NCBI GenBank assembly: GCA_949287225.1
Contig: CASEFP010000031.1
Location: forward strand, 1-58,642
Direction: 5' to 3'
DNA from: an uncultured Lentisphaeria bacterium
GTDB taxonomy: Bacteria > Verrucomicrobiota > Lentisphaeria > Victivallales > UBA1829
DNA: 58,642 bases
Below are positions 1 to 58,642 of this stretch, piece after piece. The position numbers and the translations under genes are program-made. The number at the start of each line of letters is the position of its first letter. The first letter of the stretch is position 1. Under the pieces are notes generated by a model. That model had not been told where the DNA came from, ran no database searches, and saw nothing but the letters and a program-made list of their open reading frames with translations.

Positions 1-2
1 CG

Positions 3-47
3 ATGCGGAAAAATCTCGAAGTGCTGGGAAAGACGCTGAACAAATGA
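3..47 (+). CDS. C-terminal end of an upstream protein, probably metal-binding ZnuA-like (partial)
   Basis: Only the last 14 codons are inside the window (ending ...NLEVLGKTLNK, stop TGA at 45-47). The stop overlaps the start of the ATP-binding gene by ATGA. Substrate-binding proteins of zinc/manganese ABC transporters commonly end in a similar amphipathic helix, and their gene commonly sits next to the ATPase and permease genes found here. The frame and the overlap are seen directly; identity as a ZnuA-type periplasmic binding protein is inferred from position and could be wrong. Confidence 0.45.
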   Translation: MRKNLEVLGKTLNK

Positions 48-850
48 ACGATCACGAACAGAGATGCCACTGCGGAAACCATGTGGCGATCCGCATCCGG
101 AACCTGAATGTGAAAATCGGCGCGGTTTCGATTCTGGAAGATGTTTCCGCGGAGGTGCCGCGCGGCATGTGCACGGCGATCGTCGGGCCGAACGGCGCGG
201 GCAAGACCACGCTTACAAGAGCGATCCTCAACGACATCCCCTACCGGGGAGAGATCGAATTCGGCGAAGCGGACGGCACATTCTCAGAAAAGAAACCGCG
301 CTTCGGCTATGTGCCGCAGAAACTGCTCTTCGACCGGGACATGCCGCTGACAGTCACGGAATTCCTGGCGGGAACCCTGGCAAGACGCCCGGTGTTCTTC
401 GGCATTTCGAAAAAATTCCGGGATCTCTGCCTGGGCTACCTGACCGAGGTCGAATGCGGCCATCTTGCCGCACGGAGTCTCGGCGCGCTTTCCGGAGGCG
501 AACTGCAGCGCGTTCTGCTGGCGCAGGCGCTGATGCAGAAACCGGAAATCCTGATCCTCGACGAACCTGCGGCGGGCGTGGACTTCAAGGGGGAACAGCT
601 CTGCTGCGAGCTTCTGGAGAAGTTCCGGCGGAAGCTCGGGTTCACCCAGCTGATGATCAGCCACGATCTTTCGATGGTCGCCGCGCACGCCGAGCATGTG
701 ATCTGCATCAACCGCAAGGTCTATGCCGAGGGGGTGCCCTCCGAGGTGCTCACTTCCGACGCGCTCTCCGCGACGTTCGGGCTTCACATGGGAATGGTGA
801 AATATGACAAACACGGAGTCGGATGCAGATCATGCTCGAAACAATCCTAG
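44..850 (+). CDS. znuC: Zinc/manganese ABC transporter ATP-binding protein
   Basis: Cytoplasmic ATPase that should power metal uptake with the permease encoded next. The 268-residue protein has Walker A GPNGAGKTT (48-56), a Q-loop PQ (91-92), signature LSGGELQRV (149-157), Walker B ILILDEP (169-175) and the H-loop histidine in ISHD (H207). Length and order fit the ZnuC/MntB/TroB family. The start at 44 overlaps the previous stop (ATGA), and the 3' end overlaps the permease gene by 28 bp, so translation is probably coupled. Unusual are Cys/His-rich tails at both ends: CHCGNH near the N-terminus (C8, C10, H13) and GCRSCS at the very C-terminus. These could bind metal. Whether the substrate is zinc, manganese or iron cannot be read from the ATPase. 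Confidence 0.88.
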   Translation: MNDHEQRCHCGNHVAIRIRNLNVKIGAVSILEDVSAEVPRGMCTAIVGPNGAGKTTLTRAILNDIPYRGEIEFGEADGTFSEKKPRFGYVPQKLLFDRDMPLTVTEFLAGTLARRPVFFGISKKFRDLCLGYLTEVECGHLAARSLGALSGGELQRVLLAQALMQKPEILILDEPAAGVDFKGEQLCCELLEKFRRKLGFTQLMISHDLSMVAAHAEHVICINRKVYAEGVPSEVLTSDALSATFGLHMGMVKYDKHGVGCRSCSKQS

Positions 851-1698
851 ATTTCTTTTGTTCCCTTGCCGGCGCGCTGCCGTTTGAATGCATGAAACTG
901 CGCTTCATGCAGGAGGCGCTTCTTGGGGTGCTCCTGACCGCGCCGCTGGCGGCCGCCGCCGGAATTCAGGTGGTGAACTTCCGCATGTCGTTCTTTTCGG
1001 ACGCGATCGGGCACTCGGCGTTCGCGGGCGTGGCGCTCGGGCTGATTTTCGGGCTGAGCCCGGATCTGACGATGCCGCTTCTGGCGCTGGTGATCGGTAT
1101 CGGGATCATGGCAATGAAACAGCGTTCGGCGCTCTCGTCGGACACGGTGATCGGGGTGTTCTTCTCGGCGGTCGTGGCGTTCGGACTTGCGCTCGTCAGC
1201 CGCAACCCGAACGTGGCACGGGATATGCAGATGTTTCTGTACGGCGATATTCTCACAATCACCGGCAGGGATCTCTTTGCGCTTTTCATTCTGTTCTGCG
1301 TCTTTTTCGCCTTCCAGATTTTCGCCTACAACCGCCTGAACGCGATCGGGATTCACGAACAGCTCGCGCGCACCCACCGGATTCCCACCGCCTTTTATCA
1401 ATATGTTTATGTGGCGCTTCTGGCGCTGGTGGTGATTTTTTCCGTGAAATCCGCGGGCGTGCTTCTGGTGACGGCGCTTCTGATCGTTCCGGCGGCCGCC
1501 GCGCGAAATTTGTCGAAAAGTTCCGGAATGATGTTCTGGATTTCCATCATAATCGGTGTATGTTCCGGAGTAGCGGGACTGCTGATCTCCGCCCAGCCGT
1601 GGGCGGAAACCGCGTCCGGCGCGACGATTGTATTATGTGCGTGCGCCATATTCTGCGCAAGTCTGCTGTCGGGCGCGCTGAAAGGAAAAAAATCTTAA
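823..1698 (+). CDS. znuB: Zinc/manganese ABC transporter permease (ABC-3 family)
   Basis: Integral membrane subunit of the metal importer; 291 residues with about eight hydrophobic segments. The ABC-3 family feature is the motif around GIQVVNFRMSFFSDAIGHSAFAG in the first third, followed by IGVFFSAVVAFGLAL. The start at 823 is chosen because GGAG (814-817) lies at good distance, inside the end of the ATPase gene. Together with the preceding partial gene and ATPase this makes a binding protein-ATPase-permease set. Substrate specificity is inferred from family only. Confidence 0.88.
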   Translation: MQIMLETILDFFCSLAGALPFECMKLRFMQEALLGVLLTAPLAAAAGIQVVNFRMSFFSDAIGHSAFAGVALGLIFGLSPDLTMPLLALVIGIGIMAMKQRSALSSDTVIGVFFSAVVAFGLALVSRNPNVARDMQMFLYGDILTITGRDLFALFILFCVFFAFQIFAYNRLNAIGIHEQLARTHRIPTAFYQYVYVALLALVVIFSVKSAGVLLVTALLIVPAAAARNLSKSSGMMFWISIIIGVCSGVAGLLISAQPWAETASGATIVLCACAIFCASLLSGALKGKKS

Positions 1699-1714
1699 CC
1701 ACGGAGTTTTTGCC

Positions 1715-3247
1715 ATGTTAGACAAACTGCTGCTGACCGGCGGCGCGATTCTTGCGCTGAGCGTCTGCGTATCCTGCGCATCCACGGAAACCGAACAGGA
1801 AACGATTCCGCAGAAACAGGCAGTGCAGGAGAAAAAACCTTCCGGGAGCACGCTTTATGCACAGGCACTGAATACGCGTGATACTGCGAAACGCGCAGAA
1901 CTTCTGAAAGAGGCATTCGCCCTCCTTCAGAAAGAGGCGGACGGGGGAGATCCGGAGTCCGCGCTCCATCTCGCCTATATGTATGATCTGGGACACGGAG
2001 TCAAACAGGACGGGATCTCCGCGGCAAAATACTACCGGATCGCCGCGGACAGCGGACTGGTGAAGGGAAAGATGGCGCTGGCACGCTTCTGGCTCCGCAA
2101 CGAGATGTTCCTCGACGACGCGGCAAAACTCGTTGAAAGCATCCCGGACTACCGGAAGGATCCGGACTGTCTGCTGCTGCTCGGCACAATCCGTTATGCA
2201 CAGTCCCGCTATACGGAAGGATTCGAGGATCTTCTCAAGGCGTATCAGAACGCCGGGCGCAACTTCATGATCCGCGACAATGTCTGGAAGGTCGTGCACG
2301 CGGCGTTCCTTGAACTCTACAAGAACGGCAATTACGATGCCGCACTCGCGGAAGCGGACAAGGCTGCGAAGCTGAACCCGAAACATCCCGCAATCCCCTA
2401 CTGCCGCGGACTGGTCGCCGTCAAAAAGAAGCTTCTCAAAGAAGCGGAAGCCTTTTTCAACCAGGCGCTGAAGCTCGATCCGACCGACCCCTATTTTTAC
2501 CGTGAACGGGCCTTCCTGCATGCTTCAAACGGAAAAAAGGAGGCTGCAATGGATGATATCAAAGTTGCGATTGCGGTCTCCGGAAACGCGGTCGAATTCA
2601 TCCATGCGCGGATTGAACTCTACTATCTGCTCAAGGACATCGACGGGTTGATCGCCTATACGACGGAACTTCTCAAACAAGATGAAAAAGACGTCTTCGC
2701 CCGCGTGACCCGCGCCGGAGCATACATGCTCAAAGGCAATTACAAGGGAGCTTACGACGATTACCGGAAACTCTCCGAAATGCCTCTGACGGCGGATATT
2801 CCCGACGTGCAGGAGGGCCTTGCGCTCACAAGTTCCCACATCGGCAAACTCGACGAGGCGGAAAAGGCCTATGAAAAACTGCTCGAAAAGAACGCCACGC
2901 CGATCACGCTGATCAATCTTGCGGAACTCTATGTTGTCCGGGGAAAATATGAGAAGGCGCTGAAACTCCTTGATTCCGACAAGCTGCTCCGTTCCGCAGA
3001 CAAGTTCATGAAATGCATCTCAAGCTACCTTGCAGCCTCCGCACTCCTGGCAACCGGGAAAAATGCGGATGAACCCATGAAAACCTTTCACGAACTGCTT
3101 CCGCAGTTCAAGGCGAAATCCGAGGAAACCGACTGGGATACGGGTCTCTTTGACACCTGGCTCAAGAACGCAAAACTTCCCGCGGGGGCAAAGGAGAAAA
3201 TCGCGGAGATGACGAAGAAGGTCAGCGAAACCTTCCGCGTCAAATAA
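1715..3247 (+). CDS. TPR/Sel1-repeat lipoprotein, function unknown
   Basis: 510 residues. The N-terminus has a short hydrophobic stretch ending at a lipobox-like CVSC (C21), so a lipid-anchored periplasmic protein is likely, although the -3 residue is not the usual leucine. Residues near 75-115 form a Sel1-like unit (ALHLAYMYDLGHGV...AAKYYRIAADSG), followed by helical TPR units such as AALAEADKAAKLNPKHPAIPY and AEAFFNQALKLDPTDPYFY. These are protein-interaction scaffolds. It follows the metal permease by 16 bp with ACGGAG upstream of its start, so it is probably co-transcribed with the transporter. Its stop codon directly abuts the stop of the convergent kinase gene. No enzymatic motif was seen. 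Confidence 0.75.
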   Translation: MLDKLLLTGGAILALSVCVSCASTETEQETIPQKQAVQEKKPSGSTLYAQALNTRDTAKRAELLKEAFALLQKEADGGDPESALHLAYMYDLGHGVKQDGISAAKYYRIAADSGLVKGKMALARFWLRNEMFLDDAAKLVESIPDYRKDPDCLLLLGTIRYAQSRYTEGFEDLLKAYQNAGRNFMIRDNVWKVVHAAFLELYKNGNYDAALAEADKAAKLNPKHPAIPYCRGLVAVKKKLLKEAEAFFNQALKLDPTDPYFYRERAFLHASNGKKEAAMDDIKVAIAVSGNAVEFIHARIELYYLLKDIDGLIAYTTELLKQDEKDVFARVTRAGAYMLKGNYKGAYDDYRKLSEMPLTADIPDVQEGLALTSSHIGKLDEAEKAYEKLLEKNATPITLINLAELYVVRGKYEKALKLLDSDKLLRSADKFMKCISSYLAASALLATGKNADEPMKTFHELLPQFKAKSEETDWDTGLFDTWLKNAKLPAGAKEKIAEMTKKVSETFRVK

Positions 3248-6200
3248 TCACTTCCCCTGTTCCGGTTCCACGCGCGGCCCGTTTCCGGGCTGCGCTTTTC
3301 CTGCGGAAGCATTCTTTTTCTCGCGCAGCAACCAGAACTCCTCGGGAGACTGAGTCGTCGAGTTTTCCATGACAGAAGACTCGTTATTCGTCAGCACACG
3401 CAGATACGGCATCTGTTTCAGAGGTTCGATGTCCTTCAGATTCTTCGGAATATTCAGGTATTCGAGGGGTTCGATCAGGTAAACCGGTGAAATATCCCTG
3501 AGTTTCACGCAGTTGCCCAGGTCGAGCATCAGAAGCGGCATGTCGCGCACGATCCCGATGTCGGAAACCTCCGTGGAGTCGAGCAGAAGCATCTCCAGAG
3601 CGAGCCCGCGCAGAGGTTCAATGTCCGTGATCGGATTCTTTCCGACATCCAGCATTTTCAACGTCTCCATGCCGAACAGCGGCTGGAGCGAGGTAATGGC
3701 ATTGCCGCGCAGGTGCAGTTTCTCCACTGTGGCGGAACGGAGCGCGTCAATTGCGGTGATCCGGTTGTTCGACGCATTCAGGGAAACAAGAAGCATGCCG
3801 CGCAGCGGCGTCAGGTCCTGAATGCGGTTGTTCGCGCAGTTCAGACTTGAAAGCATCATGCCGCGCAGCGGCGTCAGGTCGGAGATTTCATTATGATGGC
3901 AGCTCAGCACCTCGAGCGGCATTTTCTCTATCCCCTTGAGCGAGGCAAGCTTGTTCTTCGAGCAGTCCAGATAGACAAGCGGTTGTGCGGAAATCGGTTC
4001 CAGCGAGCGCAGCCCGAAACCGGAGATGTCCAGACGCTTGAGATTTTTCGTGCGCGCGATCAGAGACAGCAGCATGTCCGCGGCCTCCCGGGGAAGCTCA
4101 AGATGGGGCAGCTGAAGAATCCGTGTGACAATGTTCGTATTCGGATTCAGCTCGAACACCTCGCGTATCAGCTGCAGCGCCTGCGTATAGTCGCCGTCGC
4201 GCCACAGCAATGCGGCGTCCAGTTCCAGAATGCGGTCGCGGTAACGGAATTTGGAGAACTGCGCCGCAATCCGTTTCTTGACTTCGACGAGAGCATTGGT
4301 GCGCTGCTCGCGGCGGGAAAGATTCGAGGCGGCTGTCATGTAGGCGCGAACCAGCGCCATTTCCGCGAGCGGGGTTTTCGCGTAACTGTCGGCAATCTGG
4401 AGATATTTGCCGACGGCGGCGGCGGGAAGGCCGGCCTCCAGCAGCGTGTCGCCGGCGATCAGGGGAGTCGTCTTTTCCGGAATCGCAAGGCGATAGACCG
4501 CTAGCGATCGGATCGTGGTTCCGTTGGCGAAAGCGCGGATGCCGACGCGGGCCAGCCCCTCGCCCGTCGGAGGGAAATAATCCATGGCGTTGACGGAATG
4601 GGTCTTGCCGATGGTCAGGGAGAGGTGGTCGTCACGGCGTATCGCAGTCACTGTAACGGTCTGTCCGGGCACAAGTTTCGTCTCCCCGGAGCTCACATAT
4701 TCCACGGAGTAGGGATCGTTGACCTTTGCGATCACATCCTTTGTTCCGCCGAACCCGCCGACGATGAACGTGTAGCCGTGGGGAATCTGCCACCACTCCT
4801 TCCTTGGCGTGATCTGGCTGTCAAGCGAGATCTCCAGCGCCTCCATGACCTGCGGCACAGACACCGTGAGCACTACCTTGACATTGCCGTGCAGTTTGGA
4901 ATCGAGCCAGAGCCAGGTTCCCTTTGAAGTTTCCAGTCCTGCCTCCGTAATCCGCCATTCCGGCGCGGGTTTGTTCAGATTGGCATCCATGAAGAAGAGC
5001 CCTTCAAGCGTCGCGTCCGGATCTGTAAAGGTCTGCTGATAAACGGGAATCCAGTCGCTCTGCCAGCGCGCGATTTCAAAATACGCGTAAAGTGCGAGGA
5101 ACACAGCAAGACAGAGAGTCGTCGTGACCGAGGCGACCAGAAGGCGGTGGCGTCTGACCATGAGCAGGAATTTCCGGATCACGCCGGCTTTTTCCGCTTT
5201 TGTATCGAATCCGTCGATATAGGCGATGACCTCGTCGCGCAGCTCCTTGACCGAGGAATAGCGCTCGGCGGGATTCACGCTCATCGCCTTCAGGATCACC
5301 GCTTCGATGCCGTGCGGGATCTCGCGCCCTGGAACCCGGCTGCTCGGCCTGACAATGTTTCCGTAGATGGTGTCGTGAAGCATGCTTTTGAGATCGCCGG
5401 GTTCAAGCGGGTCCTTGTAAGTCACCATTGCGTAGAGAATCGCCCCGAGCGCATAGACGTCGGTGCGGACATTGCTCCGGCTGTTTTTTCCCGCGGCCTG
5501 TTCGGGCGCCATATAGCCGGGGGTGCCGTTCATCACGCCGTCGAGCGTCAGCTTGAAATTGGTGTAGCCCTTTCCGCTGCGGGTACTGCGTTCAGGGACG
5601 GGATCGACGCCGGGCGCATGTTTGCCGGAGATGGAGCGTGCCAGTCCCCAGTCGAGAATCAGCACTTCACCGAACTCTCCGATCTGGACATTTTCCGGCT
5701 TGAGGTCGAGGTGAATAATGCCTTTGGAATGGGCAAAGGCCACGCCGTTGCAGATGCGCAGATAAAGGCGCATCAGGGACTCAAATGTATAGTTTTTCAG
5801 ATACGCCGGATTGCCTTCGTCCATCTTTTTCAGGAGCGAGGCGAGCGACTCGCCGCTCAGGAGCTTCATCGTGAAGTAGGGCGAGCCGGAGGAGTCGATT
5901 CCGATGTCGTGGACCGGAACGATGTTCGGGTGTTCGAGGCTGGCGGTAACGCGCGCCTCCTGAATGAAGCGGAGAATTTCCGCGCGGGAACGGTGTTCGA
6001 TGTCCGGCATCAGCGCCATCGCCACGTCACGCATCGTATCATTGTCACGGACCTGGAGAACCATCTTCATGCCGCCGCGCCCGATGCTTCGCCGGAATTT
6101 GTATTTGTCCGGCGGCTTGACGGAGAGCTTCGCGGTCACGAAATCGTCGATGTCCAGCGACTTCGGATCGAGTTTCGCGGTCGCCTCCATGTCGGATTTG

Positions 6201-6319
6201 CGCATCCGCTCGCGCGCCTTGATCTCGTGAATCTCGTTCTGCACGTTGTCGATGGCCTGCGATCCGGCGGTCTCGGTCACGGGTGGACGAGCATCATCCA
6301 TCTCTTTTCTGTCAGCCAT
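3248..6319 (-). CDS. Membrane Ser/Thr protein kinase with WNK-like lysine placement and LRR ectodomain
   Basis: 1023 residues. The cytoplasmic kinase domain (about 72-372) has a glycine loop IGRGGMK (79-85), alphaC glutamate (E121), catalytic loop HLDLKPEN (203-210, catalytic D205), DWG (223-225) and APE (271-273). The usual VAxK lysine is absent: the strand reads VAMA (99-102). A lysine instead sits in the glycine loop (K85), where WNK kinases carry theirs. HRD is HLD. A transmembrane helix lies near 392-414. Beyond it are a beta-rich domain resembling concanavalin-like lectins, a TPR-like helical part, and about six 21-residue leucine-rich repeats (LxxLxCxxNxIxDLxPLRGM). It is the last gene of a four-gene operon; the ribosome-binding site overlaps the upstream stop. 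Substrate unknown. Confidence 0.88.
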   Translation of the reverse strand: MADRKEMDDARPPVTETAGSQAIDNVQNEIHEIKARERMRKSDMEATAKLDPKSLDIDDFVTAKLSVKPPDKYKFRRSIGRGGMKMVLQVRDNDTMRDVAMALMPDIEHRSRAEILRFIQEARVTASLEHPNIVPVHDIGIDSSGSPYFTMKLLSGESLASLLKKMDEGNPAYLKNYTFESLMRLYLRICNGVAFAHSKGIIHLDLKPENVQIGEFGEVLILDWGLARSISGKHAPGVDPVPERSTRSGKGYTNFKLTLDGVMNGTPGYMAPEQAAGKNSRSNVRTDVYALGAILYAMVTYKDPLEPGDLKSMLHDTIYGNIVRPSSRVPGREIPHGIEAVILKAMSVNPAERYSSVKELRDEVIAYIDGFDTKAEKAGVIRKFLLMVRRHRLLVASVTTTLCLAVFLALYAYFEIARWQSDWIPVYQQTFTDPDATLEGLFFMDANLNKPAPEWRITEAGLETSKGTWLWLDSKLHGNVKVVLTVSVPQVMEALEISLDSQITPRKEWWQIPHGYTFIVGGFGGTKDVIAKVNDPYSVEYVSSGETKLVPGQTVTVTAIRRDDHLSLTIGKTHSVNAMDYFPPTGEGLARVGIRAFANGTTIRSLAVYRLAIPEKTTPLIAGDTLLEAGLPAAAVGKYLQIADSYAKTPLAEMALVRAYMTAASNLSRREQRTNALVEVKKRIAAQFSKFRYRDRILELDAALLWRDGDYTQALQLIREVFELNPNTNIVTRILQLPHLELPREAADMLLSLIARTKNLKRLDISGFGLRSLEPISAQPLVYLDCSKNKLASLKGIEKMPLEVLSCHHNEISDLTPLRGMMLSSLNCANNRIQDLTPLRGMLLVSLNASNNRITAIDALRSATVEKLHLRGNAITSLQPLFGMETLKMLDVGKNPITDIEPLRGLALEMLLLDSTEVSDIGIVRDMPLLMLDLGNCVKLRDISPVYLIEPLEYLNIPKNLKDIEPLKQMPYLRVLTNNESSVMENSTTQSPEEFWLLREKKNASAGKAQPGNGPRVEPEQGK
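3794..3880 (-). repeat. Duplicated 24-bp segment encoding LRR units of the kinase
   Basis: An identical 24-base segment occurs at 3794-3817 and 3857-3880, exactly 63 bp (21 codons) apart. It encodes the DLTPLRGM part of two neighbouring leucine-rich repeats. Identity at DNA level means the repeat array expanded recently or is kept alike by recombination. Confidence 0.8.
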
Positions 6320-6326
6320 ACCTCAC

Positions 6327-7196
6327 CTATAAACACAGCGGGACACGTCCCGGCCCTTTCCTGTCAAGCGCGCCGCCGGCGAGCACACGGTCCAGCAGCG
6401 CGGTCATTGTCTCCCGGTCCTTCGGGAAGCGCCCCTCCAGCGGGAACGGCACCGAGGCGTGATTCGCCCGGAACACCGTCGATTTCAGCTCCAGCGCGGC
6501 GATCAGGTCGCGCATTTCCGATACGGACTCGTATTCCGTCAGCGGTTCGTAAGCATCGTACATCGCAAGGCCGGGCACTTCGATGAAACGCAGCAGCGAA
6601 AGAATTTCCGGCTGCATCGCGTTCAGCACCGCGACCGTGTCGCGCACATGCGCACTGCGGAAACGCCGCCCGCCGATTCCGCCGAGCACCATGACCGAAG
6701 TCCGGATGCCGGCGCCGCGGAGACGGTGCACAGCCTCGGTCATATGCGCGGCGGTGTCGTCCTTGCGCACCAGTTGCAACACCTCCTCGTTTCCGCTTTC
6801 GAGCCCCATATAGACGATTGCAAGTTTCAGTTTGTGCAGACGCGTCAGCGCCTCGTCCGTTTTTGCCAGCACCGAAGATCCGTTCGCATACATCGTGATG
6901 CGGGCGAGACGCGGAAACTTTTCATTCAGATACTCCAGAATCCGGCAGAGCGTCCCGAACGGCAGAAACATCGCGTCGCCGTCGGCGAGAAAAATTCTCC
7001 GCGCGGACCGCCAGGAAGATTCCGCCGCACGGTCAATCTCGCAAAAGAGTTCCCGCAGATCGCGCGCACGGTAGGCAATCCCCTTGTACATGCCGCAGAA
7101 ACAGCAGCTGTTGTGCGGACACCCGCGCGCCACCTGAAAAATCAGGCTTTCCGCCTCGGCGGGCGGTCTGAACAGCGGTTCCTTCAGCCAGTCCAT
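6327..7196 (-). CDS. Radical SAM protein
   Basis: 289 residues from the chosen start. Cysteines C26, C31 and C34 in GCPHNSCCFCGMY fit the iron-sulfur/SAM motif of the COG1032-like branch with the spacing C-x4-C-x2-C. YMGLESGNEEVL and VMVLGGIGG resemble the SAM-binding strands of the barrel. The frame is open further upstream, to 7247, but a clear GGAGG (7204-7208 on the opposite strand) precedes the ATG at 7196, and the longer version would overlap the methyltransferase gene. The substrate is not recognisable. It lies between a SPOUT RNA methyltransferase and the kinase; an RNA- or protein-modifying role is possible but is guesswork. Confidence 0.8.
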   Translation of the reverse strand: MDWLKEPLFRPPAEAESLIFQVARGCPHNSCCFCGMYKGIAYRARDLRELFCEIDRAAESSWRSARRIFLADGDAMFLPFGTLCRILEYLNEKFPRLARITMYANGSSVLAKTDEALTRLHKLKLAIVYMGLESGNEEVLQLVRKDDTAAHMTEAVHRLRGAGIRTSVMVLGGIGGRRFRSAHVRDTVAVLNAMQPEILSLLRFIEVPGLAMYDAYEPLTEYESVSEMRDLIAALELKSTVFRANHASVPFPLEGRFPKDRETMTALLDRVLAGGALDRKGPGRVPLCL

Positions 7197-7209
7197 CGGC
7201 GCCCTCCTC

Positions 7210-7977
7210 TCATACCGTTCCGGAGAACGTGCGGCGGACGTGTTCAAACAGAATCACGGTCGCAGCCTGCGCCACGTTCAGGGACTCCGCGTCACCGGGC
7301 ATCGGGATCAGCACGTTCACCGCGCCGGGGATCTCTCCGGCTCCCGCGCCCTCGCTGCCGAGCACCACCACGCTGTCCGTGAAAAGTTCCGGTTCGGTAA
7401 AAACATTCCGGCCGCCGCCGGGAGCGGTCCGGAAGATGCGATGAAATCCTCTGCCGCGCAGCAGCGCGACCATCTCGTCAAGGGTGCCGTATTCCCGGAC
7501 GGCAAGCGCGAACTGCGCGCCCGAAGCCGAGCGCACAACCTTGTCCGAATAGGGATCCGCGCATCCGCGGGTCATCCAGACCTCCCGGAGCCCGGCGGCG
7601 CGCGCGGTGCGGAGAATCGTTCCCAGATTTCCCGGATCGCCGACCCGGTCGAGCAGCAGCGCGAACGAGCCGGCAACCGGCGCTTCGGCGGAGAGTTTCT
7701 CCGGACGGCGGGCGACAACGAGAATTCCCTGCGAGTTCACCACCGTGCGGGAGACGCGTTCAAATTCCATTTCGGACAGGATGACCGGCGCAAGCGGACA
7801 CTGCTCGGGAACCGTGACACCTTCACGGAGAATCAGAATTTCAATCAGATCAGGACGCAGACGCAGAATTTCGCGCGAAGAGCGCAGCCCGTCGCAGACG
7901 CAGAAATCACTCCCTTTTCGCCCATGCCTCGTGGAGAGCGAACGGATCAATGCCTCCTGACGTTTCGTAAGCTGCAA
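7210..7977 (-). CDS. SPOUT-family (TrmH/RlmB-like) RNA 2'-O-methyltransferase
   Basis: 255 residues. The N-terminal part (KRQEALIRSLSTRHGRKGSDFCVCDG) looks like the substrate-binding domain of the SpoU/TrmH family. The C-terminal half carries the knotted SPOUT motifs: DRVGDPGNLGTILRTA, then GSEGAG, and IPMPGDAESLNVAQAATV near the end. Members methylate a ribose 2'-hydroxyl in rRNA or tRNA using SAM. The exact target cannot be told from sequence; 23S rRNA is common for proteins of this length. Second gene of the TPR-SPOUT-radical SAM-kinase operon, 10 bp after the TPR gene. Confidence 0.88.
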   Translation of the reverse strand: MQLTKRQEALIRSLSTRHGRKGSDFCVCDGLRSSREILRLRPDLIEILILREGVTVPEQCPLAPVILSEMEFERVSRTVVNSQGILVVARRPEKLSAEAPVAGSFALLLDRVGDPGNLGTILRTARAAGLREVWMTRGCADPYSDKVVRSASGAQFALAVREYGTLDEMVALLRGRGFHRIFRTAPGGGRNVFTEPELFTDSVVVLGSEGAGAGEIPGAVNVLIPMPGDAESLNVAQAATVILFEHVRRTFSGTV

Positions 7978-7987
7978 GACAAAATCC

Positions 7988-8737
7988 TTACTTTTTACTC
8001 ACCGGCGCAGGCGCGGCAGGTGCGGCGGCACTCTTCTGCGCCGATGCGGCGGCGGGAGAGGCGGCACTCTTCTGCGCAGGCGCGGCGGGAATGTCCCGGA
8101 GAAGCGCGGCGGCATAGGTTCCCCAGATGCCTGTCACGGTTCCCTGGTCGGCGCGGAAACGGGAGAGATAGCTTCTCGCGCGCTCATAGTTCTTCTGACT
8201 GAAGCAGATCCGGCCGGCGGCATAGGCGGCCTCCGCCCGGAGTTCGGGCTGAGTCTGGACATTGTCGGCAAGTGCGGCGAAGACTTTCAGCGCCTCGTCC
8301 TTTTTCCCTTCCAGTTCATCCAGATAGCCGATTGAAAGATTCGCCTTCGCGGCAAGAAACGCGTGGGAGGCATCTTTGGCGATCTGTTCAAACTGCGTTC
8401 TGGCAGAAGCGTAATCCTTCTTCTCCAGATAGAGCGAGGCAAGGCGGAAGCGCGCCTCGGAGGCGGATGCCGCAGACGGAGCCTTATCCAGTGCCGCGGT
8501 AATCTCCTCAACCGTCTTCGCCCTGGCAAACATCTCGGCATTCCTGCGCGCGGCTGAGTTGCGGGCCACGATCACGGTAAAGGCAATCGCGACGATGATA
8601 ACCAGAAGAATGCAGGCCGCAACCAGATATTTTCTGTTATCTATCACCCAGGTTTCAAAACGGTCAAAATCCTCGCTGAGCTCGTCGATAAAACTGTCGC
8701 CGCCTTTCGGGGGGGCCTTTTTCAAATCCTTTGCCAT
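7988..8737 (-). CDS. Membrane-anchored TPR protein (YfgM-like)
   Basis: 249 residues from the start MAKDLKK at 8737. A cytoplasmic segment of about 50 residues is followed by one transmembrane helix (VAACILLVIIVAIAFTVIV) and a tetratricopeptide region (YLEKKDYASARTQFEQI...GYLDELEGKKDEALKVF). The tail is Ala/Pro/Lys-rich and repetitive (AAPAQKSAAS). The layout recalls YfgM, a periplasmic chaperone-type TPR protein attached to the Sec translocon; that role is inference. The frame is open to 8842, but a good promoter (8789-8817) lies inside that extension, so the shorter start is preferred. First gene of the operon ending in the kinase. Confidence 0.75.
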   Translation of the reverse strand: MAKDLKKAPPKGGDSFIDELSEDFDRFETWVIDNRKYLVAACILLVIIVAIAFTVIVARNSAARRNAEMFARAKTVEEITAALDKAPSAASASEARFRLASLYLEKKDYASARTQFEQIAKDASHAFLAAKANLSIGYLDELEGKKDEALKVFAALADNVQTQPELRAEAAYAAGRICFSQKNYERARSYLSRFRADQGTVTGIWGTYAAALLRDIPAAPAQKSAASPAAASAQKSAAAPAAPAPVSKK

Positions 8738-8788
8738 GACGCTATCTGATCCTTCTGTTGTTTTCCTCTTTTTCAGCCATATCTTATA

Positions 8789-8817
8789 AATATAACCGCT
8801 CTCCGCTCTGAAATCAA
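8789..8817 (-). promoter_or_regulatory. Sigma70-like promoter of the TPR-SPOUT-radical SAM-kinase operon
   Basis: Read on the minus strand: -35 TTGATT (8812-8817), 17-bp spacer, -10 TATATT (8789-8794). Transcription would start near 8782, about 45 bases before the ATG at 8737. No experimental support; the match to the consensus is 4/6 and 5/6. Confidence 0.6.
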
Positions 8818-8899
8818 TTCGGAAGACTTTCTTTTTTCGCAAATCGGGTTATATTTTGCGGAAAATGAAAACATCCAGGCCGGAATCGGGAGGAAAACG

Positions 8900-9553
8900 A
8901 TGGGGGCATTGAAAGAGAAACGCATGGAAAAGTTCCGTAACGCGGATCTTTATCTGGTCATTACCGAAGAGTTTACGGCGGGGCGCGGAACCCTGCGCGT
9001 TCTGGAGGAGGCCGCCGACGCGGGCATCCGCCTTGTGCAGCTCCGGGAAAAGCATATTACAAAAAAGGAGCTTTTTTCTCTTGCGGAACAGTTCCGGAAG
9101 ATCTGCGACCGCTATGACATCACGATGATCATGAACGATCATATCGACATCGCGCTCCTGACCGGCGCGGACGGCGTGCATCTCGGACAGGACGACCTTC
9201 CGCTGGAACAGGCAGTGAAGCTCGCACCCGAACTCATCATCGGCCGTTCGACCCACTCGCGCGAACAGGCGCTGGAGGCGGAGGCGCAGGGAGCCGCTTA
9301 TCTGAATCTCGGCCCGATCTATCCGACACAGACCAAAAGCACACCGGTCAAACCGCTCGGCATTGCAATCGTCAGAGAGGCGGGACCGCTTCTTCACATC
9401 CCCTTCACCGTGATGGGGGGGATCAAGGAGCGCCACATCCCGGAACTGCTCGCCGCGGGAGCCAAATACATCGCGATGGTCACGGAAATCACGCAGGCGC
9501 CCGACATCGGGGCGCGCGTCCGGCATCTCCGCTCTCTCTGGGGGAAACGCTGA
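8900..9553 (+). CDS. thiE: Thiamine-phosphate synthase
   Basis: 217 residues, normal for ThiE, which joins HMP pyrophosphate and the thiazole phosphate to give thiamine phosphate in the cytoplasm. Family motifs are present: VQLREK (phosphate and metal site), MNDHIDIAL, GADGVHLGQDDLP, GRSTHS, LGPIYPTQTKS and VMGGI. The start at 8900 is set by GGGAGG at a spacing of about 6. It stands alone on the plus strand, away from thiL (12862-13764) and thiC (23492-24808). A TATATT at 8850-8855 could be its -10, but no convincing -35 was found. The 57-bp leader is too short for a TPP riboswitch. Confidence 0.93.
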   Translation: MGALKEKRMEKFRNADLYLVITEEFTAGRGTLRVLEEAADAGIRLVQLREKHITKKELFSLAEQFRKICDRYDITMIMNDHIDIALLTGADGVHLGQDDLPLEQAVKLAPELIIGRSTHSREQALEAEAQGAAYLNLGPIYPTQTKSTPVKPLGIAIVREAGPLLHIPFTVMGGIKERHIPELLAAGAKYIAMVTEITQAPDIGARVRHLRSLWGKR

Positions 9554-9571
9554 GCGGAGTGCGCAAACATA

Positions 9572-11668
9572 TCATCTGTTTTCCAGCGCCCGGATCCGGT
9601 CGCGCAGCTGGGCGGCGCGCTCGAATTCGAGATTGTCGGCGGCTTCGAGCATCTCCCGTTCGAGTTCGGCGAGAATCTCCTCGAAATCGAGTCCTTCGAG
9701 ATCCGGTGTGTCCGCACGTGTAACTTTTCCCTTCTTCCCGGCGCGCCCGGAAGCGGATTTTTTCCCGTAGGAGGCGCGCTCCTCCCGGACGGCGAACGCG
9801 GCGGTTTCCGCGTCGAATTCGCGTGTTCCCCTGCTCGTTCCGGCGGATGTTTTTTCCCTTCCTTTCGAAGAGAGCCCCATGACGTCGGTAATCGTCTCGC
9901 GCGAAGCCTTGATGATCGTCCGGGGCGTGATATGGTGTTCCCGGTTGTATTCGGACTGCTTCTTCCGGCGCTCCTCGGTGGTGTCGATCAGCGACTTCAT
10001 GCTGTCGGTGATGACATCGCCGTAGAGAATCACCTTGCCGTCGGCGTTCCGCGCGGCGCGACCGGCCACCTGGATCAGCGAGCGCGAGGAGCGCAGGAAC
10101 CCCTCCTTGTCCGCATCGAGAATCGCGACAAGCCGGATCTCCGGCAGGTCGATTCCCTCGCGCAGGAGATTGATCCCGACGATGCAGTCGAAATCGCCGC
10201 GCTTGAGTTCGGATAGAATGCGGACACGTTCGATCACGTCGATCTCCGAATGCAGGTATTTCACCCGGAGCCCGAGTTCGCAGAGATAATCGGAGAGCCG
10301 TTCGGCGCTCTTTTTGGTCAGCGTCGCGATCAGCGATCTTCCGCCGTGCTCGGTGCATTTGCGGATCTCCTCGATCACGTCGTCCACCTGTCCTTCGAGT
10401 CTGCGCACCTCCACCGGCGGATCGAGCAGTCCGGTCGGGCGGACGACCTGTTCGACGACCCGTCCGCCGGAGAGCTCCAGCTCGTAACTTCCCGGCGTGG
10501 CCGAGACGAAGATCACATCGCCGAGCAGCGACTGGAACTCCTCGAACTTGAGCGGGCGGTTGTCCAGCGCGGACGGAAGGCGGAACCCGTGGTCCACAAG
10601 GGTCTGCTTCCGGCTGCGGTCCGCCTTGTACATCGCCTGCAGCTGCGGAATCGTCACATGCGATTCGTCGATGATCATGATGTAGTCCTTCGGGAAGAAG
10701 TCGAGCAGGCAGAACGGGCGAGAACCGGGCGCGCGGCCGCCGAGATGGCGCGAATAGTTCTCGATCCCGGAGCAGTAGCCGATCTCGCGCATCATTTCGA
10801 CGTCATAGTTCACGCGCTGATAGAGGCGCTGCGCCTCGACGAGCTTCCCCTGGGACTCGAACCATTTCACCTGCGCACGCATTTCGGCAAGAATCCCCTC
10901 CATTGCGGCGTTGATCCTCTCCTGCGGCATCACGAAATGGCGGGCGGGGAAGATCATCACGCGTTCCGGGCGGGATTTGACGCGCCCTGTGAGCAGTTCG
11001 CAGCGGGAGAGCGAGTCAATCGAGTCGCCCCAGAACTCCACGCGGACATACTCCTCCTTCTGGGCAAGATAGATGTCCACGCAGTCTCCGCGCACCCGGA
11101 ACTGCCCGCGTTCCGGCGAGACGTCGTTGCGCTCGAACTGCACTTCGACCAGCTTGCGGAGGAGATCATTCCGGTCGAGCGTCATGCCGACGCTCAGGGG
11201 AATGCACATCTCCTCGTAGTCCTCGCGCGCGGTCAAGCCGTAGATGCACGAGACGCTGGCGACCGCCATCACGTCGCGCCGCTCCAGAAGCGATGCCGTC
11301 GCGGAGAGCCGGAGCCGTTCGATGTTCTCGTTGATGCTGGCGTCCTTCGCGATATAGGTGTCGGTCTGCGGGATGTAGGATTCCGGCAGATAGTAGTCAT
11401 AGTAGCTGATGAAGTATTCGACCGCGTTGTTCGGCAGGAACGACTTGAACTCGCTGTACAGCTGCGCCGCCAGCGTCTTGTTGTGGGAGAGCACCAGCGC
11501 GGGGCGGTTCACGGCGGCAAGCACGTTCGCCAGCGTGAAGGTCTTGCCGGAGCCGGTCACGCCGAGGAGCGTCTGATAGCGCCGCCCTTCGCGCAGCCCC
11601 TGCACGAGCTCGCGGATCGCCTGCGGCTGATCGCCGGCGGGTTTGTATTCCGAAACCAGTTCAAACAT
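9572..11668 (-). CDS. uvrB: Excinuclease ABC subunit B
   Basis: 698 residues, within the usual UvrB length. UvrB is the damage-verifying helicase-like subunit that receives DNA from UvrA and recruits UvrC in nucleotide excision repair. Visible are the N-terminal GDQPQAI, Walker A GVTGSGKT (36-43), the beta-hairpin region rich in Tyr (YFISYYDYYLPESYIPQTD), DESH (Walker B), the later helicase motifs (GINLLREGIDLPE, QVAGRAARNADG) and a C-terminal UVR domain (LEREMLEAADNLEFERAAQLRDRI). A basic linker of about 55 residues separates helicase core and UVR domain. The start overlaps the preceding epimerase gene by 8 bp. Last gene of the thiL operon. Confidence 0.97.
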   Translation of the reverse strand: MFELVSEYKPAGDQPQAIRELVQGLREGRRYQTLLGVTGSGKTFTLANVLAAVNRPALVLSHNKTLAAQLYSEFKSFLPNNAVEYFISYYDYYLPESYIPQTDTYIAKDASINENIERLRLSATASLLERRDVMAVASVSCIYGLTAREDYEEMCIPLSVGMTLDRNDLLRKLVEVQFERNDVSPERGQFRVRGDCVDIYLAQKEEYVRVEFWGDSIDSLSRCELLTGRVKSRPERVMIFPARHFVMPQERINAAMEGILAEMRAQVKWFESQGKLVEAQRLYQRVNYDVEMMREIGYCSGIENYSRHLGGRAPGSRPFCLLDFFPKDYIMIIDESHVTIPQLQAMYKADRSRKQTLVDHGFRLPSALDNRPLKFEEFQSLLGDVIFVSATPGSYELELSGGRVVEQVVRPTGLLDPPVEVRRLEGQVDDVIEEIRKCTEHGGRSLIATLTKKSAERLSDYLCELGLRVKYLHSEIDVIERVRILSELKRGDFDCIVGINLLREGIDLPEIRLVAILDADKEGFLRSSRSLIQVAGRAARNADGKVILYGDVITDSMKSLIDTTEERRKKQSEYNREHHITPRTIIKASRETITDVMGLSSKGREKTSAGTSRGTREFDAETAAFAVREERASYGKKSASGRAGKKGKVTRADTPDLEGLDFEEILAELEREMLEAADNLEFERAAQLRDRIRALENR

Positions 11669-12434
11669 GTTCCTGCAATCCTTTTCTGCAAAACAGACCG
11701 GGAACGCCTTCGTCGAGCATGTCGCGGATGATCTCCTCGACGCCGCGCACCGGACGCCAGTTAAAATACTCCGTCAAACGGCCCGTGTCCAGCGAGAAAA
11801 CGGGAATTTCCCTCCGGCTTTCGTCATCGGTGATCCGCAGGACGTTTCCGGAGGCGCACTCGCAGACGGCGGTCAGCTCCAGCAGCGAAACGCTCGCGCG
11901 CGGCCCGCCGGACACATGATACAGCCCCGGGCGGAACGCTTTGATCTGTTCCGCGACCAGCGCCGCAAGATCCGCAATATGCACAAGATCGAACACCTGT
12001 TTCCCGCTGCCGCCGAAAGACACGTAGCGCAGTGTGTTTGTTCCGTGAAGATGGGCGGAGAGCCACGCGAGAGTTGTTCCCGTTCCGCCGATTTCGCAGC
12101 AGCGGTTGAGAATCACATTGTCCGGCACGCTCCGCTCCTGGAAGCGTTCCGAAATTCCCTTTGGCGAAACGCCGGGAAGCAGCTGCGTTTCCGAAAGCAG
12201 GAAACGCGTCTCGTATTCGTCGTAGTTTTCCGTAAGCAGTTTTTTCCGGTCGAGACTCCGCGCCGCATCGGCAAGAAAAACAATCCTGCCGTGAAAATCT
12301 GCCGCGGTGGTTTCCAGTTCCGATTCCGTGCCGCAGAAAACCAGCGTCTCAGAGCCGGCGGAGACGCCCGCAAGCGCCGCGCCGAGACGCTGTACAAGAA
12401 AGGCATTGGAACCCGCAACCGTAACGTTCCGCAT
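11661..12434 (-). CDS. NAD(P)-dependent epimerase/dehydratase-like protein
   Basis: 257 residues. The C-terminal half has the look of sugar-nucleotide SDRs (LYHVSGGPRASVSLLELTAV, FSLDTGRLTEYFNWRPVRGVEEIIRDML), and the middle has VILNRCCEIGGTGTTLAWL where such enzymes define the substrate pocket. The N-terminal Rossmann loop is degenerate (TVAGSNAFLVQRLG rather than TGxxGxxG), and a clear YxxxK pair is not visible. It is therefore a diverged or possibly non-catalytic member. SD-like GGGAG precedes the ATG at 12434. It sits between tsaE and uvrB in one operon, which does not indicate a substrate. Confidence 0.65.
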   Translation of the reverse strand: MRNVTVAGSNAFLVQRLGAALAGVSAGSETLVFCGTESELETTAADFHGRIVFLADAARSLDRKKLLTENYDEYETRFLLSETQLLPGVSPKGISERFQERSVPDNVILNRCCEIGGTGTTLAWLSAHLHGTNTLRYVSFGGSGKQVFDLVHIADLAALVAEQIKAFRPGLYHVSGGPRASVSLLELTAVCECASGNVLRITDDESRREIPVFSLDTGRLTEYFNWRPVRGVEEIIRDMLDEGVPGLFCRKGLQEHV

Positions 12435-12446
12435 CGGGAGGCTCCC

Positions 12447-12878
12447 TTAGCCTGGCTGTTCCACAGTAATGACGCGTTCCCCGTCGGATTCGCCGCGCCG
12501 GATGTCCACATAAACCGTATGCGGCGGGAAGAGTCCGTGAATCCGCTCCGGCCACTCGATCAGCGAGATGCCGTCCTCCGCATAGAGGAATTCGTCGATT
12601 CCGAATGCCAGCGCGGCGTCCGGATTGTCGATCCGGTAGAGGTCGAGATGAAAGAACATCCCCTTTTCAAACGGATACTCCTGCACGATCGTGAAGGTCG
12701 GGCTGGAGACCGGTTCCGTGATGCCGAGCGCCCGCGCGAATCCGGCGGCGAACACCGTTTTCCCCGCGCCGAGATCGCCGTGCAGCGCAAAAACCGAACC
12801 GGGCCGTGTCTGCGCGGCAAGCTCTGCCGCCACAGCTTTCGTCTCCTCCGGCGAGGAGGTCTTATACTGTTTCTTCAT
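12447..12878 (-). CDS. tsaE: tRNA threonylcarbamoyladenosine biosynthesis ATPase TsaE
   Basis: 143 residues, typical size. Walker A GDLGAGKT (34-41), SSPTFTIVQEY and the FHLDLYRI signature are all there. TsaE works with TsaB and TsaD to form the t6A37 modification of ANN-decoding tRNAs; its ATPase resets the complex. The start at 12878 overlaps the end of thiL by 17 bp, suggesting coupled translation. Partners TsaB and TsaD are not in this window. Confidence 0.95.
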   Translation of the reverse strand: MKKQYKTSSPEETKAVAAELAAQTRPGSVFALHGDLGAGKTVFAAGFARALGITEPVSSPTFTIVQEYPFEKGMFFHLDLYRIDNPDAALAFGIDEFLYAEDGISLIEWPERIHGLFPPHTVYVDIRRGESDGERVITVEQPG

Positions 12879-13764
12879 GGAAATGATCGAATCCTGTTTT
12901 CAGTTTGTTCTGTTTCAAATGCTCCAGACCGGAAACGGCGCCGGGCGTGCCGTCGGTGAAGCGCCCGATGCAGCTGAGCGGGGTTTCCGGGAACGGCCAC
13001 GCCGCTTCCAGTTCCTCGGAGAGCGGAGGCGGAATGGCGAAAATCAGCTCATAGTCCTCGCCGTCGCCGAGCGCGCCATCGACAGTCGCACCGCGCCGCA
13101 GGGGAATCCGGAGCGGATCCAGCACAAGCGCGCATCCGGACGCGTCGGCGACCCGTGCCGCGTCTTTCAGCAGTCCGTCGCTGACATCCATCATTGCATG
13201 CGTGAAATGTCCGGCGAGAAAACGCGCCTCCTCCAGACGCGGCCTGAACTCAAGGTGATGTCCGGAGTGGAACGAGTTGCCGAACACGCCCGTGGCATAC
13301 AGGAGATCCCCGGTTTTCGCGCCGGAGCGCAGGCAGAGTTTTTCGCGCTCGACACTCCCGAGGATCGTCAGGGAGCAGACCTCCCCCTTCGTAAAGAGCC
13401 GCGCAATATCCCCGCCGATCACGGAAACGCCGTACGCCGCCGCCGTCTCCGCGAGCGAGGCGTGAAAGTCCGTCAGCCAGATCTCATCCACGGGATTCAG
13501 CGCCAGCGTCACCAGCGCATGAGTCGGCGTTCCGCCCATCGCGGCGATGTCGCTGATGTTCCGGCGCAGCAGTTTCCGCGCGGCGTAGGCGGGCGGGCAC
13601 CCTTCCAGATAATGAACCGAGGAAATCAGCTGGTCCGCCGCCGCGAGCAGAAGACGGTCCGCTCCTGTGTCGAGGACAGCGCAGTCGTCGCCGGGCCCGA
13701 CGAGAACATCCGGCCCCTGCTGAAACATCCCGGCAAGTTTCTTCGTGAAATCTTCTTCGTTCAT
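12862..13764 (-). CDS. thiL: Thiamine-monophosphate kinase
   Basis: 300 residues. ThiL phosphorylates thiamine monophosphate to the active cofactor thiamine diphosphate. The PurM-like fold motifs are visible: GPGDDCAVL (24-31, Mg-binding Asp pair), RNISDIAAMGG, VIGGDIAR, and DVSDGLLKDA. First gene of an operon thiL-tsaE-epimerase-uvrB. A candidate promoter lies at 13792-13819. It does not neighbour thiE or thiC, so thiamine genes are scattered in this genome. Confidence 0.95.
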   Translation of the reverse strand: MNEEDFTKKLAGMFQQGPDVLVGPGDDCAVLDTGADRLLLAAADQLISSVHYLEGCPPAYAARKLLRRNISDIAAMGGTPTHALVTLALNPVDEIWLTDFHASLAETAAAYGVSVIGGDIARLFTKGEVCSLTILGSVEREKLCLRSGAKTGDLLYATGVFGNSFHSGHHLEFRPRLEEARFLAGHFTHAMMDVSDGLLKDAARVADASGCALVLDPLRIPLRRGATVDGALGDGEDYELIFAIPPPLSEELEAAWPFPETPLSCIGRFTDGTPGAVSGLEHLKQNKLKTGFDHFHEETV

Positions 13765-13791
13765 CGCGTTCTCCGTTCCTGCAATCCTGAT

Positions 13792-13819
13792 AATCTACTG
13801 ATTTTTTTCCAACCATCAA
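13792..13819 (-). promoter_or_regulatory. Candidate promoter of the thiL-tsaE-epimerase-uvrB operon
   Basis: Minus strand: -35 TTGATG (13814-13819), 16-bp spacer, -10 TAGATT (13792-13797), about 28 bases upstream of the thiL ATG. It is divergent from the promoter at 13851-13879. Confidence 0.45.
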
Positions 13820-13850
13820 ATAAAAAAGAAAAGATTTCACACTTTTTTAT

Positions 13851-13879
13851 TTGATTCCTCCCCCGGAGCGGGCTATTTT
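13851..13879 (+). promoter_or_regulatory. Promoter of the small QW-repeat protein gene, with overlapping inverted repeat
   Basis: -35 TTGATT (13851-13856), 17-bp spacer, -10 TATTTT (13874-13879). A near-palindrome CTATTTTCCGGAAAAATAG (13873-13891) covers the -10 element and could be an operator. The gene starts at 13918 after GGGAGG. Confidence 0.5.
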
Positions 13880-13917
13880 CCGGAAAAATAGAGAATCCGG
13901 CTCATCCGGGAGGCATT

Positions 13918-14454
13918 ATGAAAAAAACTCTGATCCCTGTCATTTCAGCCTTGTTTCATGTTTCCGTGCTTTTTTCCGTCTTTCCGGTTTCCGGCACACC
14001 GCTTCCGGACGCATACCGCCTGGAGGAGAGTCTGGCGCGGGAACTTTCCGGCGCGGCTGTGCGCGGCATCTGTTTTCTTGCCTCCTTTCAGAAGGAAAAC
14101 GGCTCTTTTTCCGACGATCCCGGATCCGACCGGCGGATCGCAACCCTGATCGGAAGTTTCGCACAAGACGAGCCGGAACTGATGAAGGTTCTGCAAAAAC
14201 ACCGTCCGCCGGCAAAGACGGAACCATCGGAAAAAAAAGAGAAAGCGGACGCAAAATCCGAACCGTACCGCGAACTGTCCGAACTGGTTCAGGCGCTCCG
14301 GAAAACCGAGGGAAGTGTGCTCTTTCCGGAACACTTCCGTTCCTGGCGGAACGACATGGCGAAACGTCTTCTGGAAACGCAGAACGCCGACGGCGGATGG
14401 GGAAACGCACGCGCCACATTTTACGCGCTTTGCGCCATCCGGATGATTTTCTGA
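13918..14454 (+). CDS. Small secreted protein with two prenyltransferase/squalene-cyclase-like QW motifs
   Basis: 178 residues. A Sec signal peptide is likely (basic start, hydrophobic 8-25, SGT at the end). Two motifs of the alpha-alpha toroid family are seen: QKENGSF (58-64) and QNADGGW (155-161), each preceded by a short helix (CFLAS, RLLET). Normal members have four to eight evenly spaced motifs. Here two are separated by about 97 residues with a highly charged linker (EKKEKADAKSE), so a full terpenoid-cyclase barrel cannot form. It is either a minimal repeat protein, possibly a binding module, or a remnant. Own promoter upstream; the next gene has its own promoter overlapping the stop region. 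Confidence 0.6.
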   Translation: MKKTLIPVISALFHVSVLFSVFPVSGTPLPDAYRLEESLARELSGAAVRGICFLASFQKENGSFSDDPGSDRRIATLIGSFAQDEPELMKVLQKHRPPAKTEPSEKKEKADAKSEPYRELSELVQALRKTEGSVLFPEHFRSWRNDMAKRLLETQNADGGWGNARATFYALCAIRMIF

Positions 14455-14455
14455 T

Positions 14456-14484
14456 TTGACACTTGCCGGACCGCAGAGTATTGT
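14456..14484 (+). promoter_or_regulatory. Strong sigma70-like promoter of the coiled-coil protein gene
   Basis: -35 TTGACA (14456-14461, perfect match), 17-bp spacer, -10 TATTGT (14479-14484). It starts 2 bp after the preceding stop codon. Transcription would begin near 14491, 28 bases before the ATG at 14519, with AAGGAGG between. This excludes the longer open frame starting at 14456. Confidence 0.7.
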
Positions 14485-14518
14485 ACAAACACAAACAACA
14501 GAACATAAGGAGGATGCC

Positions 14519-15022
14519 ATGCCGTTGTTCAAACACCTGATGCTTGCGGCCGTTTTCGCCGTGTCGCTCGTTTTCACAGTCAGCAGTTATGCCGATGAGA
14601 AAACAGAGGAGAAAAATCCGTTCGCCAAAGAACTTTCCGCAATCAAACGCGCGGAAAAACGGGTGCAGAAAGCCAAAAACGGAGCGGCCAAAAAACGCGC
14701 GGAAGCCAATCTGAAAAAAGAGCAGAAAAAACTCGCAACCGCCTTGAAAAACGCTTCGGCAAGATATGACAAGGAACTCAAGGAAATTGAAGAAGAGCTG
14801 AAGCGGAAAACGGAAAATGACGAGGACAAGGAAAAATACGCCGCTCAGATTGAAAAACTCGAGGCAAGAAAAGCCGCCTGCGAGGAGAAAATTGCAAAAC
14901 TGAAGGCCTTCGCCAAGACCGACGCAGCCGACGCCGGGGAAGAGGTCGACAAGAAGGACGAAAAGGCTGAACAGAAAGAAAAGAAAGACGAAAAAAAGGA
15001 AAAAAAGTCCAAGAAAAAATGA
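14519..15022 (+). CDS. Secreted Lys/Glu-rich coiled-coil protein, function unknown
   Basis: 167 residues. Signal peptide (MPLFKHLMLAAVFAVSLVF) with a probable cleavage after SSYA. The mature part is almost entirely charged and helical (KRAEKRVQKAKNGAAKKRAEA, ELKEIEEELKRK, KIEKLEARK-like heptads) and ends in a lysine-rich tail (KKEKKSKKK). The only cysteine of the mature part is in KAACEEK. No enzyme motif. The start is fixed by AAGGAGG and the promoter 14456-14484. It precedes a cardiolipin synthase gene by 18 bp, so both are probably co-transcribed. A role at the envelope, perhaps bridging or binding anionic polymers, is only a guess. Confidence 0.65.
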   Translation: MPLFKHLMLAAVFAVSLVFTVSSYADEKTEEKNPFAKELSAIKRAEKRVQKAKNGAAKKRAEANLKKEQKKLATALKNASARYDKELKEIEEELKRKTENDEDKEKYAAQIEKLEARKAACEEKIAKLKAFAKTDAADAGEEVDKKDEKAEQKEKKDEKKEKKSKKK

Positions 15023-15040
15023 CCCGGACTTTTCCTTCCG

Positions 15041-16573
15041 ATGCTTCATTTTGAACTGATCCATCTGATCTATGCCGGGATCGTCGCAGGAGCGGCGCTC
15101 CTGGTTGTCCTGCATATTCTCTTCACAATGCGCGACGATTCGGAACGCGCATCAATGTGGATTATCCTCGTGCTCTGCCTTCCGGTCGCCGGGATCGTGC
15201 TCTATCTGCTCGCGGGAATTACGCGGCGGAACACACTCGGCAGACGTATTTCGCATGCGGTCGAAGAGTTCCTCCGGAGCCGCGACGAGGCCGAACACCG
15301 CGGTCTCCGGGATTATCGCGCCGCCATGGAGCATTTTGTCAGCGACGGCGGCTCGCGGGAAAGCACCATGAACCACCGCCGGATGCTCGACGCACTGATC
15401 CGCGCCTCGCTTGAGGACCCCGCCTCGGCGTCGATGATTCCCGGCACGCTGCCGCTCTCCGGAAACAGACTCGAACTGCTCTGCGACGGCTCCGCCGCCT
15501 ACCCTGCGATGATCGAAAGCATCCGCGCCGCCCGCCACAACATCAACATGCAGACCTTCATTTTCGCGGACGACCGTTTCGGAAGGATCATGATGGGCGA
15601 GCTTCGAAAAAAAGCACTCGAGGGGGTGCAGGTCCGCATGATCTGCGACCGTTTCGGCAGTTTCAAGTCGCTTTTTTCCCTGTTCTTCCTGCCGTATCTG
15701 AAACGCACCCCGAACCTGCATGTGATCCCGTTCTCCAACACATCGCTCCTGACCCCGTGGCGGATTCAGCTCCGGAACCACAGGAAACTGCTCGTCGTCG
15801 ACGGAAAAACCGCATTCATCGGCGGGCTGAACATCAGCGAGGAAAATTTCAAATGGTTCACGAAACCCGGCAGAGAGATTCACGATTTCCACTGCCGCCT
15901 GACCGGTCCCGCGGTCGGGGAACTCCAGTATGCATTTCTCTGCGACTGGTTCTATGCGTCGCGCAACCGGGACGGCGAGGCGCTTTTCACGCGCGACTTC
16001 TTCCCGATCCCCGAGGCGCGCGGAGATTCCGTCGTCCGCACGGTTCCCAGCGGACACGGCTATCTGTTCGAGGGGTCGGAAAAGGTGTTTTTCACCGCCG
16101 CCAGCACGGCGCGGAAATCCATCTGGATCATCTCGCCTTATTTTGCGCCGTCAAAGGATTTTTCCAAGGCGCTCCGGATGGCGTCCGCGCGCGGCGTGGA
16201 CGTCCGGGTGATCGTGCCGCGCAACAACAATCACTGGTATGTCAAGATGGCGGCGCGCAGTTTCTACGAGTCGCTGACCGGCAACGGCGTGCGGGTCTTC
16301 GAACGGCTCGGAACCTTCACCCACGCCAAGGCGATGCTCGTTGACGGAGAATGGGCCTATTTCGGCTCCAGCAACTGTGATATCCGCAGCTTCCACCTGA
16401 ATTATGAGCTTGATCTTCTGATCTCGCAGGGAGATTTCCCGGAAGCACTGCACAGGCAGTTCCTGGAGGAGCTGAAGAACTCCGCGGAAATCACGCTGCG
16501 CGATCTCGCCTCGCGAAGCGTTCCGCAGAAACTTCTGGAAAGCGTCTGCGCGCTGATGACTCCCGTAATCTGA
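15041..16573 (+). CDS. cls: Cardiolipin synthase (phospholipase D family)
   Basis: 510 residues, close to ClsA. Two N-terminal transmembrane helices (about 5-28 and 38-58) precede two phospholipase D HKD motifs: HRKLLVVD (H247, K249, D254) and HAKAMLVD (H428, K430, D435), each followed by the expected GG/GSSN motif (FIGGLN, FGSSN). The enzyme condenses two phosphatidylglycerol molecules into cardiolipin and glycerol in the inner membrane. Likely expressed from the promoter upstream of the coiled-coil gene. Convergent with the debranching-enzyme gene. Confidence 0.93.
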   Translation: MLHFELIHLIYAGIVAGAALLVVLHILFTMRDDSERASMWIILVLCLPVAGIVLYLLAGITRRNTLGRRISHAVEEFLRSRDEAEHRGLRDYRAAMEHFVSDGGSRESTMNHRRMLDALIRASLEDPASASMIPGTLPLSGNRLELLCDGSAAYPAMIESIRAARHNINMQTFIFADDRFGRIMMGELRKKALEGVQVRMICDRFGSFKSLFSLFFLPYLKRTPNLHVIPFSNTSLLTPWRIQLRNHRKLLVVDGKTAFIGGLNISEENFKWFTKPGREIHDFHCRLTGPAVGELQYAFLCDWFYASRNRDGEALFTRDFFPIPEARGDSVVRTVPSGHGYLFEGSEKVFFTAASTARKSIWIISPYFAPSKDFSKALRMASARGVDVRVIVPRNNNHWYVKMAARSFYESLTGNGVRVFERLGTFTHAKAMLVDGEWAYFGSSNCDIRSFHLNYELDLLISQGDFPEALHRQFLEELKNSAEITLRDLASRSVPQKLLESVCALMTPVI

Positions 16574-16587
16574 TTCCGGATGCCGCG

Positions 16588-16603
16588 TCCGCCGCACGGC
16601 GGA
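16588..16603. terminator. GC-rich hairpin between convergent genes
   Basis: TCCGCCG (16588-16594) and CGGCGGA (16597-16603) form a 7-bp perfect inverted repeat in the 35-bp gap between cls and the debranching-enzyme gene. There is no T-run on either side, so it is at best a weak or factor-assisted bidirectional terminator. Confidence 0.35.
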
Positions 16604-16608
16604 GGTTC

Positions 16609-19600
16609 TCAGGAATGCAGCAGTTTCCAGACCCGGTAGTATTCCGAAATGCCCCAGGCCTGTGCGCCGCAGCCGCGCTGCGTATGCGGATAGTCGCCGT
16701 CGAGAATCTCGGCGAGCTGGGAGATGCATCCGTCGTTCATGATCAGCGAACAGGAGGAGAGAAGCGCGCGCGCTGTGCGCCGTCCCGCGGAACCGTATAT
16801 CATGAAATACGCTTCGCAGTAGGCGGGGAACTGCCAGGTCCAGGCGGTTCCGTTGTGGTAGGCGATCTTGCGCCGGGTGTCCTCGTCGCCCTCGTAGCGT
16901 CCCTGATAGGGATGGCGCGGATCGTTGAGGAGCGTACCTGACGCGCTGTAAATTGCGAGCGCATAGTCGGTTTTCCGGTCCGCGAGACTGCGGATCGCGC
17001 CGGGGATCAGCAGTTCCGAACAGGCGTTCAGAATCTGTTTTGCCCGGTCATGGTCGCGGAATGCTCCCAGCGTCAGCGCGTAGAGCTGATTCGGGCGCAG
17101 GTGATCATCCGGCACTGCTTTTGCCGCCGGAACGCCGGGGTCGCAGTGCAGACAGTCGGAAAGATAGTCACGCTTTTCCGAGACAAAATATTTCGCGATG
17201 GATTCACCGACACGGAGCGAACGCGCCTTCCAGACGGCTCCCGCCTCGTCGCCGAGCACCTCGGAAAGGAAACGGAGCGCTGCAAACCACAATGCCTGAA
17301 TCTCAATCGGATACCCCTGACGCGGCGTGCCCGCCGGATAGTTCGTATCCATCCAGGTGAAGTGGGACGGACTGAACACAAGCATGGAGTCCGGATCGAC
17401 GGTGATTCCGTTCGGCGTTCCCGCAAGCAGTCCTTCCGCAAGGGAAACAAGCGTCTCCAGAAGGGTTTTCCCGTTTTTGACGCGCTCGCGCAGGAAATCA
17501 TATCCGCCCTCCGCGAGGCAGAGGTCGCGGCACGCGGTGAACAGCCAGAGCTGCGCGTCAGAAGTGTCGCGGTTGTCGGCGTTGCCCCCGAAGATCATGT
17601 TCGGAATGGTGCCGTCCTTGGCATAGGAGGCGAACTGAAGCAGAATCGCTCTGACATGAGTCCGGAACTCGGGCGCGGCGATCAGTCCGCGCGCTGCAAT
17701 CAGCGTATCGCGCCCCCAGTCAAGGAACCACGGATACCCCGCGATCACCGTTTTCAGGTCACCGCGCTTCACAATGAACTGGGAGAGCGCGGTCAGCATG
17801 GTCATTTCCACGGAGGTGTCGCGCTTCTGGTCAAATGAGGCCTCGCGGATCATCGCGGGAGGAATGCGCGGCGCGTCGGGACTGGTCAGCATCTGCCCGG
17901 CAATGTAGAGCGCCTCGCCGCCGGCGAGGGACACCGTGAAAAATCCGGGGCTGAAGAGGTCGGTGTTGGGTTCCAGTCCGCGCGATGCCTCTTTTTCCTG
18001 CCAGATCATATAGGTCCATTCGTCGTCGCGCTGGAAGCGGCCTTTCGAGGCGCTGACCGAGAGAATCCGGTCGGGCGCGGGCTGGAATTCAAAGCCGTAT
18101 TCGGAACTCCTGACGAGGCCCGGCCAGCTCCGTTCGGGGCCCGTCGAGGCTTTTGTCTCCCCGTGGAACGAGCGGTCCTCGATGTCGGACCGGATAATGA
18201 TCTTCACCGGAGTGTCGTCGCTGAGGCGGCGGCTCTTTCCCTCGCAGGAGATGCGCGACAGCGTCATCATCACGGCGTTTTCATCGGAAAGAATCTCCTG
18301 CTTGACCCGGATCTCGACGAACATGCCGTTGCCGACCGGAAGCTCGTATTCCCAGACGCCTCCGCCGTTTCCGGCGATGTGGAACTCCTTCAGACAGTCG
18401 ATCGAAAATTCCTGAACGCGTGCGTGATACACCGCCCACATCCGGAAGCGCCGGAGCATGATGTGGCGGTTGACCGGATAATCGGGATTCAAATTGCCGA
18501 GCAGGAGCGCATCGTAACGGCTTCTGAGTTCGCCGGGCTCCACAGGCATCCAGATCAGTGCGCCGCGCCCGTTCGCCTGGAGGAAGTTGCGTTTGTCGCG
18601 CCGCAGCTCCTCTCTCCCGTAGGAGAGCTTGAACTCCTTCACGTCCTCGGCGAGAAGCACGACGGGCGCGACCCGCCGTTCGGACTTCTCCGCATCAAAC
18701 ACAGAAATACCAAGACCGGCCTTCTTATGTTCGGCGGGAAGAGCCGCCGGCGGAAGCAGCGCAAAGAACCCGCCGGAAGTTTCCCGCAGGCTGTTCGTGA
18801 GGGAAACCGCCTTTCCGTCGATCAGAAGACAGGCGCGGAAGCGGCACGGCGCCTTGACAAGCAGAAAATGTCCCGGCGGAATCATCACGGCGCGTTTCGT
18901 GTCCTCCGGCCAGCGCCAGGTCGTAAGCGGTGTTTCAGCATCCGCGCCGTAGAGATCGCGCAGGAACTGTTCCGGAGAACGGAGGATCTGTTCCGCGGCG
19001 GAGGCCGCATCCATTCCGCAGGCAATGATGGAACGGTTTCTGGCGGCAATCGTGCGGAACGCCATCGCGGAGGCTTCCTGACGCTCGATTTTTTCAGGAA
19101 GGAAACGGTCGCGCGCCTCCAGTTCGACAACACGTTCCAGCACCTGACGGTCCGAGGAAAGGCAGACGATCTGGCCGCCGGACAGCAGCAGCGAACGCCT
19201 CCCCCCGGAGGTGCGGACGAGGCTGATCCGCTTTCCGCTGATCAGGTCGTAAACCGCCTCCGCGTCAAACGGCGCGGAATAGATGTTCCAGGATACATTC
19301 GTGCTTTTTCCGGTCTCCAGATTGATTGCGATGATGACGGAATTCTCCCCTTCCGCATCGCTCCTGCCGACGATCACGCCCAAAGGCGTGCCCGAGTCGA
19401 TGAAATCCACAGTCGCGCCGTTGTGGAATGCCGGATGCGCGGCAAGAATCGTATTCAGGCGCCCGATCAGTTCGACCTGGTTGGGTACCGCGCCCCAGTT
19501 CAGGGCGGAAGACTCGTGAACGTCGATCTTCTCCGTGGCGAACCATTCGACGCCGTTGGCAAAACCGAATGCGCCGTTGGTGGAAGTGAGCGCGCAGAGC

Positions 19601-20904
19601 GCCGTCCGCATGCGCGCATACTCCTGGGAGACCGCGGCAAGACGGCTGTTGTCATGCGTTTCCGCGTAGTGCACCATGATTCCGTCGCCGGAGCTGCGCA
19701 GCCACGCGTAATTGAGATACCCTTCGATCTGTTCGCGGGAATAGTTCTGGAAGAGTTCGGAGTAGGCCCAGTTCATGTTCGCCTGGTCAAGCAGGTTCGC
19801 GGTCACGGCGGGGTCCCCGCCGAGCCCTTCGAGCAGGAAGATCGTCTCGGGGAACTCCTCGCGGACACAGGAAGTGATGTACTCCCATGCCGCCTCGGGG
19901 ATCATGTATCCGGCGTCGCAGCGGAAGCCGTCCACGCCGCGGAAACACCAGGTGCGGAAGACCTCCGCAAGATATTTCCAGAGCGCCGGCTTGGAGTGGT
20001 CCAGTTCGGTCAGGTCGCCCCAGACAACCCCCCATGCGCCGGGCGAATGAATCGTGCCGTCCTTTTCGCGGACCAGCCATTCCGGATGCGTTTCATGAAG
20101 TTTCGCCGCCCAGCCGGTGTGATTGATCGCGATGTCGATGAAAAGCTTTCCGTTCTTCCGGTGCACCGCGTCGACCAGCTCCCGGAACTGATCCAGCGGA
20201 GTCGCCTTGCGGTCGAATTCAGCGAGCTCGGGATTGACCGCGGTGAAGTCAAGCGCCGCATAGGGGCTTCCGTAGCGCCCCATGCGCCCGTAGACAGTCG
20301 GCGCCGGATGAATCGGCAGCAGGTGCAGAATCCGGCAGTTCAGCGTGTCGAAGATGTGATCCAGTTCCCGGATGAGGTCGCGGAAAGTTCCAGACGGGGG
20401 AATCACCGCATAGGCGTGCCCATCGAGGCGCGAAAGATCGGAAGGCTCCACATTCTCCGGCAGTTTCGAGACCGGATTGTTTTTGTTCATCCCGAACTGC
20501 CGCACAAAGGCGCAGTAGATGCTGTTGGAGCAGCAGTAGGTGGCGGGCTCGACGTTGATGTGGACGTTTTCGCCCTCGATCCAGAGGGGTTCGCCGTCGT
20601 TTTCGTGCTCGATGTAGCATTTCGCCTCGAAATGGCCCTCCTCGGTCAGCATCAGGGAGAGGCTGAAGGTGTAGTCGTCGATCTTGTTCATCCGGACGTT
20701 GTGCCAGTCCTGAAAGCTCCGCGTGACTCCTTCTTCCACGTTGGCGATGGTTTCGGCGCGTTTCCACGCGGCGTTTCCGAGATTGGTCATCAGACAGGCA
20801 GTACCGGGAATCACACTGTCGCTTTCAATGCGGAACTCCAGCAGATCCCCGCAGTGGAGCAGACAGTGTTTCCCCTGGGGCGGCGTCTGGATGTATTTTG
20901 CCAT
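16609..20904 (-). CDS. Glycogen debranching enzyme: GH13 amylase domain fused to GH133-type amylo-1,6-glucosidase
   Basis: 1431 residues, no signal peptide. The N-terminal half is a complete alpha-amylase-fold domain: DIAINH (257-262), GFRCDAG with nucleophile D330, LLEG with acid/base E359, and HDN with D418. The C-terminal part, from about residue 1050, is an amylo-alpha-1,6-glucosidase domain: FLDWGRDTL, NADNRDTSDAQLW and PRQGYPIEIQALWF. This is the domain order of eukaryotic AGL (4-alpha-glucanotransferase plus amylo-1,6-glucosidase), so a bifunctional cytoplasmic debrancher of glycogen is predicted. Between them lies a beta-rich linker of about 500 residues. Last gene of the waaA operon, 14 bp after a lipoprotein gene. 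Confidence 0.88.
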   Translation of the reverse strand: MAKYIQTPPQGKHCLLHCGDLLEFRIESDSVIPGTACLMTNLGNAAWKRAETIANVEEGVTRSFQDWHNVRMNKIDDYTFSLSLMLTEEGHFEAKCYIEHENDGEPLWIEGENVHINVEPATYCCSNSIYCAFVRQFGMNKNNPVSKLPENVEPSDLSRLDGHAYAVIPPSGTFRDLIRELDHIFDTLNCRILHLLPIHPAPTVYGRMGRYGSPYAALDFTAVNPELAEFDRKATPLDQFRELVDAVHRKNGKLFIDIAINHTGWAAKLHETHPEWLVREKDGTIHSPGAWGVVWGDLTELDHSKPALWKYLAEVFRTWCFRGVDGFRCDAGYMIPEAAWEYITSCVREEFPETIFLLEGLGGDPAVTANLLDQANMNWAYSELFQNYSREQIEGYLNYAWLRSSGDGIMVHYAETHDNSRLAAVSQEYARMRTALCALTSTNGAFGFANGVEWFATEKIDVHESSALNWGAVPNQVELIGRLNTILAAHPAFHNGATVDFIDSGTPLGVIVGRSDAEGENSVIIAINLETGKSTNVSWNIYSAPFDAEAVYDLISGKRISLVRTSGGRRSLLLSGGQIVCLSSDRQVLERVVELEARDRFLPEKIERQEASAMAFRTIAARNRSIIACGMDAASAAEQILRSPEQFLRDLYGADAETPLTTWRWPEDTKRAVMIPPGHFLLVKAPCRFRACLLIDGKAVSLTNSLRETSGGFFALLPPAALPAEHKKAGLGISVFDAEKSERRVAPVVLLAEDVKEFKLSYGREELRRDKRNFLQANGRGALIWMPVEPGELRSRYDALLLGNLNPDYPVNRHIMLRRFRMWAVYHARVQEFSIDCLKEFHIAGNGGGVWEYELPVGNGMFVEIRVKQEILSDENAVMMTLSRISCEGKSRRLSDDTPVKIIIRSDIEDRSFHGETKASTGPERSWPGLVRSSEYGFEFQPAPDRILSVSASKGRFQRDDEWTYMIWQEKEASRGLEPNTDLFSPGFFTVSLAGGEALYIAGQMLTSPDAPRIPPAMIREASFDQKRDTSVEMTMLTALSQFIVKRGDLKTVIAGYPWFLDWGRDTLIAARGLIAAPEFRTHVRAILLQFASYAKDGTIPNMIFGGNADNRDTSDAQLWLFTACRDLCLAEGGYDFLRERVKNGKTLLETLVSLAEGLLAGTPNGITVDPDSMLVFSPSHFTWMDTNYPAGTPRQGYPIEIQALWFAALRFLSEVLGDEAGAVWKARSLRVGESIAKYFVSEKRDYLSDCLHCDPGVPAAKAVPDDHLRPNQLYALTLGAFRDHDRAKQILNACSELLIPGAIRSLADRKTDYALAIYSASGTLLNDPRHPYQGRYEGDEDTRRKIAYHNGTAWTWQFPAYCEAYFMIYGSAGRRTARALLSSCSLIMNDGCISQLAEILDGDYPHTQRGCGAQAWGISEYYRVWKLLHS

Positions 20905-20917
20905 TTCAAAAAATCCT

Positions 20918-21472
20918 TTACTTTACGGTGATTTCAAACGGGCGGCTCTCCACGTCAACGGACTGGAGATTCAATCTGCCGCGGATGGTGTAGGCCACAT
21001 GCCTGCCCGCGTCGCGCAGGTCCTTCAGAAACGCCAGCGGCACCACGATGAGCGCCTGGTTCGTTCCCGGATTCAGCACCAGCGGCGAACGGACAGGAAG
21101 CCCTTTGGCTTTCGGGTCGTATGTGGGACTCTGTTTCCATTGATCCTGCGGAAGGTTCGCGGTCTGTTTCAACCCGCCGGGCGCGTAATAGATGTTGAGG
21201 TTCGCGTTTTCGATCATATGCCACTCGTCCAGCGTGACCGGCTTCAATCCCGCGTTCTTCAGGGAAAAGGTGATCGTCACATTCTCCTCCCCCGCATAGT
21301 ATTCCGTGCGCGGAGAAACAACCGACAATTCCAGCGTATAATCCTTCAGTTTCGGAAAACGGGTCGCGGAAATTGTGCGCCTGTTCCTGTTCCGGTCCTG
21401 TTCCGAGGAACAGGAAACGACAAGAATCCCCAGGGCAGCGGTCAATAATACCGGCAAAAATCTTATTTTCAT
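20918..21472 (-). CDS. Small lipoprotein, beta-sandwich-like, function unknown
   Basis: 184 residues. Clear lipoprotein signal ending in VVSC (C21). The rest looks like a single Ig-like beta domain (YTLELSVVSPRTEYYAGEENVTITFSLKNAG, LDEWHMIENANLNIYY), similar in style to domains that describe a protein-protein or ligand-binding sandwich. No catalytic motif was recognised. The start at 21472 (MKIRF) follows GGAAGG at good spacing and lies 5 bp after the tadA stop; a longer open frame to 21619 would overlap tadA and lack the signal sequence at its N-terminus. Confidence 0.7.
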   Translation of the reverse strand: MKIRFLPVLLTAALGILVVSCSSEQDRNRNRRTISATRFPKLKDYTLELSVVSPRTEYYAGEENVTITFSLKNAGLKPVTLDEWHMIENANLNIYYAPGGLKQTANLPQDQWKQSPTYDPKAKGLPVRSPLVLNPGTNQALIVVPLAFLKDLRDAGRHVAYTIRGRLNLQSVDVESRPFEITVK

Positions 21473-21476
21473 CTGT

Positions 21477-22043
21477 TCATCCTTCCCTTCTCCTTGCGCA
21501 TGAAGGGTTTTCCTTCCCCTGTTTCGCCGTTTTCGCGCCGCGTTCGCGCGCCCGGCGGAAAAAATCCTGCATGAGCGCCCTGCACTCCTCTTCCAGCACG
21601 CCGCCTTTGACCGCGACATTGTGAAGCATCCCCTTGAAACCGGTCACGTCAAGCGCGGACCCGCAGGCGCCGCTCCGCGGATCGGCAAGCCCGTAGACCA
21701 CGCGCTCGACCCGCGCATTCACCATCGCTCCGGCACACATCGCGCAGGGTTCCTTTGTCACAAAAACCGTCACACCGTCCATCCGCCAGTCGCCGATCGC
21801 GTTTGAGGCGGCGGTCAGGACAAGAATCTCGGCGTGCGCCGTGGCGTCCTTGAGCATCTCGACCTGATTCCATGCCTTCGCGATCACGATGCCGTCTTTG
21901 ACCGCGACCGCGCCGACGGGCACTTCCCCCTCCGCCGCCGCACGCTCGGCAAGACGCAGCGCAGCGCGCATATAAGACTCGTCCGAGAACAAATGGAACG
22001 GCAATGGGTCAGCGGATGTCGAGCTCTTTTTTTCTGACTTCAT
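21477..22043 (-). CDS. tadA: tRNA-specific adenosine deaminase
   Basis: 188 residues. Zinc deaminase motifs HAEILVL (zinc ligand His and catalytic Glu) and PCAMCAGAMVNARV (two Cys ligands) are intact, as is the GKD-like VPVGAVAVKDG. TadA converts A34 to inosine in tRNA-Arg(ACG), essential in most bacteria. An extra 20 or so residues precede the usual N-terminus, and the C-terminus is basic. ATG at 22043 with AGAGGAAG upstream is preferred over a TTG one codon earlier. It overlaps the AAA ATPase gene by 35 bp. Confidence 0.93.
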   Translation of the reverse strand: MKSEKKSSTSADPLPFHLFSDESYMRAALRLAERAAAEGEVPVGAVAVKDGIVIAKAWNQVEMLKDATAHAEILVLTAASNAIGDWRMDGVTVFVTKEPCAMCAGAMVNARVERVVYGLADPRSGACGSALDVTGFKGMLHNVAVKGGVLEEECRALMQDFFRRARERGAKTAKQGKENPSCARRREG

Positions 22044-23454
22044 CAATCGCTTCCTCTCCGTAGAGCGCGCGCAAAAGTTTCATGTTCATTTCGTAGAAGA
22101 CCTGCGAATCGGGTTTCGTGATGACCTCTCCGTGGGAGAGCTCCAGCATGCGCCGCCGTTTCGCCGGATTGTCCAGATAGAGCTCAAGATAGCGCGCCAG
22201 CGTCCGCGGGCTGAGCTCCTCGAACTCCTTCTGCCCGAACGCCTCCACATAATCCGCCGCGATCACGGACAGCAGATCGGGCGTCACGTGCTTCATGCCG
22301 CGCGAAAGGAACAGGTCCTCGATCATCTCCTGACAGCGGATTTCGTCGAACAGCGGGAAGTTGAACACCCGCCCGCGGCTGGAGATGTTCGGCGGAAAAC
22401 TGTAGTTCGAGGCAAGCACCACCAGAATGTGCTTCGGCAGGGAGAACGATCCCCCGATGTGGGTCCGGAAATAGTACCAGTTGATCGACCTTGTGTCGAT
22501 GTCGTCGAAAAAGAGAATGAACTTCCGGTTGCGGCAGGGAGTCAGTTTCGCGATCAGCCCTTCGAGTCCCTCCTGCAAATCCTCCGGCCCCGCCAGAATC
22601 AGCGTCGTTTCCGGCGCTTTCAGCGCATAGGCGATGGTCATCTGCGTTTTTCCGAGTCCCGGAAGGCCGCTGACCAGAAGCGGCAGATTGTATTTGCCCG
22701 CCACAAACGCGCCGAAATGTTCGGAGAGCACGCGCTTGGCCTCCTGGTATCCGTAAAACTCCTCCGGCGCGCGGATCGACTTGAGCGAAACACCCTGAAA
22801 TTCCCCCCGGACATAGCGGAACGTCCGCCCCGAAGAAAACACGTCGTTCTTGACGAAGCGCGCATCCAGTTCCATGGCGAGCCCCTTCAGCGTGGAACGC
22901 AGGAAGAGCGAAGAGGAGAGCGAAAATTTCTTCACCTCCGGATTCAGGCGCGAGAGCTCCGGCACCCCTTCGGCGTGGATCAGAAGCAGATAGAGCGCAA
23001 GCACCCGGTCGAACGCCTTTGCAAAGTTCACCGCGTGACGCACCGAAGAACCGATGACGGTCTCGGGATCGTCCACCGCCTTGAGCATCTCCGGGGAGAA
23101 GCGGATCGCATGATTGATCCGCATCAGCGCCTCGAACAGCGCGTCGTCCACGCTCCGGCGGAACTCCTGCGCCGGACAGCGCGCGGCGATTTCATTCCAC
23201 GCGTCGACCGAATCCGGGAGATCGGAGGAGACCGATTCCAGGCGCGGAGAAATCGTCGCCGTCCCGAGCAACGCAAGCTCGCCGCGCAGTTTCCCGAACA
23301 GAATGCGGAACATCCCGGACAGCTCATGGTATTCCCCGTCGCAGAGCACCCGCGCGGAACCGTCAGCACTCATCTTTTCAAACAGGACGTGAAAGGAGGT
23401 TTCCGCTTTCGTCAGGGCGTCTTCCAGTTTCCGAATTTCGGATGATTCGTTCAT
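22009..23454 (-). CDS. AAA+ ATPase (DUF815-like)
   Basis: 481 residues. The N-terminal half is helical and without known motifs. Near residue 257 is Walker A GLPGLGKT, and near 312 Walker B FILFFDDID, followed by a sensor-like LVVLASN and an arginine in SSRGRVFNF. The preceding FYGYQEAKRVLSEHFGAF and the DIDTRSI region resemble the DUF815 (COG2607) family of predicted AAA ATPases of unknown role. The start is chosen at 23454, where GGAGG stands 6 bp before the ATG; the longer version to 23466 would make that site part of the gene. It lies between thiC and tadA in the waaA operon. Confidence 0.75.
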   Translation of the reverse strand: MNESSEIRKLEDALTKAETSFHVLFEKMSADGSARVLCDGEYHELSGMFRILFGKLRGELALLGTATISPRLESVSSDLPDSVDAWNEIAARCPAQEFRRSVDDALFEALMRINHAIRFSPEMLKAVDDPETVIGSSVRHAVNFAKAFDRVLALYLLLIHAEGVPELSRLNPEVKKFSLSSSLFLRSTLKGLAMELDARFVKNDVFSSGRTFRYVRGEFQGVSLKSIRAPEEFYGYQEAKRVLSEHFGAFVAGKYNLPLLVSGLPGLGKTQMTIAYALKAPETTLILAGPEDLQEGLEGLIAKLTPCRNRKFILFFDDIDTRSINWYYFRTHIGGSFSLPKHILVVLASNYSFPPNISSRGRVFNFPLFDEIRCQEMIEDLFLSRGMKHVTPDLLSVIAADYVEAFGQKEFEELSPRTLARYLELYLDNPAKRRRMLELSHGEVITKPDSQVFYEMNMKLLRALYGEEAIDEVRKKELDIR

Positions 23455-23491
23455 GTCTGCCTCCATGTTCCCATTGCGCCGGGGCGGAAAA

Positions 23492-24808
23492 CTACTCCTG
23501 TTTCATGGCCTGTTTCAGGCGCTCGCTGATGCGAACGGAACAGAAATCCGGTCCGCACATGGTGCAGTATTTTCCGTCGTGTTTCCTTGCGATCTCCTCG
23601 GCGGAGCTTTCGCGGATCGCCTCGGCACGGGCGGTACGGGCGCGGTCCTCATCCAATGCACAGGAGAACTGCTTGTCCCAGTCGAACTCCGCGCGGGCGT
23701 CGCTGATCGCGTCGTCCCGTTTGCGCGCGCCGGGCTTTCCGAGCCCGATGTCGGCGGCGTGCGCGGCGATTTTGAATGCCACAACCCCCTGCCGGACATC
23801 CTCGTTGTTCGGCAGCCCGATATGCTCCTTGGGCGTGACATAACAGAGCATCGCCGCACCGTGATAGGCCCCGAGCATGCCGCCCATCGAGGCGACGAGA
23901 TGGTCATAACCCGGGGCGCAGTCGATGACGACAGGCCCGAGAATGTAGAACGGCGCGTCGCCGCAGACTTCCTGTTCGCGCTTCATATTCATTTCGATTT
24001 CGTTCATCGGAACATGTCCGGGTCCCTCGACCATTGCCTGCACGCCGGCCTTGCGGCAGCGGAAAACCAGTTCCCCGAGGGTGTCGAGCTCGGCAAACTG
24101 CGCTTCGTCGCTCGCATCCGCGAGACATCCCGGACGCAGGCCGTCGCCGAGCGAGAGCGTCACATCGTATTTCAGGCAGACAGCAAGAATGTCGTCGAAA
24201 AATTCATAGAACGGGTTTTCCTTTCCGTGTTTCATCATCCATCCGGCGAGCAGCGCGCCGCCGCGGCTGACGATCCCGAGCTTCCGTTTCACGGCAAGCG
24301 GCACATACCTGCGGAGCAGTCCCGCGTGGATCGTCATGTAATCAACCCCCTGGCGCGCCTGCTCCTCAATGACCTGGAGCATCAGGTCGCGCCCGATACC
24401 GTCCGCTCCCGCACGGGCGACCATCTCATAGACAGGCACCGTTCCGACCGGCGCGGGGCACTTTGCCAGAAGATCCGCGCGGATCTTGACGATATTGCCG
24501 CCCGTGCTCAGATCCATCACCGTGTCCGCACCGTATTTCAGCGCGGTCCGGAGTTTCTCCTGCTCCTCCTTCGGACAGCTGGAAAGCGAGGAGTTTCCGA
24601 TGTTGGCATTGATCTTGGTCAGGAGCTCACGCCCGATTCCGATCGGATCCAGATTCGTATGATTGACGTTTGCCGGAATGACGACCCGCCCGTCGGCGAC
24701 CCGTTCACGGATGAACTCCGCACTGCGTCCTTCCTTTTCGGCAACGCGTTTCATCTGTTCGGTAATCTTCCCCTCCTTCGCGAGAAGGGCCTGCGTCAAG
24801 CCTGACAT
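23492..24808 (-). CDS. thiC: Phosphomethylpyrimidine synthase
   Basis: 438 residues. ThiC is the radical SAM enzyme that turns aminoimidazole ribotide into HMP phosphate, the pyrimidine half of thiamine. Motifs include NVNHTNLDPIGIG near the N-terminus, VMDLSTGG, EGPGHVPMNEIE, GAAMLCYVTPKEHIGLPN and the C-terminal 4Fe-4S motif CTMCGPDFC (about 414-421). The start at 24808 (MSGLTQ) follows GGAGGAG at normal spacing; a longer frame to 24898 runs inside waaA and adds no homologous sequence. The start overlaps the waaA stop by 13 bp. No TPP riboswitch can be present directly upstream because that sequence codes for WaaA. Confidence 0.96.
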   Translation of the reverse strand: MSGLTQALLAKEGKITEQMKRVAEKEGRSAEFIRERVADGRVVIPANVNHTNLDPIGIGRELLTKINANIGNSSLSSCPKEEQEKLRTALKYGADTVMDLSTGGNIVKIRADLLAKCPAPVGTVPVYEMVARAGADGIGRDLMLQVIEEQARQGVDYMTIHAGLLRRYVPLAVKRKLGIVSRGGALLAGWMMKHGKENPFYEFFDDILAVCLKYDVTLSLGDGLRPGCLADASDEAQFAELDTLGELVFRCRKAGVQAMVEGPGHVPMNEIEMNMKREQEVCGDAPFYILGPVVIDCAPGYDHLVASMGGMLGAYHGAAMLCYVTPKEHIGLPNNEDVRQGVVAFKIAAHAADIGLGKPGARKRDDAISDARAEFDWDKQFSCALDEDRARTARAEAIRESSAEEIARKHDGKYCTMCGPDFCSVRISERLKQAMKQE

Positions 24809-26079
24809 GATAAATTCTCCTCCAAAAGTTGAATAGTCTTTTCCAATGCTCCCGCGTGCCGGGCAACCGCCTCTTTTGCTTTCGCACCGAGACGGCACCG
24901 CGTTTCAGGATCGCCTGCCAGCGATTCCACGGCGGAGACCAGCTCCGCGTCGGAAGCGAGGCGCATTACGCCGCCGTTTCCGAGCAGCGCGTCGAACGCC
25001 TGGCGGAAGTTCTTCATTTCCGGACCCGTGACGATCGTCTTTCCCAGATGGGCGGGTTCGATGATGTTCTGTCCCTCGTTGTTGCCCGCGAAGGTCTTGC
25101 CCATCAGGACAATGTCCGAGGATTTGATGAATTTCACAAGTTCGCCCGTCGTATCGGCAAGCAGGCAGTCCAGCGGCGCGGCAGGCGGCGTCTTCGCGGT
25201 TCTCCGGTGATAGCGGAGCCCGGACGCCTTCAGAAGTTCCTCCAGCTCGTTGCCGCGTTCCGCGTGACGGGGCACGATCACAAGTTTCAGTTCCGGATGG
25301 CGTTTGCGCACCTCCAGGAAGGTGTCCAGAATGAGTTTTTCCTCGGGTGCATGCGTGCTGCACGCAAGCAGCGCAAGAAAATCCGTCCCGAAGAACGGCG
25401 CAAGGTCAATCCCCCCCAGATCCGCGGGCGGACACTGGTCGAACTTGATGTTTCCGGTCACGACGACACGCGCCTCCGGTGCGACGGAAAGAAACCGTTC
25501 GCGGTCAAGCGCCGTCTGCACGCCGATCCGGTCGAAGGCGGTCAGCACGGGAGCAAAAAACATGCGGAAGCGCCGGTAGCCCTTGACCGAACGGTCGGAG
25601 ATCCGCGCGTTTACAAGAAACACCTTCGCGCCGCTCTTTTTCGTCAGGAGCACCATGTTCGGCCATATTTCCGTTTCAAAAATCACCAGTGCGGACGGGC
25701 GGATCATCCGGAGCACAGTGCGGACAAACACGCCCATGTCAACCGGGCAGAAAAAGACCTCTACACCGGCGGGGACCTTGTTCCAGGCGATCTCCTGCGC
25801 GGTCGTAGTGGTCGTGCTGATCACGAATTTCCGGTCCGGGTGCTCCGCACTCCATTTCTTCAGCAGAGAGAGCGCCACATTGGTCTCCCCGACGCTGACG
25901 GCATGAATCCAGACCGCACCCTCCATTTTCCGGAGCGCGGCGCGCCGTTCCGCGGAAAAGATCCCGAACCGCTCCGGGTAGTTGCGTTTTCTTCCGGGGC
26001 GCCGGATCAGCTTGACAATCAGCCCCGGCAGAAAAAACAAAAAGACCAGGGGAAAAAAGATTCTGTATAAGACAATCAT
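24796..26079 (-). CDS. waaA: 3-deoxy-D-manno-octulosonic acid transferase
   Basis: 427 residues, usual length. WaaA adds Kdo to lipid A at the inner face of the cytoplasmic membrane. A single N-terminal membrane anchor (about 3-21) precedes the GT-B fold. Diagnostic motifs are HAVSVGE (catalytic Glu region), ISTTT, FETEIWPN and NARISDRS. Its presence is good evidence for a lipopolysaccharide outer membrane. The start at 26079 is preferred to the open frame from 26145 because that extension overlaps the promoter (26117-26145). First gene of a six-gene operon running to the debranching enzyme. Confidence 0.93.
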   Translation of the reverse strand: MIVLYRIFFPLVFLFFLPGLIVKLIRRPGRKRNYPERFGIFSAERRAALRKMEGAVWIHAVSVGETNVALSLLKKWSAEHPDRKFVISTTTTTAQEIAWNKVPAGVEVFFCPVDMGVFVRTVLRMIRPSALVIFETEIWPNMVLLTKKSGAKVFLVNARISDRSVKGYRRFRMFFAPVLTAFDRIGVQTALDRERFLSVAPEARVVVTGNIKFDQCPPADLGGIDLAPFFGTDFLALLACSTHAPEEKLILDTFLEVRKRHPELKLVIVPRHAERGNELEELLKASGLRYHRRTAKTPPAAPLDCLLADTTGELVKFIKSSDIVLMGKTFAGNNEGQNIIEPAHLGKTIVTGPEMKNFRQAFDALLGNGGVMRLASDAELVSAVESLAGDPETRCRLGAKAKEAVARHAGALEKTIQLLEENLSCQA

Positions 26080-26116
26080 TTCCGTTGCTTCACCTTCCTG
26101 CTTTGCAAAACGCGGT

Positions 26117-26145
26117 AATATACCTCCTGCGTCGAATATATGCAA
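26117..26145 (-). promoter_or_regulatory. Sigma70-like promoter of the waaA operon
   Basis: Minus strand: -35 TTGCAT (26140-26145), 17-bp spacer, -10 TATATT (26117-26122), about 38 bases before the waaA ATG. Its -35 is only 7 bp from the -35 of the divergent lepB promoter. Confidence 0.6.
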
Positions 26146-26152
26146 ACTCCGC

Positions 26153-26181
26153 TTGACCTTGAAACAAAGATGTGATATTGT
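26153..26181 (+). promoter_or_regulatory. Sigma70-like promoter of lepB
   Basis: -35 TTGACC (26153-26158), 17-bp spacer, -10 TATTGT (26176-26181). Start of transcription near 26188, 32 bases before the lepB ATG. The -10 is identical to that of the promoter at 14456-14484. Confidence 0.65.
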
Positions 26182-26219
26182 TTTTATGAAATATTTTCAA
26201 AAGGAAAGAGACTGCACCC

Positions 26220-27410
26220 ATGCTTCTGACATTTTTCAAAAACAGGAAACGCAGGAAACTGCTCAAGGAACTCCGGAACACCGTGCGGGGCACGCTGGCG
26301 GCCGACGACGACATTCTGGAGGAAAAGACGAAAACGGAACTAACTCTCCTGAAAAGCGAGCTCGATCAGGTCCGCCTCGCCGACACGGACGATGCCGCAC
26401 TCGCGGAATTCGACCGGAGGCTCGACCGCATTCTTCCCCGGCACGGCTTCGCCCATTCGATGCGGGCGTTTCTGGATGTGCTCGTCGTCGCCTGTTCCGT
26501 CGCCGGCGGGATCCGCGCGCTTTACATCCAGCCGTTCAAGATTCCGACCAGCAGCATGCAGCCGACGCTGTTCGGCATTCACTATATCGACCGGAAGCTC
26601 GCAGAACCGCATCTCGGGCCCGTCACGCGCACCGTGATGCCGCTTCAGGCGCGGCGGGCGGAACTCACCGTCGAGGAGGACGGATTTCTCTCCTATGATT
26701 ACCGGATGAAGAACAAATATTTCTTCTTCACGGATTCGATCTTCAACATCGGAAACCGCACCTACACCCTGCCGGGCGATCTTCTCCAGAACATCAAGCG
26801 CTATCTCGTCAAGACCGGGGATTACTATACACGGGGCGAGACCTTCGCCGACGGCTACCTCTCCACCGGCGACCATGTCTTCGTCGAGCGCCTCAGCATC
26901 CATTTCCGCGACATCAGGCGCGGCGACGTGATCGTCTTCACCACCGAGGGGCTCTCCTCCCCCGTGCAGCCGCTCAGCGGATTCTACTACATCAAACGCC
27001 TTGCCGGACTGCCTGGCGACACGCTGAAAATCGAAAACAACATCCTGATGATCCGCCCGAGAGGCGAAAGCGCGTTCCGTCCCGCTTACGAGTTTTCGGA
27101 TAAATTCAACAAGCTCTACACCTTCAAAGGCGGCTATCAGGGACACAGGGCGGACGGCCTGCTCGCCCCCGGCCAGGAGATCACCGTGCCGGACGGACAT
27201 TATTTCGTCCTCGGGGACAATACCAATCACAGTCTCGACGCGCGGATGATCGGATTCATCCCGCGCAGGAACATCATCGGGCTGGCGGTCGCCATTTTCT
27301 GGCCGGTCTCGCGCCGCTGGGGCATCGTCGACCGCCTTCCGCCGCTTGACACGCCGACCGTTCTTCCAAACGATCCGCGTTATCAGCCAAGTGCGATGAG
27401 CATGCAGTAG
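26220..27410 (+). CDS. lepB: Signal peptidase I
   Basis: 396 residues, longer than most LepB. It cleaves Sec/Tat signal peptides on the outer face of the cytoplasmic membrane. A charged cytoplasmic N-terminus of about 80 residues is followed by one hydrophobic segment (about 84-100), then the serine motif SSMQPTL (catalytic S112), the lysine motif YYIKRLAGLPGD (general base K259) and GDNTNHSLDARMIGF near the end. About 145 residues separate Ser and Lys, more than in E. coli, so there is an insertion in the extracytoplasmic part. The SD (AAGGAAAG) is rather far (about 12 bases) from the ATG at 26220; no better start was found. Confidence 0.93.
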   Translation: MLLTFFKNRKRRKLLKELRNTVRGTLAADDDILEEKTKTELTLLKSELDQVRLADTDDAALAEFDRRLDRILPRHGFAHSMRAFLDVLVVACSVAGGIRALYIQPFKIPTSSMQPTLFGIHYIDRKLAEPHLGPVTRTVMPLQARRAELTVEEDGFLSYDYRMKNKYFFFTDSIFNIGNRTYTLPGDLLQNIKRYLVKTGDYYTRGETFADGYLSTGDHVFVERLSIHFRDIRRGDVIVFTTEGLSSPVQPLSGFYYIKRLAGLPGDTLKIENNILMIRPRGESAFRPAYEFSDKFNKLYTFKGGYQGHRADGLLAPGQEITVPDGHYFVLGDNTNHSLDARMIGFIPRRNIIGLAVAIFWPVSRRWGIVDRLPPLDTPTVLPNDPRYQPSAMSMQ

Positions 27411-27442
27411 CACAGCAGAAAACCAACCATAAGGAGCCGATT

Positions 27443-28198
27443 ATGCGCAACAAACTCCCGGATGGAAAGAAATACAACTTTTTCATCGACGACAACATCT
27501 TTTTCTTCAACGACATCCAGAAACATTGCTATCCCTCGGTCTTCGACAATTTCTATCTCGGCGGACTCCGGAAGGCGCATGAGAAATACGGCACAAAATT
27601 CACGCTGAACTGCTTCTGGAAGAACTGGCACAACCCCTCCTTCGATCTGGGACAGTTCCCGGACAAATACCGGGGCGAATTCGAGCGGAACTCCTCCTGG
27701 CTGAAATTCGCCTTTCACGCGTTCGAGGAATTTCCGGAATATCCCTACTCCCGCGCGTATCCCGATCAGCTCCCGGCACATTATGAACGTCTGATGAGCG
27801 AACTTGCCCGGATTGTCGGGAAAGGCTCCCTGATCGCACCGGTCATCATGCACTACTTCGACCTTACACCGGAAAACCGGATTTTCATGCGGAATCACGG
27901 CATGAAGTTCTTCGCGGTCCGCGACGGGGAGACGATTGTCTGGAACCGGGATTACGCGATGTACGACATGCCCGTGGATGTGATCCTGAACCTTTTCAAG
28001 GATGACCTCGCCGGGATCCGGGAACGTCTGCGCAGCCGGATCGGCGCGGGAAAAAACCTGATCTGCATCGGTTCGCACGAACAGTATGCGTTCCGGAGCT
28101 ACGCCAACTACATTCCGGAATACTTCCAGGAGATCGACACGGCCCTGGAAGTGATGGCGGAAAACGGTTACGAAAGCGTCTATTTCAACGAACTTTGA
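27443..28198 (+). CDS. Unknown protein, possibly a NodB-like deacetylase fold
   Basis: 251 residues, no signal peptide or membrane segment, rich in Phe and Tyr. Features that recall divergent polysaccharide deacetylases are an early strand ending in FIDDN (D16-D17), FAFHAFEEFP with H92, and VIMHYFDL later on; the canonical HxxxH pair is not evident, so this is a weak suggestion. The end (AENGYESVYFNEL) resembles the last strand of a TIM-like barrel. It follows lepB by 32 bp, with AAGGAG upstream of the ATG, and is presumably expressed from the lepB promoter. Confidence 0.55.
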   Translation: MRNKLPDGKKYNFFIDDNIFFFNDIQKHCYPSVFDNFYLGGLRKAHEKYGTKFTLNCFWKNWHNPSFDLGQFPDKYRGEFERNSSWLKFAFHAFEEFPEYPYSRAYPDQLPAHYERLMSELARIVGKGSLIAPVIMHYFDLTPENRIFMRNHGMKFFAVRDGETIVWNRDYAMYDMPVDVILNLFKDDLAGIRERLRSRIGAGKNLICIGSHEQYAFRSYANYIPEYFQEIDTALEVMAENGYESVYFNEL

Positions 28199-28250
28199 CT
28201 CCTTGCGGGGAAAATAATCCCTTCATTTTCCATCCTTTTCGATTTTTTTC

Positions 28251-28279
28251 TGGACAAGCGGGGAAAATGGTGTTATAGT
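28251..28279 (+). promoter_or_regulatory. Promoter of aroQ-acc-asp23 operon, predicting a leaderless transcript
   Basis: -35 TGGACA (28251-28256), 17-bp spacer, -10 TATAGT (28274-28279). The ATG of aroQ begins 8 bases after the -10, just where transcription should start, and no ribosome-binding site lies between. Confidence 0.6.
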
Positions 28280-28286
28280 AAACGGC

Positions 28287-28745
28287 ATGAAGATTTTAGT
28301 ATTGAACGGACCCAACCTGCAGCTGCTCGGGCGCAGGAAAGTGGAAGTGTACGGGGTCGTGCCTCTTCATGAGATCGAGGCCCGGCTGCGCGTTGTCGCG
28401 TCCGAACTCGGGGTGGAGCTCTCCTTCATGCAGAGCAACCACGAGGGCGTGATCGTCGACGCGATCGCGCAGGCGCTGGCGGACGGCGTGGACGGCCTTG
28501 TCATCAATCCCGCCGCCTATACGCATACAAGCGTCGCAATCCGGGACGCCATCGAGGGAGTCAGACTTCCGGCTGTGGAGATCCACCTGAGCAACATTCA
28601 CGCGCGGGAGGGATTCCGCCACGACTCCCTGACCGCACCGGTCTGCATCGGGCAGATTGCGGGACTGGGAGCAGACGGCTACGAGTGGGCGCTGCGCGCC
28701 CTTGTCAGATATATCAACAACAAAACAACAAAAGCACAAGGCTGA
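28287..28745 (+). CDS. aroQ: 3-dehydroquinate dehydratase, type II
   Basis: 152 residues, a normal dodecameric type II enzyme of the shikimate pathway (3-dehydroquinate to 3-dehydroshikimate). Seen: LNGPNLQLLGRRKVEVYG, with the catalytic R17 and Y22; QSNHEGVIVDAI; INPAAYTHTSVAIRDA; EIHLSNIHAREGFRH, including the catalytic His; and GLGADGYEWAL. The N-terminus MKILVLNGPN is exactly where the family begins, which supports the ATG at 28287 even though no Shine-Dalgarno sequence is visible. It heads an operon with accB and accC, a combination also known in other bacteria. Confidence 0.96.
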   Translation: MKILVLNGPNLQLLGRRKVEVYGVVPLHEIEARLRVVASELGVELSFMQSNHEGVIVDAIAQALADGVDGLVINPAAYTHTSVAIRDAIEGVRLPAVEIHLSNIHAREGFRHDSLTAPVCIGQIAGLGADGYEWALRALVRYINNKTTKAQG

Positions 28746-28748
28746 GAG

Positions 28749-29249
28749 ATGAAAATTGAAGAGATAAAAACCATCGTCAAGCTCATGTCCGAAAACGATC
28801 TTACGGAGTTCAAAATTGAGGCGGAGGACATGCATCTCTGCATCCGGAGAGGCAGTCAGCAGAGTGCCGTTCTGGCTCCGCAGGCGGTAATCAGCGCGCC
28901 CGCGGTCGCACCGGTTGCCGCGCCGTCGGCAGCTGCTCCGGCTCCCGCGCCCGCAGCAGCGCCTTCCGCTCCCGCCGCGGCTCCCTCTCCCGCGCCCGCG
29001 GCATCCGTTGACGCAAGCAAGATCGTCGAGTCCCCGATCGTCGGAACATTCTACCGCTCCTCCGCGCCCGGCGCGGATGCGTTTGTCAAGGTCGGCTCGA
29101 AGGTCGACGCGGATACGACCGTCTGCATCATCGAGGCCATGAAGGTCATGAATGAAATCAAGGCGGAGAAATCCGGCGTCATCAAGGAGATTCTCGTCGA
29201 GAACGGCCAGCCCGTCGAATTCGGCCAGCCGCTTTTCATTCTCGAATAA
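28749..29249 (+). CDS. accB: Acetyl-CoA carboxylase biotin carboxyl carrier protein
   Basis: 166 residues. N-terminal helical part (about 1-50), an Ala/Pro linker of about 45 residues, and a C-terminal biotinyl domain with EAMKVMNEI, in which K132 is the biotinylated lysine. The thumb-like [20 protein letters not shown] is typical of AccB rather than other biotinyl domains. It carries CO2 from AccC to the carboxyltransferase (AccA/AccD, not in this window) in the first step of fatty acid synthesis. Starts 3 bp after aroQ. Confidence 0.97.
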
Positions 29250-29281
29250 GACCAACTGTTTTTACTTACCCCGGGTGAATT

Positions 29282-30664
29282 ATGTTCAATAAAATCCTAA
29301 TTGCCAACCGCGGCGAAATCGCGCTCCGCATCATCCGTGCGTGCAGGGAAATGGGAATCAAGACCGTCATCGCGTATTCGCAGGCGGACGAGGACTCCCT
29401 GCCGGTCCGTCTCGCGGATCAGGCGGTCTGTATCGGAAGCGCGTCGGCCACCGCAAGCTATCTGTTAATCGAGCGGATCATCAGTGTCGGTGAAATCTGC
29501 GACGTGGATGCGATCCATCCGGGATACGGTTTCCTCTCCGAAAACGCCCATTTCGCCGAAATCTGCAAAAGCTGCAACATCACGTTCATCGGCCCCGGTC
29601 CCGAACAGATGCGCGCGATGGGCGACAAGTCCAACGCGCGGGAAACCATGCGCAAGGCGGGCGTTCCGGTCACCCCCGGAAGCCACGGCGTGATCAACAG
29701 CGAGGAGGAGGCGCTCAAGGAGGCGCACGCCCTCAAATATCCGGTCATCGTCAAGGCCTCCGCCGGCGGCGGCGGGCGCGGCATGCGGATCGCGCACAAC
29801 GATCACAGTCTGATCCAGGGATTCCACGCCGCGAAAACCGAGGCGGAACGCGCATTCGGAGACGGCGAGGTCTATATTGAAAAATACATCGAGAATCCGC
29901 GCCATATCGAGGTGCAGATTCTGGCGGACTCCTACGGGAATGTGCTGCATCTCGGAGAGCGCGACTGCAGTCTCCAGCGCAGACACCAGAAACTGATCGA
30001 GGAGTCGCCCTCTCCGGCGTTGAGCGCTTCGCTCCGCAAGAAGATGGGAGAAGCCGCGGTCAAGGCCGCGAAAGCCGCGAAATACGTCAGCGCCGGAACC
30101 ATCGAATTCCTGCTCGGCCCGAACGAACAGTTCTATTTCATGGAGATGAACACCCGCGTGCAGGTGGAGCATCCGGTCACGGAAATGATCACCGGCGTGG
30201 ACATCATCAAGGAGCAGATCCGGATTGCGGCAGGCGAAAAGCTCTCGCTCACCCAGAAGAACGTGACGTTCCGCGGTCACGCGATCGAATGCCGCATCAA
30301 CGCGGAAAATCCCTACAACAACTTTTCCCCGTGCCCGGGCAGGATTGAATTCTACGCCGCGCCCGGCGGTCCCGGCGTCCGCATTGATTCACATGCCTAC
30401 AACGGCTACCGGATCCCCCCGCACTACGACAGCATGATCGGAAAGCTGATCGTGCACGGCGACACCCGGGCGGAGGCGATTGCGAAATGCCGCCGCGCCC
30501 TGAGCGAATACTTCATCGAAGGCGTCAAGACGACCATCCCGTTCGAGCAGTTCATCATCGACACCCGGGAGTTCATTGAAGGCCATTACGACACAGGGTT
30601 CATCGAACGGCTCATCAAGGGCGGACATTTCAACAAGCAGGATAAAAAAGAGAATCCGGCATAA
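29282..30664 (+). CDS. accC: Acetyl-CoA carboxylase biotin carboxylase subunit
   Basis: 460 residues, standard AccC length. It carboxylates biotin on AccB with ATP and bicarbonate. N-terminal [18 protein letters not shown], the glycine-rich ATP-grasp loop GGGGRGM (from about 162), the [12 protein letters not shown] stretch and the catalytic [14 protein letters not shown] (about 287-300) are intact. The C-terminal ECRINAEN motif is also present. Third gene in the aroQ operon. Confidence 0.97.
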
Positions 30665-30682
30665 CTTCAGGGGACAGGAAAA

Positions 30683-31114
30683 ATGGCAAGACTGACAACC
30701 GGAACAGCTTCAAGGAAACATATCTCGGCAAGTCCCGTTGCGGAACGCGGCACACAGTACGGGCAGATCAAAATCCATGAGGGCGCAATTGCCACGATCG
30801 TCCGGAAGGCCGCATGCGCGGTTCCCGGCGTCACCCGCATCACGGGCAACAGTTTCGTCGACAACATCGCCGAAATCGTCGGCAGCAAGAAGATCCAGGA
30901 CCGTTCGATCCAGATCGCAATGAACAACGCCTCCGTGGCGGTGGAACTCTCGATCAACATTCAGTACGGCGTGCAGCTTCCGGCGGTCGCTTCCGCGGTG
31001 CAGGAGGCCGTCTCACAGGAGATCAAGGCAATTACCGGATTGAACGTCACGAAAGTCAACGTCATCGTCCGCGAAATGGAGGATGCCGCCGACGAAGGAT
31101 CGGAAGAGCTGTAA
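30683..31114 (+). CDS. Asp23/Gls24 family envelope stress protein (first copy)
   Basis: 143 residues. The DUF322/Asp23 core is clear: IKIHEGAIATIVRKAACAVPGV, NIAEIVGSKK, a strand rich in alternating hydrophobics (AVELSINIQYGV), and ITGLNVTKVNVIVREME at the end. In Gram-positive bacteria Asp23 is a membrane-tethered alkaline shock protein held by AmaP. A second, closely similar copy follows 24 bp later. About 35 residues at the N-terminus (RLTTGTASRKHISAS) are variable and basic. Downstream of accC as in many Firmicutes. Confidence 0.92.
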   Translation: MARLTTGTASRKHISASPVAERGTQYGQIKIHEGAIATIVRKAACAVPGVTRITGNSFVDNIAEIVGSKKIQDRSIQIAMNNASVAVELSINIQYGVQLPAVASAVQEAVSQEIKAITGLNVTKVNVIVREMEDAADEGSEEL

Positions 31115-31138
31115 CAGCAGAAAAGGAGAGCACCAGCC

Positions 31139-31567
31139 ATGAATAAGGAAGAGAGCAAGACCAGCCAAAGCATACTCCCCCCCGAGGCCGCCATGGCGGA
31201 AACCGCGCCCTGTCCCGGCACGGTGAAGGTTCACGAAAGCGTCATCGCCTCGATCGTCCGGAAAGCCGCCTGCGCGGTTCCCGGCGTTATCCGCCTTGCG
31301 GGAAGCAGTCTCGTCGACAATCTCGCAGAGATCGTCGGCAGCAAGAAGATGTATGACCGTGCCATTTCCATCAATATGGGCGAAAATTCCGTGCAGGTCG
31401 AAGTCAAGGTCATTCTGGCCTACGGCAAACACATTCCCGAAATCGCCGAGACGATTCAGCTTGTCGTCGTCGAGGAGATTACAAGGATCACCGGCATGCA
31501 CGTTTCCAAGGTCAATGTCGTCATCATTGATCTTGAGGACGATCAGGAAGAAAGCGACTCAGAATAA
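31139..31567 (+). CDS. Asp23/Gls24 family envelope stress protein (second copy)
   Basis: 142 residues and clearly a tandem paralogue of the preceding gene: VKVHESVIASIVRKAACAVPGV, NLAEIVGSKK, VEVKVILAYGK, ITGMHVSKVNVVIIDLED. The variable N-terminus differs, which suggests different partners for a shared fold. GGAGAG lies upstream of the ATG. Like the first copy it is expected at the inner face of the membrane together with AmaP; the actual role in a diderm is unknown. Confidence 0.92.
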   Translation: MNKEESKTSQSILPPEAAMAETAPCPGTVKVHESVIASIVRKAACAVPGVIRLAGSSLVDNLAEIVGSKKMYDRAISINMGENSVQVEVKVILAYGKHIPEIAETIQLVVVEEITRITGMHVSKVNVVIIDLEDDQEESDSE

Positions 31568-31614
31568 ACTTCGCGCCTCCGGTTCCTCCGGAGCGCATTA
31601 CGGCAGGACGGCGT

Positions 31615-32100
31615 ATGACAGCAAAAATAACCGAAACGATCGGCAACTATCTGTTCAACGGCAGCGACGGTGAAATTTTCGCCTTCCAGTGCGGTTATCT
31701 GACCGGGGCGATGGTCGCCCTGATTTTTGTTCTCGTGCTGGGGCTTCTGCTCACGGTGCTGCGCGGGTCCCGCCGGGCCAGAGGCGTGGCTCTTGCGTCC
31801 GCTCACGGCAGAATTCTGATTTCCGCAACGGCGATTTCCGATCTGGTCAAGTCCGTCGGAACAGAGTTTCCCGCGCTGGAGATCCTGAAAGTCGGACTCT
31901 ATCATGACCGGAAGAAAACGCTGCGACTCTCCATCGCCGTTTCCTTTCCCTACAATCCGGACGGGGAGTCCATCGTGACCGTCTCCGAAAATTTCAAGAC
32001 ACGCCTTCTGGACGTGCTGAAACACAATCTCGGCATAGAAAACATTCAGAACATTGAAATCAACGTCCGCAAGGGCAAGCCGAAACCGGGCTTCTACTGA
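31615..32100 (+). CDS. amaP: AmaP-like membrane anchor of Asp23 proteins
   Basis: 161 residues. One clear transmembrane segment (about 25-47, GAMVALIFVLVLGLLLTVL) is followed by a conserved Asp23-like alpha/beta part (GRILISATAISDLVKSV, EINVRKGKPK). This is the layout of AmaP, which tethers Asp23 to the membrane in staphylococci. A N-terminal hairpin of two helices, as in Staphylococcus AmaP, is not obvious; only one membrane helix is seen. Last gene of the operon before a strong terminator. Confidence 0.75.
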   Translation: MTAKITETIGNYLFNGSDGEIFAFQCGYLTGAMVALIFVLVLGLLLTVLRGSRRARGVALASAHGRILISATAISDLVKSVGTEFPALEILKVGLYHDRKKTLRLSIAVSFPYNPDGESIVTVSENFKTRLLDVLKHNLGIENIQNIEINVRKGKPKPGFY

Positions 32101-32128
32101 GAAAGTGCCGCGATCCTGAAAAAAAAGA

Positions 32129-32166
32129 GCCGTGCGGGAGAACTTTTCCGCACGGCCTTTTTCTTT
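32129..32166. terminator. Bidirectional rho-independent terminator
   Basis: GCCGTGCGG (32129-32137) and CCGCACGGC (32148-32156) form a perfect 9-bp stem with a 10-base loop, followed by CTTTTTCTTT on the plus strand and preceded by an A8 run, giving a T-run on the minus strand. It closes both the aroQ-amaP operon and the convergent epimerase operon. Confidence 0.9.
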
Positions 32167-32183
32167 CCGGATCATGTCCGGAT

Positions 32184-33095
32184 TCAGCGCCGGTAGCTCT
32201 GCACCGTGACTTCCAGCCCGCGTTTGAAATCCCAGGAGGGACGGAACCCGGTTGAGAGCAGTTTGTCCACGCAGGCGGTGGAGTGTTTGACGTCGCCGGG
32301 ACGCTCCGGCAGATGGACAATCTTCGACTTCGAGCCGAGAATCTCCACAATCAGTTCCGCCAGATGGTTGATTGTCATTCTGCCGCCGTAGGCGACGTTG
32401 TAGACGCCGGAGAAATCGTGTTCCGCCATGAACGCATTGGCGGCGGCAATGTCTTTCACAAACACGAAATCACGGGTCTGCTCCCCGTCGCCGAAGATCG
32501 TGATGTCCTCACCGGCAAGCGCTTTTGTGATGAAGATCGGAACCGCGGCGGCGTAGGCGCTTTTCGGATTCTGCCGCGGGCCGAAGACATTGAAGTAGCG
32601 CAGACAGGCGGTCTGAAGCCGTCCCGTCCGGGTGAACATGTCGCAGTAATACTCCCCGTCGAGCTTGGTAATGGCATAGGGGCTCTTGGGCTCGGGGGTC
32701 ATGGTTTCGACCTTGGGGGAGACGGGATTGTCGCCGTAATTCGCGGCGGAGGTGCTCAGGATCAGTTTTCTGACGCCCGCCTTTGCCGCCTCCTCCAGCA
32801 GAACGATCGTCCCGACGGAGTTGATCGTGTTGCATTCGACGATTTTCTCCATGGACTCCGGGACACTGACCAGCGCGGCAAGGTGAAAAACAGAATCGAC
32901 GCCTTCCACGGCTTTTGCAACGGTCTTCCGGTCGCTGACATCGCCTTCGATGAATTCGCAGGCAAGGCCGTTGAGATTTTCGCGCCGTCCGGTCCGGAGA
33001 TTGTCCAGCACACGGATCTCCGCCTTTCCCTGATAGTGTTCCACAATATGGCTTCCGATGAAGCCGGAGCCGCCGGTGACGAGAATGCGTTTCAT
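32184..33095 (-). CDS. UDP-glucose/UDP-N-acetylglucosamine 4-epimerase-like SDR
   Basis: 303 residues of the extended SDR family. NAD-binding GGSGFIGSH (8-16), catalytic STS (about 114-116), and the Y140-x3-K144 pair in SPYAITK. AYAAAVPIFITKAL and FVFVKDIAAAN are typical of GalE and of the Pseudomonas WbpP type that also accept N-acetylated sugars. In this operon it follows a NahK-like kinase and a nucleotidyltransferase, so it may interconvert UDP-Glc/Gal or UDP-GlcNAc/GalNAc. The start overlaps the kinase stop by 4 bp (ATGA). The terminator at 32129-32166 ends the operon. Confidence 0.88.
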   Translation of the reverse strand: MKRILVTGGSGFIGSHIVEHYQGKAEIRVLDNLRTGRRENLNGLACEFIEGDVSDRKTVAKAVEGVDSVFHLAALVSVPESMEKIVECNTINSVGTIVLLEEAAKAGVRKLILSTSAANYGDNPVSPKVETMTPEPKSPYAITKLDGEYYCDMFTRTGRLQTACLRYFNVFGPRQNPKSAYAAAVPIFITKALAGEDITIFGDGEQTRDFVFVKDIAAANAFMAEHDFSGVYNVAYGGRMTINHLAELIVEILGSKSKIVHLPERPGDVKHSTACVDKLLSTGFRPSWDFKRGLEVTVQSYRR

Positions 33096-34186
33096 GGCAT
33101 GAATTCCTTTACGATCTTTTTGAGTTTCTTCTCCTGCTCGATCAGACGTTTCACGAGCATGAACTGCGTGCGGCAGCGGTCCAGATTGTGATTGTCGCGG
33201 CTGATCTTGAAATAGTTGTCGCCGTTGAGATAATCGGTCAGGAAGCGCACGCCGATTTCAAATGTGATGAGCTCGCCGGAGAAGGGAAGAAGCTCGATCT
33301 CCTTTTTCGTCAGGCAGCCGTGCGCGCCGTCGAGAAACCCCTTGACCAGCGCGCGGAAGATTTCGATTCTGACGCAGATTTTGGAGAGATCGGTTTCGTC
33401 TTCGGCGGCGGGACTGACGCTGGTGCGGACCAGATCTCCGAAGTCGTAGAGCGAAAGTCCCGGCATGACGGTGTCGAGATCGAGGACGCAGATGCCCTCG
33501 CCGGTGTCGTCATCCAGCAGAACGTTGTTGAGCTTCGTGTCATTGTGGGTGATCCGCTCGGGAATTTCCCCTTTCGCCAGAAGATCAAGCAGCACAGGCG
33601 CCATCCAGCGGTGCTCCCGGACAAAACGGATCTCGTTTTTCGCCCCGGCGGCCCGTCCGCGGACATCCTTCCTCACAGCCTCGTCGAAGTCGAATATGCG
33701 CGAGGGAGTATTGTGAAAATTCGGGATTGTCTCGTAAAGGCGTTCCCCGGGAAGATCGGAGAGAAGCATCTGGAAATTGCCGAAGGCCTTCGCCGCCTGA
33801 TACGCCTGCTCCTCCGTTTCAAGGATGTTGTAGGTGCGCGCGTTGTCGACGAATTTGTAGGCACGCCAGCACTCCTCGCCGTTGAGGTAATACATTCTTC
33901 CGTCCCGGATCGGGATCAGATGAATGCAGCGCCGCTCGGCATCCGGAAAGCCTTCCAGTTTTTTGACGGAATGCGCCAGAACCCGCGAAACGTTTTCCAT
34001 CAGGTGATCCGGATGGCGGAAGACCCTGGTATTGATCTTCTGAAAAATGTATTTGGTATTTTTCCCGTCAAGCGTATAAACGACTTTATAAGTGTCGTTG
34101 ATGTGTCCGCTTCCGAACGGTTCGGCCTTGATGAAATCGCCTTCAATCTGAAAACGGGCGGCGACTTCCTTCACAGTGTTTTCCAT
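33092..34186 (-). CDS. N-acetylhexosamine 1-kinase-like (NahK family) phosphotransferase
   Basis: 364 residues from MENTVKEV. The protein lines up, from my memory of the family, with bifidobacterial NahK/LnpB: GSGHINDTYKV near the N-terminus, YIFQKINTRVF, the catalytic THNDTKLNNVLL (about 213), LDLDTVMPG for Mg binding, and ELLPFSGELITFEIGVRFLTDYLNGD. NahK phosphorylates GlcNAc or GalNAc at C1, an anomeric kinase reaction of lacto-N-biose and galacto-N-biose use. The frame is open to 34291, but that part overlaps the nucleotidyltransferase gene and lacks homology. No LNB phosphorylase (GH112) is in the window. Confidence 0.85.
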   Translation of the reverse strand: MENTVKEVAARFQIEGDFIKAEPFGSGHINDTYKVVYTLDGKNTKYIFQKINTRVFRHPDHLMENVSRVLAHSVKKLEGFPDAERRCIHLIPIRDGRMYYLNGEECWRAYKFVDNARTYNILETEEQAYQAAKAFGNFQMLLSDLPGERLYETIPNFHNTPSRIFDFDEAVRKDVRGRAAGAKNEIRFVREHRWMAPVLLDLLAKGEIPERITHNDTKLNNVLLDDDTGEGICVLDLDTVMPGLSLYDFGDLVRTSVSPAAEDETDLSKICVRIEIFRALVKGFLDGAHGCLTKKEIELLPFSGELITFEIGVRFLTDYLNGDNYFKISRDNHNLDRCRTQFMLVKRLIEQEKKLKKIVKEFMP

Positions 34187-34194
34187 AAACGTGC

Positions 34195-35100
34195 TTACTC
34201 CAGAGGCGAGGGATAAATCCCGTCCCGGACAAGGCGCGCAATCGACGCCTGAACCAGGGGTTTGTCTTCGCGGTATGTCACACCGAACCACGAATCGCCG
34301 CTCTTCATGACTTTGATCTCGGCGTCTCCGGAATGGATCAGCGATGCGACCGCCGAAGGAATGTAGAATTCGGATTTCAGCTCCGTCCCGCGTTTGGAAA
34401 GGAACTGTTCAAACAATCCGGAAAGGTGATCGAATATACCGGGCATGAAGCCCCACATGTTCATGGAAACGATCTCGTCTCCGGTCAGCGGGACCTGCCT
34501 TCCGTCGTCTCCGGTAAACATTGCACCGCCTTTTCCGTCCGGCACAATGTTCGTCCGCTCCGTGACTTCCGTCAGAAACCCTTCGGAATCACAGCAGCAG
34601 ACACCGCGCGCAACCGAACCGTTTTCCGACAGCGTGTTCCGCAGCGTGAAGCCGACCATGAAGTGGCGTTTCGCCGGGTTCGCATTGTTCTGAAAACTCT
34701 CAGCAAGAAGCGCATACCCGCTCCGTCCGTAGAAATCGTCCGCGTTGATCGCGGCGAACGGTTCGGCAATCTTCTCCTTCGCGCAGAGGATCGCATGTCC
34801 CGTTCCCCACGGTTTGACGCGGCCTTCCGGAACGCCGAACGGCGCGGGAAGGTTGTCCAGTTCCTGAAAGGCGTATTCGACCTGAACCCTGTTTTCCCAT
34901 TTTGCGCCGATGTGTTCGCGGAACGCCTGTTCGATGTCGCGCCGGATTACGAAGACCACCTTCCCGAAGCCGCTTTTCAGCGCATCGTAAATGGAATAGT
35001 CCAGGATGATCTCTCCGGACGGTCCGACCGGGTCAATTTGCTTGAGTCCGCCGTAACGGCTTCCCATTCCGGCGGCGAGCACGAGCAGTGCTGGTTTCAT
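34195..35100 (-). CDS. Sugar nucleotidyltransferase
   Basis: 301 residues. The signature LAAGMGSRYGGLKQ (8-21) starts the nucleotide-binding Rossmann fold; INADDFYG carries the metal-binding Asp pair; VKPWGTGHAILCAKE resembles the substrate loop. It belongs to the NTP_transferase superfamily and should activate a sugar 1-phosphate with UTP or another NTP. Placed directly before the NahK-like kinase, it probably takes the hexosamine 1-phosphate to the UDP sugar used by the epimerase. Exact nucleotide and sugar are unknown. Confidence 0.85.
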   Translation of the reverse strand: MKPALLVLAAGMGSRYGGLKQIDPVGPSGEIILDYSIYDALKSGFGKVVFVIRRDIEQAFREHIGAKWENRVQVEYAFQELDNLPAPFGVPEGRVKPWGTGHAILCAKEKIAEPFAAINADDFYGRSGYALLAESFQNNANPAKRHFMVGFTLRNTLSENGSVARGVCCCDSEGFLTEVTERTNIVPDGKGGAMFTGDDGRQVPLTGDEIVSMNMWGFMPGIFDHLSGLFEQFLSKRGTELKSEFYIPSAVASLIHSGDAEIKVMKSGDSWFGVTYREDKPLVQASIARLVRDGIYPSPLE

Positions 35101-35122
35101 AGAAAAAACTCCGCTTTTGCGC

Positions 35123-36523
35123 TCAGATCACCGGCAGACTCGCCGCTGCGACGGCCTGACCGTGACGGCGACCCTTCTCATCCGGAATCCGGAATTCAAC
35201 CTTTCCTGCAAGTTCCGGGAATTCGACCTTGAGCACCTCGGCGGCTTTCGCGAGAATGATGTCGCCGCCCTTTCCGGTTGTGACGCGTCCGAGGATCAGG
35301 AGTTTCTCCATATCGTAGAATTCGCAGTAGCGCGCAATCGTGTAGCCGAAGCAGACGCCGATGCTCTCATAGATCTTCGCCGCGCGTCCGTCGCCGGATT
35401 CCATCAGCTTCTGCACTTCCTTGAGCTGATCGGCGAACTTCATATCCTTCGGCAGTTCAATTCCAGCCAGCGGAGCCAGTCTCGCCACACCCTGCTGACA
35501 GAAATACTGCACGGCGCATCCGAGGTCGCCGGACCATTCGTCCGCCGGCGCGCCCGCCCGGTAGTCCACCGGAACAAACGCCAGTTCGTTCAGCCAGTCG
35601 GTGATGTTGCCTTCGCGGTTGACATAGCCGCCCGCGACGCTTGTGCCCATCGAGATGCCGAGCACGCAGTTGGCGTTCATTTCCATGGATCCGGCAAGCG
35701 CCGTGACCTCGCCGTCGTTGACGACTTCAAACGGAACGCCCCATTCCTTGCCGAGCTCGATGAAGAGATCTTTCACTTTGGATTCGAACTGATCCTCGGG
35801 CACGCCGCGGAACAGCGAAGCCAGGCGCACGCGGTTGTTGACGTAGACGCCCGCGGAACTGCCGCCGATCGCATCGACGCGGGGCAGATGCGCCGCCGCG
35901 CGCCGGAGCGTGTCATTGATGCCGTCGCGGTGATACTGCGGATCCTTCTGGAAGTAGGGATCCCAGGGAACCTCCTCGCTGAAGACGAGCTTGCCGTCGA
36001 TGGTAGCCGCGCACTTCCGGTCGGAACCGCCGAGGTCGAAGCCGATCCGGCATCCGTCAAGATGCCTGCCGAGCGGCATTGATGGTTCCTTGGCCTTCGG
36101 GGCGTCGGCATAGGCGCAGGAGACGATCTGCATCGGACTGCTGTAAATCCGCCCCATCATGGCATAGTCGAAAGCGCGTTCGCCGCCGGGGGAGTAGATT
36201 TTCGCGAGTTCGGCGGCGATCTTCTCATCGCCCGCGACCGTGACCTTCCAGCCGCCGCGCATCCAGAGCAGACCTTTCACCAGACGCTCGACATGCCGGA
36301 CATTCGCCGCCATTTCGGAAGCGTCCGCATTGTCAAACACCACGGTCGGATAGACGCTGACGCTTTCCGGATTGCGTTCGACGGCAACAATGATGTCCTT
36401 GCTTTTGCCGGACGCCTTGACCGCTTTGCGGAACTCCCGGTCCCAGAGAGTCGCAGGGACGAAATCCTTGTCGAGGCACGGAACCATCGCGCATGAAACC
36501 GCTTTCGTAATCTTGTCGAGCAT
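35123..36523 (-). CDS. ROK-family hexokinase-like protein with N-terminal extension
   Basis: 466 residues. The ROK/actin-like fold begins near 160 (GCRIGFDLGGSDRKCAATIDGKL, with the phosphate loop), then VNDGEVTALAGSM (catalytic Asp region) and GISMGTSVAGGY. The usual ROK zinc motif was not seen. About 155 extra residues at the N-terminus (KDIIVAVERNPESVSVYPTVV, WMRGGWKVTVAGDEKI) are unusual and could be a regulatory or partner domain. SD AAGGAG lies upstream of the ATG. First gene of the hexosamine/galactose operon with promoter at 36578-36606. Substrate, probably a free hexose or hexosamine, is inferred from neighbours. Confidence 0.8.
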   Translation of the reverse strand: MLDKITKAVSCAMVPCLDKDFVPATLWDREFRKAVKASGKSKDIIVAVERNPESVSVYPTVVFDNADASEMAANVRHVERLVKGLLWMRGGWKVTVAGDEKIAAELAKIYSPGGERAFDYAMMGRIYSSPMQIVSCAYADAPKAKEPSMPLGRHLDGCRIGFDLGGSDRKCAATIDGKLVFSEEVPWDPYFQKDPQYHRDGINDTLRRAAAHLPRVDAIGGSSAGVYVNNRVRLASLFRGVPEDQFESKVKDLFIELGKEWGVPFEVVNDGEVTALAGSMEMNANCVLGISMGTSVAGGYVNREGNITDWLNELAFVPVDYRAGAPADEWSGDLGCAVQYFCQQGVARLAPLAGIELPKDMKFADQLKEVQKLMESGDGRAAKIYESIGVCFGYTIARYCEFYDMEKLLILGRVTTGKGGDIILAKAAEVLKVEFPELAGKVEFRIPDEKGRRHGQAVAAASLPVI

Positions 36524-36577
36524 TCCTGTTTCTCCTTAAATAGAAAAATGCTTTGTTTCTGTAAAAACTGACGCAAT

Positions 36578-36606
36578 AAGATACTTCCGTTTCCGGCGCT
36601 TGTCAA
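36578..36606 (-). promoter_or_regulatory. Sigma70-like promoter of the ROK-NTase-NahK-epimerase operon
   Basis: Minus strand: perfect -35 TTGACA (36601-36606), 17-bp spacer, -10 TATCTT (36578-36583). Start of transcription near 36571 leaves a leader of about 48 bases. Confidence 0.65.
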
Positions 36607-36631
36607 GCAGGAAAACGGGAAACGGCAGGGG

Positions 36632-36651
36632 TTTGACGAATATTTGACAAA
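36632..36651. promoter_or_regulatory. Candidate operator: 20-bp quasi-palindrome upstream of the sugar operon
   Basis: TTTGACGAATATTTGACAAA is self-complementary at 16 of 20 positions and is flanked by GG and CC, which extend the outer arms (36630-36635, 36648-36653). It lies about 70 bases upstream of the predicted start of transcription, a location more typical of an activator than a repressor. It could alternatively be a weak hairpin behind the permease gene that ends at 36671. Confidence 0.45.
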
Positions 36652-36670
36652 CCGCGCAGAGCACGCCGGT

Positions 36671-37936
36671 TCATTCCGCGCGGAGCACGTCGATGGGGTT
36701 CTGCTGAGCAGCTTTCCACGCGGGATAAGTTCCGAAGATGATGCCTATCACGGCGGAGATCACCAGCGCAAGCACGATGAACCAGAGCGAGAAGGCCACC
36801 GGCCAGTTCGCGTATTTCGTCACGATCTTGGCGATGCACAGACCGAGCACCACGCCGGTGAAGCCGCCGATCGAGGTCAGGAAAATCGTCTCGAAGAGAA
36901 ACTGCCGGATGATGTCGCTCTTCTGCGCGCCGAGCGCGCGGCGGGTGCCGATCTCCTTGCGCCGCTCGTAGACGTTCGCCAGCATGATGTTCATGATGCC
37001 GATGCCGCCGACCAGGAGGGAGATCCCCGCGATCGAGCTCATCACAACCGTGAAGATGTTCTGCGTCTGCTCCCGCTGTTTCAGGAGGTCCAGCGGGACG
37101 ACCATCTCCCAGTCTTTCACGTCGTTGTGCATTTTGGACAGATACGCCGCAATCCGCTTGGAGGTGAAGTCGATGTAGCTCACGTCGATCACCTTTACGA
37201 TGAAGCAGTCGTAATCGACGACCTCGATGGAGGTTCTTCCGCTCACGCGCGTCACGGACGTTCTGCCGTAGATCGACTCCGACGCGGCCTTGCTGATGAA
37301 AATCGCCGTGTTCGGACTGCCGAATCCTTCAATCGTCGTGCCTTTGGCATTTTCCAGAATGCCGACAATGCGGAACGCGTCGTCCCCGACCGAAATCACC
37401 TTCCCGACAATGTCCCGTTCGGCCAGCGAAAAGAGCGCCCGCTTCGCGTCAATGCCGAGCACGCAGACGTTGCGGTCGCCGTCCAGCGGAGAGAGCCAGC
37501 GCCCCTGCGTGATCTCCGAACGGCTCTCCTCCAGAAAGTCCAGCGTCACGCCGAAGAGGTTCAGGTCCAGCCGCGTCGTGCCGCGGAGGATGCTCTTCCG
37601 GGAGTCCCGCGCGGTGGCGATGGATTTGACGTTGTCCATGTGCAGAATGTGGTCGTGATCGGCCTGCGTGAGCCCGAAGGTCTCCAGATTGCTGTTCGTC
37701 GAATTCTCGGAGACGTCCTTTCCGGTCGGCGGCGGTTTTCTCGTGGCGATGATGATCTTGTCCACGCCCATGGACTCGATCTGCGCGAGCGCCTCGCGCT
37801 TGGCTCCCTCGGAGATGGAGAGCATCGCGATCACACTCCCGACGCCGAAGATGATCCCCAGCGAGGTCAGAACCGAACGGATCTTGTGCAGCATCAGGTT
37901 GTGGAAGGAGAGCCATAACTGGTCGCGGAGCTTCAT
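36671..37936 (-). CDS. MacB-type ABC transporter permease
   Basis: 421 residues. One N-terminal transmembrane helix (SVLTSLGIIFGVGSVIAML), a large periplasmic MacB-type domain, and three C-terminal helices of the FtsX family (ISLLVGGIGIMNIML; GFTGVVLGLCIAKIV; SLWFIVLALVISAVIGIIFGTYPAWKAA). MacB-type transporters do mechanotransmission: ATP use in the cytoplasm drives export of substrate from the periplasm. The start overlaps the ATPase stop by ATGA. Ends the operon secretin-adaptor-ATPase-permease. ATPase and permease are separate genes, whereas E. coli MacB has both in one polypeptide. Confidence 0.9.
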   Translation of the reverse strand: MKLRDQLWLSFHNLMLHKIRSVLTSLGIIFGVGSVIAMLSISEGAKREALAQIESMGVDKIIIATRKPPPTGKDVSENSTNSNLETFGLTQADHDHILHMDNVKSIATARDSRKSILRGTTRLDLNLFGVTLDFLEESRSEITQGRWLSPLDGDRNVCVLGIDAKRALFSLAERDIVGKVISVGDDAFRIVGILENAKGTTIEGFGSPNTAIFISKAASESIYGRTSVTRVSGRTSIEVVDYDCFIVKVIDVSYIDFTSKRIAAYLSKMHNDVKDWEMVVPLDLLKQREQTQNIFTVVMSSIAGISLLVGGIGIMNIMLANVYERRKEIGTRRALGAQKSDIIRQFLFETIFLTSIGGFTGVVLGLCIAKIVTKYANWPVAFSLWFIVLALVISAVIGIIFGTYPAWKAAQQNPIDVLRAE

Positions 37937-38667
37937 GTTTCAAACTCCTCGGTCTTGTGCTGAATATTGTCGATCACGCGCCATTTTTTCCCGTTGCGCA
38001 GATAGATCACGCGGTCGTATTCCGGTTCATACTGGGGGTTGTGTGTCACCATGACCAGCGTGGTTCCGGCGGCGTGAAGGTCATGGAAAAGCTTCATGAT
38101 TTCCACACCGGTCTTTTCGTCCAGATTTCCGGTCGGCTCGTCGGCAAGGATGAACGTCGGATTGTTCACAAGCGAGCGCGCGACGGCGACACGCTGGCAC
38201 TCGCCGCCGGAGAGCTGATTCGGCCGGTGGTCGAGACGGTGCGCAAGCTTCACTTTTTCCGCCATCTCCGCTGCGACTTTGTGGCGGATGTGCTTCGCCA
38301 CCCCCGCATAGAGCATCGGCACCTCGATATTCTCCTGCACGGTCAGGTGCGGAAAGAGGTTGAACGCCTGAAAGACAAATCCGATCTTGATGTTGCGGAT
38401 CGTGGTCAGCTCCCGGTCGGAGAGCGTCTCGACGTTGATGCCGTCGAGACGGTATTCCCCGGAACTGGGTTTGTCGAGCAGCCCGAGAATATTGAGGAGC
38501 GTGGACTTGCCCGAACCGGACGAGCCCATGATGCCGATGAATTCGCCGCGCATCACATCAAAATTCACCCCCTTCAGAACCGGCACATCGAACGATCCGG
38601 TGTGATAGGTCTTGCGGATGTCGGCGAGATGGAGCGCCTCCTTTTTCCCTGCCGCGGCCTGCGCCAT
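37933..38667 (-). CDS. MacB/LolD-type ABC transporter ATPase
   Basis: 244 residues. Walker A GSSGSGKS, Q-loop VFQAFNL, signature LSGGECQRV, Walker B FILADEP followed by TGNLD, and H-loop VTHN are all present and characteristic of the MacB/LolD/FtsE group. It will pair with the permease encoded next. GGGAGGAA precedes the ATG at 38667. Fully intact. Confidence 0.93.
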   Translation of the reverse strand: MAQAAAGKKEALHLADIRKTYHTGSFDVPVLKGVNFDVMRGEFIGIMGSSGSGKSTLLNILGLLDKPSSGEYRLDGINVETLSDRELTTIRNIKIGFVFQAFNLFPHLTVQENIEVPMLYAGVAKHIRHKVAAEMAEKVKLAHRLDHRPNQLSGGECQRVAVARSLVNNPTFILADEPTGNLDEKTGVEIMKLFHDLHAAGTTLVMVTHNPQYEPEYDRVIYLRNGKKWRVIDNIQHKTEEFET

Positions 38668-38687
38668 AGCTTTTCCTCCCCGCGCGC

Positions 38688-40196
38688 TTACTTTTTCGTG
38701 GTCTGGAACGGCCGGTAGAGGTAGACTTCGTCGCCTTCGGAAAGCCCTTCGGTCACCTCCACGGCACTGTCGCTGGTCGCGCCGATCCTGACATTGACCT
38801 TCTCGGGTCCGGAGGACGCCTTGCGGTAGACCAGCAGTTTGCCGCCCTCCTCGAAGACCGCCTCGATCGGAATCGAGATCACATCCTTGAGAATCCGGGA
38901 GACGACCTCAACCTGGACGCTCATGCCGCTGACGATCTTCGGGTTGTCGTCGGAGAAGTCCACGACGGTCCGGTAGATTTTCGGCGTGCTCTTGTCCCAC
39001 GGGATGATGTTGACCGGCAGCGACGCGATCGACGCGATCTTTCCCTTGATCTTGATGGTCTGGATCGACTCCGGCGTGATGATGACCGGGTCCCCGACCG
39101 CGACTTTCGAGCGGTACTGCTCGGGCAGGTTCACATCGACGATCATCCGGCTCATGTCGGGGATCGTGATGATGACCTGCTTGCGCCGCCCGTCCATGCC
39201 GACCTTGACCTCGGGATTGCCCCAGAGACGGTCCGGATCGCCGTAGGTCACGATGCCGTCGACCGGCGCGATCAGCGTCAGCATCGGGAGCCAGGAGCTG
39301 TGGCGCTTCAGCTGGCGTTCGTTGTTGCGGATCGTGATCTCGTAGCGGTAGATCTGGTTGTTCTTCTGCGTCAGAAGCGACTGCGTCCGGACTTTCGTCT
39401 TTTCGTAGTCCAGTTTGGCCTGCGCAAGATTGTTCCGCAGAGTCTTGAGCTTGTTCGGATAGGTGTAGCGTTTGAAGAGCTTCCGTTCCAGAATAGCGGA
39501 ATTGAGTTTTGTCTCCGCGGATTCGCGTTTCTTCTCCGCGTCGGTCACCGCCTGCTTGGCCTTGTTTTCCTCATCCTCGGTGGCGAAAACGGTTGTCTCA
39601 TACTCGTTTTTCGCAGTGGCCACCGCCTCCTTGGCTTCAGAGAGCTCCGTTTCGGCTTCGGAGATGTTCAGTTCCGCCGTATCCCGGTCACGCGGCCCTT
39701 CCAGCCGGACATATTTGCTGTATGCGTCCTCGCAGTCGGTCACCTTGTCGCGCGCAAGACGGATATCCGCCTTGTTCGTGCTGACCAGAACCGCGCGCTC
39801 TTCCAGCGCGATGGCAAGGTCTTTTTTCGTCTGCTCGATCGTCAGTTTATAATCGTCGATCCGCAGAAGCAGGTCCGCCGCCTCGAATTCGGCAACGACA
39901 TCGCCTTTCTTCACGCGCTTGTTCTCATCGACGACGCGGATCAGTTTCGTCGCCCACGGCGCTTCCAGCGCAAGTTTGTGCTTGGTCTTCGCGTTCACGC
40001 TTCCCTTGAGCATGATGCCGATCACCATTTCACCGCGCTTGACCGGATAAATCCGGTCGGGCGCCCGGGATTCACCGGAAGAAGCCTTTTTCACACGGAA
40101 CAGATTCGGTGCAAAGAAGTAAAGCGCCCCTCCGGCGATAATCAGAACGCCGATCGTGATCAGCAGGATTTTTTTCCAGTGTGCCCTGATCTTCAT
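38688..40196 (-). CDS. Periplasmic adaptor (MacA/HlyD-type membrane fusion protein)
   Basis: 502 residues, longer than MacA (about 370). N-terminal membrane anchor (about 9-29), a barrel-sandwich half (VKRGEMVIGIMLKGSV, LALEAPWATKLIRV), then a very long coiled coil (about 105-290, many Glu/Lys/Ala heptads such as LSEAKEAVATAKNEY), the second lipoyl half (LIAPVDGIVTYGD) and beta-barrel/MP domains (GMSVQVEV, IPIEAVFEEGGK). The coiled coil is about twice that of MacA, which would give a taller hairpin tip in the periplasm. The start overlaps the secretin gene stop by ATGA. Confidence 0.9.
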   Translation of the reverse strand: MKIRAHWKKILLITIGVLIIAGGALYFFAPNLFRVKKASSGESRAPDRIYPVKRGEMVIGIMLKGSVNAKTKHKLALEAPWATKLIRVVDENKRVKKGDVVAEFEAADLLLRIDDYKLTIEQTKKDLAIALEERAVLVSTNKADIRLARDKVTDCEDAYSKYVRLEGPRDRDTAELNISEAETELSEAKEAVATAKNEYETTVFATEDEENKAKQAVTDAEKKRESAETKLNSAILERKLFKRYTYPNKLKTLRNNLAQAKLDYEKTKVRTQSLLTQKNNQIYRYEITIRNNERQLKRHSSWLPMLTLIAPVDGIVTYGDPDRLWGNPEVKVGMDGRRKQVIITIPDMSRMIVDVNLPEQYRSKVAVGDPVIITPESIQTIKIKGKIASIASLPVNIIPWDKSTPKIYRTVVDFSDDNPKIVSGMSVQVEVVSRILKDVISIPIEAVFEEGGKLLVYRKASSGPEKVNVRIGATSDSAVEVTEGLSEGDEVYLYRPFQTTKK

Positions 40197-41824
40197 TTAT
40201 CCGCATCCGTTTTTGCCGGAGCCGCCGGATTTCCGGCGGATTTCTCTCCGGTCGTTTCAGGACTTTTCTGTTTCCGCGCGGGATTTTCCGGATCGTCCGG
40301 GAAATAACGGGGCATCACGCGTTTCTCCTCGCCGGCCTCGTTTCCGACTTTTTCAGGGAAGACGGACTTCGGATGCAGGATCGAATCAATCCGGAAGGAG
40401 GTCTTCTGATCCAGGATTTCCGGCTTGCTCTTTTCGCGGAACAGCGTTCCGGAGTCGCGCACGGCACGGCCGATGTCCTGAATCATCGCGGCATTCGCCT
40501 CCGGATCAAGAATCACGGAGTAAGGCGACTGGAGGATATGGATCTTCATGAAGAAGAGAAGCTGTTTGTCATAAATGGTGGCGTCCTTGGCGGTAAAGAA
40601 ATCGCCGATGATCGGAATATCACTGAGGAAAGGAGTTTTGCGCAGCCGTTCGGTGGCTTCGCTGGAATAGAGGCCGCCGAGCATGATAATTTCGCCGTCT
40701 GCGGCGGTCAGCGTTGTTTCGATCCTGCGGACGGAGACGACCGGAATGCTGCTTTCACTGGTGACGTTCCCCTCGCTGTCCTTCTGCGTGAAGGTCTGAT
40801 AGCGCACGGCAAGAATGATTTCCGGCTGAATTTCCAGTCTCACAGTATCTTTATTGATGAGAACGGGTTTGATCACAAGATTCGCTCCCGTTTTCTTGAA
40901 CTTGATGTTCTGCGCCACGCCGACGTTTGTCATATTCGCTTCCGCATACGGAATTTCCTCGCCGGTGGTCATCTTCGCTTCCGATCCGAGGTCGGCGATG
41001 ATGTTCGGAGAGGCGAGGATCTTCGCATCGGTGCTGGTGCTCAGCCAGTTCAGCGCAATCTGGAGCTTTTTGTAGCCGCCGTTGGAGTCGGTTGTGGAAA
41101 TCGGGAAGAAATTGAATCCCGAATTCTGGTCGATGTTGTTGTTCTGTCCGGGACTGTCCAGCTTGAATCCGTAGGTGTCGATCGTCCCGGTCTTGCCGTC
41201 CTTCTGCGAATACTGCGCCTGCACGTCGCGCACTTCTCCCTGCTCCAGCTGCACTTCAATGATCTGCGCCTCGACGAGGATCTGGGGCTGCGGCTGATCC
41301 AGTGAAATCAATGCCTTTTCGATGGCGGGCGCCTTGTCTTTCTCCGTGTTGATGATGACAATGTTCTGTTTTTCCGAGAATTCGGCGATCCCGCTCTCTC
41401 CGACGATCGCATCCACCGCGTTTCTGGCGGCTTCGGCATCAACGAAACGAAGGCGGTAGACAATGATCATCCGCGCAGGCGTCAGTTCATCCTTCGCGGG
41501 AATCTCATGCATGGCGATGTAAGGCGGGGCAGGCTCGAATTTCTTCGTCTGCACGATCGGTTTCCCCGAGCCGCGGAACAGCGCCTCCAGGCGTTTGATC
41601 ACATTCAGTTTTCCGGTGGAACCCGTAAAACCGGCGGCGGCCTGATCGAGGTCGCTCCCGACAATGGATGCCGGGGTCTCCGCGGCGGCGACTGCCTCCG
41701 CCTCTCCGGGGGTGAGCGGCGAAGGAGCCTGTTTCTGTGAATCCTGTCCGGCAGACACGAGCGCGACGGTGCAGAGAAGCACCCCCGCGATCTGTCCGAA
41801 AACTCGAGCAGATGGGATGTACAT
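40193..41824 (-). CDS. Secretin-domain protein in a MacAB-type exporter operon
   Basis: 543 residues. Signal peptide with likely cleavage after VSA (A25). A short N-domain (about 85-165, IVYRLRFVDAEAARNAVDAIVG...NIVIINTEKDKAPAIEKAL) of the NolW/N1 type is followed by the secretin core: PQILVEAQIIEVQL; LNWLSTSTDAKILASPNI at about 258; LVIKPVLINKDTVRLEIQPEI; and GEIIMLGGLYSSEATERLRKTPFLSDIPIIG. That core makes the multimeric outer-membrane channel of type II/III systems. The C-terminus is a Pro/Lys-rich tail. It is the first gene of an operon with adaptor, ATPase and permease, where other bacteria use TolC. A second, separate secretin (GspD) is encoded at 57719-58642. No good SD before the ATG (AGGG at 11 bases). 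Confidence 0.85.
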   Translation of the reverse strand: MYIPSARVFGQIAGVLLCTVALVSAGQDSQKQAPSPLTPGEAEAVAAAETPASIVGSDLDQAAAGFTGSTGKLNVIKRLEALFRGSGKPIVQTKKFEPAPPYIAMHEIPAKDELTPARMIIVYRLRFVDAEAARNAVDAIVGESGIAEFSEKQNIVIINTEKDKAPAIEKALISLDQPQPQILVEAQIIEVQLEQGEVRDVQAQYSQKDGKTGTIDTYGFKLDSPGQNNNIDQNSGFNFFPISTTDSNGGYKKLQIALNWLSTSTDAKILASPNIIADLGSEAKMTTGEEIPYAEANMTNVGVAQNIKFKKTGANLVIKPVLINKDTVRLEIQPEIILAVRYQTFTQKDSEGNVTSESSIPVVSVRRIETTLTAADGEIIMLGGLYSSEATERLRKTPFLSDIPIIGDFFTAKDATIYDKQLLFFMKIHILQSPYSVILDPEANAAMIQDIGRAVRDSGTLFREKSKPEILDQKTSFRIDSILHPKSVFPEKVGNEAGEEKRVMPRYFPDDPENPARKQKSPETTGEKSAGNPAAPAKTDADK

Positions 41825-41883
41825 CTTAAAATTACCCTACATTGTTTGATGAAAGAAAAGCAGCCCTTTGTATAGAAAAGGTA

Positions 41884-41912
41884 TTATTACAGGCATTTCC
41901 CGGAAAAGTCAA
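41884..41912 (-). promoter_or_regulatory. Promoter of the secretin-MacAB operon with overlapping inverted repeat
   Basis: Minus strand: -35 TTGACT (41907-41912), 17-bp spacer, -10 TAATAA (41884-41889). A perfect 7-bp inverted repeat, GGCATTT (41892-41898) and AAATGCC (41911-41917), flanks the spacer and touches the -35, which suits an operator. Confidence 0.6.
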
Positions 41913-41964
41913 ATGCCGGAAGGATTTTAATCACGTTTTTTTCTTTCCGTAAAAAGCGCGCAGT

Positions 41965-42513
41965 CTATTTCCAGAACTGCCACCACTTCTTTTTCGGCGG
42001 CGGCTCGGGAATGATCTCCTTCGGGATATTGAGGCTGGAATGGGTCGCGACCACGGCTACGGAAAAGCGGTCCTTGACCTCGGGCAGCATCCCGACCCGT
42101 CTCCGGTAAAAGCGCACGACATTCTCCTCCTCATCAAGCGCGACTCTGCCGGAAATGATCTCGGTATCATCCGAACCGATGTTCGGATCCGCAACAAGCG
42201 TGAAGTAATCGCCGCATTCACTGCATTCGGCGGTATCGCCGAGAAATTCCTCGGGCACCTCAAACTTCACGCCGCAGGAGGTGCAGGAGACAAACGCGAT
42301 GCCGGGCGGAGGACCGTGGGGCGTTTCCGACCGAGCCTCTTTCCCCGGCAGAGCCGGCTCCTTCCCAGCGTCCTTTTCTTTTTCCCCGACCTGAAGCATG
42401 GTGAATTCTTTGCCGCAGCGGGGACATTCGGCGTTCTCGCCGATCAGATTCGGCGGAATGTGATACTGTGCTTTACAGTGCGGACACGAAACAAGGAGAG
42501 CGGCCTCACGCAT
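41965..42513 (-). CDS. Double zinc-ribbon protein with KKKWWQFWK tail, function unknown
   Basis: 182 residues. Two four-cysteine zinc ribbons: CPHC...CPRC (about 10-35) and CTSC...CSEC (about 77-101), both of the MJ0042/zinc-finger style found in many PVC and delta-proteobacterial proteins. A charged Pro-rich linker separates them. A C-terminal domain (RVALDEEENVVRFYRRRVGMLPEV...) without known family ends in PPPKKKWWQFWK, an amphipathic aromatic tail that could bind membrane. AGGAGG stands 7 bp before the ATG. Own candidate promoter at 42560-42587. Confidence 0.75.
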   Translation of the reverse strand: MREAALLVSCPHCKAQYHIPPNLIGENAECPRCGKEFTMLQVGEKEKDAGKEPALPGKEARSETPHGPPPGIAFVSCTSCGVKFEVPEEFLGDTAECSECGDYFTLVADPNIGSDDTEIISGRVALDEEENVVRFYRRRVGMLPEVKDRFSVAVVATHSSLNIPKEIIPEPPPKKKWWQFWK

Positions 42514-42559
42514 GGTTTTGCCTCCTGATTTTATCGTTGCTTTCCTGACCTGGAAAAGG

Positions 42560-42587
42560 AACCTAACACCGGAAAAGCGGATGTCAA
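42560..42587 (-). promoter_or_regulatory. Candidate promoter of the zinc-ribbon protein gene
   Basis: Minus strand: perfect -35 TTGACA (42582-42587), 16-bp spacer, -10 TAGGTT (42560-42565), about 47 bases before the ATG at 42513. The rest of the 153-bp gap between the zinc-ribbon gene and rsmG holds nothing recognisable. Confidence 0.5.
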
Positions 42588-42666
42588 ACCGGAAATGAAA
42601 CTTTATTTGAAAAAATGGAAATTTCTCCGCCGTATCAGATCCCGCACTGCTTTGGAGAGAAGTTCC

Positions 42667-43341
42667 TCAACTCCCCTTCCGCATGATGGCGACCATGAGA
42701 AAAAGGCGTGTGCCGGCATCATCCGGAAGGGAAAACGCTTCCGTGGATGTAAAACGGATTTTTCTGTTTTTCTCGAGAAAAGCGCGTTCCTCCGCATATT
42801 GCTGCGGTGTCCGGTAGACCAGAAGACGGCCGTTATCATTCAAAAACCCCGCCCCCTCGCGGATCAGCGTCTCCGCCGAAGCCACCGCGCGCGCCGTCAC
42901 AAAATCGCTTGCGCGATGGAACGGCGCTTTCCGCGCGAGCTCGTTGCCACGGGCGTGCACGGCCGTCAGATTCTTCAAGTGGAGTTTTTCCGCCGCCGCA
43001 TGGACGAAGTCGATCTTCTTCCGCGTGGAATCCACCGCCGTGAAAATACAGCACGGAAACGCGGAGGCCAGTACCAGAGAGGGAAATCCCGCGCCGCATC
43101 CGAGATCGCAGAAATGCTTCGAATCCTGAAAGATCTCCGGCATGGCGAATGCCGGGGAGAGTGAATCCGCCACATGTTTGCTCCAGAATCCCTCCGGCCT
43201 GATCGCGGTCAGATTGAATGAAGCATTCGTCTCATACAGGAATGCGCCGAGCAGCTTCATTTTTTCGAGAAACTCCGTATTGTCTGCGGGACGGCAGGCG
43301 CGGAGAAACGCCGTCACGGCGCCGGACGGAGCGGGAATCAT
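42667..43341 (-). CDS. rsmG: 16S rRNA (guanine527-N7)-methyltransferase
   Basis: 224 residues. SAM-binding CDLGCGAGFPSLVLA (78-92), preceded by NLTAIRPEGFWSKHVADSLSP, the typical RsmG N-terminal signature (NLT, H-x-x-DSL). VDSTRKKIDFV and FVTARAVAS follow. RsmG methylates G527 in the 530 loop of 16S rRNA; loss gives low-level streptomycin resistance. The start overlaps the stop of the membrane protein gene by ATGA. Usually next to gidA/parA; not so here. Confidence 0.95.
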   Translation of the reverse strand: MIPAPSGAVTAFLRACRPADNTEFLEKMKLLGAFLYETNASFNLTAIRPEGFWSKHVADSLSPAFAMPEIFQDSKHFCDLGCGAGFPSLVLASAFPCCIFTAVDSTRKKIDFVHAAAEKLHLKNLTAVHARGNELARKAPFHRASDFVTARAVASAETLIREGAGFLNDNGRLLVYRTPQQYAEERAFLEKNRKIRFTSTEAFSLPDDAGTRLFLMVAIMRKGS

Positions 43342-43880
43342 GCCGCCCCCTTGAGCTGAACAAGAAGGATCAGCGAGGCAATCGCGAAAAGAACCGGAAT
43401 GGCGGCGGTCGCAATCCGCCAGCGGATGCTTGCGGCGATTTTCCGGATCCAGTCACGCATCCAGTGCGGTTTGGCGGCGATGAAAATACCGATCGAACCC
43501 GTCACAAAGCAGAGAAACGCGAAAAAGGAGGAAAAGCGCAGATCGGCGGCATAGGTTGCATTGAGCAGAAAATGCGCGCCGAGGATCAGCACTCCGGCGA
43601 ATGCGCGCGAAAAAAGGTAATCCAGATAGAGATAGCAGAGCACCGTCAGCACCACCGCCCCGATCACGAGAATGGTGAGATACTCCTTTGCCGAAAACAT
43701 CGGCTCGACGTTCGGAATAAAGAAGAGCAGCGCCAGGAAGCCGAGAGCCGCTCCGCCCGTGCGGTTTCGCGGAAGCGCCTCCCACTTTGCCAGATTCGAC
43801 GGCCGGATCAGACAGGCGCATATAAGTGCTATGACAATGGAAATCAGAATGCAGATAATCAGAGCAATTGCTAAAATCAT
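43338..43880 (-). CDS. Small integral membrane protein, unknown
   Basis: 180 residues, mostly hydrophobic, with about five transmembrane helices (MILAIALIICILISIVIALI; GGAALGFLALLFFI; LTILVIGAVVLTVLCYLYL; FFAFLCFVTGSIGIFI; AAIPVLFAIASLILLV). No family was recognised and no charged catalytic motif is seen within the helices. ATG at 43880 is preferred; a TTG at 43889 in frame is possible. It lies between the PEGA lipoprotein and rsmG at the end of a long leftward gene run. Confidence 0.65.
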   Translation of the reverse strand: MILAIALIICILISIVIALICACLIRPSNLAKWEALPRNRTGGAALGFLALLFFIPNVEPMFSAKEYLTILVIGAVVLTVLCYLYLDYLFSRAFAGVLILGAHFLLNATYAADLRFSSFFAFLCFVTGSIGIFIAAKPHWMRDWIRKIAASIRWRIATAAIPVLFAIASLILLVQLKGAA

Positions 43881-43906
43881 TTGAATCAAAACCTTCCTGC
43901 GGATTG

Positions 43907-45262
43907 CTACTCGTTGATTTTCAAGGTTTCTATGTCGCTGATCGCCGCCTTCTTGTAGGACTGCTTGACACCGGGCTCGGGTTCGAACATGATTTCGTCC
44001 TTCAGTGTGGAAGCCAGTCGTCCGACCCGGACCAGGCCGGATTTCAGCGTCAGTTTTGTGTTGGGAATCCAGAGCGTCAGATTCTGCAGGCGCTTGACTT
44101 CACCTTTCCTGATCTCAAAGGAATAGGAGCGTTTCTCCGGACGGCCGCGTTTATGCGCAATCGTGATGATGTGTTTACCCATGCTCAGGTTGCGCAGCGA
44201 AAGAAGTTTGGACATGCCCGGATTGGCGGGATCCGGTTCGGTCGTGCCGACCATTTTCCCGTCCAGATAAACCGTGATGTGAGCGGGAACCGTAATGAGA
44301 TCGACTCCTCCGGTATTGCTGTCCAGATTGAGCGCGACTTCGAGCTCGTTGCCCGCCGTCACCGTGACTTCGCGTGTCGCCGGATCAAATCCTTCCTTTT
44401 CCAGACGGATGCGGTAGACGCCGGGGAGAAGCTGTTTGAGTTCCATCGGCGTATCCGAATACTGTTTGTCATTCACGAACACGCGCGCGCCTTCCGGCGT
44501 GGAGGTGATTTTCAGCGTGCTCGGGATAATCTCCAGTTTCAGATCCTTCAGAAGAGTCTCCTGGCGCCGTGTCACCGTCACAACCTGCTTGAGCGTGACA
44601 TAGCCTTCCCGGGCGATTTCCAGATTGTGCCGTCCCTCCTCAACGCGTTCGGTAAAGGGGGTGCGCCCCATCACCGTGCCGTCCAGCGTGACGGTCGCGC
44701 CGGTCGGGTTGGAGGTGATTTTCAGCGTGCCGACATTGGAAGCAAGATCCGTTTTGATCTGAATTGGACGCCCGTCCTCGTTCATCTTCCAGGAAACCGT
44801 CCGTTTCGTATAGCCGCTCTTGTTGAGCTCGGCGGTATATTCTCCGTAGGGAAGATCCTTGAGAATCAGCGGCGTTTCTCCGGCTTTTTTCCCCTGAAAG
44901 ATGACAGGCGCGGCGGAAGGCACGCTCGTCAGCATTACGGAAGCTGTAACAGGATTCAGTTCCGCATGGATCTTCTTGTCGGTTCCCTGCTTGATTTCAG
45001 CCCTGACCAGCTCCGTCTTATACCCGGGCAGTTCCAGCTTGCACACATAAACCGCGGGCAGCAGCGAACACTTGAACGGTGTTTTCCCGCGTTCCTTTCC
45101 CAGGATGGAGACGGTTGCCCCGGACGGGTCCGAGGTAATCTCCAGTTTCGGTTTCGGGGCGGCCTGCGGCTTTTCCCCGCATCCGGCGCAGAAAACGGCG
45201 ACGGCGGACGACAGCAGGAGGAATGCAGAGACGGGAAAGAGTTTTCTCAGGTTCATCGTCAT
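43907..45262 (-). CDS. Lipoprotein with about five PEGA domains
   Basis: 451 residues. A signal sequence ends in a lipobox CAGC (C28). Then come about five PEGA-type repeats of roughly 70 residues (for example LEITSDPSGATVSILGKERG, LKITSNPTGATVTLDGTVMG and LKITSTPEGARVFVNDKQYS), each a small beta domain with the S-x-P-x-GA turn. PEGA domains are found in surface-layer and other extracytoplasmic proteins and are thought to bind other proteins or the envelope. The C-terminus (about 420-451) differs. The start at 45262 overlaps the FHA gene stop (ATGA). Close to T2SS/Tad genes, so a link to that machine is possible. Confidence 0.85.
   Translation of the reverse strand: MTMNLRKLFPVSAFLLLSSAVAVFCAGCGEKPQAAPKPKLEITSDPSGATVSILGKERGKTPFKCSLLPAVYVCKLELPGYKTELVRAEIKQGTDKKIHAELNPVTASVMLTSVPSAAPVIFQGKKAGETPLILKDLPYGEYTAELNKSGYTKRTVSWKMNEDGRPIQIKTDLASNVGTLKITSNPTGATVTLDGTVMGRTPFTERVEEGRHNLEIAREGYVTLKQVVTVTRRQETLLKDLKLEIIPSTLKITSTPEGARVFVNDKQYSDTPMELKQLLPGVYRIRLEKEGFDPATREVTVTAGNELEVALNLDSNTGGVDLITVPAHITVYLDGKMVGTTEPDPANPGMSKLLSLRNLSMGKHIITIAHKRGRPEKRSYSFEIRKGEVKRLQNLTLWIPNTKLTLKSGLVRVGRLASTLKDEIMFEPEPGVKQSYKKAAISDIETLKINE
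44500..44730 (-). repeat. Identical 21-bp segments in two PEGA repeats
   Basis: The same 21 bases occur at 44500-44520 and 44710-44730, 210 bp (70 codons) apart, encoding the start (TLKITS) of two PEGA units. It gives the repeat period directly and indicates fairly recent duplication. Confidence 0.75.
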
Positions 45263-46770
45263 TTTCTTTCTCTTAGAACGGTTTCAAACTTGATTTTGCT
45301 GGCACGTGCCTTCTGGTAAGGCGTGCTGTCCGGATCCAGATAATCCATCAGCTTCTGGCACTCCTGCGCTGCCTCGGCGAACTGCCGTCTGCGGTAGAGA
45401 ATGTTGATATTGGTTTCCGCGTCCTTGATCATCTTTTTCAGGATTCCCTCGGCCTCCTTGAGATGTTTCAAAGCGATATTCAGCTCCTTCGGCGGAGGAT
45501 CGAACTGTTCGTAGAATTCGACGGCGATCTGATAGCGCAGAATGGCGTTGCGCAGATTTTCCGGACGCGCCTGGTAATTGGCAAAGAGATCCTCGGCCTT
45601 CAGGAATGCTTTTTCGGCTTCCGCGCGCATCTCCTCCGCGGAGAGCGAAACGGTTTTCAGTCCGTAATCCTCGGCGAAACGGTCAATCGCCATTTCAATC
45701 GCCTCAAAGGAGCTCTTCGGGTAATTATTGCGGACCGTAATGCTGTTGAGATAGGGCCCGTAGGCGACCGTCAGCGTGCGTGTTTCGTCCACGCCGTCGG
45801 CGGTGGGGGAAGGCTCCTCCTGCTCCAGTTTCATGAAATCGGTTCCCTTGATCGCACTGAGCAGTGTCTTTTTATACTCCGGATTGATTTCTCCGAACTT
45901 CCGGACGAAGTGCCTTCTGTGCTTGAGATCGTCCAGCATGAAAACCGCCGAGTTGTCCTCGATTTTCAGCGAAAAACGGAAGACATTGTCCTTTGAGACG
46001 ATCTGTTTTTCATAATTCAGGTGGAAGGGGTTGCGGTCGGAAAGAGCGATCTGCGGCGCCACAGGCGTCTTTTTCTTCGGGGCCTCGCCGAGCATCAGGA
46101 AGACGGAAACGACAATCACAGCCACCCCGATCACACCGATGGTGAACAGGATGTTTCCACGGCGGAAAAAGGAGTGTTCCTGTGCAGGTTTTTCCGTCTT
46201 TTTTCCGGAAAAAAGATTATTGATGTCCGGTTTCGGCGAAGATACAGGTGTCTTTTCCGGTTCCGTCCCGTCTGTGGAGGGCAGTGTGATTTTAACGCTT
46301 TTCTTCCGGGAAGACTCGTCCCGCACAGGCTCTGGGGGGACGGACTCTTTTTTCCCGAGATCAGGTTTCACCGGCTGTTCGGACGAAGTGCGCCGGGTAT
46401 GAAAAATCACCTGCGGCTTTTTCTTCTGCCGTGCCGGTTCCTCCACGGATTCCGGTTTTTTTTCAGCGGAGGCGGCATTTCCGTCCCCGAAGCGCAGAAC
46501 CTGATCGCCAATGATGATCAGGTCACCGTCTTTCAGAGGGGCCGCCATTGTGAGCGGATTGCCGTTGAGTCTGGTTCCGTTGGTGCTGCCGAGATCCTCC
46601 ACATACCATTTTCCATCCGGATTCCGGCTGATTTTCGCATGGTAGCGCGACACGCCGCCGATCAGGAGCTGGACATCATTGTCCGTCTCCCTTCCGATCC
46701 GGACACCGCCGGGAGCCACCTCCCGCGATTCGCCGATTTCCGGTCCATTCAAAAAATAAAGCTTTGCCAT
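45259..46770 (-). CDS. FHA-domain transmembrane protein
   Basis: 503 residues. The N-terminal FHA domain (about 20-95) has all the usual phosphothreonine-binding residues: GRETDND with R27, SRYHAKI with S41 and H44, and LGSTNGT with N64. A long Pro/Ser/Glu-rich cytoplasmic linker follows, then one transmembrane helix (about 206-228). The periplasmic part (VSKDNVFRFSLKIEDNSAVFMLDDLKHRRHF) is alpha/beta, followed by a helical, TPR-like end (FYEQFDPPPKELNIALKHLKEAEGILKKM). It is a good candidate target of the Ser/Thr kinase at 3248-6319. Gene order places it between DUF192 and PEGA genes. Confidence 0.88.
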   Translation of the reverse strand: MAKLYFLNGPEIGESREVAPGGVRIGRETDNDVQLLIGGVSRYHAKISRNPDGKWYVEDLGSTNGTRLNGNPLTMAAPLKDGDLIIIGDQVLRFGDGNAASAEKKPESVEEPARQKKKPQVIFHTRRTSSEQPVKPDLGKKESVPPEPVRDESSRKKSVKITLPSTDGTEPEKTPVSSPKPDINNLFSGKKTEKPAQEHSFFRRGNILFTIGVIGVAVIVVSVFLMLGEAPKKKTPVAPQIALSDRNPFHLNYEKQIVSKDNVFRFSLKIEDNSAVFMLDDLKHRRHFVRKFGEINPEYKKTLLSAIKGTDFMKLEQEEPSPTADGVDETRTLTVAYGPYLNSITVRNNYPKSSFEAIEMAIDRFAEDYGLKTVSLSAEEMRAEAEKAFLKAEDLFANYQARPENLRNAILRYQIAVEFYEQFDPPPKELNIALKHLKEAEGILKKMIKDAETNINILYRRRQFAEAAQECQKLMDYLDPDSTPYQKARASKIKFETVLRERK

Positions 46771-46773
46771 CTT

Positions 46774-47202
46774 CTATTCCTTTTCCTCGCAGCGGACCGC
46801 GCCGCCTGCGGTTTTGCTCCCGAGCAGCGCTTCAGCGAACTGCCGTTCCGTTCTCGCATCCGTCACCGCCGCCAGATCGACGACATCCCCGGGGGCGCTT
46901 CCCGTCCGTTCAATTGCGCCAACTGGTAACTCTATCACATAAAATGCCTTTTTGCAATGGACAAACGGACGCCAGGGGCGTAAATTCACCACTGTTTTCA
47001 GAATTTTATGATCCGGCCCGACGAAAATCACATCCAGCGGGATCGACATGAAACAGGTGTGGATCGAACTGCAGCGGTCGAAAACCATGGCATCGAATCC
47101 GTCGAACTTCCGGCGGATCATCCCTCTTGTCCGCTGGAAAAATCCCATCGCGCAGACCGTCCGGGTGGAGATCACCGTTTTTTTCGTCAGATTGCAGATC
47201 AT
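46774..47202 (-). CDS. DUF192 family protein
   Basis: 142 residues. Typical DUF192 traits: MGFFQRTRGMIRRKFDGFDAMVFDRCSSIHTCFMSIPLDVIFVG and the KILKTVVNLRPWRPFVHCKKAFYVIELP segment, ending with a helix preceded by APGDVVD. The function of the family is unknown. Most members carry a signal peptide, but this one starts directly with the fold, so it should be cytoplasmic. GAGGA stands before the ATG. It follows tadC by about 10 bp and precedes the FHA gene by 3 bp, which ties it to the pilus operon. Confidence 0.82.
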   Translation of the reverse strand: MICNLTKKTVISTRTVCAMGFFQRTRGMIRRKFDGFDAMVFDRCSSIHTCFMSIPLDVIFVGPDHKILKTVVNLRPWRPFVHCKKAFYVIELPVGAIERTGSAPGDVVDLAAVTDARTERQFAEALLGSKTAGGAVRCEEKE

Positions 47203-47212
47203 CGCGTCCTCG

Positions 47213-48088
47213 TCAGGAAAGGGTTCTCATCGCTTCATACGCGATCGGCCCGATCAGAATGATGAACACGCAGGGGAAAATGAACACCACAACCGGAAAG
47301 AGGATTTTCACCGGCGCCTCGTTGGCCAGCTTCTCCGCCCGGACGAAACGCTTGTTGCGCAGCTGGTCGCCCTGAAGACGCAGCAGCTGCCCGATGCTCA
47401 CGCCGAGTTCGTCCGCCTGCACAATCGCGTTGACGACGGACGCAAGTTCCGGCTGCCGCACCCGGTCGCTCATCTCCTTGAGCGCAACCGTGCGGCTTTT
47501 CCCCAGCTGGATCTCATGCAGCGCGCGGCTCAGCTCCTCTCCGAGCGGATCGTTTTTCCGCCGAGCAAGGATGTCCCGCAGCGCTGTCAGGAAATCTTTT
47601 CCCGCCTCCACGGAAAGCGTCAGGAGGTCCAGCACGTTCGGAAGCGATTTCAGGATCGAAAGATGACGCTTCGCCACAATCTTCTTCAGCCAGACCGACG
47701 GATAGCAGGCCAGCGCAAACCAGAGCAGAAGTCCTGAAAGGCCGTTGCCTCCCAGCGCGAAAAGGAGGAAAATCACAAAGCCGAAGAACACCATGAACAC
47801 TTTCAGCGCGAAGAAGCGCGCACCCGAAACCGCCTGGTCGAGGCTGGCCATCTGGATCAGCTCCTCCGTCTGCCTGCGCGAGGGCTCCAGGAACGAGGCG
47901 TCGGAGAGAAAGCGCACATTGGAAACCAGCGGAAGGAAGAGGCGGAAAAACAGCGGAAGACGCAGATACTCATGCATTTCATCCTCCTGCTTTTCAATCT
48001 CGATCATCCGGAACAGATCGAACAGCAGAAGAAACACGCAGAACGCGGCAATCGCGGCGCTGAGACTGGCAAGCACGGTAAACAGCAT
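47213..48088 (-). CDS. tadC: Tad pilus inner-membrane platform protein TadC
   Basis: 291 residues with T2SSF-type features: an N-terminal helix (MLFTVLASLSAAIAAFCVFLLL), paired hydrophobic helices (FMVFFGFVIFLLFALGG; GLSGLLLWFALACYPSVWL), the conserved cytoplasmic helix ending LPNVLDLLTLSVEAG, and ALHEIQLGKSRTVALKEM. The order TadB then TadC downstream of the CpaF ATPase is the usual Tad order. It should form the platform on which the CpaF ATPase acts. AAGGAGAAATTC leads to the ATG at 48088. Confidence 0.9.
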   Translation of the reverse strand: MLFTVLASLSAAIAAFCVFLLLFDLFRMIEIEKQEDEMHEYLRLPLFFRLFLPLVSNVRFLSDASFLEPSRRQTEELIQMASLDQAVSGARFFALKVFMVFFGFVIFLLFALGGNGLSGLLLWFALACYPSVWLKKIVAKRHLSILKSLPNVLDLLTLSVEAGKDFLTALRDILARRKNDPLGEELSRALHEIQLGKSRTVALKEMSDRVRQPELASVVNAIVQADELGVSIGQLLRLQGDQLRNKRFVRAEKLANEAPVKILFPVVVFIFPCVFIILIGPIAYEAMRTLS

Positions 48089-48099
48089 GAATTTCTCCT

Positions 48100-48981
48100 T
48101 CAGATGTCAATGGTGGTTATTTTCCGGATGACCAGGAATCCGGTAAGATCGAGCAGAATCACGAGAACGATGCACAGGATTCCCGGCAGGGTCGAAAAAA
48201 AGTTCATCATCATGTCCGAAGCGATGTACATCATGCCGCAGAAGAGCGCCCACGGCATCAGTCCGATGATGACCGCCTGCATCCGTCCCTGCGCGGTCAG
48301 CGCCTTGACCCTCCCTGTAATGCGGACGCGCTCCCGGATCACCGAAGCCAGACGCTCCAGAATCGAGGTCAGCTCGCCACCGGTCTGCCGCGCCGTGACA
48401 ATCGCAATCGCCACCAGCTCGAAATCCTGGCAGTTCAGGCGCGAAACCATCTTGTCCAGCGCCTCGTCCAGCGACACCCCGAGATGAATCTCATGCATCA
48501 GGAGACTGAATTCCGAGGAGAGCGGTTTGCGGTTCTCGTTCGCGACCACCTCCAGCGCCTGGTTGATGCTGAAGCCCGCCTTCAGCGAACCGCTGATCGA
48601 AAGCAGCGCATCCTCCAGCTGTTCGTTGAACTTCGCCAGACGCTGTTTCCGCAGATGGCGCAGAAGCAGGCGCGGACACGGAAACGCGGCGCCTCCCGCA
48701 AGCAGTGCGGCAATCAGTCCTTTTGTCAGCGTCATGTTTGCAACGAAAAACGCCACCGCCATCACCGCGACTGCCGCACAGAGCGCCGCAAGCGCAAAGC
48801 TGATGTCCAGAATCTTCGAAAGCGGCATGTTCAGAAGCACATCGTCCATCTCCACGGAGGCCTCCTGAATGAACCGTTCCCGGTAGCGCACGGAAAATGC
48901 CGTGAGAAATTCGATGAAAATGAGCGCCGTGCAGGTGGCGGCGATTCCGGCGCAGAGACTGGCGAGAAGAGTCAGGTTCAC
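48100..48981 (-). CDS. tadB: Tad pilus inner-membrane platform protein TadB
   Basis: 293 residues starting at GTG 48981 ([12 protein letters not shown]). The GTG overlaps the CpaF stop (GTGA) and has GGAGG 6 bases upstream; a longer frame to 49092 has no homologous sequence. Helices: 1-28, about 75-115, and at the C-terminus. ISGSLKAGFSINQALEVVANE and LMHEIHLGVSLDEALDKMVSR are the T2SSF repeat, while ALTAQGRMQAVIIGLMPWALFCGMMY is typical of TadB. Works with TadC. Confidence 0.9.
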   Translation of the reverse strand: MNLTLLASLCAGIAATCTALIFIEFLTAFSVRYRERFIQEASVEMDDVLLNMPLSKILDISFALAALCAAVAVMAVAFFVANMTLTKGLIAALLAGGAAFPCPRLLLRHLRKQRLAKFNEQLEDALLSISGSLKAGFSINQALEVVANENRKPLSSEFSLLMHEIHLGVSLDEALDKMVSRLNCQDFELVAIAIVTARQTGGELTSILERLASVIRERVRITGRVKALTAQGRMQAVIIGLMPWALFCGMMYIASDMMMNFFSTLPGILCIVLVILLDLTGFLVIRKITTIDI

Positions 48982-50741
48982 CGCACACCTCCGTTTCCGG
49001 CGCCTTTGCTGAACAGAGAGATGTCCAGATTCATGCCGGCGCGCTTGACATCGTCCATGAAGGTCGGGATGCTCCCGGTCGGCACGTAGCACCCGGTCAT
49101 TTTCCCGTCCTTGTCCCAGCCGTCCTGCTTGAACACGAAAATATCCTGCATCGTGATGATTTCGCCTTCCATCTTGGTGATCTCGCTGACGTGGGTGACC
49201 TTGCGCGAGCCGTCCTTTTCGCGGGAAATCTGCACGATGATCGAGATGGCCGAGGCGATCTGTTCGCGGATGGCGCGCAGCGGAAGATCGAATCCCGCCA
49301 TGAGCACCAGTGTTTCCAGACGGGAGAGGGCATCGCGCGGGGAGTTCGCGTGAATGGTCGTCAGCGAACCGTCATGACCGGTGTTCATCGCCTGGAGCAT
49401 GTCCAGCGCCTCGCCGCCGCGGCACTCGCCGATGACGATGCGGTCCGGACGCATGCGCAGCGCATTCTTCACCAGATCGCGGATGCTGATTTCACCCTTG
49501 CCCTCGATGTTGGCGGGGCGCGCCTCCAGCCGCACGACATGATCCTGCCGCAGCTGCAGTTCGGCGGCGTCCTCGATCGTCAGGATGCGCTCGGTGTCGG
49601 GCAGAAATCCGCTCAGAATGTTGAGCAGCGTCGTCTTTCCGGAACCGGTTCCGCCGGAGATCACGATGTTCTTGCGCAGTTTCACGCAGACATCGAGAAA
49701 ATGGGCGATGTCCGCGGAAATCGAGCCGAAGCGGATCAGATCCTCGACCTGCAGCGGCACCTTCGAGAATTTCCGGATCGTGATCGAGGGCCCCACAAGA
49801 GAGAGCGGCGGAATGATCGCGTTCACGCGCGAACCGTCCTTGAGCCGGGCGTCCACCATCGGGGAGCTTTCGTCGATGCGCCTGCCGAGCGGAGAAACGA
49901 TCCGTTCAATCGCGGCGATCACCTGATTGTTGTCCGCGAACGCCATGTCGGTCCGGTGGAGCCTGCCCTTGTATTCGACATAGATGTGGTCGGGGCCGTT
50001 CACCATGATTTCCGTGATGGAGGGCATTGCGATCAGTTCCTCGAGCGGACCGAGCCCGATCGCCTCGTGCAGAAGTTCGCGTTCGATCAACTCGCGGGTA
50101 ATACTCTCGGGCAGCGGAATGGAGATCTCCTCAACGATTTCATGAATAGTGGCGGCGGCCTTCTGGTTCAGATCCTTTTCGGAGGCGCCGCTCATCACGA
50201 GACGTTTCAGGTTCAGGCGCTTGATGAGTTCGGCGTGGGCGCGCTTCTTGATCTCCTGAAGCAGCGGGCGGTCCTCGAACGGCACGCCGGAGACCGCGAG
50301 AATCTCAACGCCGGAGTGTCCGGGCGAGGAGATCGTTTCCAGACGGCTCTCGATGGATTCCGCCGCAGGTTTTGCGGGAGTCTCCTCCTCTTTTTCCGGC
50401 GGTTCGGGAACAAGAGAAGCCAGCGGCTGTGCGTCGATGGGTTCGGGCTCCTTTGCTGGAAATTCGATCCGGATGCTTCCGATGCGGAGCTCGTCGCCGG
50501 GCAGAACCTCTTTTGCCGTCGCGCCGACGCGTTCATCGTCCAGAAAGGTGCCCGTATCGGATTCCAGATCCATCACGCGGATTCCGTCTTCCGTCACCAG
50601 AAGCTGGCAGTGGCGCACGGAAACACCGTCGGCGTCAAGCTGGATGTGGGAATCCGCGCCGGAACCGATCACGTAAACGCCGTTTCCGAGCTGCCCGGTG
50701 ACCGGTTCGCTGTCGGGGATTTTGATTACGATGTCATACAT
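48978..50741 (-). CDS. cpaF: Tad pilus/secretion ATPase CpaF with N-terminal FHA-like domain
   Basis: 587 residues, about 100 more than plain CpaF because of an FHA-like domain at 1-98. Its phosphopeptide residues are altered: IGSG where IGR is expected, SVRH retained, and SDTGT where SxNGT is expected. The C-terminal two thirds (from about 170) is a normal Cpa[21 protein letters not shown], Walker [10 protein letters not shown] (about 360), [28 protein letters not shown]. It powers Tad pilus assembly from the cytoplasm. The gene is 4 bp overlapped with tadB and 19 bp after cpaB. Confidence 0.93.
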
Positions 50742-50760
50742 GGGAACCCCCGCGCAGGAC

Positions 50761-51561
50761 TTATCTTCCGGAGCGGAGCATCTTCTCCCGCTCGGCGTTG
50801 TAGCTCATGATGTTTTTCTGGAGGAAGTTCCAGTTGACGCTCTGGAGCTTCTGCGTGATCGCGGACTCCTCGTAGTTGCGCAAGCTCATGGTGAGGCGCC
50901 CCTTCTGCGACGCGAAGATGATCATTTCGACCTCCTTGGGCGTCAGTTCGAGCGTCACGGTGCTGTAGCTGCGCGGCACATACGCAGCCTGTCCTCCGGA
51001 GGAAAGGAACCCCATGTCGGTGCCGGTCGCGATCACCCGGACGCGCTGGAGAATGGTCATCGTGATCGTGTCGAGCGAGGAGTCGCCCTTCGTGTCCGGG
51101 AAGCGGAACGTCCCGATCAGATCCACATAGTTGTTCGGCTGCACTAGCCCCGTCACGGAACTGGTCGCGTCCACGGAGATCGAGACTGCGCGGTAGCCGG
51201 GGCGGATCAGGGAGGTGAGCCCGGTTTTTCCCGAAGAAAGCGAAACCTTGAGATCGCTCCACTGAAGAAGTGTTCCCGCACTGATCGTGCTCTGCACCTC
51301 GCGCCCGATTACAAGAGAACGCCGGTCGTAGGGAATCTCCCGCTCGTAACGGGCGTTGCGGAAGCGCTGGACAAGCTTTTTCTGGATCATGTCCTCGGTG
51401 ATCTTTTCTCCTTCGGAAATATTCTTGACCGCCTGAATCAGGTAGATTTTGTAGGTTTCGCCCTGAAGACGCGCCTTTTCCCGGTTGATTTGCGTAAACG
51501 TGAACATGAAAGCCAGCACGCCGAAGAGCACGGCTCCGAGAAGCAGAAGTTTCTGTTTCAT
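50761..51561 (-). CDS. cpaB: Flp pilus assembly protein CpaB/RcpC
   Basis: 266 residues. N-terminal membrane anchor (MKQKLLLLGAVLFGVLAFMF), a SAF-like beta-clip domain (ISEGEKITEDMIQKKLVQRF; GREVQSTISAGTLLQWSDL) and the RcpC-type part (LIRPGYRAVSISVDATSSVTGLVQPNNYVDLIGTF). It is a periplasmic accessory protein of Tad systems. Start 51561 is chosen because of GAGGGGAT upstream; the longer frame to 51765 has no homologue-like sequence. It begins the Tad block after the pseudopilin genes. A weak promoter is proposed at 51623-51650. Confidence 0.9.
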   Translation of the reverse strand: MKQKLLLLGAVLFGVLAFMFTFTQINREKARLQGETYKIYLIQAVKNISEGEKITEDMIQKKLVQRFRNARYEREIPYDRRSLVIGREVQSTISAGTLLQWSDLKVSLSSGKTGLTSLIRPGYRAVSISVDATSSVTGLVQPNNYVDLIGTFRFPDTKGDSSLDTITMTILQRVRVIATGTDMGFLSSGGQAAYVPRSYSTVTLELTPKEVEMIIFASQKGRLTMSLRNYEESAITQKLQSVNWNFLQKNIMSYNAEREKMLRSGR

Positions 51562-51622
51562 ATTGATCCCCTCAGGATTCGTTGCAACATGCGAAAAAGT
51601 AATTCCATACCTGTAACTACGG

Positions 51623-51650
51623 AATATACACGTCCCGCGCCGGTTTTCCA
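51623..51650 (-). promoter_or_regulatory. Weak candidate promoter of the Tad block
   Basis: Minus strand: -35 TGGAAA (51645-51650), 16-bp spacer, -10 TATATT (51623-51628). The -10 is good and the -35 poor. The 188-bp gap (51562-51749) between gspK and cpaB contains only this and the hairpin at 51671-51692. Confidence 0.35.
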
Positions 51651-51670
51651 CAGAAAAGGGCTGAAAAACA

Positions 51671-51692
51671 GGATTTTTCGCTGAAAAAATCC
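51671..51692 (-). terminator. Possible terminator of the T2SS operon
   Basis: GGATTTTT (51671-51678) and AAAAATCC (51685-51692) make an 8-bp stem with a 6-base loop. On the minus strand it is followed by TGTTTTTC. The stem is A/T-rich, so termination may be partial and some transcripts may read into the Tad genes. Confidence 0.35.
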
Positions 51693-51749
51693 CCGAATGC
51701 GGGAGAACTCCGCAAAGCCTTCGCACAGCCGGATCATGGCGGGAGGAAA

Positions 51750-52745
51750 TCAGTACTGCATCCACTCGATGAGTTTCACATTGTTGTCGGCGGCTCCGGT
51801 GACGTCGAACCGCTCGAAGGAAACGGCAAGGCGGCGCGTGGGGCGCTCCTGCTTCTCCTGCTGACCGATCAGGATCGTGTAGGTGCCGCTCTCGCGCCAG
51901 GAGAAACGCCCGAGCGAAGCGTACAGCATCGGGTCAAGCTGATCCCGAAGCGTGGTGCGCTCCTTGAACCAGATCTCGCGTGCGGCAAGCACCTCCTCGA
52001 TCTCCTCGTCCTCCAGGTTGCAGTAGACCTTCAGCAGCAGCGGCGTGGCGGTGAAGAAGGTCGGCGCCCCCGTGGGAGCGCGGAGGAGCCGGATGTTGCT
52101 CAGGCGCCCGAAACGGTCCGGCGGAAACAGGTCAATCAGCCCGGGGATGTAGAAGAACTCCTCGCGCAGCACCTTCGTCGCGGAGTTGCGCGGCAGGGGC
52201 GCCATGTTTTCCGCCTCGTATTCCTCGGCCTCCATGCCGTCCAGACCGATCTCGTCATTGGTGTCGTAGTAGTCGCTGATCTTGTCGCGCAGCGAACTCA
52301 GAAGGTCGATGAACTCGGTTTCCGTGTCGATCGGCGTACCCAGCTGCTGCAGCGTTGTCGTGAAGTTGTTCCTGCTGAGATCAAGTCCGGACTGCGCGTC
52401 CGTGATCGTGAAATAGACTTTGGTCCCGTAGTAATCCATCTCATGGGTGACGCCGTCGGCCATGTAGCGGTCGTAATCGTATTCGGTGTAGTCGATGTCG
52501 CCGAGCGCGCGATCCGGATAGAGGTTCTGTTCCGCGGCAAGCAGCCACTGGACGCGGTTCATGACTCCCTCGTTGAGATAGGAGGAGCGCTGGAGACTGA
52601 CATGCGCGGCAATGTCATAGGTGGAGATCTGCGAGAGAATCAGAACCGTCGCGGTCAGCATCCCCGCGGTGAAGATCAGGCAGAGCGCCGCAATCAGGGC
52701 GGAACCTCTTTCGTCTTTTTTTCTTCGTGCCATCGAGCTTCTCAT
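51750..52745 (-). CDS. gspK: Type II secretion minor pseudopilin GspK
   Basis: 331 residues from MRSSMARR at 52745 (SD GAGGG at 6-7 bases; 8 bp after gspJ). Signature: RKKDERGSALIAALCLIF; here the glycine before the mature end is kept (ERG|SALIA), unlike the other pseudopilins. The GspK large alpha domain is visible (DYDRYMADGVTHEMDYYG; SGLDLSRNNFTTTLQQLG; VLREEFFYIPGL). GspK caps the pseudopilus tip with GspI and GspJ. The open frame runs to 53057, but that part codes in another frame for GspJ. Confidence 0.88.
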   Translation of the reverse strand: MRSSMARRKKDERGSALIAALCLIFTAGMLTATVLILSQISTYDIAAHVSLQRSSYLNEGVMNRVQWLLAAEQNLYPDRALGDIDYTEYDYDRYMADGVTHEMDYYGTKVYFTITDAQSGLDLSRNNFTTTLQQLGTPIDTETEFIDLLSSLRDKISDYYDTNDEIGLDGMEAEEYEAENMAPLPRNSATKVLREEFFYIPGLIDLFPPDRFGRLSNIRLLRAPTGAPTFFTATPLLLKVYCNLEDEEIEEVLAAREIWFKERTTLRDQLDPMLYASLGRFSWRESGTYTILIGQQEKQERPTRRLAVSFERFDVTGAADNNVKLIEWMQY

Positions 52746-52753
52746 GATTTCCC

Positions 52754-53464
52754 TCACAGCAGGAGCTGGGTGTTTTTGGAGTTCCCGGCGGTCCGGCGGA
52801 GCCAGATCTCCTTCCGGTCGTCGGTCCATTCGACTGTCATCTGGACGGCGATCGGGATCAGAAACGTGCGGGTGCTGTTTGAAATCGCCGGGCGCGGATT
52901 GGTCTGCGCCACATTGATATTCAGATCCTCCTCCCAGGTGTCGTCCCAGACAAGCTCGTCGTTCTCCTCGGTTGCGTAGCGGAAGCTGACCGAGCGGACA
53001 CGGTCGGCGAGCACCTCGCGTGTATAGGAGTTCTGTTCGGTCTCCTCTTCGTTCCACTGGAAGCGCGGATACTGGGAGTATTCGGCGATGAGCTGTTCAT
53101 TTTCGACCCTGATGCGCAGGAAGATCAGCGCCCCCTTGTCATTGCGGTAGGCGCGGCGCAAGGCGACGAAATGGATGTTGTCCGGCTCCCCCTTGAAGAC
53201 GACGCGCTCCTGGTTCAGATCCTCGTCGCGCCAGGTGAACGGGATCATGTTCCGGACACAGGTGTCCATGATGCGGTCGATCGTCTGATAGGTTTTCAGG
53301 CGCTCGCTGATCCGCACGGATCGCTGCCACGCGTTGTAGAAGGTCATGGAGGCGGAAGCGATGATCAGCGCCACGAAGATCATGATCGCCATCGCGACAA
53401 TGATCTCCACCAGCGTGAAAAAGCCTTTTTTCCTATTCTTCATCGCTTCCGATCGCCGATTCAT
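52754..53464 (-). CDS. gspJ: Type II secretion pseudopilin GspJ
   Basis: 236 residues. Class III signal MNRRSEAMKNRKKGF|FTLVEIIVAMAIM: the conserved FTLVE with E at +5 puts F15 rather than glycine at -1. The rest (RVVFKGEPDNIHFVALRR; RVRSVSFRYATEENDELVWDDTW; WTDDRKEIWLRR) matches GspJ. Start at 53464 (AGGATCAGTT upstream) overlaps gspI by 32 bp; a start at 53443 (MKNRKK) is the alternative. Minor pseudopilin near the tip of the T2SS pseudopilus. Confidence 0.85.
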   Translation of the reverse strand: MNRRSEAMKNRKKGFFTLVEIIVAMAIMIFVALIIASASMTFYNAWQRSVRISERLKTYQTIDRIMDTCVRNMIPFTWRDEDLNQERVVFKGEPDNIHFVALRRAYRNDKGALIFLRIRVENEQLIAEYSQYPRFQWNEEETEQNSYTREVLADRVRSVSFRYATEENDELVWDDTWEEDLNINVAQTNPRPAISNSTRTFLIPIAVQMTVEWTDDRKEIWLRRTAGNSKNTQLLL

Positions 53465-53858
53465 AACTGATCCTGTCGATTCTGATCTGGTCCAGCTCCT
53501 TGCCGTCGCCCTCGCGCTCCAGCGTGACCACCATGCACTTCAACGGCAGCTGCCCGAGCAGATTGCCGTAGTCCGCAGGGACCTGTTCATCGGAGACATC
53601 CTCGTAGGAAACCGTGATCCGGTAACCCTTGTAGGGGAAGAACTCCTCGGGAATGCCGCCGGGATCCTCGCCCATGAGCATGAAATACTCGACTGCCTGC
53701 GCGAGCATGTGCATCTGTTCCCACTTCTCGTAACTGGTCGCAATCCGTTTCTGCGAGACGATCAGGAGCGAAAGCAGTCCCGTGATGCTCAGTCCCAGAA
53801 TGCCGAGCGCCACAACGACTTCAATCAGTGTGAAAAAAGACAGTTTCCCGCGTTTCAT
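53433..53858 (-). CDS. gspI: Type II secretion pseudopilin GspI
   Basis: 141 residues. N-terminus MKRGKLSF|FTLIEVVVALGILGLSI, a class III signal with E at +5 relative to FTLIE but phenylalanine at -1 and serine at -2. The C-terminal part (YRITVSYEDVSDEQVP; LPLKCMVVTLERE) has the GspI beta sheet with an assembly-initiating minor pseudopilin pattern. The end overlaps gspJ; the start overlaps gspH by 4 bp (ATGA at 53855-53858). Confidence 0.85.
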   Translation of the reverse strand: MKRGKLSFFTLIEVVVALGILGLSITGLLSLLIVSQKRIATSYEKWEQMHMLAQAVEYFMLMGEDPGGIPEEFFPYKGYRITVSYEDVSDEQVPADYGNLLGQLPLKCMVVTLEREGDGKELDQIRIDRISYESAIGSDEE

Positions 53859-54397
53859 TGTTCCTCGTCGCCCTCGCTTTTCGTCAGGAGCCCCGTCAGC
53901 GGGGAGATGTCGAACACCTTCCGGAGTGTCTGGTAGCGCAGTTCGAATTTCAGACTTCCGGACGCACCGCCGTCGGGGAAAAAGCGGAAAAGTTCAAAAT
54001 ACTCCTCCTCGGAGAGTTCCCGTTCCTTGTCGGCAAAATCGGTTCCGAGCTCGAAATTTTCGGGAAGTTTCCATTCGATCGCCGCGAGACTGAGTTTTTT
54101 CTCCTCTTCCTCCTTCGCCTCCTCGTCCTTCGCCTGAAACTCCTCGGGAATCGCCATCTTGAACGTCCGGGTCTCGGGATAGAAGACCACCATCCGGTCA
54201 GCGCCGTTTTCCAGCGCCTGGAAGCGGACTTTCGCACAGAATGATTCGAACTGAAGCCCGGCGCTTTCCAGCTGCCGCGCGGGCGACTCCCCCCGGAAGG
54301 CGGAGACGGCCAGCGCCGTCGTCAGCGCGATGATCGCGATGGCGACGACGAGCTCCAGAAGCGTAAAAGGCGGAAGCGGCCGTCTCTGTGTTTTCAT
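53855..54397 (-). CDS. gspH: Type II secretion pseudopilin GspH
   Basis: 180 residues from ATG 54397 (MKTQRRPLPP|FTLLELVVAIAIIAL). The residue before the FTLLE is proline, not glycine. The GspH-type domain follows (SPARQLESAGLQFESFCAKVRFQALENGADRMVVFY...TFKMAIPEEF), with an inserted acidic stretch rich in Glu and Lys (AKDEEAKEEEEKK). A GTG at 54433 in frame is possible but without good SD. Between gspG and gspI, as in other T2SS operons. Confidence 0.85.
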   Translation of the reverse strand: MKTQRRPLPPFTLLELVVAIAIIALTTALAVSAFRGESPARQLESAGLQFESFCAKVRFQALENGADRMVVFYPETRTFKMAIPEEFQAKDEEAKEEEEKKLSLAAIEWKLPENFELGTDFADKERELSEEEYFELFRFFPDGGASGSLKFELRYQTLRKVFDISPLTGLLTKSEGDEEQ

Positions 54398-54490
54398 CTC
54401 ATTTTCCGCGAACGTTTTTTCCGGCGGATTCACTGGGGATTTCCCGCGGGAGTGCCGGAAACATATTCCGCGGGAACAGTTGATCCGCGC

Positions 54491-54913
54491 TTATTCCCAG
54501 TTGGTGATGTCGGCGTTTTCGCCTTCGCCGCCGGGCTGGCCGTCCGCGCCGTAGCTCATGATGTCAAACTCGCGGTGTTCGCCGGGATAGACGTAAATGT
54601 AATCGTTGCCCCAGGGATCCTTCGGAACGGACGGCTGGAGATAGGGCCCGTTCCATTTGGCGTTCTGATCGACGTTCTCGACCAGCGCGCGGAGCCCGAC
54701 GGTCGAATCCGGATAGCTTCCGACATCCAGACGGAATCCGGTCAACGCCTCCTCCAGCAGTTTGATCTGCGTTTTGGCCGCGCCGACGTTCGCCTTCTTG
54801 ACGTAGTTCAGATACAGCGGCGTCGCAATGGACGCCAGCGTGACCAGAATAATGATCACGACGACGACTTCGATCAGGGTGAAGTCCGTTCTCTTCCATC
54901 TTTTTCTTCTCAT
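54491..54913 (-). CDS. gspG: Type II secretion major pseudopilin GspG
   Basis: 140 residues, standard for the major pseudopilin that polymerises into the T2SS piston. MRRKRWKRTD|FTLIEVVVVIIILVTLASIATPLY has Asp (D10) in place of the invariant Gly at -1, while F+1 and E+5 are retained. The rest is typical: AAKTQIKLLEEALTGFRLDVGSYPDSTVGLRALV, and the calcium/loop segment WNGPYLQPSVPKDPWGNDYIYVYPGEH. The start overlaps gspF by ATGA. Confidence 0.93.
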   Translation of the reverse strand: MRRKRWKRTDFTLIEVVVVIIILVTLASIATPLYLNYVKKANVGAAKTQIKLLEEALTGFRLDVGSYPDSTVGLRALVENVDQNAKWNGPYLQPSVPKDPWGNDYIYVYPGEHREFDIMSYGADGQPGGEGENADITNWE

Positions 54914-56127
54914 ATCTTGGGTCCTCCTTGACTGATTGAGTTGATTTCCATCATAGCCACAAAAATCGACACCACGACGACCAGAACCACCAGCGCCAGA
55001 AACACAATCACCGCCGGCTCGAAGAGGCTCAGCAGGCGCTTGATTTTCAGACGCGTGTCATTTTCCAGATGGTTCGCTATGCGCGAAAGCATCTCGCCGA
55101 CGGTTCCGGACTCCTCCCCCACCCGCAGCATCGGCACCATGCCCGCGGGCACAAACACATTCCCCGCGAGCGCGGCGGAAAGTTTGGTGCCTCCCTTGAG
55201 CTTGCGGGAAATGTCGCCGAACGCCTTCGACACCACGGGATTGGAGATGATTCTCCCCGAGATCCGCACCGTCCGGATGATCTCCACATGGTTCGCGATC
55301 AGAATCGAGAGCGTCCGGATGTATTTGCACATCTCCAGATCCACGATGATCCGCCCGAACAGCGGCAGAGAAAGCAGGAACCTGCTGTAATTGTAGCGGA
55401 ACGCCTCCTCTCCGAGGAATTTCTTGAGTCCGGTCCACGTGCCGACCACGATGCACGGGATCACCCACCATGCCCACGAGGCAAAGGCGCTGACCGTGAG
55501 AAGGAAATTCATCGAGGGAGGCATCTCCCGCCCCATGTCCTCGAAAATCTTCGCAAAGCGCGGCACGAACACGGTGAACAGGAGCACCGTCACGATCAGC
55601 GTGATCGAAAGAATCGCAAGCGGATAGATTGAGCTCGAAATGATGAAGTCCTTGAGCTCCTTGCTCTCCCCCATGAACTTGTAGAGCTGCCCGACCACTT
55701 CGGGCAGACAGCCGGTCTCCTCGCCGCTCTCGATCAGGTTTGCGTAATATCCGGGGAACAGCGAACCGTGGGAGCGCACAAGTTCCGAAAATTTCTTTCC
55801 TTCGTGAAGCCCCTGCCGAAGCGAATTGACAAAATCGCGCTGTTCAGGCTCGACGGCGCTTTCTGCGATGATCGCAAGCGCTTTTTCCAGAGGAATGAAG
55901 GAGTCCAGAAGCGGGGCGAGCTGGCGCGTGAAGTCATAGGTGTCGATTTTGGAGCGACGGAAGAGAAGACGGCCCTTTCCGCCGACGGAGACCTCGCCGT
56001 AGAAGCGCACCGGCGTGACCTGGCGGCTGCGCAGCTTGCCGAGCGCCTCCTTTTCATTGTCCGCCTCGATCAGCATCTCATGCGGCGGTTCGCCCTTCGC
56101 GGCGGCAAGATATTTGTAAAGCCCCAT
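54910..56127 (-). CDS. gspF: Type II secretion inner-membrane platform protein GspF
   Basis: 405 residues. Two T2SSF repeats: DTYDFTRQLAPLLDSFIPLEKALAI...LIESGEETGCLPEVV and RFLLSLPLFGRIIVDLEMCKYIRTLSIL...MLRVGEESGTVGEMLSRIA. Helices are IYPLAILSITLIVTVLLFTVF, AWWVIPCIVVG and AVIVFLALVVLVVVVSIFVAMM. GspF is the multipass platform coupling GspE to the pseudopilus. Typical length. Confidence 0.95.
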   Translation of the reverse strand: MGLYKYLAAAKGEPPHEMLIEADNEKEALGKLRSRQVTPVRFYGEVSVGGKGRLLFRRSKIDTYDFTRQLAPLLDSFIPLEKALAIIAESAVEPEQRDFVNSLRQGLHEGKKFSELVRSHGSLFPGYYANLIESGEETGCLPEVVGQLYKFMGESKELKDFIISSSIYPLAILSITLIVTVLLFTVFVPRFAKIFEDMGREMPPSMNFLLTVSAFASWAWWVIPCIVVGTWTGLKKFLGEEAFRYNYSRFLLSLPLFGRIIVDLEMCKYIRTLSILIANHVEIIRTVRISGRIISNPVVSKAFGDISRKLKGGTKLSAALAGNVFVPAGMVPMLRVGEESGTVGEMLSRIANHLENDTRLKIKRLLSLFEPAVIVFLALVVLVVVVSIFVAMMEINSISQGGPKI

Positions 56128-56142
56128 CCGGAATCCTCCGCG

Positions 56143-57732
56143 TTACAGTTCGGCCGTGGAGCGGTTGAGCTCCTCCTGCGTCGTGATGCCCGCGGCCACC
56201 TTCGATGCTCCGTCCTGCTGCAGCGTCACCATGCCGTGCCGGACCGCGATCTCCTGTAGCTCCGAACTCGACGCGTTTCGGTTCACCGCCGTGCGCAGTT
56301 CGTCGTCGAGGAACAGCAGTTCAAAGATGCCGGAACGGCCCTTGAATCCGCTGCCGTTGCAGCGGCGGCATTTCACGCCGTGTTCATCCGTTCCCTTCCC
56401 GTGACAGACGGTGCAGATCTTCCGGACGAGCCGCTGGGAAAGCACGCCGTAGAGCGCGGACGATACAAGAAAGTTTTCCACGCCCATGTCTATGAGGCGC
56501 GTCACCGCGCCGACCGCGTCGTTCGTATGCAGCGTGCTCAGAACCAGATGCCCGGTGAGCGCGGCGTTGATCGCGATGTCCGCCGTTTCCCGGTCGCGGA
56601 TCTCGCCGACGAGAATGATGTCCGGGTCCTGGCGGACGATGCTCCGCAGTCCGTTGGCAAATGTCACGCCGATCTTGGCATTGACCTGCATCTGGCAGAG
56701 CCCGCGCATCTTGTATTCCACGGGGTCCTCGACGGTGATGATTTTCTTGCGGCTGTCATTGAGCTGGCTGATCACGCTGTAAAGCGTCGTGGTCTTGCCG
56801 CTTCCGGTCGGGCCGACGACGAGAATCATGCCGTGCGGGATGCTGATGAGGCGCCGGAACTGCGCGAGATGCTCCGGCGACATGCCGAGCGTCTGAAGGT
56901 CGAAGGTGATCGCATCCTGATTCAGAAGACGCAGAACGATGCTCTCTCCGGTCAGGATCGGAATCGTGCTGATTCGCATGTCCAGTTCGGTGCGCCCGAG
57001 CTGGACATTGGTGCGTCCGTCCTGCGGGAGACGGCTCTCGGCAATGTTGAGCCCGCCGATCAGCTTGATACGCGATGCGATCGCGGGAAACTGGTTCAGC
57101 GGACAGCTGATGATTTCGGTGAGCACGCCGTCCACGCGGCAGCGCACCGCGACGTGATCCTCGTCCGGCTCGACGTGAATATCGCTGGCGCCGAGCTCGA
57201 TCGCCTGCGTGAAGATGTCGTTCACAAGCCGGACGATCCGTGCCTCGCCCGCCATCGTGCGGAGCGTGTTTTCGTCATCGACGTCGACCGCCGTCTCCTC
57301 GTCTTCCTCCTCCATGCTCTGCGCCTTGCTGAGGAGCCGTTCGAGAAACGTCCGGCGGACAAAGCGGAACTCCGCCCTGCGCTTCCAGCTCTTCTGCACC
57401 AGAAATGCCAGCTGATCCAGCGCATAGGGATCCACAACGAGAAACGTGATCGAATCCTCCTCCCATTCGAGAGGCAGACAGACGTTCGCATTGAAGAACT
57501 CCAGCGGTGCGTTCGGAAAGGGTTCGGGCTGCCGGATCTCATCCTCGGGGAGCACCGGAACACCGTACGCCTCCGAATAAAGCGCGATGAGTTCAGCTTC
57601 AGTTGCGGCGGAGGACTGCACAAGCGCGCGGTCCCCCTCGCGGGACGGCCCGGGGGAATCGGGAAAACGCGCGGCGAAAAGCTGTTTGAGTTTTTCGCGC
57701 GGGGAAAGGCTCTTCGCATCAGAAGAGGTCAT
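56143..57732 (-). CDS. gspE: Type II secretion ATPase GspE
   Basis: 529 residues. T2SSE N-domain, then Walker A GPTGSGKTTTLY, Asp box ITVEDPVEY, Walker B-like ILVGEIRDRETADIAI, and His box HLVLSTLHTND. A zinc-binding CTVCHG...CRRCNGSGFKGR element is near the C-terminus. GspE drives pseudopilus extension from the cytoplasm. The start (MTSSDAK) overlaps gspD by 14 bp with AAGGAG 10 bp before it. Confidence 0.96.
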   Translation of the reverse strand: MTSSDAKSLSPREKLKQLFAARFPDSPGPSREGDRALVQSSAATEAELIALYSEAYGVPVLPEDEIRQPEPFPNAPLEFFNANVCLPLEWEEDSITFLVVDPYALDQLAFLVQKSWKRRAEFRFVRRTFLERLLSKAQSMEEEDEETAVDVDDENTLRTMAGEARIVRLVNDIFTQAIELGASDIHVEPDEDHVAVRCRVDGVLTEIISCPLNQFPAIASRIKLIGGLNIAESRLPQDGRTNVQLGRTELDMRISTIPILTGESIVLRLLNQDAITFDLQTLGMSPEHLAQFRRLISIPHGMILVVGPTGSGKTTTLYSVISQLNDSRKKIITVEDPVEYKMRGLCQMQVNAKIGVTFANGLRSIVRQDPDIILVGEIRDRETADIAINAALTGHLVLSTLHTNDAVGAVTRLIDMGVENFLVSSALYGVLSQRLVRKICTVCHGKGTDEHGVKCRRCNGSGFKGRSGIFELLFLDDELRTAVNRNASSSELQEIAVRHGMVTLQQDGASKVAAGITTQEELNRSTAEL

Positions 57733-58642
57733 TGGACCAGAACTCCTTCGTTGTCATGATGCGCGGTTTGGAGAGGAACACGCCGTTCTTGCCGGAGAGA
57801 TTGTCGTCGAAGTCGTTCAGCGCCTTCAGCGCATCGTTGTAGCGCTCGATCAGCTCCTCGACTTTATTGCGTTCGTTGACGATGTAGCCGGTCACAAGCA
57901 CGAGGATCTCCGAACGCTCCACGGACGCATCAGTCGAACCGATCAGCCGCCGCAGAATGGGAATCTGATTGATGATCGGCACGGAATCGAGTTTGTCGGT
58001 CTTCTGTTCCTGGATCAGTCCGCCGAGGATCATCGTTTTGCCGTTGGCGATCGTCATGTTCGTGGTGATGCTGCGGTTGTTCTTGTTCGGGTTGGGATTC
58101 TCCGCAGTCGAGTTTGTGTAATCGACGCTGGAAAGCTCCTGCTCGACCTTCAGCGAGATCAGGTCGTTGCTGGTGATCTGCGGGGTCACGGTAAGCGTCA
58201 CACCGGTGGTTTCATAGTCGTAGGTGTTGGACATGCTGCCGGAGGAGGAGGTGTTGGTAATGGATCCGGTGATGACGGACACCTCGGTGCCGACGTTGAT
58301 TTTCGCTTCCGTGTGGCTGGAGACCAGCAGCTGCGGGCTGGAGATGATCTTCGTGTTTCCGTTTCCGGCAAGTGCGCGGATGTAGGCAAACTTGTTGCTG
58401 GGATTGTCCGGATCGGAAAGGAAATAGCTGAATCCGGTCTGGCGGTTCGTCGTTCTGGTGATTTCCCCGGTATTTTCATCCTTGGTGGTTGATGTGGTCG
58501 GCGTCGTCAGGTCGGTGTAGTTGGTGCCGATCAGTGAATTGGTCTTCCCGGAATAGGAGCCGGAAAGCTCTATGCCGAACTGGGTGGATTCCGTCAGCGT
58601 GACTTCGACAATCAGAACCTGCAGAAGCACCTGCGCGGGAAC
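57719..58642 (-). CDS. gspD: Type II secretion secretin GspD, C-terminal part (runs off the window)
   Basis: The 307 visible codons cover the secretin core up to the C-terminus; the N-domains lie beyond 58642. Signature VLLQVLIVEVTLTES at the cut edge, then FAYIRALAGNGNTKIISSPQLLVSSH, VSVITGSITNTSSS, TVTPQITSNDLISLKVEQELSSV, and KTMILGGLIQEQKTDKLDSVPIINQIPILRRLIGS. After it is a 75-residue C-terminal tail (VLVTGYIVNERNKVEELIERYNDAL). It forms the T2SS outer-membrane channel. The Thr/Ser-rich loop (TTPTTSTTKDE) is probably the gate or cap. Confidence 0.95.
   Translation of the reverse strand, partial: VPAQVLLQVLIVEVTLTESTQFGIELSGSYSGKTNSLIGTNYTDLTTPTTSTTKDENTGEITRTTNRQTGFSYFLSDPDNPSNKFAYIRALAGNGNTKIISSPQLLVSSHTEAKINVGTEVSVITGSITNTSSSGSMSNTYDYETTGVTLTVTPQITSNDLISLKVEQELSSVDYTNSTAENPNPNKNNRSITTNMTIANGKTMILGGLIQEQKTDKLDSVPIINQIPILRRLIGSTDASVERSEILVLVTGYIVNERNKVEELIERYNDALKALNDFDDNLSGKNGVFLSKPRIMTTKEFWSNDLF

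Follow-up and report, generated by a model that had tools for sequence, protein, structure and literature searches.

The 58,642-nucleotide stretch from an uncultured Lentisphaeria bacterium analysed here (the window) quite probably encodes a catalytically active Ser/Thr kinase of receptor type, which spans the membrane, belongs to the PknB-like superfamily and has its phosphate-anchoring lysine in the glycine-rich loop instead of strand β3. The best reading of the sequences is that this is a bacterial variant of the WNK-type lysine relocation. The arrangement is shared by a large family and is not the oddity of one kinase.

The gene occupies positions 3248..6319 of the minus strand, on which all features described below lie unless stated otherwise, and encodes a protein of 1023 residues made up of a cytoplasmic kinase, one transmembrane helix and an ectodomain. 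The kinase domain (residues 73-358, 5246..6103) matches Pfam PF00069 (Pkinase) with an E-value of 7e-32. Its AF2 model shows a confident kinase fold (pLDDT 88.9, pTM 0.87), for which M. tuberculosis PknB is the best PDB match (5u94, Z 31.6, rmsd 1.5 over 246 residues). Besides the fold, the protein has the catalytic Asp, Asn, metal Asp and αC Glu of Hanks-type (PF00069) kinases. A direct reading of the sequence bore out all of the residues listed in the initial annotation. The lysine K85 lies in the glycine-rich loop (GRGGMK, 6065..6067), and the canonical β3 lysine site, equivalent to PKA K72, is occupied by A102 (VAMA, 6014..6016). The αC glutamate is E121 (5957..5959). The HRD motif appears as HLD (203-205; L204-D205 at 5705..5710), with the catalytic Asp kept and the Arg replaced by Leu, and is followed by the catalytic-loop Asn N210 (5690..5692). 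The DFG motif appears as DWG (D223-W224-G225, 5645..5653).

In order to compare this arrangement with that of WNK1, we verified the letters of the WNK1 kinase domain on PDB chain 5w7t before aligning them. K85 falls on K233, A102 on C250, E121 on E268, D205 on D349 and D223 on D368, with no gaps at the two lysine sites and a spacing of 17 residues between them in both proteins. Hence, the earlier proposal that K85 takes the position of the displaced WNK lysine holds. The window kinase thus combines the missing β3 lysine with a lysine in the glycine loop/β2 region, as WNKs do, and retains the HxD and DxG aspartates, but its β3 residue is Ala, not Cys, and Arg348 of the WNK1 HRD motif is matched by L204. 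A search of its relatives, as the initial annotation had suggested, returned GGMK together with VAMA, IAMA, LAMA or VALA in all of the best 30 homologues.

We then compiled 305 non-redundant kinases, drawing on the window's order and class, on other phyla and on a nearly complete Lentisphaeraceae-like kinome. As the set was collected by similarity, its proportions are not population frequencies, whereas the exclusivity of the two lysines is independent of the sampling. Written as glycine-loop residue/β3 residue, the states are K/A in 141 kinases, G/K in 129, A/K in 27, S/K in 7 and K/K in one, and there is no kinase with neither lysine. K/A and X/K (where X is G, A or S; 163/305) are mutually exclusive in 304 of the 305 kinases (Fisher p 1e-88, a value that assumes independence of rows, which fails here). 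Wherever the glycine-loop lysine has replaced the β3 lysine, the β3 residue is Ala (141/141). The two sites therefore swap as a unit almost perfectly across the sampled kinases. The exclusivity is not absolute because one sequence inside the K/A clade, L218, carries both lysines (AEGGFK...VVVK, with HLD); it may be a natural intermediate or a partial reversion.

Within the genus, the codons of K85 and A102 vary only synonymously (AAG/AAA and GCG/GCC), and the region from the N-lobe to the catalytic loop shows 50-69 synonymous codon differences against 4-5 nonsynonymous ones. This synonymous excess shows that purifying selection maintains the arrangement, which is no sequencing slip.

Two additional active-site positions separate the K/A kinases from the canonical DWG kinases. 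One is the HRD arginine, which is lost in 138 of the 141 K/A kinases (Leu in 135) and kept in three. The other is that of Q212 (5684..5686), which we take to correspond to PKA L173, the C-spine residue beneath the adenine ring. Residue counts across the set show that it is mostly polar in K/A kinases (Q 88, R 13, N 12 of 141) and hydrophobic in X/K kinases (M 95, L 44 of 163). Neither HLD nor the polar adenine floor is a WNK feature. All three HRD-keeping K/A kinases (L150, L227, L272) have a hydrophobic residue at the adenine-floor site, which suggests, with n=3, that the loss of the Arg and the polar floor are coupled. We considered HLD as an exclusive partner of the lysine swap and dropped the idea in view of ten X/K sequences with Leu and the three K/A sequences with Arg. 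Loci from several phyla (L136, L231, L145, L139, L168, L169, L185) combine HLD with the canonical β3 lysine, i.e. they have lost the Arg without the swap. With L204 in place of the Arg, the window kinase is of the non-RD type. Non-RD kinases do not rely on docking of a phosphorylated activation loop at the HRD Arg, and activation of the K/A kinases would likewise be independent of such docking.

The swap, the co-variation, the conserved catalytic set, the kinase-transmembrane layout and the near-single clade described below are read from the sequences; the contact of K85 with the phosphates, the activity, the direction of signalling and an origin independent of WNK are inferred. In the mechanism that we propose, K85 would enter the room left by the small side chain at position 102, pair with E121 of αC and hold the α and β phosphates of ATP, as its WNK position implies, while D205, N210 and D223 would perform the chemistry as they do in ordinary kinases. 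WNK1 cannot catalyse without its displaced lysine, which fills the role of PKA K72 (PMC1821047; PMC4718504). An active kinase using K85 is the best reading because this lysine occupies the WNK position, co-varies with the loss of the β3 lysine and is accompanied by the rest of the catalytic set.

The absence of the β3 lysine is, however, a usual criterion for a pseudokinase, and the bacterial ActPs2, DYD and DLHK groups, which lack it, have been classed as such (PMC12599244). The K/A proteins might accordingly be pseudokinases or nucleotide-binding scaffolds that signal by conformation, in which K85 aids ATP binding or the fold and phosphoryl transfer is lost or negligible. The missing HRD Arg and the polar C-spine residue fit such a role, as both could weaken nucleotide binding or activity. 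Nevertheless, every one of the 141 divergent K/A sequences retains the catalytic Asp and Asn as well as the αC Glu, 140 of them also retain the DxG Asp, and the GTPGYMAPEQ segment is strongly conserved, whereas pseudokinases typically lose some of the catalytic residues. An example of the latter is L074, a degenerate domain with NLN, EWG and no glycine-rich loop that is nested near the K/A clade and is likely a true pseudokinase. We consider a general loss of activity rather unlikely and favour an active kinase because strong purifying selection has preserved the whole catalytic set.

Nucleotide binding that is independent of K72 is known in several kinases (PMC4718504), so an active K/A kinase might anchor the phosphates by another residue and use K85 for a structural or substrate-related purpose. 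This is very improbable given that K85 is present exactly where the β3 lysine is absent, at the WNK position and in 141 of 141 cases.

The initial annotation also noted that the WNK arrangement creates a chloride-sensing pocket and that a bacterial version may be regulated in an unusual way. In its full form, the idea is that the relocation gives this kinase a WNK-type pocket with which it senses chloride. In favour of this, the lysine relocation is shared and L226 preserves the equivalent of WNK1 L371. F283 and L299, which we take to be chloride-pocket residues of WNK1, are replaced by V136 and F149. The chloride-contact residues L369 and L371 (PMC5346417) correspond to W224 and L226, which leaves one of the four residues unchanged. 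WNK regulation requires Leu at position 369, as mutation of the equivalent Leu322 of WNK4 results in constitutive phosphorylation and activation (PMC5346417). Furthermore, DWG is also found in 76 of the 163 X/K kinases, and since the Trp is common to these canonical relatives, it was not selected for anion binding. With three of four pocket residues changed, including Leu369 to Trp, a WNK-type chloride pocket is unsupported and chloride sensing by it is barely credible, although anion binding elsewhere is still conceivable.

For the phylogenetic analysis, trees were built with three trait columns removed. On a fasttree phylogeny of 305 rows (304 scored), the K/A trait needs three changes, and all 141 K/A rows fall into one set together with only three others: L074, L218 (K/K) and L229 (G/K). 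When the long rows are left out and a mixture model is applied to 80 rows, a single change suffices (SH-aLRT 90). The K/A kinases are thus essentially a single clade, with its centre in Lentisphaeria, Kiritimatiellales and some Verrucomicrobiota. As so few changes are needed, a single origin of the swap in these bacteria is most likely, followed by one or two reversals at most perhaps. The swap probably arose in this area alongside the loss of the HRD Arg and the acquisition of a polar residue under the adenine ring. WNK1, a single long eukaryotic branch, was placed among the PknB-like X/K kinases when the tree was left unconstrained; a clade of K/A kinases and WNK1 was not rejected by an AU test (p 0.78), which is an unfair test with one long branch. 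Because WNKs adjoin OSR1/SPAK in the human kinome (PMC5346417), the bacterial swap is probably independent of the eukaryotic one.

The spread of the trait among genomes was estimated with a strict DNA pattern (GGMK, 14 residues, AMA), with the reversed pattern as a control. A broader pattern turned out to be noisy, as a Shine-Dalgarno sequence followed by ATG AAR mimics GGMK, and the stricter AMA version was adopted for this reason. The strict pattern is present in 85 of the 388 genomes of the window's phylum and its reversed control gave zero hits. The carriers comprise most of the window's order, families f11 and f30 and single genomes of f19 and f25; four of the five f11 genomes have 7-10 copies and the remaining one has a single copy. 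In Myxococcota, the pattern occurs in 1/189 genomes, in a match that is not kinase-like by sequence. In Planctomycetota, it occurs in 2/246 genomes and is kinase-like only in G444. This genome contains many K/A kinases (L317, L319-L322, L327, L330, L337, L342, L348), for which gene transfer, misclassification and contamination are possible explanations. The named K/A loci belong to Lentisphaeria, Victivallales, Lentisphaera marina, Pontiella/Kiritimatiellales and Verrucomicrobiota, including Akkermansiaceae.

Of the 16 Pkinase hits in the window's own genome, the window kinase is the only carrier of the swap among those that could be read. In the Lentisphaeraceae-like genome G230 (5.5 Mb), there are 105 Pkinase hits, and 90 loci were read (L197-L286), 54 of which are K/A against 34 with the canonical β3 lysine and one K/K (about 89 classified). 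This kinome is an unusually large, lineage-specific expansion, in which K/A kinases are the majority of the kinases read. The K/A profile matches 37 times in G407, a MAG of the Akkermansiaceae; the eight matches with the highest scores, which are the ones that were read, are all K/A. The origin of the swap would have been followed by a large expansion of the family, with the ectodomains as the likely sensors of input.

In the window kinase, a hydropathy scan places the single transmembrane helix at residues 393-411 (5087..5143). The AF2 model of the ectodomain contains a β-sandwich (about residues 423-611, 4487..5053; model strands 11-199) and a TPR-like helical segment (about residues 620-756, 4052..4462; model helices 208-344) with a weak TPR_14 match. 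These are followed by leucine-rich repeats (about residues 762-976, 3392..4036; Pfam LRR_4, 1.8e-23), the fold matches of which are of the internalin type (4fmz, Z 24.7, rmsd 4.1 over 265 residues). A hydrophobic segment just past the kinase domain was found by hydropathy in all 27 K/A proteins scanned (that of the window and 26 others); some of them end after it at 370-420 residues and most carry an ectodomain.

Directly upstream on the same strand is a gene for a radical SAM protein (6327..7247; Pfam Radical_SAM, 5e-18). Several families of the order have the same pairing with a K/A kinase, at identities of 46-84% (L353-L355, L359, L035, L361), and for this reason the two proteins may work together. 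On the plus strand, a TPR/Sel1 repeat gene (1715-3247) converges on the kinase gene with zero gap, and such a gene is also near the kinase in L353 and L354. PADLOC hits to PD-T4-6 were discarded as generic kinase-domain matches.

If active, the K/A proteins should leave the automatic lists of pseudokinases, and they would offer a test of whether relocation alone confers ion sensing, as proposed for WNK. They also provide natural replicates of what a kinase must alter to move its lysine, as the β3 Ala, HLD and the polar adenine floor co-vary. More tentatively, and with the odds somewhat against it, a large bacterial clade may have evolved the WNK solution independently and rebuilt the whole nucleotide site (relocated Lys, Gln under the purine, non-RD loop). 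The receptor kinases that resulted would then dominate Lentisphaera-like kinomes and differ in their dependence on nucleotide, metal or ions. The literature that we searched, in which subscription journals are scarcely covered, yielded no account of such a kinase family in Lentisphaerota or Verrucomicrobiota. The K/A kinases are a genuine and conserved family of bacterial proteins, apparently undescribed so far, which resembles WNKs at the lysine and lacks the other WNK features tested.

Among known systems, the PknB/Stk1-type kinases provide the nearest solved structures (34% identity to PknB 5u94) and share the fold and the kinase-transmembrane-ectodomain layout, but PknB has Ser in the glycine-rich loop, the β3 lysine (VAVK), HRD, DFG and Met at the adenine floor. 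The best NCBIfam match of the kinase region is chlamydial PknD (NF009651/PRK13184, 1.2e-68); at 232 bits against a cut-off of 839, the window kinase falls outside that family. Like the K/A kinases, the ActPs2, DYD and DLHK pseudokinases are without the canonical β3 lysine, and basic residues in β2 of DLHK have been proposed to aid ATP binding (PMC12599244). They differ in having Arg or degraded motifs and in occurring in Actinobacteria, Firmicutes and Proteobacteria, and none is described with a glycine-loop Lys/β3 Ala swap and an intact catalytic set (PMC12599244). In the CAK-chloro subfamily and in POMK, a basic residue of the glycine loop is thought to replace K72 (PMC1821047, PMC12599244), but CAK-chloro (Arg55/Met72) and the sugar kinase POMK are not PknB-like Ser/Thr protein kinases.

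Among the 50 matches listed by the fold searches there was no WNK chain, which is uninformative as all kinases score high. The eukaryotic WNK1-4 share with the window kinase the lysine at the identical glycine-loop/β2 position, the small β3 residue and the spacing, and both retain the αC Glu, the catalytic Asp and the metal Asp. WNK1 differs in Cys versus Ala at the β3 site, HRD versus HLD and DLG versus DWG. Unlike WNKs, the window kinase is bacterial and transmembrane, and it has a polar C-spine residue and an altered chloride-pocket region. In a 2007 survey, WNK was the only functional ePK family without K72 (PMC1821047), whereas the K/A family, under purifying selection, spans many genera.
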